A stretch of 34,937 nt of DNA from a virus. Below are positions 1 to 34,937 of this stretch, piece after piece; position 1 is the first letter of the stretch, and each line of letters begins with the position of its first letter. The position numbers were made by a program, and so were the translations under genes. The DNA is taken from IMG/VR virus record IMGVR_UViG_3300025917_000042, positions 1 through 34,937 of that record, one strand, 5' to 3'. The notes under the pieces are model-generated. The model had not been told where the DNA came from. It did no database searches and saw nothing but the letters and a program-made list of their open reading frames with translations.

Positions 1-103
1 ATTCGTCAGGATAGTGCCGAAGCAGCCCAGTAGTAGGGAGATGGACGGCTGAATCCAGAAGATTACTACCCTGTGACTAACACACGGACACCTCAGTTTT
101 ATA

Positions 104-144
104 CGGGATAAACAGATAAGGCAACCACAAGAACCCTTATCCCG
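104..144. other. inverted repeat in left terminal non-coding region
   Basis: CGGGATAA at 104-111 is complementary to TTATCCCG at 137-144 with a 25-base loop. It lies in the non-coding stretch 1-304, in which I see no convincing gene on either strand. Together with the hairpins at 173-185 and 250-305 it makes this stretch a cluster of stem-loops. A role in ending late transcripts arriving from the right end of a circular molecule is inference. Confidence 0.35.
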
Positions 145-172
145 GTAATACTAGGAAACGGCTGGAGGAGCA

Positions 173-185
173 GGGGCGCAGCCCC
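173..185 (+). terminator. short GC hairpin, possible terminator
   Basis: GGGGC-GCA-GCCCC forms a five-base-pair stem with a three-base loop, followed on the plus strand by an AT-rich stretch with a T run at about 198-203. If the genome is circular, this would stop rightward late transcription coming from the lysis genes. The T run lies too far from the stem for a textbook rho-independent terminator, so the call is tentative. Confidence 0.35.
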
Positions 186-249
186 ATTATTACTATACTT
201 TTTATAGCAATGGGTAGTGATATAGTGTAGTAGGCATACACACGCCAGC

Positions 250-305
250 AACCCCAGCACAAACATTGATGTATCTGGTAGGTACTAATCAATGGAGCTG
301 GGGTT
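250..305 (-). terminator. long two-part stem-loop at the 3' end of the leftward region
   Basis: AACCCCAGC (250-258) pairs perfectly with GCTGGGGTT (297-305), and inside it CATTGAT (264-270) pairs with ATCAATG (288-294). The structure overlaps the stop codon of the minus-strand gene ending at 305, so it probably ends or protects that transcript. There is no U tract, so a protective or processing hairpin is as likely as a terminator. Confidence 0.5.
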
Positions 306-670
306 TATGATAACTGAGCGTCAATCTCAGCATTAGTCAGATAGCCGATATGGGGAGGCTTGTAATTCACCGCCAACATATTAAACACATCTAACTTAGG
401 TGGAATTTTGTTGAGTAAATGTAACGCCGTATAACCGATAGCCAGAGAGGTTGCTACCGGATGACTCTCTAAAGCCTTATCCGCGCCCTCGCTTAATGTC
501 TCCCCGGCTTCACACAACAGCTCGTGTGCGCCCACTACTATTCCAACAGCAATCCAGCCACGCTTAGCCGTCATTTCCGGCCGTATCACATGCTTGAACA
601 CACCGCCCCCAACCCCCTTAACCAGCATAGGTGCAAACTCAATTCCTGTTTTTATATGTTGTTTTTTCAT
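305..670 (-). CDS. small phage protein, DUF7427-like, leaderless
   Basis: A 121-residue protein with the core HELLCEAGETLSEGADKAL followed by ESHPVATSLAIGYTALHLL, then a KIPPKLDVFNML tail. That layout (aliphatic helix, acidic GETLSEG turn, second helix, proline-asparagine-rich end) resembles small membrane-associated proteins of actinobacterial phages that I recall as DUF7427; function unknown. The start is set at ATG 670 rather than the upstream in-frame ATG at 688, because a TATACT hexamer (680-685) would put transcription initiation about three bases before 670. No Shine-Dalgarno is present, so a leaderless or near-leaderless mRNA is likely. It is the last gene of the leftward region and appears independently promoted, since a terminator-like hairpin lies between it and the next upstream minus-strand gene. 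Confidence 0.7.
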   Translation of the reverse strand: MKKQHIKTGIEFAPMLVKGVGGGVFKHVIRPEMTAKRGWIAVGIVVGAHELLCEAGETLSEGADKALESHPVATSLAIGYTALHLLNKIPPKLDVFNMLAVNYKPPHIGYLTNAEIDAQLS

Positions 671-679
671 TACAGTTAG

Positions 680-685
680 AGTATA
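680..685 (-). promoter_or_regulatory. -10 box TATACT for the gene at 305-670
   Basis: TATACT on the minus strand lies nine bases before ATG 670, placing the expected transcription start at about 673. No good -35 hexamer is present 16-18 bases upstream, so the promoter is weak or needs an activator. Confidence 0.45.
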
Positions 686-778
686 CATTGCTTGTAAAGC
701 CCCGACTGACTTTAAGCACCTTAACCGTCTTAATCCAGGAAACGCCCAACCACTTTAAACATTGGCTGCAAGTCTCTT

Positions 779-813
779 AAAATAAAAACAGCCCCAAATA
801 AAAACTACTGGGG
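779..813 (-). terminator. rho-independent terminator of the leftward operon
   Basis: Read on the minus strand, CCCCA (809-813) pairs with TGGGG (792-796), followed immediately by CTGTTTTTATTTT. This is the only classical hairpin plus U-tract terminator in the leftward region. It would stop transcripts of the gene at 1022-1267 before they reach the separately promoted gene at 305-670. Confidence 0.55.
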
Positions 814-831
814 GTCGGCCCAGTCCATATC

Positions 832-1029
832 ATGTTAGAAGAACTACTCAATAAACTACCAGCCTATATTCATGATGATGACGAAGATAATCGTCTTTAC
901 TTAATGATAACTAGAGATATAAAAGGTGAATGGAACATGTGTTATGAAACCGAGGGGCGGTGTTACTATGCCACCACCAACCCCTCACTAACAGATTGCG
1001 CTGAAAGCCTACTAGAACAACTTACTTAA
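832..1029 (+). CDS. small acidic hypothetical protein
   Basis: A 65-residue acidic protein (start MLEELLNKLPAYIHDDDEDN) with a pattern of short beta strands (LYLMITRD, EWNMCYET, RCYYATTNPSL) followed by a C-terminal helix. This resembles small phage proteins of the YxxTxNPSLxDAxxxLL type; I cannot assign a function. It is the only plus-strand gene in the leftward region and is transcribed convergently with 1022-1267, overlapping it by eight bases at the 3' ends. No Shine-Dalgarno is visible. The TAAAAT near 777 is a weak -10 candidate. Confidence 0.55.
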   Translation: MLEELLNKLPAYIHDDDEDNRLYLMITRDIKGEWNMCYETEGRCYYATTNPSLTDCAESLLEQLT

Positions 1030-1267
1030 GGCTCTCTACCGCCTTATTAGCTTGCTTGACGCGATTATATTTAGTCGTGCCTTTAGAAACCTTACCGACC
1101 TTGTAATCCACCTGCTGGGGCTTCCTCTCACGTTGCATTACCCTCTGAGAGCTATTTAGAGCCGTTCTACGGGCTTTTCTAGTGCCAAACCGTAGTCTGA
1201 GCCAATCACCCACCAAAATACCGCTACACAGCCCCAGCGTCCACCAAACTATACATGCTTTAACCAT
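1022..1267 (-). CDS. small membrane protein with basic tail
   Basis: An 81-residue protein beginning MVKACIVWWTLGLCSGILVG, a single N-terminal transmembrane segment (about residues 4-20), followed by a strongly basic cytoplasmic tail rich in Arg and Lys. The start at 1267 is chosen over the GTG three codons upstream because AAGGAG lies eight bases before this ATG. It overlaps the convergent gene 832-1029 by eight bases. Role unknown. A small membrane protein in an early region could act in superinfection exclusion, but nothing in the sequence proves that. Confidence 0.6.
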   Translation of the reverse strand: MVKACIVWWTLGLCSGILVGDWLRLRFGTRKARRTALNSSQRVMQRERKPQQVDYKVGKVSKGTTKYNRVKQANKAVESLK

Positions 1268-1354
1268 TTTACCCACTCCTTATTTTAATTTAATAGTTGT
1301 TGGCTGCTGCTTGCAGAGCCTCCCACAAGCCATTTAACAGAGTCGCACCAACTC

Positions 1355-1369
1355 GGTGGCGTAGCCACC
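1355..1369. other. perfect hairpin between leftward genes
   Basis: GGTGGC-GTA-GCCACC, six base pairs with a three-base loop, lies in the 1268-1431 gap between two minus-strand genes. It may end the transcript of the upstream pair (1432-1864) or shape the leader of the next gene. There is no U tract. Confidence 0.35.
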
Positions 1370-1431
1370 CCATACCATAGAACCAATCCTAAGAGTGCAG
1401 CTAATAAGTGGTATTAACAGTTATTATATAT

Positions 1432-1644
1432 TTAACTGGTCTGCTTTTGTTGAGCGTATATCTGCTTGGCTATCTTGTCCTGTAACCGCTCAAGAAAGGC
1501 GTTTACTTTCCTAGCTTCTCTATTTTCTTTAGCTACATTAGCTTGTCCGTAGTCGTCCAAATAGTCCTGCATATCATTGCCGACTGCTCGCCACACTGTC
1601 CAAGCCTGTGCTTCCGTCAGTTTAATGGTGATTGTCTTAGTCAT
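1432..1644 (-). CDS. small hypothetical protein, helical
   Basis: A 70-residue protein starting MTKTITIKLTEAQAWTVWRA. A short beta strand with alternating Lys/Thr is followed by long helices, a shape like small ribbon-helix-helix or coiled-coil phage regulators, but no family is recognised. The start is set at ATG 1644, which overlaps the end of the upstream gene (ATGACTAA), giving translational coupling. A TTG four codons earlier is possible but less likely. Confidence 0.6.
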   Translation of the reverse strand: MTKTITIKLTEAQAWTVWRAVGNDMQDYLDDYGQANVAKENREARKVNAFLERLQDKIAKQIYAQQKQTS

Positions 1645-1864
1645 TGTTTCGCTCAAACCAACTAAGGACTGTTCCCTTGTTATATCGCTTTATAGTTGTG
1701 CCGTGAGGCAATACATTTATGAAAGTCGTATCGCCTAACTGAGTGTATTGATTGACCTCACTGTTCAAAAGGGATTCGCCCCACTCTGAAACTGATTTAT
1801 CGGTGTGGTCAAAATACTCACAACCTCGGCTCATCATTACTTGGTTAGCTTCTTTTAAAGTCAT
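1637..1864 (-). CDS. small hypothetical protein
   Basis: A 75-residue protein (MTLKEANQVMMSRGCEYFDH...) ending in a strand-rich half containing FINVLPHGTTIKRYNKGTVL. The start at 1864 has GAGG five bases upstream; the GTG at 1882 is an alternative. It overlaps the next gene by eight bases. No family recognised; the position in the leftward region suggests an early accessory role. Confidence 0.6.
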   Translation of the reverse strand: MTLKEANQVMMSRGCEYFDHTDKSVSEWGESLLNSEVNQYTQLGDTTFINVLPHGTTIKRYNKGTVLSWFERNND

Positions 1865-1925
1865 ATCATCCTCGTTTCTCACTCTTAAGCCACACTCATA
1901 GCATTGGTTCTAATTGATGTACCTT

Positions 1926-1945
1926 AGCCAGTGATTAAACTGGCT
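1926..1945 (-). other. GCCAGT/ACTGGC hairpin after a micro-gene stop
   Basis: AGCCAGT (1926-1932) and ACTGGCT (1939-1945) form a seven-base-pair hairpin with a six-base loop. It starts at the last base of the stop codon of the 33-residue gene 1945-2046. It is one of three hairpins of related sequence placed directly after small-gene stops (also 2200-2217 and 2514-2540), so a conserved termination, processing or stability role is likely. Confidence 0.6.
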
Positions 1946-2046
1946 TACTTCTTGAGCTGGTCAAGCAACCAAGCTATGTGAAAACCTACGGTAAACACAA
2001 GGCTATAGATGATTAACCCCCAAGTAAGTACTAAAACCACTGTCAT
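1945..2046 (-). CDS. 33-residue single-TM micro-protein
   Basis: MTVVLVLTWGLIIYSLVFTV followed by GFHIAWLLDQLKK: one transmembrane helix (about residues 2-27) and a short polar tail. The start ATG overlaps the stop of the upstream micro-gene as ATGA, so the two are translationally coupled. The stop runs into the hairpin at 1926-1945. It is short, but the coupled start, membrane-like composition and position in an array of similar genes support it being real. Confidence 0.55.
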   Translation of the reverse strand: MTVVLVLTWGLIIYSLVFTVGFHIAWLLDQLKK

Positions 2047-2141
2047 AGATTAGCTGCTGCCTTGTCCACTGCCACTGTAAACGGTGTTACATGCTTGACG
2101 ATAAACTTTGGCGTAGGCTTATAAACTACATTGATTTTCAT
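2043..2141 (-). CDS. 32-residue micro-protein
   Basis: MKINVVYKPTPKFIVKHVTP followed by FTVAVDKAAANL. It has the best ribosome binding site of the region: GGAGG six bases before the ATG, preceded by TTAATTAA as in the neighbouring micro-genes. Its stop overlaps the start of the membrane micro-protein 1945-2046 (ATGA). Function unknown; probably a beta-strand-rich peptide. Confidence 0.6.
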   Translation of the reverse strand: MKINVVYKPTPKFIVKHVTPFTVAVDKAAANL

Positions 2142-2199
2142 ATTGTCCTCCTTAATTAATCACTAATTAAGGTACATCATTTGGACTTGGTAACAGCTT

Positions 2200-2217
2200 G
2201 CCAGCACTTATACTGGC
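2200..2217 (-). other. GCCAG/CTGGC hairpin after a micro-gene stop
   Basis: GCCAG (2200-2204) pairs with CTGGC (2213-2217) around an eight-base loop. It lies one base beyond the stop codon of the 27-residue gene 2219-2302, the same arrangement as at 1926-1945 and 2514-2540. Confidence 0.5.
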
Positions 2218-2218
2218 G

Positions 2219-2302
2219 TTATCTAGGCTTGAGTCTTGACCAGTCTACTTTAGTAAACCAGTAACCAAATACCCAGCCGATAATAAACTCACCCACAATC
2301 AC
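2219..2302 (-). CDS. 27-residue membrane-like micro-protein
   Basis: GTG-started peptide MIVGEFIIGWVFGYWFTKVD ending in WSRLKPR: an aromatic, aliphatic segment that could insert in a membrane, with a basic C-terminus. It overlaps the end of the zinc-finger micro-gene 2289-2378 by 14 bases, and AAGAGAG precedes the GTG. The stop is followed directly by a GCCAG hairpin. A second in-frame GTG two codons later is an alternative start. Confidence 0.45.
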   Translation of the reverse strand: MIVGEFIIGWVFGYWFTKVDWSRLKPR

Positions 2303-2378
2303 CTGCTCTCTTATGCAAGTCTATTTGTCCGGCCACAACATTTTTATGGCAATCAGGACAGTTTACTATTCCATTCAT
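2289..2378 (-). CDS. 29-residue zinc-finger micro-protein
   Basis: MNGIVNCPDCHKNVVAGQID followed by LHKRAGDCG. The spacing CPDC...H...C makes a minimal C-x2-C/H-C zinc-binding module occupying the whole protein (Cys7, Cys10, His22, Cys28). AAGGAG precedes the ATG at good spacing, again inside a TTAATTTAAGGAG context. Possible roles are nucleic-acid or protein binding; no specific function can be read. Confidence 0.6.
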   Translation of the reverse strand: MNGIVNCPDCHKNVVAGQIDLHKRAGDCG

Positions 2379-2513
2379 GGTCTTATCTCCTTAAATTAAG
2401 TGCTGATAAGCCATTACTAAGTCCGTTCCCTAATAAGCACGTTGCCGAACATAATGCTATAATGTGGTTAATCACCACGACTGGCTAGTCCTAAGGTTTT
2501 GACCGACCGACGA
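2379..2513. other. intergenic stretch without a gene
   Basis: No gene is seen here. It contains GTGGTGATTAACCAC (minus strand), a small hairpin, and a plus-strand TATAAT at about 2457-2462 with no matching -35 element. Together with 2514-2540 this separates two micro-gene units. Confidence 0.4.
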
Positions 2514-2540
2514 GGCCAGTCTTAAATCAAAAGACTGGCC
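2514..2540 (-). terminator. strong GGCCAGTCTT hairpin after the 41-residue gene
   Basis: GGCCAGTCTT (2514-2523) and AAGACTGGCC (2531-2540) form a perfect ten-base-pair stem with a seven-base loop, five bases beyond the stop of gene 2546-2671. It is the longest member of the GCCAGT hairpin family. No U tract follows in the leftward direction, so attenuation or 3'-end protection is as plausible as intrinsic termination. Confidence 0.55.
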
Positions 2541-2545
2541 AGCTT

Positions 2546-2671
2546 CTAAGTATTTATCTTTATCCAATCCCAAGCGGCTTGTCTACTAGGGAAATCGCTT
2601 TCTACAAGTGTTCCCAAGTATCCATAAACCGCCCAACCATTCCCACTTTTCTTAACTGTAAATGCTTTCAT
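2546..2671 (-). CDS. 41-residue small protein
   Basis: MKAFTVKKSGNGWAVYGYLG followed by TLVESDFPSRQAAWDWIKIN and T. Two to three beta strands then a helix with an aromatic end, similar in shape to small phage proteins of the type ...GWAVY...F.S..AA..W. AAGGAG lies six bases before the ATG. A promoter candidate (2732-2759) and the long structured leader lie upstream, and the strong hairpin 2514-2540 follows. Function unknown. Confidence 0.65.
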   Translation of the reverse strand: MKAFTVKKSGNGWAVYGYLGTLVESDFPSRQAAWDWIKINT

Positions 2672-3005
2672 GATATCTCCTTAAAATTATGATTGACAAG
2701 GTGCTTACTAGGATTGCCCCGTATAGTGGTTAGCATACTGCTGGTGATTGACTTGCCAAACGGCTGTATAAGTAAGAGAGTTTTCACACACCACACAGGC
2801 CTCTTTTAGTTGTACGTGACTTATGCAGCCAGTTGACCAGTCAATCTAAATTGTTAATGTTCTGTGTCACTCCGATTGCTCACCAGTGACTTGTTGTCGC
2901 AAGGGTTAGGCCAGTCCGCTGGTTTTGGTCATGCCACTGTTTCGGTGACTGACTGGCCTTGTCTTGCTTTAATGTGCGAGCTAGAGTGATAATTCACTTT
3001 CGCTA
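2672..3005 (-). ncRNA. long structured leader or non-coding RNA
   Basis: About 330 bases without a convincing gene lie between the strong leftward promoter (3012-3040) and the 41-residue gene. AGGCCAGTC and GACTGGCCT form a nine-base-pair outer stem (about 2908-2960) enclosing GTCA..CC/GG..TGAC. GTCACT/AGTGAC forms a second stem (about 2866-2891), and TTGACCAGTCAA is a near-palindrome at about 2833. The GGCCAGTC sequence also appears in the hairpins that follow the micro-genes. A structured 5' leader or a trans-acting RNA is inferred; no known RNA family is recognised. Confidence 0.4.
2732..2759 (-). promoter_or_regulatory. candidate promoter for the 41-residue gene
   Basis: Minus strand TTGGCA (2754-2759), 16-base spacer, TATGCT (2732-2737). 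Transcription would begin near 2725, leaving a leader of about 55 bases with a good Shine-Dalgarno before ATG 2671. Each hexamer has mismatches to consensus. Confidence 0.4.
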
Positions 3006-3011
3006 CGCTCC

Positions 3012-3040
3012 AGTATAAGCGAGTCTAAGCACATTGTCAA
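3012..3040 (-). promoter_or_regulatory. strong sigma70 promoter, leftward
   Basis: Minus strand TTGACA (3035-3040), exact 17-base spacer, TATACT (3012-3017): a near-consensus housekeeping promoter. Transcription would start near 3005 and run through the structured leader into the micro-gene array, so it is probably the main early leftward promoter. Confidence 0.8.
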
Positions 3041-3090
3041 GGCACATTGTTGCACCCAACCAACAAAACTGTGGAAAGAAAGTGGATAAC

Positions 3091-3243
3091 TCAGCGTTTA
3101 ACAGAGATAGGCTTGTCTAACTTAACCTGCAAATCACTCAACCACTCAAGCCAACCCATTAAAAGATTGCCTATTAAATACCTAAGGACTAACTTATTGT
3201 TTCGCTTAACCCGGACTTTGATTGTGTGTTTGTTGTTTGACAT
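3091..3243 (-). CDS. 50-residue basic protein, leaderless
   Basis: MSNNKHTIKVRVKRNNKLVL, then RYLIGNLLMGWLEWLSDLQV, then KLDKPISVKR. A basic beta-strand N-terminus is followed by an amphipathic or membrane-like helix. The in-frame ATG at 3303 would give 70 residues, but a near-consensus promoter (3250-3278) lies inside that extension, so ATG 3243 at the expected transcription start is preferred. No Shine-Dalgarno is present and a leaderless mRNA is predicted. As the first gene of the leftward region, transcribed divergently from the packaging genes, it could be a regulator, but no DNA-binding motif is recognised. Confidence 0.6.
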   Translation of the reverse strand: MSNNKHTIKVRVKRNNKLVLRYLIGNLLMGWLEWLSDLQVKLDKPISVKR

Positions 3244-3266
3244 AACCACAGTATAGCATAGATAAT
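3237..3266 (+). promoter_or_regulatory. rightward promoter for packaging genes
   Basis: Plus strand TTGACA (3237-3242), 18-base spacer, GATAAT (3261-3266). Transcription would start near 3273, 33 bases before ATG 3306. It overlaps the leftward promoter 3250-3278 almost completely, so the two cannot be occupied together. Confidence 0.65.
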
Positions 3267-3278
3267 GTATTACGTCAA
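3250..3278 (-). promoter_or_regulatory. sigma70 promoter fused to start codon 3243
   Basis: Minus strand TTGACG (3273-3278), 17-base spacer, TATACT (3250-3255). Six bases separate the -10 box from ATG 3243, so transcription should start at or next to the A of the start codon. Confidence 0.75.
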
Positions 3279-3305
3279 CCTCACCAACCATGATAATATA
3301 CATTT

Positions 3306-3770
3306 ATGCAAACAATAGTAAAACCTAGTGAAAAGCTAACGAAGCCCACGCCCCAAAACCGCCCAAAACAAACCAATAAATATATAAAGGATAGTGTATG
3401 GGTAAATAAAGAATTACAGTCCATGATTGACCAACTGGCCGCCCAACAACAGATTATAAGCAAGGTACAATTATTTGATACCAAGCAATACAGTAGACAT
3501 CAGTTTAATAAATGGCAGGAGAAGTATAGTGGTATACCATCTATCCAAGAGCGGCTTAAAAAAATAGAGGAAATGCTTGAATCTCATCTGATAACAGCAG
3601 GTATGACACGCAACCCAGCCTTCCCAATCTTCCTATTAAAGAACCACTACGGCTACCAAGATAAGAGAGAGGTTACAACAGATAACAACTACTCCTTCAC
3701 AGTCAGTAGAGGCCTCCCACTCCCTGTTAGGAAGCAGGTACAGGCTAAGGTCACCAAGACAAGTAAGTAG
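3306..3770 (+). CDS. terS: terminase small subunit-like protein
   Basis: A 154-residue basic protein. The N-terminus (about residues 1-30) is Lys/Pro/Gln rich. The central helices carry KWQEKYSGIPSIQERLKKIE, and the stretch EMLESHLITAGMTRNPAFPI plus FLLKNHYGYQDKREVTTDN is the hallmark I associate with small DNA-packaging subunits of phages (LLKNxYGYxDKxE). In that family the small subunit binds the pac or cos region and delivers DNA to the large subunit. The large terminase begins about 640 bases downstream, which supports the call. Two features separate them: a hairpin and a regulator gene. No Shine-Dalgarno precedes the ATG; translation would rely on a 33-base leader from the promoter at 3237-3266. 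Confidence 0.7.
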   Translation: MQTIVKPSEKLTKPTPQNRPKQTNKYIKDSVWVNKELQSMIDQLAAQQQIISKVQLFDTKQYSRHQFNKWQEKYSGIPSIQERLKKIEEMLESHLITAGMTRNPAFPIFLLKNHYGYQDKREVTTDNNYSFTVSRGLPLPVRKQVQAKVTKTSK

Positions 3771-3773
3771 TGG

Positions 3774-3797
3774 GTCGCACAATGTATCTTGTGCGAC
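3774..3797 (+). terminator. perfect hairpin after the small terminase gene
   Basis: GTCGCACAA (3774-3782) and TTGTGCGAC (3789-3797) form a nine-base-pair stem with a six-base loop, three bases after the stop codon. There is no U tract; it may attenuate rather than fully end transcription. The 3798-4070 stretch beyond it holds no gene but contains TGTACA operator elements. Confidence 0.5.
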
Positions 3798-3860
3798 TAA
3801 CCCCACCACTGTTAATCACACCACTATACATATAAGTATACCTACACCACCACATGTAGC

Positions 3861-3868
3861 GTGTACAC
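3861..3868 (+). promoter_or_regulatory. GTGTACAC palindrome, distal operator candidate
   Basis: A perfect GTGTACAC palindrome lies about 200 bases upstream of the Phd/YefM-like gene. A related GTGTACA occurs at 3978-3984. Both share the TGTACA core of the main array at 4046-4071, so they are plausible auxiliary sites for the same protein. Confidence 0.45.
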
Positions 3869-4045
3869 TCACTATTATAAGAATGCTTAAATACTGTCCT
3901 ACCATACAAAAGCTAACAGATAAGAACCTGCTTAGGGGTCCCAGTTCCATCAGAGTAAAGAACGAAGTGATATGTTCGTGTACAGATGAGAACCGTATTT
4001 CACAATGCAGATATATAGATTTAATTTTTTAGTATTGTATATGTA

Positions 4046-4071
4046 TGTACATAAGTGTACAGTAATGTACA
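4046..4071 (+). promoter_or_regulatory. three TGTACA operators at ten-base spacing
   Basis: TGTACA occurs at 4046-4051, 4056-4061 and 4066-4071, each exactly ten bases apart, so on one face of the helix. The last overlaps the start codon at 4071. TGTACA is the published core of the YefM antitoxin operator, and GTGTACAC-type palindromes are used by Phd. The adjacent gene encodes a protein with the N-terminal pattern of that family, so autorepression is the obvious inference. Confidence 0.65.
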
Positions 4072-4394
4072 TGAACTATAACGTCCCTGCATTCAGAGCT
4101 AGGTTAAAGGAAGCATTCAATTTAGCGTTGGCTGAAGAACCGGTAATCATTGAACGGGGCGGTATGATATTTAGGTTAGAACATATTGGGTCGGCTGTCG
4201 CACTGGAAACAAACGAGAAGACCCATAAGGCGATAGCTAAGAACTATACTGAGAACCCTGTTGAAATGGCAAAGAATGTTGTTAAGGTACAGAATGACCC
4301 AGCCTTTACTGGTGCTATGAGGTTCTGTCCCAATGGACATCCTAAACCAGAGGGTAGGGACAGGTGCCTAGGCAAGGGATGTAAATACTCGTAG
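4071..4394 (+). CDS. Phd/YefM-like antitoxin-type repressor with C-terminal zinc module
   Basis: A 107-residue protein. Residues about 5-38, with FRARLKEAFNLALAEEPVII then ERGGMIFRLEHI, match the Phd/YefM/RelB-type antitoxin fold (N-terminal helix, then E-P-V-I-I-x-R-x-G strand). The C-terminus ends FCPNGHPKPEGRDRCLGKGC, a likely zinc-binding C-x3-H...C...C module in place of a toxin-binding tail. The start at 4071 is preferred over an upstream in-frame ATG at 4005 because the extension is encoded by the TGTACA operator array. ATG 4065 is also possible; neither has a Shine-Dalgarno. No toxin gene follows; the next gene is the terminase. It is therefore best read as a stand-alone repressor, possibly timing packaging genes. 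Confidence 0.6.
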   Translation: MNYNVPAFRARLKEAFNLALAEEPVIIERGGMIFRLEHIGSAVALETNEKTHKAIAKNYTENPVEMAKNVVKVQNDPAFTGAMRFCPNGHPKPEGRDRCLGKGCKYS

Positions 4395-4408
4395 TACAAT
4401 TAAACCAA

Positions 4409-5716
4409 ATGCCCAAACCAACCTTAAATACATTCTTTCCATCACACCCCCACGCAGCCCAGCAGGAGGTCTTACAGGCGGTTGATGAGGGCCAACGCTT
4501 CGTCCTACTACGGGCTGGGCGGAAATGGCGCAAGACTAGCCTCATCATTTCAAGACTTATAGAGGGTGCGTTGGAAACTGGATTGGTTTATCCGTACATC
4601 GCCCCCAACAAGTTGCAGGCTAAGAACATCGCTTGGAACGACCACATCATCAGACTCCTAAAGCATTTCAAGGCTGTAGGACTGGAGTACAAGACCAACG
4701 AGCAGGAGTTATCAGTCACCTTCCCGAACGGCGGTAAGATTCAGCTATACGGTGTGGAGAACAAAGAGGCACTCCGAGGTATATCAAACTGGGGCGGTAT
4801 CGGCATGGACGAGTACGATGACTGGCAGGAAGACATCTGGCCGTTAGTTATTAGACCGAACTTAGCGACTCACAGGGCGTGGGCGATTGTCGCCGGAACC
4901 CCCAAAGGAAAGCGAGGCATGTGGCGGCTTAGTAAGAGCGGCATCTTCAAAGAGTTCCACTACAGCAGCTATGACAACCCAGACTTATCACGAGAGGAAC
5001 TGAGAGACCTTGAGAGCGAGTATAAAGCCTACGGTGAGGATTTCTTCCAGCAGGAAATTAAAGCCGAATACATCAAGCCTGTGGGCGTTGTATACAAGGA
5101 GTTCAACGAGGAAGTCCAGGTCAGGAAAGACATCAACTACGAGAGCAACCTGCCTTTAGAAGTGTGGTGGGATTTTGGCGTCAACGACCCGACAGCCATG
5201 ATATGGGTGCAGACGATGGAGGGCGAACTAAGGGTCATAGATTATTACGAAGCGTCCAATGTCAGTATCAACCATTTCGTGCAGGTCTTAAACAGCAAGC
5301 CTTACTCCGTTCCCACCAAGCATGTCGGCGACATCGCCGGACGGGCCAGGTCTCTCACTACTGGAACATCCGCCATAGAGGAGCTGGACAAGCTCGGCGT
5401 CTTTATGACCACCAATTCAATTCCTGACATCGTCAGCCAGGTCAGAACCGCCCACAAATACGTTCCCAGACTATTTATAAAGGACAGTCCTAACACTGAG
5501 CGTTTCATAGACGTCCTAAACAACTACCGTTACCCAGACGCCAAGAAAGAATCCGCCCCCAACCAATCAAACGAAATACCAATGCACGACCAATACTCGC
5601 ACGGAGCCAGGGCTTTTGAATACGGCTGCTGGGAGATGGACCAGAAGATGCCCCACAAGTTCACCCCGAAAAGAGAAAAGCGCTACGATGAGGTAACCGG
5701 GCGCGTCTTGACATGA
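4409..5716 (+). CDS. terL: terminase large subunit
   Basis: A 435-residue ATPase-nuclease that drives DNA into the procapsid. The ATPase domain has a P-loop-like RAGRKWRKT at residues 35-43 and a Walker B GIGMDE with Asp134 and Glu135. VAGTPKGKRG (about 161-170) matches the coupling motif. The nuclease domain has the first acidic cluster in WWDFGVNDP (Asp255, Asp260), the second in VGDIAG (Asp308), and the C-terminal MHDQYSHGARAFEY. Two points are odd. The glycine normally preceding the P-loop Lys is Arg41, and the usual Asp of SHGADAxxY is Arg401. Both changes could be real family features or mutations. No Shine-Dalgarno is seen before the ATG. Confidence 0.92.
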   Translation: MPKPTLNTFFPSHPHAAQQEVLQAVDEGQRFVLLRAGRKWRKTSLIISRLIEGALETGLVYPYIAPNKLQAKNIAWNDHIIRLLKHFKAVGLEYKTNEQELSVTFPNGGKIQLYGVENKEALRGISNWGGIGMDEYDDWQEDIWPLVIRPNLATHRAWAIVAGTPKGKRGMWRLSKSGIFKEFHYSSYDNPDLSREELRDLESEYKAYGEDFFQQEIKAEYIKPVGVVYKEFNEEVQVRKDINYESNLPLEVWWDFGVNDPTAMIWVQTMEGELRVIDYYEASNVSINHFVQVLNSKPYSVPTKHVGDIAGRARSLTTGTSAIEELDKLGVFMTTNSIPDIVSQVRTAHKYVPRLFIKDSPNTERFIDVLNNYRYPDAKKESAPNQSNEIPMHDQYSHGARAFEYGCWEMDQKMPHKFTPKREKRYDEVTGRVLT

Positions 5717-5735
5717 TAATACTGTGTAGTATAAT
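5708..5735 (+). promoter_or_regulatory. perfect consensus promoter fused to the HNH start codon
   Basis: TTGACA (5708-5713), 16-base spacer, TATAAT (5730-5735): both hexamers match the sigma70 consensus exactly. Only six bases separate the -10 box from ATG 5742, so the HNH gene should be transcribed as a leaderless mRNA. The -35 box lies inside the end of the terminase gene. Confidence 0.85.
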
Positions 5736-5741
5736 CGTATC

Positions 5742-6284
5742 ATGTGTACTATTACTGACTGTTCTAACAAACTCTATGCTAAGGGATTATGTAATGTCCA
5801 CTATATTCGTAAACGAAAGGGCATGGACTTAAACAAGCCCCTCCAAATGAGAGGCGGTGATGATAAGGTACGTTTCTTACAGTATGTAAACAAAACTGAT
5901 AGCTGTTGGTTATGGACTGGTTTCCAGCGAGGTAAAGGATACGGCGGCTTCCAACTTAGCGATGGAATTGTATCTGCACACCGATTTGCTTATGAACATT
6001 TTGTTGGTAAAATCCCAGACGGATTACAAATTGACCATTTATGTAGTAACAAACTGTGCGTTAATCCCAAACATTTAGAACCCGTGAATAACAGTGAGAA
6101 TCAATATAGAGCTAAAGTCAAAAGAGGATTCTGGCCTATACAGGGGCGTAAGCCAAAGACGATTAAATGTTTAGTTTGTGGGAAGACTGTGGAATCCATT
6201 ATGTATGAGCGTAAGAAATACTGTGGTAATGCTTGTAGGTGTAAGGCTCAACGTGCCAGAAAGGCTTACTTGACACATCCATAA
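5742..6284 (+). CDS. free-standing HNH homing endonuclease (HNH_3 type)
   Basis: A 180-residue nuclease. The N-terminal zinc module has Cys2, Cys7, Cys17 and His20. The HNH core includes SAHRFAYE (His80), the metal/catalytic pair in LQIDHLCSN (Asp98-His99), CVNPKHLEPV (Asn108, His111) and SEN at 118-120. The C-terminus has a CLVCGKT...KKYCGNAC zinc ribbon. Such enzymes make site-specific cuts that promote their own inheritance. It sits directly behind the terminase with its own consensus promoter and no Shine-Dalgarno, unlike its neighbours, which marks it as an inserted selfish gene. Neighbouring genes look intact on both sides. A packaging-associated HNH role is possible but less likely for this subfamily. 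Confidence 0.88.
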   Translation: MCTITDCSNKLYAKGLCNVHYIRKRKGMDLNKPLQMRGGDDKVRFLQYVNKTDSCWLWTGFQRGKGYGGFQLSDGIVSAHRFAYEHFVGKIPDGLQIDHLCSNKLCVNPKHLEPVNNSENQYRAKVKRGFWPIQGRKPKTIKCLVCGKTVESIMYERKKYCGNACRCKAQRARKAYLTHP

Positions 6285-6312
6285 GCGGAGTGTACGATTC
6301 AGTTAATCAACC

Positions 6313-6339
6313 ATATAAGCCAGAAAGATAAGCCCCAAA
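6313..6339 (+). promoter_or_regulatory. late-unit motif pair before the glycan operon
   Basis: ATATAAGCC (6313-6321) and AGATAAGCC (6326-6334) stand just before GTG 6340, which has no Shine-Dalgarno. The same motif type precedes the genes at 13346, 19323, 22099, 27367 and 32139. Promoter, RNA-processing site or translation signal are all possible. Confidence 0.45.
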
Positions 6340-6690
6340 GTGAGTCTCCAAGACGGCCACCTAAAGCGCAAAGACCTCTACCTGACCACTAGCGCCAGCT
6401 TTGCGGCTTACTTGATGTTACGGGGCTACGAACTGCTCGGCACGGTAGACGAGGGCGACAAGCAGCCTAATGGCAAACCTAAGCTCTACTTCGGCCTGAC
6501 ACCTACTACTGAAGCATTATTAGACAGCAGGCTCGCCCAGGTTGAAGCTGACATCCACGGCAAGTTTGATGAGTTTGAGAACATGTGGCTGGCTATCCCC
6601 CATGACAACGTCGCCCAAGTTAACTTCAAACAGTTCTACTTTAATACTAGGGCTTGCTTCCGGGCTTTAGACGAGGCCATCAGACGATGA
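6340..6690 (+). CDS. small protein, DUF5659-like, first gene of the glycan operon
   Basis: A 116-residue protein with GTG start. Residues about 12-55 (KDLYLTTSASFAAYLMLRGY, ELLGTVDEG, KPKLYFGLT) resemble DUF5659-type small proteins, which contain a helix that packs on a short sheet. The C-terminal half (NMWLAIPHDNVAQVNFKQFY) is helical. Function unknown. It heads an unbroken run of overlapping genes to 13322, and its stop overlaps the next start as ATGA. The absence of a Shine-Dalgarno and the paired motif upstream suggest a special initiation signal. Confidence 0.65.
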   Translation: MSLQDGHLKRKDLYLTTSASFAAYLMLRGYELLGTVDEGDKQPNGKPKLYFGLTPTTEALLDSRLAQVEADIHGKFDEFENMWLAIPHDNVAQVNFKQFYFNTRACFRALDEAIRR

Positions 6691-6893
6691 AACTAGATAC
6701 TCCGGAAAAACAGTTTGTCTATGAAATGGGCGAGAAGTTTATCAAGGACAAGAAACTGGTGGAGAGTTATAAGAGTTTGGATGCTTATATCCTGCACGAA
6801 TTGGACGATATGATAGAACGGGGCAAGATGAGTGACAAACAAGGAAAGAAGATTTTTCTAGAGATGTTTGAAATGTATAAGGGTATATCATGA
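6687..6893 (+). CDS. small charged helical protein
   Basis: A 68-residue protein starting MKLDTPEKQFVYEMGEKFIK and continuing with KSLDAYILHELDDMIERGKM. It is almost entirely helical and rich in Lys, Glu and Asp. The start at 6687 makes an ATGA overlap with the previous stop; an in-frame ATG 33 bases earlier is less likely. The stop overlaps the glycosyltransferase start at 6890 in the same way. It may be an accessory or structural partner; no family recognised. Confidence 0.65.
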   Translation: MKLDTPEKQFVYEMGEKFIKDKKLVESYKSLDAYILHELDDMIERGKMSDKQGKKIFLEMFEMYKGIS

Positions 6894-8677
6894 CCCTCGG
6901 CCTGTCCCAAATCACCAACGACGCCGAAACCACGATTAAGTTTATTGAGAAGTACAGATTATATTTTGACAAATATTTTGTCACTGTTGCTGATAAGGAT
7001 AAGAAAGAATACAACAAACTTAAGACATACTTTGAAAATATAAATCACCCAGATGCTGACGGACTTGTTCTTACTTACTTCAAATGGAAGGACGACTTTG
7101 CTGCCGCGCGGAACTTCAACCTAAAATCTATAGACACCAAATTCTGGTTTTGGGCCGACAGCGATGACGAGATAATCAACCCTGAACGTATTGGTGAACT
7201 TGTTAAGTACTGTGTACAGAACAACGTGGATGTTGTCCAGCTGCGCTATGACTATGACCAGAACGAAGCCGGGGACGCCATCTCCGACCATTGGCGGGAA
7301 CGGCTCATCAGACGAAGCTACGAAGGTCATTGGGACGCCCCAGTACACGAGACCTTCCAAGGACCGCCCTGCGTGGCCGAACAGTCCGAATGGGTAACGG
7401 TCAAGCATCAGAAGGACAAAGTGGACGTCATAGCTAGTATGAAGCGTAACAAGAAGATTCTCCAGAAGCATTACGAGAAGACTAAAGACCCCCGTGACGC
7501 CCAGTACCTCGGCATGGCCGCCCTAGCCGAAGGCGATGACAAATTGGCTATCCAATACTTCCTCCAGCACATCAAGACCTCTGGCAGCGACCAAGACATG
7601 TACCGCAGCTGGTGTAGGATAGCCGAGGCCGAGTGGAAAGGCGGTAATTACGACCAAGCCCTCTACGCTACTGATGAGGCCATCAAACTGCGCCCGGACT
7701 TCCCCGACGCCTACCACATCAAGGTTATGATTTATACCACGATGGAGGAATATGAGAAAGGTATTGAGTGGCTGGAAGTGGCTGTCAACAAACCGATACC
7801 GAACACCCTGAACGTAATAGACCCGACGCTTTATAAGTACCGTGGCCTGGCCATGGGCGCCCAGTGCTTCCTGTTTAGTGGCCGGGTCAAGGAAGCCTAC
7901 AAGTTATACCAGGAAGTCCTGCGCCAAGCCCCCAACTTCTTCAAGGACATCGGCAAGATAGACGAGGTGGACTGGGACAGCGTCTTTGAGAACGCCTACT
8001 TTGACCAGAAAGCCCTAGACTACGCCAAGTGGCTACTGCATTACATCAAAGGCAACGGCGGCAAGCCCCAGAAGATATTTGAGTCCTTACCAGCCCGCAT
8101 ATTCTCGGACGTTCGCCTTAACGCTGAACGGGCGGAGTTCCTACCTAAAAAGAAGTGGCCTGAGAAAAGTATCGTCTTCTACTGTGGTCAAGGCACTGAG
8201 ACATGGGGGCCAGATACGTTGGATAAAGGCATGGGTGGTAGCGAAGAAGCCGTCGTCTACTTATCCAGAGAGTTAGCCAAACTTGGCTGGCAAGTGACGG
8301 TGTTTAATGAGCGTGAAGAAGAATATTGGGACGACCTTAAATATATTGTTGATAGCGATAAAGAAGCTGAAAAGATGTGGGAAACTGGGGAACTAGACGG
8401 TAAAGGAGTTCAGTATAAGCCTTGGACTTTATTTAACCCTTGGGATGAGTTTGATGTCTTTGTAGGTTGGCGGATGCCTGGCTTCACACGGGACATCAAG
8501 GCTCGGCTGAAAGTGCTGGACATGCACGACATGCCACAGGGCGCTGCCCAAATCACCAACTCCACGTTGGAGAATACCGACAAGATTATGTTTAAGAGTA
8601 AGTACCATGCCGCCCAAGCAAAAGTACCTAAAGACAAGGAAGTGATTATCGGTCATGGCATCAAAGACGAATACTAG
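6890..8677 (+). CDS. GT2-TPR glycosyltransferase fused to the first half of a GT4-like enzyme
   Basis: A 595-residue, three-part protein. Residues 1-180 are a family 2 glycosyltransferase with KWKDDFAAARN and the metal-binding WADSDDE (Asp90, Asp92, Asp93). Residues about 180-370 contain tetratricopeptide-like helices (AIQYFLQH, GNYDQALYATDEAIKLRPDF, AYKLYQEVLRQAPNFF). Residues about 424-595 are the N-terminal Rossmann domain of a GT-B enzyme: MGGSEEAVVYLSREL, DVFVGWRMPG and LDMHDMPQ. That domain breaks off at GHGIKDEY, just before its hinge, and the remaining half is encoded in the +1 frame from 8655. Either the two proteins assemble or a +1 frameshift joins them. Likely transfers two sugars in succession. 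Confidence 0.85.
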   Translation: MTLGLSQITNDAETTIKFIEKYRLYFDKYFVTVADKDKKEYNKLKTYFENINHPDADGLVLTYFKWKDDFAAARNFNLKSIDTKFWFWADSDDEIINPERIGELVKYCVQNNVDVVQLRYDYDQNEAGDAISDHWRERLIRRSYEGHWDAPVHETFQGPPCVAEQSEWVTVKHQKDKVDVIASMKRNKKILQKHYEKTKDPRDAQYLGMAALAEGDDKLAIQYFLQHIKTSGSDQDMYRSWCRIAEAEWKGGNYDQALYATDEAIKLRPDFPDAYHIKVMIYTTMEEYEKGIEWLEVAVNKPIPNTLNVIDPTLYKYRGLAMGAQCFLFSGRVKEAYKLYQEVLRQAPNFFKDIGKIDEVDWDSVFENAYFDQKALDYAKWLLHYIKGNGGKPQKIFESLPARIFSDVRLNAERAEFLPKKKWPEKSIVFYCGQGTETWGPDTLDKGMGGSEEAVVYLSRELAKLGWQVTVFNEREEEYWDDLKYIVDSDKEAEKMWETGELDGKGVQYKPWTLFNPWDEFDVFVGWRMPGFTRDIKARLKVLDMHDMPQGAAQITNSTLENTDKIMFKSKYHAAQAKVPKDKEVIIGHGIKDEY

Positions 8678-9245
8678 AGTTTACGATATAGGCTTTTTTT
8701 CAAGTGCTGATAGGGGTTTAGATGTATTGTTGGACATGATTCCAACTATTGAAGAAAAGCTGGGGCGCAAGGTCACTACAGTCTGGGCATACGGCTGGGA
8801 CATCTACGACCAGTTCCACGCCAAGAATCCCGAAAAGATGAAATGGAAGTGGAATGTTATCCGAAAGATGGCTGATGTTGGCATGGAGTCCAAAGGCCGT
8901 CTATCACACGAGGAACTGAACCAGCTTATGCAGGACACTGACGTCTGGGCTTATCCCACCAGTTTCACCGAGATATTCTGCATTACTGCCCTCAAAGCCC
9001 AGGCTGCTGGCTGCCGTGTCATTACCAGCGGTCTGGCTGCCTTACAGGAAACCGTCTTGATTGATGAGCCTGAAATTGTGGACATCCAGAACAACCCCAA
9101 AGAACTGGCCAAGTTTATAGACCGAGTTGTAGCCACGCTCAAGACCGAGCGTAACGAAGAAGACCTTAAACAGATAGCCGACCAAGTATTACAGGAGAAT
9201 AGTTGGCAGGCCACCGCTCTAGCGTGGGACAAGGTATTGAAATGA
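8655..9245 (+). CDS. C-terminal half of a GT4-like glycosyltransferase
   Basis: A 196-residue protein that is only the C-terminal domain of a GT-B fold: IGFFSSADRGLDVLLDMIPT is the nucleotide-sugar-binding start, followed by the loop SFTEIFCITALKAQAAGC that carries the first Glu of the EX7E motif (the second position is Lys). It lacks the acceptor domain, which lies in the C-terminus of the preceding protein. The two frames overlap by 23 bases and are shifted by +1. Reading through after the codons for KDEY into RVYDIGFF would restore one continuous GT-B enzyme. The intact GT4 at 12438-13322 shows the same GSSPDRGLD region in one frame. Confidence 0.8.
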   Translation: MASKTNTRVYDIGFFSSADRGLDVLLDMIPTIEEKLGRKVTTVWAYGWDIYDQFHAKNPEKMKWKWNVIRKMADVGMESKGRLSHEELNQLMQDTDVWAYPTSFTEIFCITALKAQAAGCRVITSGLAALQETVLIDEPEIVDIQNNPKELAKFIDRVVATLKTERNEEDLKQIADQVLQENSWQATALAWDKVLK

Positions 9246-9346
9246 GCGATGAACAGTGGAAAGTTATCATGCAGTTCCTCAATCTATTTGAGAACCATCT
9301 CCAAGCTATAGAAGACCACCTCAGAGCCTTACGAGGTAACTTATGA
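9242..9346 (+). CDS. 34-residue helical micro-protein
   Basis: MSDEQWKVIMQFLNLFENHL followed by QAIEDHLRALRGNL, a single amphipathic helix. Both its start and its stop overlap neighbours as ATGA (9242-9245 and 9343-9346), so removing it would break the coupling chain of the operon. It could be a small subunit or only a translation relay. It is below usual annotation length limits. Confidence 0.5.
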   Translation: MSDEQWKVIMQFLNLFENHLQAIEDHLRALRGNL

Positions 9347-10059
9347 GAGTAGCTTCGGTGGCCACCGTTTACAACGAGATTAGATTTTTAGAAAAACATC
9401 TTAACCATATGCCTGACTGGGTAGAGGAAAAGGTCGTGTTGCTATCTGCCAAGCCTTGGTATGGTGAGGAAGTTGAAGACGATGGTTCGGAAGCTGCTGC
9501 TAGGGAAGCTGGCGCTACTGTCATTAAATATGCTTGGCCAAATGAGACCGAGCAACGCAACGCCGGACAGGATTACCTGAGTGATTATGACTGGATACTT
9601 AACTTAGAGCCTGACGAGTTCTTAGATGATGAAAACTGGCAGCGACTCAAGGATTTCATAGACTCCGAACCAGCTCTCAATGCCTATACTTGTTTCCAGC
9701 AACAGATTTACTGGGGCAAGGGCTTTGCAGCCGACCCGCCAGAGGACTTCGTACCGATTATCCTGACCCGACCCAGCACCAGATTCGTAGACAAACGTGT
9801 TGTGGAATGCTGGTGGGATAGGATACCTGAACTAGTCCTGCACCATTTCGCTTGGGCTAGGACTGACGCTGAGATTTGGAAGAAAATCAGTCACTACTCT
9901 CACGCCGTAGATTTTGATATAGACAAATGGTACAAGGACGTTTGGCTTGCTCGCAAGACTGAGAACGTTCACCCAACCACGCCTAGTGCTATCCCTAAAC
10001 TGATTAAGGCCAAGTTGCCTCCAGAGATAGATAAACTAAAACTATGGCCAAAAAATTAA
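9343..10059 (+). CDS. family 2-like glycosyltransferase
   Basis: A 238-residue protein with the GT-A start VASVATVYNEIRFLEKHLNH, an acidic turn NLEPDEFLDD (Glu89-Asp91-Glu92) at the place of the DxD motif, and EQRNAGQDYL, the conserved helix of GT2-type enzymes. The C-terminal third (LVLHHFAWARTDAEIWKKIS) resembles the end of related phage glycosyltransferases. It probably transfers a sugar from a nucleotide donor to a glycan or virion protein. Position in the gapless operon supports a joint role with its neighbours. It overlaps the methyltransferase gene by 16 bases. Confidence 0.75.
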   Translation: MRVASVATVYNEIRFLEKHLNHMPDWVEEKVVLLSAKPWYGEEVEDDGSEAAAREAGATVIKYAWPNETEQRNAGQDYLSDYDWILNLEPDEFLDDENWQRLKDFIDSEPALNAYTCFQQQIYWGKGFAADPPEDFVPIILTRPSTRFVDKRVVECWWDRIPELVLHHFAWARTDAEIWKKISHYSHAVDFDIDKWYKDVWLARKTENVHPTTPSAIPKLIKAKLPPEIDKLKLWPKN

Positions 10060-10556
10060 ACCTTGGTAGCGGTGATTCTTCGTTCCCTGGTTTTATTAGT
10101 GTTGATTTATATGATGAGACCGCCGATGTAAGGGCGGATATCTGCGAATTGCCGTTTGACAGTAACTCAGTAGACGAAATCGTAGCTTACCAAGTCATTG
10201 AGCATGTGCCGTATCAGAAGTCTAAAGATATGTTTAGCGAGATGTACCGTGTCCTCAAGAAAGGCGGTACAGCCACCATAGAAACACCCGACATAGATGT
10301 TGTAGCAATGTCTATATTAGAGGATGGTTTGCAGGACAAGTGGATTTACTCCCTCGTGGGCGAGTATTACCGGCCTTGGGACAAGGAACGCTACCAAGAC
10401 TGGGAAAACGTGGCTGCTGCCATCCACCGCAACCCTTGGAATTACGAAAGACTAGAGTGGTTCTGTTTGTCTCTGGGGTTTGATATGGAACGCCAACCTT
10501 GGGAGGATAGCCAAATTAAAGTTCCAGAAAATATGAGGGTCAAATTAACCAAATGA
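10044..10556 (+). CDS. SAM-dependent methyltransferase
   Basis: A 170-residue class I methyltransferase. Motif I is LNLGSGDSSFPGFISVDLY (about residues 5-23). The post-I region includes VRADICELPFDSNSVDEI, and the motif IV-V region VIEHVPYQ...MYRVLKKGGTATIETP. These are typical of methyltransferases found in O-antigen-type glycan clusters. It likely methylates a sugar, possibly capping the chain; the acceptor cannot be read. It overlaps both neighbours. Confidence 0.85.
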   Translation: MAKKLNLGSGDSSFPGFISVDLYDETADVRADICELPFDSNSVDEIVAYQVIEHVPYQKSKDMFSEMYRVLKKGGTATIETPDIDVVAMSILEDGLQDKWIYSLVGEYYRPWDKERYQDWENVAAAIHRNPWNYERLEWFCLSLGFDMERQPWEDSQIKVPENMRVKLTK

Positions 10557-11365
10557 ACACGCTATGTATAGGAAGTTCGGGGTACATCGGCTCGGCTCTA
10601 AGGGACTACATTGATTTTGATGGTATAGACATTGAGCGTAAGAACAAGTGGGACATCAGGAACTACGATACTATCATCTTATTAGCTGGACATTCTTCTA
10701 TGCCGATGGGCAGGGACGACCCTGACGGAGCGTGGGTCAATAACGTGGTACGTTTTAAGAACCTGCTGGACAAACTGGACGATGACCAGCGGCTAATCTA
10801 TGCCTCCAGCGCCAGTGTCTACAACGGCATTAAAGGCAATGCTGATGAGGAGTGCATTGAGTTCAACCCCCTAAATATGTACGACCTATCTAAAGGTATC
10901 ATTGACCAGCTGGCGAGAATGGCGAACAAACACACTTACGGGTTACGGTTCTGCACAGTCAACGGCTACTCGCCTGTTTTACGCACTGACCTGATGCTCA
11001 ATAAGATGGTAGAGGATGCCAAGAACAAAGGCGTCGTGACGATTAAGAACGCCCACCTGACCAGACCGATACTGGGCATGGATGACCTGTGCCGTGCCGT
11101 CCAGACCATCGTGGAAAATGACGAGGATAAGCGGGGCATCTACAATCTCTGTTCAATTAACGGCAATACTGTCGCTGAGTTCGCTAAGGCTGTCACTGAT
11201 AAGTTCGGTGGCAAGGTGGAGGACTTAGGCAACGAACCGCACTACGTCTACGGTGCAGTCACCACCAAGTTTGAAAAAGCCTACGACTTCCAATTCAAGG
11301 AAACGCTGGAGTCTATCTTAAACAGCCTGGAACAAGAACCAGAAAGACGAGTAATCCGTGTCTAA
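10553..11365 (+). CDS. NAD-dependent sugar epimerase/dehydratase (extended SDR)
   Basis: A 270-residue short-chain dehydrogenase. The Rossmann glycine motif is GSSGYIG (residues 7-13), the active site has YASSASVY (about 83-90) and the Tyr110-x3-Lys114 pair in MYDLSKG, and the mid-C-terminal part contains HLTRPILGMDDLCRAV. It acts on nucleotide-activated sugars, as a 4-epimerase, dehydratase or 4-reductase (RmlD/GalE-like class); the exact reaction is not determined. With the RmlC-like gene downstream it suggests synthesis of a modified deoxyhexose from a host-supplied dTDP-4-keto sugar. Confidence 0.85.
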   Translation: MNTLCIGSSGYIGSALRDYIDFDGIDIERKNKWDIRNYDTIILLAGHSSMPMGRDDPDGAWVNNVVRFKNLLDKLDDDQRLIYASSASVYNGIKGNADEECIEFNPLNMYDLSKGIIDQLARMANKHTYGLRFCTVNGYSPVLRTDLMLNKMVEDAKNKGVVTIKNAHLTRPILGMDDLCRAVQTIVENDEDKRGIYNLCSINGNTVAEFAKAVTDKFGGKVEDLGNEPHYVYGAVTTKFEKAYDFQFKETLESILNSLEQEPERRVIRV

Positions 11366-11993
11366 GACTTCCCTGATTATCACCACCTACCACAAGGATA
11401 AGGCGATGATAGAACTGACCGAGACTTGTCTGGAAAGCCTGAAATACGGCCGACCAGATGAGGTTATCGTGGTAGATGACGGCTCACCGATAATCAAACG
11501 CTTCAGCGGTGTTAAGCAGATATTCCGGCAAGATAACGGTGGTTTCCCGAAATGTGCCAATACGGGCTGGAAAGCGGCCACAGGCGACATTTTAATCCTT
11601 TCTAATAATGATATTATCTACACGCCTGGCTGGTTGGAAGCTATTATCAAACCTTTAAATGAGGGGTACGATATAAGTAGTGTGGTGATGAGTGACCGTA
11701 CTTGGGAGACTAGGGATGAGATTACAGAGGGAGATTTCTTCGGTAGCTTGTGGGCGATGAAACGGGAGGTTTATGACAAGATTGGGGGATTTGACGAACG
11801 CTTTACCAAAGGTTGTTTTGAAGATAAAGATTATCACATAAGGGCAAGAAAAGCTGGGTTTAAGATAGGTAAGAATCACGCTGTCGTGGTGGAACATTAT
11901 GGACGAGCCACAATGAGAACAATTTACCCTAATGAGGAGGACTTTAATGAGAGCGCCAGAATATTTGAAGATAAATGGGGATTTCTAGTATGA
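11358..11993 (+). CDS. family 2 glycosyltransferase (rhamnosyltransferase-like)
   Basis: A 211-residue GT-A enzyme with GTG start. It has SLIITTYHKD at the N-terminus, VVDDGSP (DDG at 40-42), NGGFPKCANTGWKAATGD, LSNNDIIYTPGW (Asn83-Asn84-Asp85 in place of DxD) and the acceptor region GGFDERFTKGCFEDKDYHIRA cut here to its key residues Glu-Asp-Lys-Asp. This pattern is typical of rhamnosyl- and galactofuranosyl-transferases. The second half of the gene is visibly richer in A and T than its neighbours. It overlaps genes on both sides. Confidence 0.85.
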   Translation: MSKTSLIITTYHKDKAMIELTETCLESLKYGRPDEVIVVDDGSPIIKRFSGVKQIFRQDNGGFPKCANTGWKAATGDILILSNNDIIYTPGWLEAIIKPLNEGYDISSVVMSDRTWETRDEITEGDFFGSLWAMKREVYDKIGGFDERFTKGCFEDKDYHIRARKAGFKIGKNHAVVVEHYGRATMRTIYPNEEDFNESARIFEDKWGFLV

Positions 11994-12463
11994 GGATTGA
12001 ACGATTAGGCCAACCAGGAGTCCTGCTATTCACGCCAGATGTCTATAAAGACCATCGGGGCTATTTCACCGAGACCTATAACCAACACTATGGTTTTGAA
12101 GCCAAGCAAGGCAACCAGAGCTGGAGTAAGAAAGGCACGGTCAGAGGCTTGCATTACCAAGTGCCAGGCGTGACCAAATTAGTCTGGGTTTCCTCTGGCA
12201 AAATACTGGACGTAGCTTTCAACCTGACTACAGGCGAATACGTCACCGCCGAGTTAGATGATAAGCAGCACCAACGTCTGATAGTACCAGCTGGCTATGC
12301 GCACGGCTTCCAAGCCCTAGAGGACTCCACTGTCCACTACTTAATGGATGGCTTTTACGACCCCCAAGCTGACTACGGCATCAACCCTGATGCTGTAGCG
12401 TGGCCACTCAATCAATATTTATCAGATAAGGATAGAAATGCACCTCAATTTCTTGCTCAATGA
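11990..12463 (+). CDS. rmlC: dTDP-4-dehydrorhamnose 3,5-epimerase-like protein
   Basis: A 157-residue cupin. DHRGYFTETYN, KKGTVRGLHYQ with the expected catalytic His55, KLVWVSSGKILDVAFNL, and VPAGYAHGFQAL followed by a Tyr-containing strand match RmlC. That enzyme epimerises C3 and C5 of dTDP-4-keto-6-deoxyglucose. The start at 11990 is an ATGA overlap with the previous stop; an in-frame ATG five codons earlier is possible. No rmlA, rmlB or clear rmlD is present, so the substrate would come from the host or the enzyme serves a variant sugar (FdtA/QdtA-type 3,4-isomerases are the alternative). Confidence 0.88.
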   Translation: MRIERLGQPGVLLFTPDVYKDHRGYFTETYNQHYGFEAKQGNQSWSKKGTVRGLHYQVPGVTKLVWVSSGKILDVAFNLTTGEYVTAELDDKQHQRLIVPAGYAHGFQALEDSTVHYLMDGFYDPQADYGINPDAVAWPLNQYLSDKDRNAPQFLAQ

Positions 12464-13322
12464 GATAGCTGGTGGCTGGAAACCGACTGATACCCGTCTA
12501 GGCGGTACAGAAGAATCAGTTGTAGAATGGACTAAGGAACTGGAAAAGAGAGGACACAAGGTAACTATCTATGATAATGATAATCGTGCTGATTATAGCG
12601 GTGGTGGCGATGTTACAATCAATATCAAATCCTCGGAGATAGACCCCAAAGAGCCAACCCTGTATCTGACTAATGAGACTGACGCTGACCAGAAAGATTT
12701 AAGCAAGTATTTGGGTGTTATCTGGCCATCAAACTGGGCGAAAGATAATATACCGGTCAATAATATCCATAAGTATGTCCTCCCACATGGCTATGACCCG
12801 AAAAAGATATATCCAGGTAAGAAAATCCCGAAGCAATGCTTCTATGGGTCATCACCAGACCGAGGGCTTGATACTTTACTTGGGGCGTGGCCTCGCATCA
12901 TCAGGGAACACCCTGACGCCACGCTCCTAGTGACGTATGGAGGCCAAATAGACGAAAAAGGCGTTATAAATCTAGGTGAAGTGGACGCCGAAACTATGAA
13001 TGACGTCTACCGCACCTCCGATTACTGGGTTCACCCAGCTAATGGTGGCGAATTGTTCTGTATGACTGGCAAAAAAGCCCAGGTAGCTGGTTGTATACCA
13101 GTCATAATCCCTGTCATGGCCTTAAATGAGACTGTCAGGCGGGGTTTCAAAGCCGAAAACGAGAAAGACTACGCCCAAACCCTGATAGAAGCCCTCAGTC
13201 TCCCAGAAAAGGTCAAGAATATCGTTAGGCAGGACGTCATCAAACACGCCAACGCCACGACTTGGGAGGAATCAACCACCCAGCTCTTGCAAATAATTGA
13301 AACAGCGTTACAATCTAAGTAA
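12438..13322 (+). CDS. GT4-like glycosyltransferase (GT-B fold)
   Basis: A 294-residue enzyme. The N-terminal domain carries LGGTEESVVEWTKELEKRGH with the GGTE donor-loop glycines (22-25), the middle holds VIWPSNWAKDN and VLPHGYDPKKIYPG at the hinge, and the C-terminal domain holds FYGSSPDRGLDTLLGAW and GGELFCMTGKKAQVAGC. The second acid of the EX7E motif is a Lys, as in the split enzyme 8655-9245, so the two are probably related copies. It is the last gene of the glycan operon. Membrane or virion target cannot be distinguished. Confidence 0.85.
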   Translation: MHLNFLLNEIAGGWKPTDTRLGGTEESVVEWTKELEKRGHKVTIYDNDNRADYSGGGDVTINIKSSEIDPKEPTLYLTNETDADQKDLSKYLGVIWPSNWAKDNIPVNNIHKYVLPHGYDPKKIYPGKKIPKQCFYGSSPDRGLDTLLGAWPRIIREHPDATLLVTYGGQIDEKGVINLGEVDAETMNDVYRTSDYWVHPANGGELFCMTGKKAQVAGCIPVIIPVMALNETVRRGFKAENEKDYAQTLIEALSLPEKVKNIVRQDVIKHANATTWEESTTQLLQIIETALQSK

Positions 13323-13335
13323 GATAAGCCTTAAA
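13322..13335 (+). promoter_or_regulatory. late-unit motif AGATAAGCCTTAAA
   Basis: The motif starts 24 bases before ATG 13346, which has no Shine-Dalgarno. It is the closest match to the motif found before other uncoupled late genes; compare ATATACGCCTTAAA at 19302 before ATG 19323. Confidence 0.5.
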
Positions 13336-13345
13336 TATATTTATA

Positions 13346-13552
13346 ATGGCAAAAGCTCAACAATTCTTTGGTGGCACGAGTCGCAATAACCCCTCGGCTA
13401 ACGACCCCACACTTAATCAGGTTGGTCATAAGACCGCAGGTTCGTTCCAAACTCGTGGTCAGGCTGACACGAAAGCCTATAAACCGACCTCTCGCCCTGC
13501 CTACCGTCCCTCCATTAAAGGCAAGCTAGATAACCGAAAAGTAGGCCAATAA
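13346..13552 (+). CDS. small basic virion-region protein
   Basis: A 68-residue basic, low-complexity protein (MAKAQQFFGGTSRNNPSAND...) with a C-terminus rich in Arg, Lys and Pro. It has no predicted fold. It is the first of three successive small basic genes; its last base is the first base of the next start (TAATG). Possible roles are virion DNA binding or head assembly. This is inference from charge and position only. Confidence 0.6.
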   Translation: MAKAQQFFGGTSRNNPSANDPTLNQVGHKTAGSFQTRGQADTKAYKPTSRPAYRPSIKGKLDNRKVGQ

Positions 13553-13845
13553 TGGCATTTACATTTAAGAAATACGTTGCTGCCCAGAAAAAGCGCAGTC
13601 AAGTTAAGCAGCGTCCTGCTGGTTTTCAAGCTCCTCCCACCGTTCCAGCTGGACCTAAGAATAGCAACGGTCCTAAAGGTGGTTCTAGTAAATCCAGTGT
13701 TCCAGCCAACCGCACCTATCTAAAGACTGGCAAGACCAAAGCTCCAGCCCCTAAAGTAACTAAAGCTAAACTAGATACCACCAATAAAACTCCTTTCAAT
13801 AGAAGCTCACGAGTAAACTACCGCCAACTCCGCCGAGGTAAATAA
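13552..13845 (+). CDS. strongly basic Lys/Pro-rich protein
   Basis: A 97-residue protein with many Lys, Arg, Pro, Ser and Thr residues and almost no acidic ones (FKKYVAAQKKRSQVKQRPAG at the start, SSRVNYRQLRRGK at the end). The composition is like histone tails or packaged DNA-condensing proteins. It is coupled to both neighbours by TAATG overlaps. No family recognised. Confidence 0.6.
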   Translation: MAFTFKKYVAAQKKRSQVKQRPAGFQAPPTVPAGPKNSNGPKGGSSKSSVPANRTYLKTGKTKAPAPKVTKAKLDTTNKTPFNRSSRVNYRQLRRGK

Positions 13846-14084
13846 TGAAACTCAATGCTGCTGCTCGCAGAAAAATCCCTAAAAGCCAAATGGGGCTTCC
13901 TAGTAAAGCCAAGTCAGGCCGAGGGGCTGTTAGTGGCAGTTATCCAATGCCGGACAAGGCTCATGCCCGATTAGCCAAGGCTTTCGCCACTCGCTATGCT
14001 TCCCCCGCCCAAAAAGCCCAAATAGACGCTAAAGCTAACCGTATTTTAAATAGAGTTGCCCGTAGAGCTGAAAAGCGTAGGTAG
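13845..14084 (+). CDS. DUF6582-like basic protein
   Basis: A 79-residue basic helical protein. MKLNAAARRKIPKSQMGLPS, then YPMPDKAHARLAKAFATRYA, then SPAQKAQIDAKANRIL is the pattern I associate with the DUF6582 family of phage proteins (conserved IP..D/MGLP, YPMPDKAHA, QKAQIDAKANR). Its role is unknown; family members are often encoded near structural genes. It starts on the last base of the upstream stop. Confidence 0.75.
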   Translation: MKLNAAARRKIPKSQMGLPSKAKSGRGAVSGSYPMPDKAHARLAKAFATRYASPAQKAQIDAKANRILNRVARRAEKRR

Positions 14085-14086
14085 TT

Positions 14087-14425
14087 ATGGCAGACGGTAT
14101 TTCCGTACAGCCCAAGGTTGCGACTGAGCCGACCACCCAGAGTTATGCCTTTGACGACATTCGCCCGATAGCTGGTATGCTCGGCCTAGACACCCACGCC
14201 CTCCAAGACAGCGACAAAGCTAACCTTAAACAGATTTATGACTTTGTACGGGGCGATGCCAAAGAAATGACTGAGCTAGAACTTCTAAGTAAGGTACGGG
14301 CGTTAGAACAGCGATTAGGTCTTACAAGTTTGGGTGAACGCCGAGTTGATAAGTTGTATCGCTATGTCAAACTGCAATCCCAGATAGATAATCTCAGCGC
14401 CCAGCGTGACTTGGAGATGAGATAA
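14087..14425 (+). CDS. hypothetical virion-region protein
   Basis: A 112-residue, mainly helical protein. A flexible N-terminus (MADGISVQPKVATEPTTQSY) precedes DIRPIAGMLGLDTHALQDSD and a C-terminal coiled-coil-like half (LELLSKVRALEQRLGL). The shape recalls small head-completion or scaffold-associated proteins, but no family is recognised. It is coupled to a 44-residue gene (TAATG). Confidence 0.6.
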   Translation: MADGISVQPKVATEPTTQSYAFDDIRPIAGMLGLDTHALQDSDKANLKQIYDFVRGDAKEMTELELLSKVRALEQRLGLTSLGERRVDKLYRYVKLQSQIDNLSAQRDLEMR

Positions 14426-14559
14426 TGAAAGTGGAGATAACCTTTGAGGATAATGACAAGACCTACACTGTAGACTTTCTTAAACTTGCCAAACATCTGA
14501 AGATTACTGAGGAACAGGTAAAACAAGCGGTGCAGGACGCTCTAAGCAAAAATGGCTGA
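14425..14559 (+). CDS. 44-residue coupled small protein
   Basis: MKVEITFEDNDKTYTVDFLK continuing LAKHLKITEEQVKQAVQDAL and SKNG: two beta strands and two helices, a compact fold. It fills the space between two accepted genes with a TAATG overlap upstream and an ATGGCTGA overlap downstream, which supports it being translated. Function unknown. Confidence 0.65.
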   Translation: MKVEITFEDNDKTYTVDFLKLAKHLKITEEQVKQAVQDALSKNG

Positions 14560-14827
14560 CGGAGCTTTAACTAATCCCAGTATTGATGTAGTAGAGCATG
14601 ACAATGTAGAGAGTGCCAAGCGAGTTCTACCTGTCTTATGGAATGGTACTGGCACGACTAAAGACCGTACCCCTTTCCTGACTAAGCCTTTTGATAAGGT
14701 TATCATTAACTATACAGATAGTACCAAGGCCACTATCTCCACGATTGTTACTTACCTAAGTAGTGTGCCTCAAGAAACTGTAACCCTAACCGTCAACACG
14801 ACTGACGACACTTATGTGAGGACATGA
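14552..14827 (+). CDS. small beta-rich virion-region protein
   Basis: A 91-residue protein with Thr/Val-rich strands in the second half (KVIINYTDSTKATISTIVTY, ETVTLTVNTTDDTYVRT), typical of minor virion or fibre-associated proteins. It overlaps the preceding and following genes (ATGA at 14824-14827). No named family. Confidence 0.6.
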   Translation: MADGALTNPSIDVVEHDNVESAKRVLPVLWNGTGTTKDRTPFLTKPFDKVIINYTDSTKATISTIVTYLSSVPQETVTLTVNTTDDTYVRT

Positions 14828-15072
14828 TGGGAATCAAGAAGTTTACATTTAATCCGATAGAAGGCCAGTTTGATGAAATATCTGAGGAAGTCGTTGTCGT
14901 ATCATCTGCTCCCACGACTGGTGTGGAGGGCGTACTCTACCAAGTTTCAGGCGACCCCACCAAAGTTTATTATTTTTCAGGTGGCAATCGGTACTTAATA
15001 ACAGGTACATTGGATAATCCTGTCGGCGGTGCAAGTACATGGCTGTCACTTGGCCTATCGCTAATGCCCTAA
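14824..15072 (+). CDS. small virion-region protein
   Basis: An 82-residue protein: MMGIKKFTFNPIEGQFDEIS, EGVLYQVSGDPTKVYYFSGG, NRYLITG. Related sequences occur as short modules at the head of phage tail or fibre proteins (a YxVxGxPxxVYYxxGGxR pattern). The second ATG (14827) is an alternative start. The HNH gene 15111-15800 follows and seems inserted between this gene and the 15800 fibre-like gene. Confidence 0.6.
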   Translation: MMGIKKFTFNPIEGQFDEISEEVVVVSSAPTTGVEGVLYQVSGDPTKVYYFSGGNRYLITGTLDNPVGGASTWLSLGLSLMP

Positions 15073-15110
15073 TTATGATATTTTTAAGATATGAATAAGG
15101 AAAATAAATA

Positions 15111-15800
15111 ATGCCTAAGGGTGTATACACACGAACACCAGCAATGAAAGCCAAGATGCGTGGCACTTTTCAGAAAGGTCAAACTCCTTGGAATAAAGAT
15201 ACAGTAGGTCTTATGCCTGAACCTTGGAATAAGAATACTAATATTCAGACAAACACTGGTCGTACACATTTTAAGAGAGGACGAATACCCAGTAATAAAA
15301 AGGAATGGTCAGTCTTGGAGTGTCGCTGTGGTAATGAGTTTGTAGCCACTTATTGGAATAAGAAATACTGCTCTAATCATTGTGCTCATATCTATAGAGA
15401 ATTAACTGAAGAACACAAGGCTAAAATCGGGGCAACTCATAGAGGTATGAAACATGCTTCAACTGGTCCTGCTTGGAATAAAGGTCTTAAAGGGTTTATG
15501 GCTGGTGAAAAACACCCCAATTGGAAGGGTGGTTCAAAGCATGGAGAAAGGGTGAGATTTCGTGACCAAATGCAGATGATTATCTTTAAGCGAGATAATT
15601 TTACTTGCCAAATCTGTGACCAGTCTGGTGGATACTTACAAGTTGACCACATTAAAAGATGGTCAGAGTATCCAGAATTACGTTTTGAGGAATCAAATTG
15701 CCGGACACTCTGTATGGCGTGTCATTATTATATAACTTTTAAAAGAAAACTTCCCGATGGAATGCTCTGGGGTCATGGCCTCAGTAGGAGGATAAGCTAA
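15111..15800 (+). CDS. HNH homing endonuclease with NUMOD-like repeats
   Basis: A 229-residue nuclease. The N-terminal two-thirds contain repeats of the type PWNK (TPWNKDT at about 25, EPWNKNT at 37, PAWNKGLKG at 120) plus EEHKAKIGATHRGMKHA, a NUMOD3-like DNA-binding module. A zinc pair CRCG...YCSNHC lies at 71-91. The HNH domain spans about 150-206, with zinc ligands Cys166, Cys169, Cys201 and Cys204 and the active-site Asp179-His180, Asn196 and His205. AAGGA precedes the ATG. Its stop overlaps the likely start of the next gene, showing a tight insertion. Confidence 0.88.
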   Translation: MPKGVYTRTPAMKAKMRGTFQKGQTPWNKDTVGLMPEPWNKNTNIQTNTGRTHFKRGRIPSNKKEWSVLECRCGNEFVATYWNKKYCSNHCAHIYRELTEEHKAKIGATHRGMKHASTGPAWNKGLKGFMAGEKHPNWKGGSKHGERVRFRDQMQMIIFKRDNFTCQICDQSGGYLQVDHIKRWSEYPELRFEESNCRTLCMACHYYITFKRKLPDGMLWGHGLSRRIS

Positions 15801-16930
15801 TTTCTGACTCATTTGTGCAATTATCGCCGGATTCTTCCGGCAAGAAGATGGATACCCGTACTGAGGGTACAAACAGTGAACACCGACAAGTAATGGTCTT
15901 AGGTGACCCAGCCACCAATGCTGGGGTCGCTCCAGTAGACGCTACTAAAGGTCTGGCCGTAGACCTGACTGCCACTGGTGCTAACACCACAGCTCTTAAA
16001 GTAGACGGGAGTGCCGTCACCCAACCAGTATCAGGTACGGTGACTGCCAATGCTGGTAGCGGAACTATGGCTGTCTCGGCAGCCTCACTTCCACTTCCAT
16101 CTGGTGCTTCTACGGCAGCCAAACAACCAGCTTTAGGTACGGCCGGTACAGCCTCCGCTGATGTGATTACCGTACAGGGTATTACTTCCATGACCGCCCT
16201 TAAAACTGATGGTAGCGGAGTTACCCAACCAGTTAGTGGTACAGTTACAGCCAATATAGGAACGGCAGGGTCACTAGCCCTTGATGCTACCCTGACTGGT
16301 GGTACGGCTAAGGCTATCGCCACAGATGGCACTAACAGCGTTAGTGTTTCAACTGCTGGTGCAGACGGTACTTCCAATACCTTTAATGGACTGCGTACTT
16401 CAGCCCACGCTAAGGTATTTAACGGTACTACATGGGATAGATTCTATAGTGCTGGTGGGGCTAATAACACTTCTGGAACTGGTGTATCAGCTTCAGGTAG
16501 TATGGCTATCGCTCGGACCAGCGACATTGCATCTAACACTAATGGTAACTATGCTTCATTGGTAGCTGACAAGGCTGGTAAGTTAGTCGCCTTGCCCTAT
16601 GCCCTGCCTGAATTGTTTATATCTAACTGGGGAAGCGCTACCGGTACTTCTGCTGTCTCAGTTATTTCTGCTCAAGGTGCTGGTATTAAAATATATATAA
16701 CAGCTATTTCCGTAGTAAACACTGGTACTGCCGGTTCACTGGTAACCATTCAGATAGACCCAGCCGGTACACCGACAACGCTGTGGCAGATGGTTAATCC
16801 TTCTGGCGGTGGCTCAAATATCACTTTCCCCAACCCCTTAGTAGTGACCGCCAACAAGGCTGTCGGCTTCACTGCTGCGACCGCTTCCACCACCCAATAC
16901 GTTTCTATATCTGGCTATACAGGGGCGTAA
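15800..16930 (+). CDS. repeat-containing minor virion or fibre protein, likely AUU start
   Basis: A protein of about 376 residues. AGGAGG lies eight bases before an ATT codon at 15800, giving (M)SDSFVQLSPDSSGKKMDTRT; the only standard start, GTG 15815, is too far from that site. The N-terminus resembles phage proteins starting S.FVQVPPDSSGKK and continuing HRQVMVLGDP. Two repeats of TALKxDGSxVTQPVSGTVTA (about residues 60-90 and 130-160) form a repetitive stalk, followed by a beta-rich C-terminal domain (about 240-376) with TAISVVNTGTAGSLVTIQID. It is probably a virion surface or fibre protein. Confidence 0.65.
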   Translation: MSDSFVQLSPDSSGKKMDTRTEGTNSEHRQVMVLGDPATNAGVAPVDATKGLAVDLTATGANTTALKVDGSAVTQPVSGTVTANAGSGTMAVSAASLPLPSGASTAAKQPALGTAGTASADVITVQGITSMTALKTDGSGVTQPVSGTVTANIGTAGSLALDATLTGGTAKAIATDGTNSVSVSTAGADGTSNTFNGLRTSAHAKVFNGTTWDRFYSAGGANNTSGTGVSASGSMAIARTSDIASNTNGNYASLVADKAGKLVALPYALPELFISNWGSATGTSAVSVISAQGAGIKIYITAISVVNTGTAGSLVTIQIDPAGTPTTLWQMVNPSGGGSNITFPNPLVVTANKAVGFTAATASTTQYVSISGYTGA

Positions 16931-16932
16931 AT

Positions 16933-17364
16933 ATGAAAAGACTACTAATATCATTGGTAATCTTAGCAAGCGTCATAGGAATATCTGCTCATGTTGGGGC
17001 GACAAGGGTATGCGGAACATTACAAGATGTTAATTTCGGAATGCAGATAAATGGTAATTTTGAAGCCGGTAATACCCAATATGCGGTAATAGCTGTCAAC
17101 CCGTTAGGCCAAGCTTCTAATGCTCATACAGTCGGTATAAATGTTCAAGTTAGCGCTCAAGGCCCAGACGATTTCCTTAGAGTGTTATGGCAACCAGTGT
17201 CAGGCGCTCGTAATTATCTGGTTTATAGGGTGTGGCAGTCAAATAACCAAAATAATCTTGGTTTGATAGCCAAAGTTCCTGCTCCTGCCACTAGCTTTGA
17301 CGATACCAACCCGTTGGCGCATGGCTCTAAGTTAGAAGTCTGCGGTCCGAAGATAGGCAGTTAG
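16933..17364 (+). CDS. secreted Fn3-like protein
   Basis: A 143-residue protein with a classic signal peptide: MKRLLISLVILASVIGISAH, predicted cleavage after VGA at residue 23. The mature part has a fibronectin type III-like pattern (QYAVIAVNPLGQAS, then LRVLWQPVSGARNYLVYRVW). Two cysteines, Cys27 and Cys137, are placed to close the domain with a disulfide. It lies between two beta-rich virion genes. An exported protein here is unusual, since virion proteins normally lack signal peptides. It could coat the host surface or be a lysogeny/infection factor. Confidence 0.7.
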   Translation: MKRLLISLVILASVIGISAHVGATRVCGTLQDVNFGMQINGNFEAGNTQYAVIAVNPLGQASNAHTVGINVQVSAQGPDDFLRVLWQPVSGARNYLVYRVWQSNNQNNLGLIAKVPAPATSFDDTNPLAHGSKLEVCGPKIGS

Positions 17365-19284
17365 ATGCCTACTTACTTAGTCCAGTCCACTACGGCGGTT
17401 TCTAATCCTAATAGTACTTCCGTAAGCCAAACCATAACCCTCAATGGCACAGTAGTGGGAAATACTATTATAGTTGGTGTTTTTGCCACTAATAATAATG
17501 GTGGAAATGGCTGGGCATTAGATGTAGAGGCAATGAGCGATAACGTAAACTCTGGTAATTATTCTACTGTCCAGATACAAGGATATACCAGAGATGTTGC
17601 CCAACGTGGACTTTCCAGTTTGTATTACAAAGCTAATAATGTTGGTGGCAACCTCACGATTACTTATATTAACAGTACGTCAGGGGGTGCACAGGTCAGC
17701 TCTGTCATTTTAATCGCCGCCGAATACCAGAACCTGACTGCTTCGCCTTTTGATGTCTATGCGTTCAGCAATGATAGCACTGGAACAGCCCTTAATTCAG
17801 GGTTTACCCCCACTACCCATTTTGCTGATGAAGTGATAATCGGTTTCGGCGGGGCATTTGCGAATACTGCAACCGATACTTTTACGGCAAGTACAGGTTA
17901 TTCTATCGTTCAACAGGCTCAGGATGCCAGTAAGATAGGGGCTGCCGTGATGGAAGAAATGGATGTTACTGCCATTGGTTCATATGCTTTCACTCCTACC
18001 CAGAGTACAAGCGCACCTTGGTCTATGATTTGCGCCGCTTTCGTTGACCCAACTGGTCCTAACATGGTGACTAATATCATCGCCAATGAGACGGCAGCCC
18101 AGACTGCCACTACCCAGAAATACTCAAGTATCTACGCTGCTGGCACTAATTTCGGTACGTCTATGGTGTCGTCTGGGGCGTGGAATGTCATGCCCTGCGC
18201 CGGGACGTTCAGTAAGTTTTATGTCAAGCAGGACACGGCTGACGCTTTAGGCCAATCCCGTACCTACCAGCTATTTAAGAGCGTGGCCGGGACACCGACT
18301 GCCCAGGCAATCACTACAACCCTAGCGACCGGCGTGGCTAATAACAGCGACCTGACTAATACCGTGACGTTCGCTGCCGGCGACCAGTTCGCCGTCGGCA
18401 CGTCTGCTTCCGGCACGACGACCTCAACCGGTAAGATTAGGTGGGCGCTGGGGGCTATCTGCGGGCCGAACCAATCAATGGTACTGGCTAACACCGCTGC
18501 TGCGATGGGTACGACCTTCCCAGTCTATATCCCGGTACAGGGCAGCGACTTTGATGCTACGGCTGGTACTAATGTGGAATCGGTCGTTCCGACAGGGGGT
18601 ACGTTCGTCAACGCCTATGTTTCGCTGAACTCCGCCCTTAACGCTTCTACGGGGCTTAACTTCACCCTTTATAAGAACGGTGTTGCCACCTCGCTCGTAG
18701 TGACGGTCAACGCTTCCGCCACCGGTAATGACACCAATGCCGGACATGCCGTAGCGGTGGTGGCTGGTGACAGGGTCTACTGGAAGGTGGAAGTCCAGCA
18801 AGGCGCACCGGCCACCAAGATTGCTGCTGTATCTGCTGAGTTTGACCCGACAGTTAACGGCGAGAGTATCCATACCTACGGCAGTCTAGCCAACCAGATA
18901 AATACGGCTGCCCGCTTTGACACCTTGGCTACCAGTGGCGCTGCCTATACTGCCACGGAAGGTACAGTATCAGCGCTTACCCTAGCTGCGACTTGGAAAA
19001 AGCTGTATGTCCATGAAGAAAGTGTGTTATCAGCTGGGACGTTCCAATACCAACCGGCTTATAACACTGCTACCGGTACTTTGACAGTTACTATGTCCTC
19101 AGCCAGCCAAGACGGTAACGATAGCACCCATAGCGACACGACCGCTAACGGCGATACCATCAGCATGAAAATAACCCCGGCCACCAGTCCGACTACTGTG
19201 AATGTGGCTTGGGGTATCGTCAGTTGTCTACCCCTAATCCAGACGGTTTCGCATACCTTGCCGACACTAGGGGCAGGGATATAA
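17365..19284 (+). CDS. large beta-structured virion or adhesin-like protein
   Basis: A 639-residue protein rich in Thr, Ser, Ala, Val and Asn with no charged coiled coil. It appears to consist of successive beta domains: residues about 1-230 (with SVILIAAEYQNLTASPFDVY and PWSMICAAFVDPTG), 235-370, 370-500 and 500-630, the last three sharing motifs such as VSAEFDPT and VAWGIVSCLP. This composition suits a tail fibre, head decoration or carbohydrate-binding protein. It starts directly after the stop of the secreted protein, with no Shine-Dalgarno. Confidence 0.65.
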   Translation: MPTYLVQSTTAVSNPNSTSVSQTITLNGTVVGNTIIVGVFATNNNGGNGWALDVEAMSDNVNSGNYSTVQIQGYTRDVAQRGLSSLYYKANNVGGNLTITYINSTSGGAQVSSVILIAAEYQNLTASPFDVYAFSNDSTGTALNSGFTPTTHFADEVIIGFGGAFANTATDTFTASTGYSIVQQAQDASKIGAAVMEEMDVTAIGSYAFTPTQSTSAPWSMICAAFVDPTGPNMVTNIIANETAAQTATTQKYSSIYAAGTNFGTSMVSSGAWNVMPCAGTFSKFYVKQDTADALGQSRTYQLFKSVAGTPTAQAITTTLATGVANNSDLTNTVTFAAGDQFAVGTSASGTTTSTGKIRWALGAICGPNQSMVLANTAAAMGTTFPVYIPVQGSDFDATAGTNVESVVPTGGTFVNAYVSLNSALNASTGLNFTLYKNGVATSLVVTVNASATGNDTNAGHAVAVVAGDRVYWKVEVQQGAPATKIAAVSAEFDPTVNGESIHTYGSLANQINTAARFDTLATSGAAYTATEGTVSALTLAATWKKLYVHEESVLSAGTFQYQPAYNTATGTLTVTMSSASQDGNDSTHSDTTANGDTISMKITPATSPTTVNVAWGIVSCLPLIQTVSHTLPTLGAGI

Positions 19285-19301
19285 TATGCTAAACTTACAC
19301 C

Positions 19302-19315
19302 ATATACGCCTTAAA
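19302..19315 (+). promoter_or_regulatory. late-unit motif ATATACGCCTTAAA before the portal gene
   Basis: The motif begins 21 bases before ATG 19323. A second partial copy, ATATGCTAAAC, lies at 19284-19294. The portal ATG has no Shine-Dalgarno. Confidence 0.45.
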
Positions 19316-19322
19316 AACTTTA

Positions 19323-21542
19323 ATGGCAAAAAAAACTACATTTACTAAAGCAGAGGTCTGGGAGGAGCGAGCTAAGTTGGCGGTCGGCCAGCAGGCCAAG
19401 CTGTTCAAGCGTTTTTCCAACTGGTACGACTCCCTCTACACCGTCATGGGGACGATTCCGGCTCCTTGGCGTTCCAAGGTGTATGTTCCTGTCCTAGCCC
19501 GCCAGACCTGGGCGTTGGTTTCCAAGTTCCTGGCGATTAAGCCTGGCTTCCAAGTGCGGGTCTCCAATCCCGAAGAAGGTTTGGACGACATAGACGAGAA
19601 AGCCATGAAAGCCCAGAGGAAGTTGGAATATGATTTTGAGAATCCTTACCTTGATAATTCTATGCGTGATAAATTGTTTGCTCCTTTACTGGATGCTGTT
19701 GTCACTGGAACAGGACTTGTAAAGGTCAAGTGGTGCGTGGACGAGGACAAGCGTTACGAGCGGGAGATAGATGCCGAGGGCAACGCCGACCTGTCTAAAG
19801 AGAAGAAAACCACCAAGAAGATTTCCTATAACGACGTAGAGCCGGTCAACATCTTCAACGTCCTAGTCAGCCCGGCCGCCACCGACCTCTATAACGCCCC
19901 ATGGATAATCATCAAGGAGTATAAGACCATGAAGGAGCTGAAAGACGCTGGCATTTATAACAACCTTGACCAACTGAGCGGTAATGACGCCTATGACGAC
20001 GACTTCACGGCCTATAACTTCTCCCGTAACCGCCTGACTTCCACCCAGAACCGCAAGGACGACACCATAGATAGGGTCAAGGTCTACGAATGTTATGAGG
20101 GCGACACTATCCAGACCTTCGCTGAGAGCCAGTCCACCGACAGCGGCCCCAGCGGCTGGGTGCCTCTCCTAGAGCGTAAGAACCCCTACTGGTTCGGCAA
20201 GTACCCCCTCGTTAAGTTTCATGTTAAGAAGCGCCCCTTTGATTTCTGGGGCGAGGGTATCTACGAGACCACCTACCGCCTCCAGAGTGCCTATAACGAT
20301 GTCTATAACCACTTCCTAGACCAGTGGAACTTAGCTGAGAACTCCATGTTGATGGTTAAAGAGAACAGTAACGTCAATGACTATATAGTTGAACCCGGCG
20401 GCACCATTACTTTTAGGGGCGAGACACCTCCTACCCAGTTCAAACACGCCATGCCTGACCCTCGTGCCATGGAGACCATCTTAAACCACCTTGATTCGGC
20501 CGTAGAGGGGGTCACCATCTCGCAGTACGCCGCCGGGCTACCTAACGACCAGACTGACAAGACCAAGGGTACGGCTACCGGCATCGTCAAATTACAGGAA
20601 GCGGCTGGCGATGTCGTCACCTTCATGCGCCAGAACTTCTCCCAATCCATCGTGCAGATAGGCCGGATGTGGCTGTCCAACAATCAGCAGTTCATGGACC
20701 AGCCGGTGGACATCTCCGTTACCGTCAAGGGACGCAAAGTGCCAATGAGAGTCTCGCCAAAAGATATGCAAGGCGATATGGAGCTGACGATTGACGAAGC
20801 CTCCATGGACCCAGCCTCGCAGGATGAGAAAATGCAGCGGGAAACCTTATTCCTACAGGAACTCCAGCAGTTACACCAAGCCTCGGTAGAGCAGTCCCAA
20901 GCCACTAGGTTTGCCACTTCCCCTCTCTACCTGGACTTCGCTAACATCTTCCAAGACTATGCCCTGTTGATGGGACGTAGCCAAGCTGACAAATATATCT
21001 TGCCCGAACAGGACGTCCAGCAGGCCATCCAAGCCTCCCAGACACCGTTTATCATGCCTAACGAGAAGTGGCAGATTGACCTCAACCAGCTATACGGTAG
21101 TGAGGCTGCCCAGCTACTCCAGCGTAGTGGTATCCAACCTGCCCCAGAACGAGCCTCTGAACAACCAGTCCAAGGTGATGTCTTTGCTGCTAAACAGACC
21201 GGCCCTGGTGGCGCACCGCCCAGCGAAGGCCCTGGCAGCATTCCCCCCGGAACACCCGACCCGACCCAAGTAACGCCTGACCACGTTCTGAAGGCCGTAG
21301 ACTCCCACCAAGCCAGCCAGCTTAAAGAAGCCCAATCCGCCCATAAGATGACTCTGGCTGAGGCCAAGCAAGCCCACGACCAGCAAATCAAGGAAGCCCA
21401 ACTACAGTTACAAGCCCATCAGCAGCAGTTTGACCAGATGAAGGCCGCTGCCGAGTTCCAGCACCAGGCCAGCCAGCCCCAGAATCCCGTCCAGAAAGCC
21501 GTCAGCCGAGTAACCGGAAGAAAGAAGAAAAAGAATGGATGA
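19323..21542 (+). CDS. portal protein
   Basis: A 739-residue portal of the P22/SU10-like class; it forms the dodecameric ring through which DNA enters and leaves. Supporting segments are FSNWYDSLYTVMGTIPAPWR, YVPVLARQTWALVSKFLAI, VTGTGLVKVKW, FDFWGEGIYETTYRLQSAYN (the clip/stem approach) and NDVYNHFLDQWNLAENSML, with GTATGIVKLQEAAGD in the late stem. The C-terminus (about 660-739) is Gln/Ala-rich coiled coil ending in a Lys-rich tail, as expected for a barrel or DNA-contacting extension. The size fits podovirus portals. The next gene overlaps by eight bases. Confidence 0.9.
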   Translation: MAKKTTFTKAEVWEERAKLAVGQQAKLFKRFSNWYDSLYTVMGTIPAPWRSKVYVPVLARQTWALVSKFLAIKPGFQVRVSNPEEGLDDIDEKAMKAQRKLEYDFENPYLDNSMRDKLFAPLLDAVVTGTGLVKVKWCVDEDKRYEREIDAEGNADLSKEKKTTKKISYNDVEPVNIFNVLVSPAATDLYNAPWIIIKEYKTMKELKDAGIYNNLDQLSGNDAYDDDFTAYNFSRNRLTSTQNRKDDTIDRVKVYECYEGDTIQTFAESQSTDSGPSGWVPLLERKNPYWFGKYPLVKFHVKKRPFDFWGEGIYETTYRLQSAYNDVYNHFLDQWNLAENSMLMVKENSNVNDYIVEPGGTITFRGETPPTQFKHAMPDPRAMETILNHLDSAVEGVTISQYAAGLPNDQTDKTKGTATGIVKLQEAAGDVVTFMRQNFSQSIVQIGRMWLSNNQQFMDQPVDISVTVKGRKVPMRVSPKDMQGDMELTIDEASMDPASQDEKMQRETLFLQELQQLHQASVEQSQATRFATSPLYLDFANIFQDYALLMGRSQADKYILPEQDVQQAIQASQTPFIMPNEKWQIDLNQLYGSEAAQLLQRSGIQPAPERASEQPVQGDVFAAKQTGPGGAPPSEGPGSIPPGTPDPTQVTPDHVLKAVDSHQASQLKEAQSAHKMTLAEAKQAHDQQIKEAQLQLQAHQQQFDQMKAAAEFQHQASQPQNPVQKAVSRVTGRKKKKNG

Positions 21543-21858
21543 AATTAAAGAAGCTAAAATCCGTTATGCCCATCAGATAGAGGACGGCCGTAAGATTGAG
21601 GTCTTTACCAATATACCCGAGTACCAGTGGTACGTTGAGAACGTCGTCAAGCCCACCATTGAGGAATATACCGAGCGTATCCTGAGCGGTAAGATTGCCA
21701 GTGATAAGGAAGACTGGGTGTTGCGAGGCATGATTCAGGGCATGAAACTGATGATTGAGACTCCTGAGAACTTCAAACATACCGGCCAACAGGCTAAGAA
21801 ACAAGCCAAGAAGCTTGCCAAATACCAGAAAGCGATGGACGATGAGCGTGAAATCTGA
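21535..21858 (+). CDS. small helical head-region protein
   Basis: A 107-residue charged helical protein between portal and scaffold genes (MDEIKEAKIRYAHQIEDGRK, EYTERILSGKIASDKEDWVL, QQAKKQAKKLAKYQKAMDDE). No family recognised; the position suggests a head-assembly or portal-associated factor. It overlaps the portal gene at its start and the next gene at its end. Confidence 0.65.
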   Translation: MDEIKEAKIRYAHQIEDGRKIEVFTNIPEYQWYVENVVKPTIEEYTERILSGKIASDKEDWVLRGMIQGMKLMIETPENFKHTGQQAKKQAKKLAKYQKAMDDEREI

Positions 21859-22057
21859 CGAGGAGAAACTCAAAGAGCCGTTAGACAGCCGCCACGAAGT
21901 CGTGGAGCGCATCCATAAGAAAGACCTCAAGCCGATGTACGACACCAACCATGACCATGTTTACCAGAGAGACCCAGATGACGAGACCAACGATTACTAT
22001 GCCGAGGTCTGTGTTATACGAAACTGTAACTTAGGGAGATTGATAGCGAAAGATTGA
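21842..22057 (+). CDS. small protein with His/Cys motif
   Basis: A 71-residue protein starting MSVKSDEEKLKEPLDSRHEV. The second half, DTNHDHVYQRDPDDETNDYY then AEVCVIRNCNLGRLI, resembles phage mini zinc-ribbon proteins (HxxxxDPDD...C..C..GRL), with Cys and His residues placed to bind a metal. The start at 21842 overlaps the preceding gene by 17 bases; GTG 21848 is an alternative. Its stop overlaps the -35 box of the capsid-unit promoter. Confidence 0.6.
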   Translation: MSVKSDEEKLKEPLDSRHEVVERIHKKDLKPMYDTNHDHVYQRDPDDETNDYYAEVCVIRNCNLGRLIAKD

Positions 22058-22083
22058 CAACAGTGATATAAGCCGATTAATAT
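22054..22083 (+). promoter_or_regulatory. promoter before the scaffold-capsid unit
   Basis: TTGACA (22054-22059), 18-base spacer, TAATAT (22078-22083). Transcription would start near 22090. The spacer contains ATATAAGCC (22066-22074), a copy of the late-unit motif. The capsid genes therefore may have their own promoter within the late region. Confidence 0.5.
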
Positions 22084-22098
22084 ACAAGGAGATAAGCA

Positions 22099-22881
22099 GT
22101 GGAACCAACCACAACACCAACAACAGATACGCCCACGGAAGAAGCAACAGCCGTTGCACCACCCGAAAATACGCCCCCTACCGAGGCACCGGCCGAAGTA
22201 GAAACCCAAACAGCTGCTCCAGACGAGCAGGCATCCGAGGCAACCGAGCAGACCGCTCAACCGCCTACAAGCACGGATGCGCCTACGGAAGATGGTGATG
22301 ATGACGAGGAAGAAGCACTAACATACCAGGCTCCTACACCAGTCCCGCCCATTGACTTCTCCCAGCTGCCAGCTGACGAGAACGGCCTGATTGACCCGAA
22401 CCAACTGGCAGGTGCGATTAACCAACGTATCGCCCAAGCCGAACAGAACGCCGTAGCTCAGGCCCAGCGCATGTACGCTGAAAACGAGCAAGAGAAACGC
22501 CTGTGGGATAAAGCCTACAGCAAGTATCCGGACCTTAAAAACGACAAAGAGCTACACAATCTCGTCCACCAGGCACGGATTGGCGAAGCGACCGACCTGT
22601 TGAGCCGTTCCAACGACCCTAACAGCGTCAAGTTGCCCACTCCAGCTCAGGTAGCAGATAAACTCTTTAAGCGAATAGGCAGCGCTAAGTCAGCAGGCAT
22701 GCAGCAGGCCACCACCAACACCGTCGTCCAAAAGTCGGCTCAGTTGGAAACAGCCGGACGCACCTCCAATGACGCAGCAGACTCCTTGACGCAGGCCCGC
22801 AGTAACCTTAAAAACCCTAATGCGCAAGTCCGTACCGAAGCCGCTAACAAATTGTTAAGGAACTTTTTGGGCTGGGAATAG
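22099..22881 (+). CDS. capsid scaffolding protein
   Basis: A 260-residue protein with GTG start and AAGGAG seven bases upstream. The N-terminal 75 residues are Thr/Pro/Glu-rich and very acidic (GDDDEEEAL), the middle is a coiled coil (NQRIAQAEQNAVAQAQRMYA then ENEQEKRLWDKAY), and the C-terminus is helical and moderately basic. Directly upstream of the major capsid gene, with this acidic-helical layout, it is a scaffold that would guide procapsid assembly and leave or be lost before packaging. The sequence itself is not conserved enough to prove this. Confidence 0.8.
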   Translation: MEPTTTPTTDTPTEEATAVAPPENTPPTEAPAEVETQTAAPDEQASEATEQTAQPPTSTDAPTEDGDDDEEEALTYQAPTPVPPIDFSQLPADENGLIDPNQLAGAINQRIAQAEQNAVAQAQRMYAENEQEKRLWDKAYSKYPDLKNDKELHNLVHQARIGEATDLLSRSNDPNSVKLPTPAQVADKLFKRIGSAKSAGMQQATTNTVVQKSAQLETAGRTSNDAADSLTQARSNLKNPNAQVRTEAANKLLRNFLGWE

Positions 22882-22906
22882 GACATTGCAGAAAGAAGAA
22901 TAAACA

Positions 22907-23797
22907 ATGGCACTTGCTATTACAGTAAACGACCCGGCGGTTCGGGAAGATTTGCTTGACCTTATCGTCAACATTGACCCCGAAGAAGACCAACTCTATG
23001 TCGGCCTTCAGAAACACAAAGCCAGCCAACCTTACCACCAATGGTTGACTGACACCCTAGCTACCGTGACTGGCGCAGGCCAGAACGAAGGGTTTGACCC
23101 GGCTTTCGCCGCTAGGACCAACCCTGTCCGTAAAGCGAACTACACGCAGATTATCTCTGCCGAGTTCCAGATTACCGACAGTGAACGCAACAGTAACACA
23201 GCTGGTTTCAAAGACCGCTACACCTACGAAATGCAGAAGGCGCTGCTTGAATGGCGTCGTAACGCTGAGTTCTCCATCGTCAGAAACTCTCTGGCTTCCG
23301 GTAACACCTCAGCTTCCGCAGCCCGCCAGATGGCTGGTGTACGGGCGCAGATAACCACCCTGACCACCAACCAGGCTTCCGTATCGCTCAGCGAGTCAAT
23401 CCTGAACGACTACTTCCAGAACGCCTGGACAAACGGCGGTATCGTGGATAACGTCTACGTCGGTGCTAGGTTGAAGCGGCGCATCAGCGGTTTCACCAAC
23501 ACCAACACCCGTTTCGTAGACGCCACGACCAGCTCAGTCAACAACGTCATAAATGTATATGACTCAGACTTCGGCCGTGTCAACATCCACAAACACCGTT
23601 GGGTACAGAACTCTGACGACACTAACCTGAACGTCATTGGTCTACAACAGGACAAGTGGGCAGTTGCTCACCTGGATGAGCCTCACTACCAAGAAATCCC
23701 AAGGACTGGTTACTCCAGCAAGGGAATGATTGTTGGTGAGTTGACCCTTGAAGCCTTGAACGAGAAGTCAAGCTTCCAAGCGTTCAACCTCCAGTAA
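22907..23797 (+). CDS. major capsid protein, SU10/DUF5309-like
   Basis: A 296-residue protein, the right size for an HK97-fold capsid subunit. Conserved features of the SU10 (DUF5309) capsid family are HQWLTDTLATVTGAGQNEGF, ANYTQIISAEFQITDSE, YEMQKALLEWRRNAEFSIV, AARQMAGVRAQI, DNVYVGARLKRRISGF and a C-terminal strand GMIVGELTLEALNEKSS. Translation starts MALAITVNDPAVREDLLDLI with a weak AGAAAGAAG upstream. It follows the scaffold and is followed by a strong hairpin, consistent with very high expression. Confidence 0.88.
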   Translation: MALAITVNDPAVREDLLDLIVNIDPEEDQLYVGLQKHKASQPYHQWLTDTLATVTGAGQNEGFDPAFAARTNPVRKANYTQIISAEFQITDSERNSNTAGFKDRYTYEMQKALLEWRRNAEFSIVRNSLASGNTSASAARQMAGVRAQITTLTTNQASVSLSESILNDYFQNAWTNGGIVDNVYVGARLKRRISGFTNTNTRFVDATTSSVNNVINVYDSDFGRVNIHKHRWVQNSDDTNLNVIGLQQDKWAVAHLDEPHYQEIPRTGYSSKGMIVGELTLEALNEKSSFQAFNLQ

Positions 23798-23808
23798 CAA
23801 ACAAATGC

Positions 23809-23836
23809 AGGGTGGTGGTAATTTGGCTGCCACCCT
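23809..23836 (+). terminator. hairpin after the major capsid gene
   Basis: AGGGTGGTGG (23809-23818) pairs with CTGCCACCCT (23827-23836), eight Watson-Crick and two wobble pairs with an eight-base loop. It stands 12 bases after the capsid stop and just before the Shine-Dalgarno of the next gene. It may reduce downstream expression or protect capsid mRNA; there is no U tract. Confidence 0.5.
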
Positions 23837-23846
23837 TGGAGAAAAT

Positions 23847-23969
23847 ATGAAACCAGACGACGTCACCATAATCCAAGTCGTACCATCGGGTAGTTCCACG
23901 GTCGGTTTGGGTGATGACGGCAAGCTGTACCGTTATGATTATCCTTCTAACAGTTGGGTGAACCCATGA
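23847..23969 (+). CDS. 40-residue small protein after capsid
   Basis: MKPDDVTIIQVVPSGSSTVG continuing LGDDGKLYRYDYPSNSWVNP, a small beta-hairpin-like protein. A TTGGAGAAA ribosome site precedes the ATG, and the stop overlaps the next start as ATGA. Related short modules (GDDGKLYxYD...W) occur in many phages near head genes. Function unknown. Confidence 0.65.
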   Translation: MKPDDVTIIQVVPSGSSTVGLGDDGKLYRYDYPSNSWVNP

Positions 23970-24349
23970 AGCAAGTTGACGCCGTATCCGAAGCCTACAA
24001 GACCTTTAACAAGGTGATTGATGAGATATTGAAACACCCGCCTGGGCCGAAACGCTGGCGAGCTGCCCACGACCTGTTATACCTGAACCTGTCGGAGCGT
24101 AATCGCCGGGAATACCGGGCAGTCATCAAGGAGAACGCCATGCTTAGAGAACAGGTAGACAAGCACGGCCGGGCTATAGGTGTCACTAAGTCAGAAAGAG
24201 CTGATAAGACTTTCAGAAACGCCCTAGCCTTCCCGCACGGCGCTTACTACGCCATTATGAAATCCGACCCAAGAGCCTTCAGCGACAAGAATAATGCCGC
24301 CAAGATGTTCAAAGCCTTCCCAGAATATAATACCCGGAGCGTGGCGTAA
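23966..24349 (+). CDS. hypothetical head-tail region protein
   Basis: A 127-residue basic helical protein. The start at 23966 is coupled (ATGA) to the preceding small gene; the GTG 12 bases earlier is less likely. MKQVDAVSEAYKTFNKVIDE, RRAHDLL-like helices (RWRAAHDLLYLNLSERNRRE) and SERADKTFRNALAFPHGAYY are visible. It occupies the position where podoviruses encode a head-completion or connector factor. No family recognised. Confidence 0.6.
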   Translation: MKQVDAVSEAYKTFNKVIDEILKHPPGPKRWRAAHDLLYLNLSERNRREYRAVIKENAMLREQVDKHGRAIGVTKSERADKTFRNALAFPHGAYYAIMKSDPRAFSDKNNAAKMFKAFPEYNTRSVA

Positions 24350-25017
24350 TGTCTGTCACTCAAACCTCAGTTATGCAGGATTTATCGTATCTCTTAGGGG
24401 AAACCAGTGTACCTAGTTCTGGCACGGAAGACCGCCAAGCCTTTATCCAAAGGGCCTTAGAGCGTGTTTACAGGGCCTATGACTGGCCTTTCAGCAAATC
24501 TACGGCAACTATAGCTCTGGTGGGCGGAATCGCCTCCTTGCCTACCACAGTGCATCAGGACAGCATCTTAGACGTCCGTATCAAAGGTACGGGGGCTGGG
24601 GCTGACAACGTCTTTGTCCAGATACCCTATAAGGACCAGGATAAGTTCAGCGCTGGGTCGTTCCGTTACTGGCTGACGGGATATGAAGGCACTTATAAGC
24701 TCAATACCAACGAAACTACCTCCTCTACGCTGACCCTTTTCTACGAGAATGTAACACCAGTTATCAATGCTTCCATCGCTACGCCCTTCCCCTCCAGTAT
24801 GGCTCTCGCTAGAGGGGCGCTGACCTATGTGCGCCAAGCTGAAGACCCCCAAGCCGACATCGCCCAAGAAGAATACCTGTTCCAAATGGAATTAGAGGAA
24901 GTCATCGCCCAGTATAACCGCAGCAAACCAGCTGTGAGAGGCCGTACCCTGCACGAGCTGAACTACACCAATATCGGTGACATAGATGATACTGGGGTAA
25001 ACTGGTCGGGAGCCTAA
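24349..25017 (+). CDS. head-tail adaptor protein (P22 gp4/T7 gp11-like role)
   Basis: A 222-residue protein. The helical N-terminus QAFIQRALERVYRAYDWPFS is characteristic of tail adaptor subunits that clamp below the portal (a ...AL..VY..YDWPF pattern). It is followed by a beta barrel (TATIALVGGIASLPTTVHQD) and returns to helix (EYLFQMELEEVIAQYNRSKP). Position between capsid and hub genes is as in other podoviruses. It starts on the last base of the previous stop. Confidence 0.8.
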   Translation: MSVTQTSVMQDLSYLLGETSVPSSGTEDRQAFIQRALERVYRAYDWPFSKSTATIALVGGIASLPTTVHQDSILDVRIKGTGAGADNVFVQIPYKDQDKFSAGSFRYWLTGYEGTYKLNTNETTSSTLTLFYENVTPVINASIATPFPSSMALARGALTYVRQAEDPQADIAQEEYLFQMELEEVIAQYNRSKPAVRGRTLHELNYTNIGDIDDTGVNWSGA

Positions 25018-25019
25018 CC

Positions 25020-26693
25020 ATGGCACAGACGATTCCCCAAAAGCGTGGCGGCCGGACTGCCTACGCCGAGCTGGTTGTCCTAAATCCATCAAAAGGTCTG
25101 AACAATCTCATCTCAGATAACTTGGTTGATGACAAGGAATCCACTTCACTAGAGAATATCATGTTCGTGGAGAGCGGGGCGGCTGCCAAGTCCTATGGCT
25201 TTACCAATGTTGGGACGGGTCTGAGTAACAACCCCAGAGGTCTGGCCTACTTCTCCGACACCATTGCTTCTAATAAACTACTTTACACGGTAGATGGCAC
25301 GGCTCTGAAGTTCCTTAGCGGTACTACTTGGACTAGCGTATCAGGTGCCAGTTTCAGCTCCTCGGCTCAGATAAACTTCAACCAAGCCAACGGTGCCATG
25401 TATGTTTTTGACGGTACCAGTGCCATCGCTAAGATTGCCTCCGGTGGGACGCTGACTAGAAACGGCCACGCCCCCAAAGCCAAGTTCGGTATATTCTACC
25501 AAGGGCGGCACTTCGTAGCTGGGGTGGACGGGCAGCCTAACCGCCTGTATATCTCTAAGACCACAGATGCCAGCGAGTTCACTGTAACCACCGGTGGTAC
25601 ACAACCCCAGCCGGATAACAGTAACGACGCCGATTCCGGCGGTCCGAACGTACCTGGTGCGACTGCTTTCAGCTCTGACGCTACCGGCAATGCCAACGCC
25701 AACGTAGTGGATATCAACAAGTTTGACGGCGATAAGATTACCGGACTGGCTAAGTTCCAAGACGTCCTGATTGTCTTCAAGGAACGCTCCATCTACCAAC
25801 TGACTCTTAACGCTTCAACCGGGGCGACTGTCTCGCCCGTTTCCAAGTCCTACGGCTGCGTGTCACACCGCTCCATAGACAACGTGGAGAACGACTGCTT
25901 CTTCCTGACCCGTAACGGTATCTTCGTCCTCGGCAACGAGCCTAACTACTTCAATGTCATCCGTACTAACGAACTGTCAGCCCGAATCCACCCTGAGATA
26001 GAGGTCATCAACCCGACTAACTACACCAACGCTACTGCCCTGTTCAACCAGTATGTCTATTACTTGGGCATTCCTTCCGGCGGTGTTACGGCTAACAACG
26101 TCACGCTAACCTATGACCGCCGCTTCCAAGCCTTCTCTAAACTGACCCATATCCAGCCGGAGTGTTTCACCGTCTACACCGACTCTACCAACACCGACAC
26201 CATCTATTTCACCTCGGCCAGTTCAGCCAATGTCTATAAATTCACTACTAACTATGACTCTAACGGGTCGGCCATCTCCGCCCAATGGACATCTAAGGCG
26301 TTTGACCTTGGCAACTTCAGCCTTTATAAGCGCTGGGTGACTTGTGACATCCTATTTAGACAACTGGTCGGTACTATTACTGTCACCTTCTATACCGACA
26401 ACGGCAATATCCTCAAGACCACGACCGTTTCTTCTTCCACCACGGGTGGCCTAGCTACCAACATCCTCGGCGGTGGCGACCGGCTCGGTGGCACGGTCAG
26501 CACCTCTAGTACAGGCGTAACGACAGCTTCTACCAACATACCTTACAGGTTCCGAATAAACACCAAGTCCCGTTCCATCAAAGTCCAGGTCAGCAACGGC
26601 ATCATCAACCAGACCTTTATTGTCCTTGGGGTTAAGTTCCGCTACCGAGCCTATTCCGCTTTCATCTTCCCATCTTCGCTGAAGGTGAACTGA
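25020..26693 (+). CDS. tail hub or nozzle, beta-propeller-like
   Basis: A 557-residue beta-rich protein. KGLNNLISDNLVDDKESTSL at the N-terminus is typical of P22 gp10/T7 gp12-like tail proteins (GLN...D..L...E...L.N). Repeating blades follow: LLYTVDGTALKFL, AMYVFDGTSAIAKI, FYQGRHFVAGVDGQPNRLYI, VFKERSIYQL, CFFLTRNGIFVLG. The C-terminal part (TSKAFDLGNFSLYKRWVTCD...) is a beta sandwich. It likely closes the tail tube and carries the fibre. It starts three bases after the adaptor gene. Confidence 0.82.
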   Translation: MAQTIPQKRGGRTAYAELVVLNPSKGLNNLISDNLVDDKESTSLENIMFVESGAAAKSYGFTNVGTGLSNNPRGLAYFSDTIASNKLLYTVDGTALKFLSGTTWTSVSGASFSSSAQINFNQANGAMYVFDGTSAIAKIASGGTLTRNGHAPKAKFGIFYQGRHFVAGVDGQPNRLYISKTTDASEFTVTTGGTQPQPDNSNDADSGGPNVPGATAFSSDATGNANANVVDINKFDGDKITGLAKFQDVLIVFKERSIYQLTLNASTGATVSPVSKSYGCVSHRSIDNVENDCFFLTRNGIFVLGNEPNYFNVIRTNELSARIHPEIEVINPTNYTNATALFNQYVYYLGIPSGGVTANNVTLTYDRRFQAFSKLTHIQPECFTVYTDSTNTDTIYFTSASSANVYKFTTNYDSNGSAISAQWTSKAFDLGNFSLYKRWVTCDILFRQLVGTITVTFYTDNGNILKTTTVSSSTTGGLATNILGGGDRLGGTVSTSSTGVTTASTNIPYRFRINTKSRSIKVQVSNGIINQTFIVLGVKFRYRAYSAFIFPSSLKVN

Positions 26694-26701
26694 TACAGGT
26701 A

Positions 26702-26730
26702 TTGACTTAATTTTAACAGTGTGCTATACT
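26702..26730 (+). promoter_or_regulatory. sigma70 promoter fused to GTG start 26738
   Basis: TTGACT (26702-26707), 17-base spacer, TATACT (26725-26730). Seven bases separate the -10 box from the GTG at 26738, so a leaderless mRNA is predicted. The promoter lies between the tail hub gene and the membrane-anchored gene. Confidence 0.8.
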
Positions 26731-26737
26731 CCCAAGC

Positions 26738-27313
26738 GTGAAAAAGCTACTGAAAATCATCTTAGTAATCGTCTTGGTTTTCGTGGTTTTTGTGGGCGGG
26801 GCAGCAGTAGGATTGAGTAGCTATCCGCACCTGACTACGCCTAATGGCGTTGCCAAGCCACTCACTCAAGACCCTATCCTGTTAGCCGATGCCCAGCAAC
26901 TGGGTATAGACACCTCTAACGTCAACCTAAGTTTCGCCGACCAGTTATCCGCCAGTGATGTATCACCTAGTGATGTCGTGGTCGGTAGTTTCACAGCGCC
27001 TAATAATATTAAGGTCAAGTCCGGGCAGGAAAAGTCACAAGAATTGAACACAGTAGCCTATGAGTTCATGCACTACTTCTGGAGCCAGTTACCGGTGACC
27101 AGCCAGTCGCAACTGACAACTACCCTAAATGATTTCTATAACCAAGATTCCGAGTTCCAGCGTATCACGGCCGGATATGTCGGCAGCGATGCTGTACTGG
27201 CAGATGAACGTAATTCCACTGCCTGCACCCTTGTTCCGCCCTATGTGCTGACCGATGACTTCAACGCCTACTGTAACCAGTTCATCCCCAACCGAGCTAT
27301 TTTATTTGAATAG
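26738..27313 (+). CDS. membrane-anchored extracytoplasmic moron protein
   Basis: A 191-residue protein with GTG start at the predicted transcription start. MKKLLKIILVIVLVFVVFVG and onward to about residue 28 is an uncleaved N-terminal membrane anchor; the rest would be outside. The segment NTVAYEFMHYFWSQLP resembles the HExxH region of extracellular zinc peptidase-like families, but the first His is Tyr108, so metal binding is probably lost. Cys163 and Cys179 could form a disulfide. It has its own strong promoter inside the tail gene cluster, unlike its neighbours, and reads as a moron expressed independently of lytic growth. Surface modification or superinfection exclusion is plausible but unproven. 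Confidence 0.7.
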   Translation: MKKLLKIILVIVLVFVVFVGGAAVGLSSYPHLTTPNGVAKPLTQDPILLADAQQLGIDTSNVNLSFADQLSASDVSPSDVVVGSFTAPNNIKVKSGQEKSQELNTVAYEFMHYFWSQLPVTSQSQLTTTLNDFYNQDSEFQRITAGYVGSDAVLADERNSTACTLVPPYVLTDDFNAYCNQFIPNRAILFE

Positions 27314-27333
27314 TTGTGGTATCATAAAACCAA

Positions 27334-27358
27334 AGATACGCTAACAGATAGGCCTAAT
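27334..27358 (+). promoter_or_regulatory. tandem late-unit motifs before gene 27367
   Basis: AGATACGCTAAC (27334-27345) is directly followed by AGATAGGCCTAAT (27346-27358). The second starts 21 bases before ATG 27367, which lacks a Shine-Dalgarno. GCTAACAGATA within it recurs at 3912-3922. Confidence 0.5.
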
Positions 27359-27366
27359 ATGAAAAA

Positions 27367-28392
27367 ATGTCAGCTCTCAGTAACCTTTATCATTCGGCTG
27401 TCCATGTTGTCGCCCAGCCTATCGGTGGCGTAGCCAAAGCCGCAGGCGCCCTTACTGGTAATAAACAGCTAACCAATCTCGGCCATAACATCACCAACCC
27501 CAACGTCGCCTTATCTAATCCCGGCGGTATCCTAAGTTCCAGCAACCCAGCTTTTACCGGACCAGGTGCTTACGGCCATCCTGTACCTCACCTGACTGCT
27601 TCAGGCCACTCCCCCCAAACTAGCGCCCAATTAGCCTATGACCCCTATGGTAATGTAGCCGGTGGGGGCGGAGCTGGAGGGGCAGCCGGAGCCTATGGTA
27701 GTGCTGCCATGCAGAATGAGGTGCGTAGCCGTATCGCAGCTATCCAAGGGGCTTACCAGTCCTTATTAGGTAACTATGACCGTGTCGCCAATGACCAAGT
27801 CAACCAGTACAACCAGAACTATGACACCCAGATTAAGGGACTGAACCAAAGCTACGGCGACACCAATAACCAAACTTCCGGTGTCTATGGGGCTAATGGC
27901 GTGGGTGCCAGCTCATTCTTAGGTAACGCCCTAGACTCCAACAAGAACGTCTATAACACCAACCTTGACTCCATCAACCAAGACAGGACTAGCAAGTTGG
28001 CTTCTATCGGACAGTATGTGGGCGGCCAGAAAGCCCAAGCCAACGCCGCCATGCAGCAATACAACCAGTATTTGCCTAATGTCGGGCAATATAGTTCAGC
28101 TGACTTACAGAACCTAGATAACCAGCTGGGTAGCGCCCTGCCACAAATCCAAGCCCAATCCGCCGGACTAGGCACTAACCAAGATTACATCAACCAGCTG
28201 GCTCAGTATGCTCCTGCTGTCAACCAAGGTGCTTCACAGCTACAGAGCAAACTCCAGCAACTGCTTAAATCCAGTGTCCCCCAATCCGCCCAGAACACCA
28301 TCGCCCAAGGTCTGATTAAATCCACACCGGGTGCTGACCCTGCATATTATCAAGACTATTATCAGAAGCTTCTGAGCGGCCAAGGAGCATAA
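27367..28392 (+). CDS. internal virion or ejection-type protein
   Basis: A 341-residue protein rich in Gln, Asn, Ala, Gly and Tyr. The N-terminus has hydrophobic helices (NLYHSAVHVVAQPIGGVAKA); a Gly/Ala-rich linker (about 98-115) precedes helical repeats such as QVNQYNQNYDTQIKGLNQSY and QYNQYLPNVGQYSSADLQNL. This Gln/Asn-rich helical composition is typical of podovirus core proteins that leave the head during DNA ejection. An ATG at 27359 is out of frame with this gene. Next to the large 1239-residue protein, it probably forms part of the same internal core. Confidence 0.7.
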   Translation: MSALSNLYHSAVHVVAQPIGGVAKAAGALTGNKQLTNLGHNITNPNVALSNPGGILSSSNPAFTGPGAYGHPVPHLTASGHSPQTSAQLAYDPYGNVAGGGGAGGAAGAYGSAAMQNEVRSRIAAIQGAYQSLLGNYDRVANDQVNQYNQNYDTQIKGLNQSYGDTNNQTSGVYGANGVGASSFLGNALDSNKNVYNTNLDSINQDRTSKLASIGQYVGGQKAQANAAMQQYNQYLPNVGQYSSADLQNLDNQLGSALPQIQAQSAGLGTNQDYINQLAQYAPAVNQGASQLQSKLQQLLKSSVPQSAQNTIAQGLIKSTPGADPAYYQDYYQKLLSGQGA

Positions 28393-28395
28393 ACA

Positions 28396-31300
28396 ATGTC
28401 CCTTTTGGGCAGGGTTTTCGCTCAGATTAACCCGTTTGACCACGGGGCTACTTACTCACACCCAGCCCAGCCACAAGCCAAGCCCCAGCCTCGTGTCAAT
28501 GTCCAGCAGCTGACTAACGCCCTACAAGTCCACGCTGCCAATAATCCCGTCCTGCAAGCGCCTCACCCAATGCCTGCCCCACCACCCTTACCTGTCCATG
28601 TGGCTACCCCCCAAATCCTGCACATGGCCAACCAGACCTTCAACCAAAGCCCGACCGTCCGAACCCAAACCCCAGCCCGTAACGCTTTTTTAGAACAGCA
28701 ACAGCACCCTAGCGTAGTCCAGCAAGTACAACAAAAACTGGGACAGAAACTACAGCTACCTATAGAAACCGCCCAGATATTGAGACAGGAACTACTGCCG
28801 ACCCCCCATGAAATAGGCCAGACCTATCAAAGCTCCTTGCATGGTCAACATCCGGGACTAGCACCACTAGCAGCCGGTGTCCAAGCCTCAACCTACCTAC
28901 CCCTTGTTGGTAAGGTGGCTGAGGGTATTGGAACGGGTGTTAAAGCCGTTGGTAAAGAACTGCCTAGCGTGGCCAAAGCAGTACAAGGGCTGAAACCATT
29001 AGACCAAGCAGGAAAACTCCGACTACCATTCGGACCGAAACAAAATCTTCACTATTCATCTGGTAATGGTATCACCACAATCTCTGGTAAGGCAAATGCG
29101 GTACGAGCGCAGCTAAAACAATTAAATGAAGTGGGCGGCATAAATAATCAGCCTACCCATACAGTTTTCTACAATGGTAAAGCTGTAGATATGGGTTATG
29201 CTGGTACTCCGAAAGAACAGTTTAAGTTTGGCGCACAAAGAATTGCAGACAATTTAGGAACTGGTGGGCATACTTCAGATACAGGATATGTGAAAACACC
29301 CGATGGTAAATATTTTGAGGTAAGTAGGTCTAATAGTAGTGCTAAACCAGTAAGTGCCGATTTCGCCCAAGCCAAAATAGCAGAACAATCCAAACCTAGA
29401 ATAACCCCATTAAATGAAATAGGTGGTGTTGGTAGAGATGTAGAAGCCAACTCCCCTGCTGAGTATCCTAAAACCCCCCTAACACCTACGACATCTAAAA
29501 TAAATGGTGTCAAGGCGGGGCAGGGAAGTGGTCCCAACCTAAATAAAGGTGCTTTCAGTAAAGCTGACCAAGCCAAGATGACTAAGGAATTGGCGGCTCA
29601 ACCGACTCCAGCTAATGTCCAATCTGCCGACATTTTGAATACCACTCCTGGCCGAGTAGCCACTAACCTTAACAAAGGTCTTTCGCCAGAAGATAATGCT
29701 TTGGTTAATAAAGGGCTTATCCATTTACCTCCAACCACGCCGGACATTCCAAAACTTGCAGATTATCGTGAAGGCGGACTTTTACCTGTCAACCAACTTA
29801 ATGGTGCGGTCAAAGCACTCGGCTCTAAACTAACCGTACTTAGGAAAATCAACACGGCCAGCAGCCATGCTTTAGCCGACCAGATTGTTAAGACTGAGGG
29901 CGACAAACAAGCCTTGCGAGCTGGCTATATGTACCACATGCCTACAATTCAGAAGATGGGCAATAAAGACTTTCAGCAAGCTTGGGACATTCAGGAGGGC
30001 AAATTAAAACCGTCCGAGGCTTCACCAGTTGCCCGACAAGGTGCTAAAGAATTAAAGACTGTTATGAAGCAGGCAATCCAGCATGGTCAAGAACAAGCCC
30101 TACCAGTCGGAGAGCGCAGGAACTATATGCCTCATAACTACCCACAAAGCTTCTGGAAAGAAAAAGGCTCGCAGTATGATTCCGCAATCCAGCATTTGAT
30201 GAACACCAACCAACTCAATCATCAAGAAGCTATCCAGTTATTCCGTGATGAGGCCAAAGCTAATGCGAGGCGTCCTAACTGGTTTGGTAACTTTGAAAAT
30301 GCTCGCATGACTAACTTACCAGGTTATTCCAAAGACAAAGCTACCCTTTATAACTACCTAGATAATGTCTCTAAGCGTGTGGCTGAATCCAGACATTTCG
30401 GAATAGATAACGGGATTGCCAATCGTCTTCTGACCAATATTCGTTTAGAAGGAGGCGATGTACAAGCCGCCCAAAAAGCCGCTGGTAACTATCTGCATAA
30501 TGCTAAGTCTGACGGGACAGGGGCAAAAACTCTGGAAAAGGCTAGGGGAGTATTCGGATTCGCTAGACTGGGTAAGGCTTTCATTTCCCACGCCGGACAG
30601 ACCTCTAACACAGCCGTAGATACTGGTGTAGCCCGAACTCTGCATGGTTGGGGGCAATTCCTACGCCACAACCCCGACCACGCTGATTTCGTAGCCAAAA
30701 CTGGCGTTATCAATCCCCAAGAACTCCATGCCTATCAGAACCAATACACCTCTGTTAAGGGGTTGATGAGTAAAGGGACTGCACCATTACTGAACCAAGT
30801 TATGAAAGTCAATCGTTCAGTAACAGCCCTGACCTATCGTAATTATGCCCGTTTCTTAGCCAAGAAGGGCAATACTGCTGAACTACAGAAACTAGGTGTA
30901 ACTGGTGATATAGGCAAAACCTTGACTCCAGAGCAGGAAGTACAGGCTGCCAGAGGTGGTGTTACCCGTACCATGTTCGGGGCTTCAAGAGCCAAGACCC
31001 CTATATCTGCTGAGACCCCAATCGGTAAGACTATCGGTCAGTACCGCACAGCCTATGGCTATCGCCAAACAGGCTTTGTGTATGACCGAGTGCTGAAAGA
31101 GGCCGCTAAAGGCAATCTGATGCCTCTGACGAGGTTTCTGGCTGTTTCCGCACCTGTAGCTGGTGGCACAATCGCCATTAAAAACCAAATCTCCGGCAAT
31201 AAAGAGGGGATTGGCGGTATTGCTATGGACACAGCAGGGGCGTTAGGTGGGATACCAGGGGAAGTAGGCTTACAGTTAGCCAGATATGGTAAACGTGATT

Positions 31301-32115
31301 TGCCTAAAGCTCTAGCTGGTGTAGCAGCACCGATGGCTGGTGAAGCAGTTGATTTAGCCGAACGTACCCAGAAAGCTTTGAATGGTAAACCGCAGCAACT
31401 GGAGAAATATGGACTAGGGTTGGTACCATTTGCTGGAAGTAGGATTTCCAAAGCAGTATTTCCACCTAAGCAGACCAATGCTTCAAAGACTGCCCAAGCC
31501 AAGGCTACTGGGCAACTGCCTCCAGGCACTACACTGAGTGCTAAAGGTAATGTGTCTAAGATGACCCAACGTGAACTGAAAGCCACTAATCCAGATGAAT
31601 TAGCTAGATTCCAGGGAATGACAGCTAAGGCCAGAAAGAATGTCCAACTCAACAACCCAGATAAGTTCATCAAAGACCAAAACCTTAAAATCCAACAGGA
31701 GTTACAGCAGGGTAAGAAGGTGGATGCCTTCAAAGATGCTAAGGGCGTCGCCCAAGCCCAAATATATAAGAACTTTGATAAGAACACTATCCAAGCTTAT
31801 GGATTAAAAAGTACTGACTTCAAAGCTTACGTCAATCAAGCCTCCCCAGACGAAGTAAACCAATTAAGGGGTCTGGATAAGCAATTAGTGGATAAAGGGC
31901 TAGTCGCAAAATCTAAGTTCAAGGGAGGAGGAGGTGGTAGTAGCGGTGGCAGAACAGCTAAAGTAGCCAGCCTGAAGGTGAAGTTGCCGCCTAAACCTAA
32001 AGCCGTTAAAGCCGGTAAGATGCCTAAGGTCTCCCTCTCCACTAAAAAGGCCAAGTTCAAAGCACCGAAGTTAGGGGTTGCCAAAGGCCGTAGAATCAAG
32101 GTAAAGTATGGTTAA
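28396..32115 (+). CDS. large internal/polyvalent virion protein
   Basis: A 1239-residue protein, the largest in the window, with a good ribosome site AAGGAGCATAAACA before the ATG. Residues 1-110 are Pro/Gln-rich and flexible. Hydrophobic Gly/Val helices lie around 155-190. Residues about 215-350 form a more AT-rich, beta-containing insert (GKANAVRAQLKQLNEVGG, KYFEVSRSNSSAKP). Residues about 450-900 are long helices with GERRNYMPHNYPQSFW, a motif of polyvalent and ejected phage proteins. A hydrophobic segment (FLAVSAPVAGGTIAIKN) lies at about 915-935. The last 60 residues are very basic. It likely is packaged and ejected with the DNA, but no catalytic motif is seen. Confidence 0.75.
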   Translation: MSLLGRVFAQINPFDHGATYSHPAQPQAKPQPRVNVQQLTNALQVHAANNPVLQAPHPMPAPPPLPVHVATPQILHMANQTFNQSPTVRTQTPARNAFLEQQQHPSVVQQVQQKLGQKLQLPIETAQILRQELLPTPHEIGQTYQSSLHGQHPGLAPLAAGVQASTYLPLVGKVAEGIGTGVKAVGKELPSVAKAVQGLKPLDQAGKLRLPFGPKQNLHYSSGNGITTISGKANAVRAQLKQLNEVGGINNQPTHTVFYNGKAVDMGYAGTPKEQFKFGAQRIADNLGTGGHTSDTGYVKTPDGKYFEVSRSNSSAKPVSADFAQAKIAEQSKPRITPLNEIGGVGRDVEANSPAEYPKTPLTPTTSKINGVKAGQGSGPNLNKGAFSKADQAKMTKELAAQPTPANVQSADILNTTPGRVATNLNKGLSPEDNALVNKGLIHLPPTTPDIPKLADYREGGLLPVNQLNGAVKALGSKLTVLRKINTASSHALADQIVKTEGDKQALRAGYMYHMPTIQKMGNKDFQQAWDIQEGKLKPSEASPVARQGAKELKTVMKQAIQHGQEQALPVGERRNYMPHNYPQSFWKEKGSQYDSAIQHLMNTNQLNHQEAIQLFRDEAKANARRPNWFGNFENARMTNLPGYSKDKATLYNYLDNVSKRVAESRHFGIDNGIANRLLTNIRLEGGDVQAAQKAAGNYLHNAKSDGTGAKTLEKARGVFGFARLGKAFISHAGQTSNTAVDTGVARTLHGWGQFLRHNPDHADFVAKTGVINPQELHAYQNQYTSVKGLMSKGTAPLLNQVMKVNRSVTALTYRNYARFLAKKGNTAELQKLGVTGDIGKTLTPEQEVQAARGGVTRTMFGASRAKTPISAETPIGKTIGQYRTAYGYRQTGFVYDRVLKEAAKGNLMPLTRFLAVSAPVAGGTIAIKNQISGNKEGIGGIAMDTAGALGGIPGEVGLQLARYGKRDLPKALAGVAAPMAGEAVDLAERTQKALNGKPQQLEKYGLGLVPFAGSRISKAVFPPKQTNASKTAQAKATGQLPPGTTLSAKGNVSKMTQRELKATNPDELARFQGMTAKARKNVQLNNPDKFIKDQNLKIQQELQQGKKVDAFKDAKGVAQAQIYKNFDKNTIQAYGLKSTDFKAYVNQASPDEVNQLRGLDKQLVDKGLVAKSKFKGGGGGSSGGRTAKVASLKVKLPPKPKAVKAGKMPKVSLSTKKAKFKAPKLGVAKGRRIKVKYG

Positions 32116-32128
32116 AGATACGCTAAAC
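32116..32128 (+). promoter_or_regulatory. late-unit motif AGATACGCTAAAC before the fibre gene
   Basis: Begins one base after the previous stop and 23 bases before ATG 32139, which has no Shine-Dalgarno. It shares AGATACGCTAA with 27334. Confidence 0.5.
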
Positions 32129-32138
32129 CAACATCTCT

Positions 32139-32921
32139 ATGTCTAATCAAACCGCAACTTCTGCGCTCGGATGGCAAAATAAGTTCAGCACCACTCTATC
32201 CAGTAGTATCACATCTAGTGATACCACTATACCGCTAACTTCCGTACCTACCCCTAGTGAGGGCTTTCTAGTAATTGAGCCGGACAGTTCCACGGCCTGG
32301 GAGGTAATTTACTATACGAGTAAGACGGGTAGTGCAGTGGTCTGTACTTCAGCGTTAAACGGACGGGGTGTAGATGACAGTACCGCTCAATCCCACAGCT
32401 CTGGGGCGACAGTGCGAATGGACACCACGGCTGGTATGTTTGAGGTGTTACAGAATGGCACGGCTCTAGCGGCTGGGGCGGTCGGCACTCAGAACCTCTC
32501 CAACCCTTATAAGTTCAGTGTTTATAGAAATGCCGCAGCTAACTCTGGTAATGGGGCGTTCGCTCTAGTTACATTTGATACTAAAAACTTTGATACTGGG
32601 ACGAATTATTCAACTTCTACAGGCCAGTTCACCGCCCCGATTGCCGGTTTCTACCAATTTAGCTGGTATTTACAGACCAGCCAAGGAAGCGGTAGCCACA
32701 ACTGGCAAGCCAATTTGACTAAAAATGGTACGAGTACGACAGTGGCTTCGGGTAGTGCCGGTTGGTCGGCCAATGCAGGAAATATTACAGTAGGTTCAGC
32801 ACTTCTTCAACTTGCTAGTAGTGACACTATTCAAGTCATGCTATATGGGGATACAACTCTAGGGATTAACGTAACTTCAAGTACGGCTAACTTCCAAGGC
32901 TTCCTAGTATCGGCAACCTGA
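32139..32921 (+). CDS. tail fibre / receptor-binding protein with C1q-like tip
   Basis: A 260-residue protein. Residues about 15-95 hold the phage tail module TTIPLTSVPTPSEGFLVIEP, then CTSALNGRGVDDSTAQSHSS and GATVRM. Residues about 122-260 form a C1q/TNF-like jelly roll: YKFSVYRN, FDTGTNYSTSTGQFTAPIAG, FYQFSWYLQT, LTKNGT, LLQLASSDTIQVMLYG and NFQGFLVSAT. C1q-like tips on phage fibres are trimeric receptor-binding heads. It is well placed between the internal proteins and the lysis genes. Confidence 0.82.
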   Translation: MSNQTATSALGWQNKFSTTLSSSITSSDTTIPLTSVPTPSEGFLVIEPDSSTAWEVIYYTSKTGSAVVCTSALNGRGVDDSTAQSHSSGATVRMDTTAGMFEVLQNGTALAAGAVGTQNLSNPYKFSVYRNAAANSGNGAFALVTFDTKNFDTGTNYSTSTGQFTAPIAGFYQFSWYLQTSQGSGSHNWQANLTKNGTSTTVASGSAGWSANAGNITVGSALLQLASSDTIQVMLYGDTTLGINVTSSTANFQGFLVSAT

Positions 32922-32922
32922 T

Positions 32923-32976
32923 ATGTGGGAAGCTATCCAACACTTACAAGGCTTGATTGGGGCGAGGCGTGGCTAA
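32923..32976 (+). CDS. possible 17-residue relay peptide
   Basis: ATG at 32923 encodes MWEAIQHLQGLIGARRG and stops at 32976, overlapping the likely GTG start of the XhlA-like gene (32969). It begins one base after the fibre stop codon. It may be a translation relay or an earlier start relic; evidence is only position and overlap. Confidence 0.25.
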   Translation: MWEAIQHLQGLIGARRG

Positions 32977-33298
32977 CGGGAAACAAGTCACCAACAACGA
33001 CATCCTCAACCGTTTTGAGGCGGTGCGTTTGGAGGCCAAGCAGGACTTACAGATAGCGGTGGGGGGTTTCAACCAGAACCTCGGACGGCTGGAGAGCAAG
33101 TTTGATAACCTTGAGGCCGGACGGCTGACTAGACTTGAAGGCCGTTATAACGACCTCGCCCTGCAACTCCAGAAGGCGACAGATGACGGCAGTAAGGCTA
33201 CCAGCAATCTAAACGCTAAAGCCGTAGTGGTCGGACTTATCCTGACTGCCTTTCTTTACGGCATCGCCAATGCTATCGTGCTAAGGAGCATCAAATGA
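32957..33298 (+). CDS. XhlA-like lysis-associated membrane protein
   Basis: A 113-residue protein: an amphipathic coiled coil (VTNNDILNRFEAVRLEAKQD, NLGRLESKFDNLEAGRLTRL, GRYNDLALQLQK) followed by one transmembrane helix (AVVVGLILTAFLYGIANAIV) and a short basic tail. This is the layout of XhlA proteins, which work with holins at the membrane. Start is either TTG 32957 or, four codons later, GTG 32969 giving (M)ANGKQVTNNDIL. The stop overlaps the next start as ATGA. It opens the lysis cassette. Confidence 0.75.
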   Translation: MGRGVANGKQVTNNDILNRFEAVRLEAKQDLQIAVGGFNQNLGRLESKFDNLEAGRLTRLEGRYNDLALQLQKATDDGSKATSNLNAKAVVVGLILTAFLYGIANAIVLRSIK

Positions 33299-33594
33299 CA
33301 TTTTTCAGCAGAATATCGGTTAGGAGTTTTATCTTAGGGGCGCTCATCGCTACCGTCTTTGCCGCCGCTCTGATTGCTCTCCAAGCCTCCACCGCCAGCC
33401 ACCGCAACCATGAAGTCCTTATCCAGAACTGCCTAGTCGGCAATGACTTTAGGCGTAACGAACTGAAGCTGTGGAATCACATCTTAGGCATACCGCCCAA
33501 CCACCCCCTATCTGCCCAAGAGCAGAAACAAGTAAGCGACTTCAAGGTCTTCCTAGCCAGCACATTCAAACTAAGAGACTGTAGTAACATTTAA
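33295..33594 (+). CDS. single-TM lysis-region protein
   Basis: A 99-residue protein with an N-terminal membrane anchor (FILGALIATVFAAALIAL, about 12-30) and a soluble C-terminus with two cysteines (IQNCLVGNDFRRNELKLWNH; LRDCSNI). Proteins of this type, with CL..N..R..EL..LW and a final F..RxC, are found beside endolysins in actinobacterial phages; their role is unproven, with spanin-like or holin-modulating functions suggested. Coupled to the previous gene by ATGA. Confidence 0.65.
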   Translation: MTFFSRISVRSFILGALIATVFAAALIALQASTASHRNHEVLIQNCLVGNDFRRNELKLWNHILGIPPNHPLSAQEQKQVSDFKVFLASTFKLRDCSNI

Positions 33595-33603
33595 GGAGGA
33601 ATC

Positions 33604-34443
33604 ATGGCACACATTGAAGCTATAGACGTTAGCCAGTATCAAGGAAATATTAACTGGGCGGCTGTAGACCGCCCCATAGCGATTATTAAAATGTCCGGCG
33701 GTGATGCTGGGCTTTACACCGATAGCAAAGCCAACCAGAACTACTACGGAGCTAAGGCCGCAGGTAAGTTAGTCGGTGGTTACCACTTTGCCGGTGGGGG
33801 TAATCCCCAGAACGAGGCTGACTTCTTTGTAGCTGCCATGTCTCCATTAGAGGAGAACGATGTCCTTGCTCTAGACTGGGAGATTGAACACCCAGACCCA
33901 GTAGGCTGGTGCAATGCTTTCGTAGACCGGGTTCACGACAGGACTGGCGTATGGCCTCTGTTCTACACTAACGGTGCTAGGTTAAACGCCCATGACTTCA
34001 GTTCTGTAAGGGCTAAGTGCGGTACTTGGGTGGCTTGGTACGGCATGAATCCAGAGGGCAACCTGCCTGTATCTGGTAACTACGTTATGCACCAATACAG
34101 CTCTACAGGGGCTGTTCCTGGAATAGCTGGGAATGTAGACCACGATGCTTGGTTTTCTAGCTTAGATGTATTTAAGAAGTACGGCTACCACGCTCCAGCT
34201 ACGCCAGCGCCTCCTCCACCACCTCCAGCCCCAGTTCCACCACCCGAGCCTGTACCTGTGCCTCCTGCTCCAGACCCCAAACCACCAGTAGACCCAGACC
34301 CACCTCCAGCACCACCAGCCCCCACCCCTGAGCCGACCCCTATTCCACCTGTTCCGTCTAGTGACTGGAAGAAGATTGTTGGTGGTATAATAGCAGCTGT
34401 AGCAGCGGCCATCGCAGCAATAATAGCTTGGCTGCATAGCTAA
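33604..34443 (+). CDS. GH25 muramidase endolysin with Pro-rich stalk and C-terminal membrane anchor
   Basis: A 279-residue protein. Residues 4-195 are a GH25 (Chalaropsis-type) lysozyme: IDVSQYQGNINW (Asp8), ALDWEIEH (Asp91, Glu93) and NVDHDAW (Asp179, Asp181) supply the expected acidic residues. It cleaves between N-acetylmuramic acid and N-acetylglucosamine. Residues about 197-251 are almost all Pro, Ala, Val, Glu and Asp (a rigid stalk). Residues 258-276 are a transmembrane helix (IVGGIIAAVAAAIAAIIAWL) with a three-residue tail. Wall-binding repeats are absent. The strong AAGGAGGA site gives high translation. A tail-anchored endolysin is unusual; it may be tethered and activated by membrane depolarisation or after holin action. 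Confidence 0.9.
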   Translation: MAHIEAIDVSQYQGNINWAAVDRPIAIIKMSGGDAGLYTDSKANQNYYGAKAAGKLVGGYHFAGGGNPQNEADFFVAAMSPLEENDVLALDWEIEHPDPVGWCNAFVDRVHDRTGVWPLFYTNGARLNAHDFSSVRAKCGTWVAWYGMNPEGNLPVSGNYVMHQYSSTGAVPGIAGNVDHDAWFSSLDVFKKYGYHAPATPAPPPPPPAPVPPPEPVPVPPAPDPKPPVDPDPPPAPPAPTPEPTPIPPVPSSDWKKIVGGIIAAVAAAIAAIIAWLHS

Positions 34444-34459
34444 ATAAAAGGAGAAACAA

Positions 34460-34660
34460 ATGATAAGAAAACTAATATTAGCAGTCGTAGTGGCTGTCGT
34501 GGTGACGCTAGGCTGTATTCTTTTAGGTGGTATCTTAGATAGCCTAAAGGTACAGATAGCAATAACAATCGGTGACTTTCTAAAGAACTACGGTGCGGTA
34601 ATCGGTGTCCTAGCTGGACTCTGGTACTACTTCGCTGGTGGCTTTAATACAGGAGCATAA
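34460..34660 (+). CDS. holin-like two-TM protein
   Basis: A 66-residue protein with two hydrophobic helices: LILAVVVAVVVTLGCILLGG (3-25) and AVIGVLAGLWYYFAGG (46-62), separated by a short polar loop. AAAAGGAG precedes the ATG at good spacing. Size, topology and position just after the endolysin support a holin; no family name is assigned. Confidence 0.65.
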   Translation: MIRKLILAVVVAVVVTLGCILLGGILDSLKVQIAITIGDFLKNYGAVIGVLAGLWYYFAGGFNTGA

Positions 34661-34661
34661 G

Positions 34662-34874
34662 ATGAACGACACTACGAAACGAGCCTTACACACCTTCTAT
34701 CAGGCAGCTATTCCAGTCTTTCTGGCTGGAGTTAGCAATGTTCTAAACGCTTTTCAACATGGCGGTCTGAGTGCTGGCAAGGCAGCCCTGTTAGCTCTAG
34801 CTACCGGTGCGGTTGCCGCTGGCATCTCAGCCCTTAAAAGCCTGATTGTCAGTAAGCCCACTTACCAAGTCTAG
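34662..34874 (+). CDS. holin-like small membrane protein
   Basis: A 70-residue protein with a helix TFYQAAIPVFLAGVSNVLNA and a second small-residue-rich helix GKAALLALATGAVAAGISAL, ending in KSLIVSKPTYQV. Similar phage proteins (RALHTFxQAxIPxFL...) are often annotated as holins. The start at 34662 has AGGAG seven bases upstream; the GTG 24 bases earlier overlaps the previous gene and is less likely. This is the last gene of the window. Confidence 0.7.
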   Translation: MNDTTKRALHTFYQAAIPVFLAGVSNVLNAFQHGGLSAGKAALLALATGAVAAGISALKSLIVSKPTYQV

Positions 34875-34902
34875 GTAGGCCACTTCAGGCGTTGTCTCAG
34901 TG

Positions 34903-34924
34903 AGCGCCCCTGCTTGGGGTCGCT
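34903..34924 (+). terminator. hairpin after the lysis genes
   Basis: AGCG-CCCC (34903-34910) pairs with GGGG-T-CGCT (34916-34924) with a single bulged T and a five-base loop. It lies 29 bases after the last stop and probably ends late transcription. An 11-base segment of it is also present inverted at 169-179. Confidence 0.55.
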
Positions 34925-34937
34925 AGGTAGTAATTCA

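Follow-up and report, generated by a model that had tools for sequence, protein, structure and literature searches.

A phage GH25 endolysin ending in a proline-rich stalk and a predicted membrane helix

Background

Endolysins with catalytic domains of the Gram-positive type are usually viewed as soluble enzymes, which grip the wall by means of wall-binding domains and leave the cell through holes made by holins. How, then, would lysis proceed if the wall-gripping part of such an enzyme were replaced by a membrane helix at the end of the chain? The question is raised by a 34,937-base virus contig of a soil phage (IMG/VR record IMGVR_UViG_3300025917_000042), referred to here in its whole length as the window. 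The phage is podovirus-like, with terminase (PHROG 2), portal (PHROG 1216), major head protein (PHROG 1328) and internal virion protein (PHROG 511), and five tightly spaced plus-strand genes at the right end of the window make up its lysis operon (Table 1). A first-pass annotation had described the product of the third of these as a tail-anchored GH25 endolysin on a proline-rich stalk.

Results and discussion

A GH25 muramidase in a lysis operon

The endolysin ORF begins with ATG and is open under the standard code to 34443, as the claim of translation through the helix demands. Its product matches the Glyco_hydro_25 model in full (positions 1-180 of 180; E = 7.7e-32; score 111.5 bits, cut-off 27), and D8, D91, E93 and D179 are invariant in an alignment of ten viral GH25s. 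At the level of sequence these results confirm the earlier description of the ORF as encoding a complete GH25 muramidase with its catalytic residues present. Relatives of the domain in the PDB include the lysozyme structures 4kru, 4krt, 4jz5 and 5a6s. A second, separately assembled contig is identical to the window over 6069 bp, endolysin ORF included, which shows the ORF to be no artefact of assembly; as the only close copy of the tail is identical, it is too close to show selection on stalk or helix.

Profile searches found no wall-binding domain in the protein, and no holin was matched in Pfam or PHROG, so that with its one helix it does not qualify as a whole-holin fusion. The N-terminus (MAHIEAIDVSQYQ) carries no signal peptide. 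As the first-pass annotation had held, the protein differs from N-terminal signal-anchor-release (SAR) endolysins: the hydrophobic maximum lies at residue 258, and the N-terminus belongs to the GH25 fold. The sequence has the order typical of C-terminal membrane endolysins, that is, a catalytic domain followed by a C-terminal membrane helix, with no N-terminal signal.

Table 1. Positions of the features discussed, in the window unless a locus is named
Feature	Position	Strand	Remarks
Region between terminase and structural genes	6890-13322
1239-aa protein	28396-32115
Tail protein and counterparts	32139-32921; L021:213-1988; L159:985-2676; L222:5980-7695
XhlA-like lysis-associated protein	32957-33298	+	113 aa; C-terminal membrane helix, residues 90-108, KD19 2.29; start codon uncertain
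99-aa protein	33295-33594	+	single N-terminal membrane helix; ATG overlaps stop of XhlA-like gene (ATGA)
Ribosome-binding site of endolysin	33593-33599	+	AAGGAGG, read from sequence, directly 5' of ATG
GH25 endolysin, predicted C-terminal membrane anchor	33604-34443	+	279 aa
GH25 catalytic domain	33622-34125	+	residues 7-174; PF01183
Catalytic motif D91-W92-E93	33874-33882	+	D and E invariant in ten-sequence alignment
Pro-rich stalk	34192-34365	+	residues 197-254; 33 Pro of 58
Predicted C-terminal membrane helix	34375-34434	+	residues 258-277 (20 residues); WKK before
66-aa holin-like protein	34460-34660	+	two hydrophobic helices; KD19 3.04
r1t-like holin	34662-34874	+	70 aa from ATG 34662; ORF listed from GTG at 34638
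GH25, Pro-rich linker, whole C-terminal Phage_holin_Dp1	L189:3459-4541; L191:1013-2113; L194:751-1809; L195:3501-4547; L196		single frame
GH25, Thr/Pro-rich linker, r1t-like two-helix domain	L170:5001-6170		one frame

The two holin-like proteins and the XhlA-like protein said to surround the enzyme are indeed there as a cassette, but two of the family calls fall under their cut-offs and one protein matched no family. The match to Pfam XhlA (E = 0.0014) reaches 19.2 bits against a curated cut-off of 34.7, a weak call that permits no more than the name XhlA-like. Likewise only holin-like is the last gene of the operon, which matches PHROG 443 (holin) at 2e-4 and, weakly, Pfam r1t holin at 0.0024 (18.3 bits, cut-off 26.9). 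The 66-aa protein, without a family match in Pfam and PHROG searches, is holin-like by position and shape, and the 99-aa protein matched no family in the Pfam profile search. Clear ribosome-binding sites precede the endolysin gene, the 66-aa gene (AAGGAG at 34448) and the r1t-like gene (AGGAG at 34651).

The stalk and the C-terminal helix

The stalk is slightly longer than the 55 residues first reported for it, at 58, and none of 200,000 random 60-mers with the phage's protein composition contained 33 prolines. Computed at 0.31 nm per residue, it would measure about 18 nm if it were polyproline II; in Gram-positive cells membrane and wall lie apart by a distance of similar order, a resemblance that we do not count as evidence. 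Codon choice in stalk and helix broadly resembles that in the remainder of the phage.

The protein ends in WKK-IVGGIIAAVAAAIAAIIAWL-HS. On simple, scripted hydrophobicity and insertion scales, used here throughout in place of trained predictors, the segment between the flanking residues reaches a Kyte-Doolittle value of 2.5 (19 residues), its summed insertion energy is favourable at -2.1 (core scale) and its amphipathicity is low (muH 0.20). Because of these three properties it looks like a membrane-spanning helix rather than a surface helix; the low muH also rules out an amphipathic, membrane-disrupting helix for this tail. Its hydrophobicity was matched by 7 of 200,000 random 25-mers with the protein composition of the phage, and a similar C-terminal helix occurs in none of the 24 other window ORFs checked. 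The observation of the first-pass annotation thus holds as to layout: a GH25 domain is followed by a stalk and then by a predicted C-terminal membrane helix, which replaces the part that would grip the wall.

The positively charged side of a membrane helix is, by the positive-inside rule, the cytoplasmic one. Beside the window helix the charges lie on the stalk side only (KK), and K and R are absent after it. Since there is also no signal peptide, enzyme and stalk are predicted to be cytoplasmic, which does not fit a muramidase that is kept outside on its stalk from the start. Nothing points to the unusual envelope that had been suggested along with it.

Comparison with known lytic enzymes

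Classical GH25 endolysins (Phives, Penoan, SpecialK and the locus L171) share the catalytic family of the window enzyme but end in LysM, CW_7, peptidoglycan-binding repeats or other soluble domains, and never, among those examined, in a membrane helix. SAR endolysins have an Ala/Gly-rich membrane helix, as the window enzyme does; theirs is N-terminal and doubles as an export signal, whereas that of the window is C-terminal.

As a class, C-terminal membrane endolysins are not new, contrary to the first reading of this gene: Siskin (PMC6498227), M4Lys (PMC7143992), Enc34 (PMC8943055) and LysAP (PMC8879335) have been published, all from phages of Gram-negative hosts. What the window appears to add to them is a GH25 enzyme with a stalk and a C-terminal helix. 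The enzymes of the chi-like phages (Siskin, M4Lys of BSPM4 and Enc34 ORF39) agree with that of the window in placing the catalytic domain first and one or more membrane helices last, with no N-terminal signal. They differ in their catalytic domain, which is PHA02564 (the Enc34 kind) rather than the GH25 of the window; Enc34 and Siskin have two predicted helices instead of one, Siskin being predicted as N-in, C-in (PMC6498227), and the accessible parts of these reports describe no long Pro-rich stalk comparable to the 58 residues seen here. LysAP of Acidovorax phage AP1 shares the single C-terminal helix, which is required for localisation and lysis and for which use of the Sec pathway is reported (PMC8879335), but in this phage of a Gram-negative host four basic residues follow the helix, whereas none do in the window.

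A natural holin-endolysin fusion is known from Clostridium sporogenes (TpeE family), its holin part being proposed as a possible membrane anchor (PMC9527704). In the open-access literature, to which our search was confined, we found no account of a GH25 endolysin that carries a Pro-rich stalk followed by a C-terminal helix, and none of a GH25-holin fusion in which the holin comes last.

Membrane tails in other viral GH25 enzymes

A first hydrophobicity survey, of 80 viral GH25 loci, yielded one such tail apart from that of the window. This second case, L159, is a 42,969-base contig whose endolysin likewise consists of GH25, a Pro-rich stalk and a C-terminal hydrophobic helix; the domain order sought in other phages was therefore found. 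The L159 helix has its positive charges after it (ELKK), and its insertion is only borderline.

A second survey was seeded with L159 and two relatives. In five loci (L189, L191, L194, L195 and L196) Pfam Phage_holin_Dp1 was matched above its cut-off (E = 5e-13 to 6e-11) at the C-terminus, in the same open frame as GH25 and a linker, and these proteins are, as predicted from their domains, natural endolysin-holin fusions with the holin last. Endolysin and holin are thus joined in a single chain, as in the TpeE family, but there the holin is N-terminal, whereas in L189, L191, L194 and L195 it follows a Pro-rich stalk; the window has one helix only. Flanking charges in the fused-holin types likewise favour an enzyme on the cytoplasmic side. 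The two-helix end of L170 shows weak similarity to r1t holins as well as to the window's own r1t-like holin, and in the catalytic domain L170 and L159 share 75% identity. C-terminal amphipathic helices end the endolysins of L188 and L192, where a membrane-disrupting helix is plausible. L192 also encodes a separate Dp1 holin, whose start lies four bases before the end of the endolysin gene, an overlapping arrangement that could give rise to a fusion. The terminase frame in the L195 record (G416:C1:11559-12848) contains one in-frame TAG, which may reflect stop-codon reassignment, an intron or an error.

Some form of membrane tail is attached to nine of 113 distinct viral GH25 domains, a fraction that stems from seeded surveys and is not a frequency. 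L177 exceeded the hydrophobicity cut and was excluded from this count, as the hydrophobic maximum falls far from the end of the protein, within a long soluble tail that closes with repeats. On a tree of the 113 domains the membrane tails need four changes, and the window branch is long; the AU test did not reject a single clade of all membrane tails (p = 0.096), and it likewise did not reject one that unites the window with L159 and L170 (p = 0.57). Judged from sequence, what recurs across these tails is membrane association and not one particular sequence.

Such a membrane tail is absent from all 56 GH25 proteins of bacterial genomes and from the seven cultured actinobacterial phage endolysins examined. 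The 56 bacterial loci come mainly from lactobacilli, mostly have an N-terminal hydrophobic segment and all have soluble tails; they are uninformative on the host. A GH25-holin fusion used as query found no full-length match in 398 genomes (phylum of a Lactobacillus), and among annotated phages the matches were to the catalytic domain alone, 80% coverage being reached in no record.

Exchange of lysis enzymes among relatives of the window phage

The capsid protein of L159 matches the profile of the window group (E = 2.6e-51), and the gene two places 5' of its endolysin shares a domain with the window tail protein at 49% identity; by these matches L159 is a distant relative of the window phage. 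Two further members of the group have other endolysins, in each case without a membrane tail: L014/L021 (capsid about 80% identical) encodes a CHAP enzyme and L222 (capsid E = 4.9e-54) an M23 enzyme. Because CHAP, M23 and GH25 (window and L159) enzymes thus alternate, the lysis enzyme is, on this comparison, exchanged within the group, and in the cases seen the membrane tail accompanies the GH25 version. The endolysin types suggest a host with a Gram-positive-type wall, without proving it; aligned against bacterial genomes, the window capsid found no relatives.

How the enzyme might act

The reading that we favour, and to which we give an even chance, is that the window endolysin is a holin-dependent GH25 muramidase, which its C-terminal helix anchors on the cytoplasmic side of the membrane, with the stalk as a tether. 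The muramidase would be synthesised in the cytoplasm and attached to the membrane with its N-terminus in and its C-terminus out, the stiff Pro-rich stalk presumably standing between enzyme and membrane. The wall would be out of reach until holins of the same operon opened the membrane; the enzyme could then swing or diffuse through the lesion while still tethered, and the extended stalk would let it reach peptidoglycan beside the hole. The tether would so take over from wall-binding domains the task of keeping the enzyme local. The complete GH25 domain, the spanning type of helix, the lack of a signal, the KK on the stalk side, the holin-bearing operon, the layout of L159, the membrane-associated ends of other phage GH25 enzymes and the charges of the fused-holin types all accord with this reading. 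Two points go against it: the charges after the L159 helix favour the opposite topology, and overproduced LysAP and M4Lys lyse E. coli without a holin, their C-terminal helix being required (PMC8879335, PMC7143992).

Both points suit instead an enzyme that exports itself, its helix inserting N-out, C-in so that the muramidase lies outside the membrane and lyses as LysAP and M4Lys do. We regard this as unlikely for the window, where the positive charges lie on the stalk side with no K or R after the helix, where the operon contains holin candidates, and where a C-terminal signal would have to move a folded 190-aa domain and a 58-aa Pro-rich stalk across the membrane.

A derivation of the helix from a holin, or a partnership with one, is in our judgement improbable too; the helix would join holin rafts and couple enzyme and hole, a single helix being a reduced endolysin-holin fusion. 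The whole Dp1 holins fused to GH25-stalk proteins, the fusion in L170 on a catalytic domain so close to that of one-helix L159, and the overlapping holin gene of L192 argue for it, as does the share of Ala, Gly and Ser in the window helix (56%), which resembles that in the second helix of the phage's own r1t-like holin (61%). Composition alone is weak evidence, though; homology of the window helix to any holin is not detectable, and in the fused-holin contigs nothing matched the capsid of the window group.

An ordinary soluble, holin-dependent endolysin with a dispensable tail would fit the relatives that manage with untailed CHAP or M23 enzymes, but we consider it very unlikely given a helix hydrophobicity far above chance and the membrane tails of other viral GH25 enzymes. 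Barely credible is a sortase-type surface protein or virion-associated lysin, for although stalk and C-terminal hydrophobic segment outline a sorting signal, the gene stands among lysis genes and not tail genes, and the signal was rejected, with LPXTG-like motif, signal peptide and basic tail after the helix all absent.

Beyond the window, the plan of GH25, stalk and helix seems to be a form of phage lysis that has gone unnoticed, and no isolated case, because related uncultured phages repeat it, some with a whole fused holin. Until now C-terminal membrane endolysins were reported from a few Gram-negative phages, a range that the window enzyme would extend. More tentatively, and with clear doubt, we propose a recurring, undescribed strategy in which GH25 is coupled to the lesion through a Pro-rich stalk and a C-terminal membrane module; this module would range from a single helix, as in the window, to a complete fused holin, with amphipathic helices in between, and the enzyme would cut only at the hole and need no wall-binding domain. 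If this is true, tail-tethered GH25 enzymes and whole-holin fusions show that hole and enzyme form one complex in some phages, and experiments can address directly whether an endolysin has to leave the membrane at all, what reach it requires and whether holin triggering alone times lysis.

Other genes of the phage group

The tail protein encoded upstream of the lysis operon and its counterparts in L021, L159 and L222 share an N-terminal domain that is strongly conserved, and their C-terminal parts are exchangeable: the window has C1q there, the other three Laminin_G_3; it looks like a receptor-binding protein with swapped tips. The 1239-aa protein encoded before it, whose sequence is rich in proline near the N-terminus and basic at the other end, has counterparts at the same place in relatives and no confident family match, and is possibly an injected virion protein. 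Between terminase and structural genes, the window carries a cluster of genes for glycosyltransferases, a methyltransferase, a nucleotide-sugar epimerase and a dTDP-4-dehydrorhamnose 3,5-epimerase.
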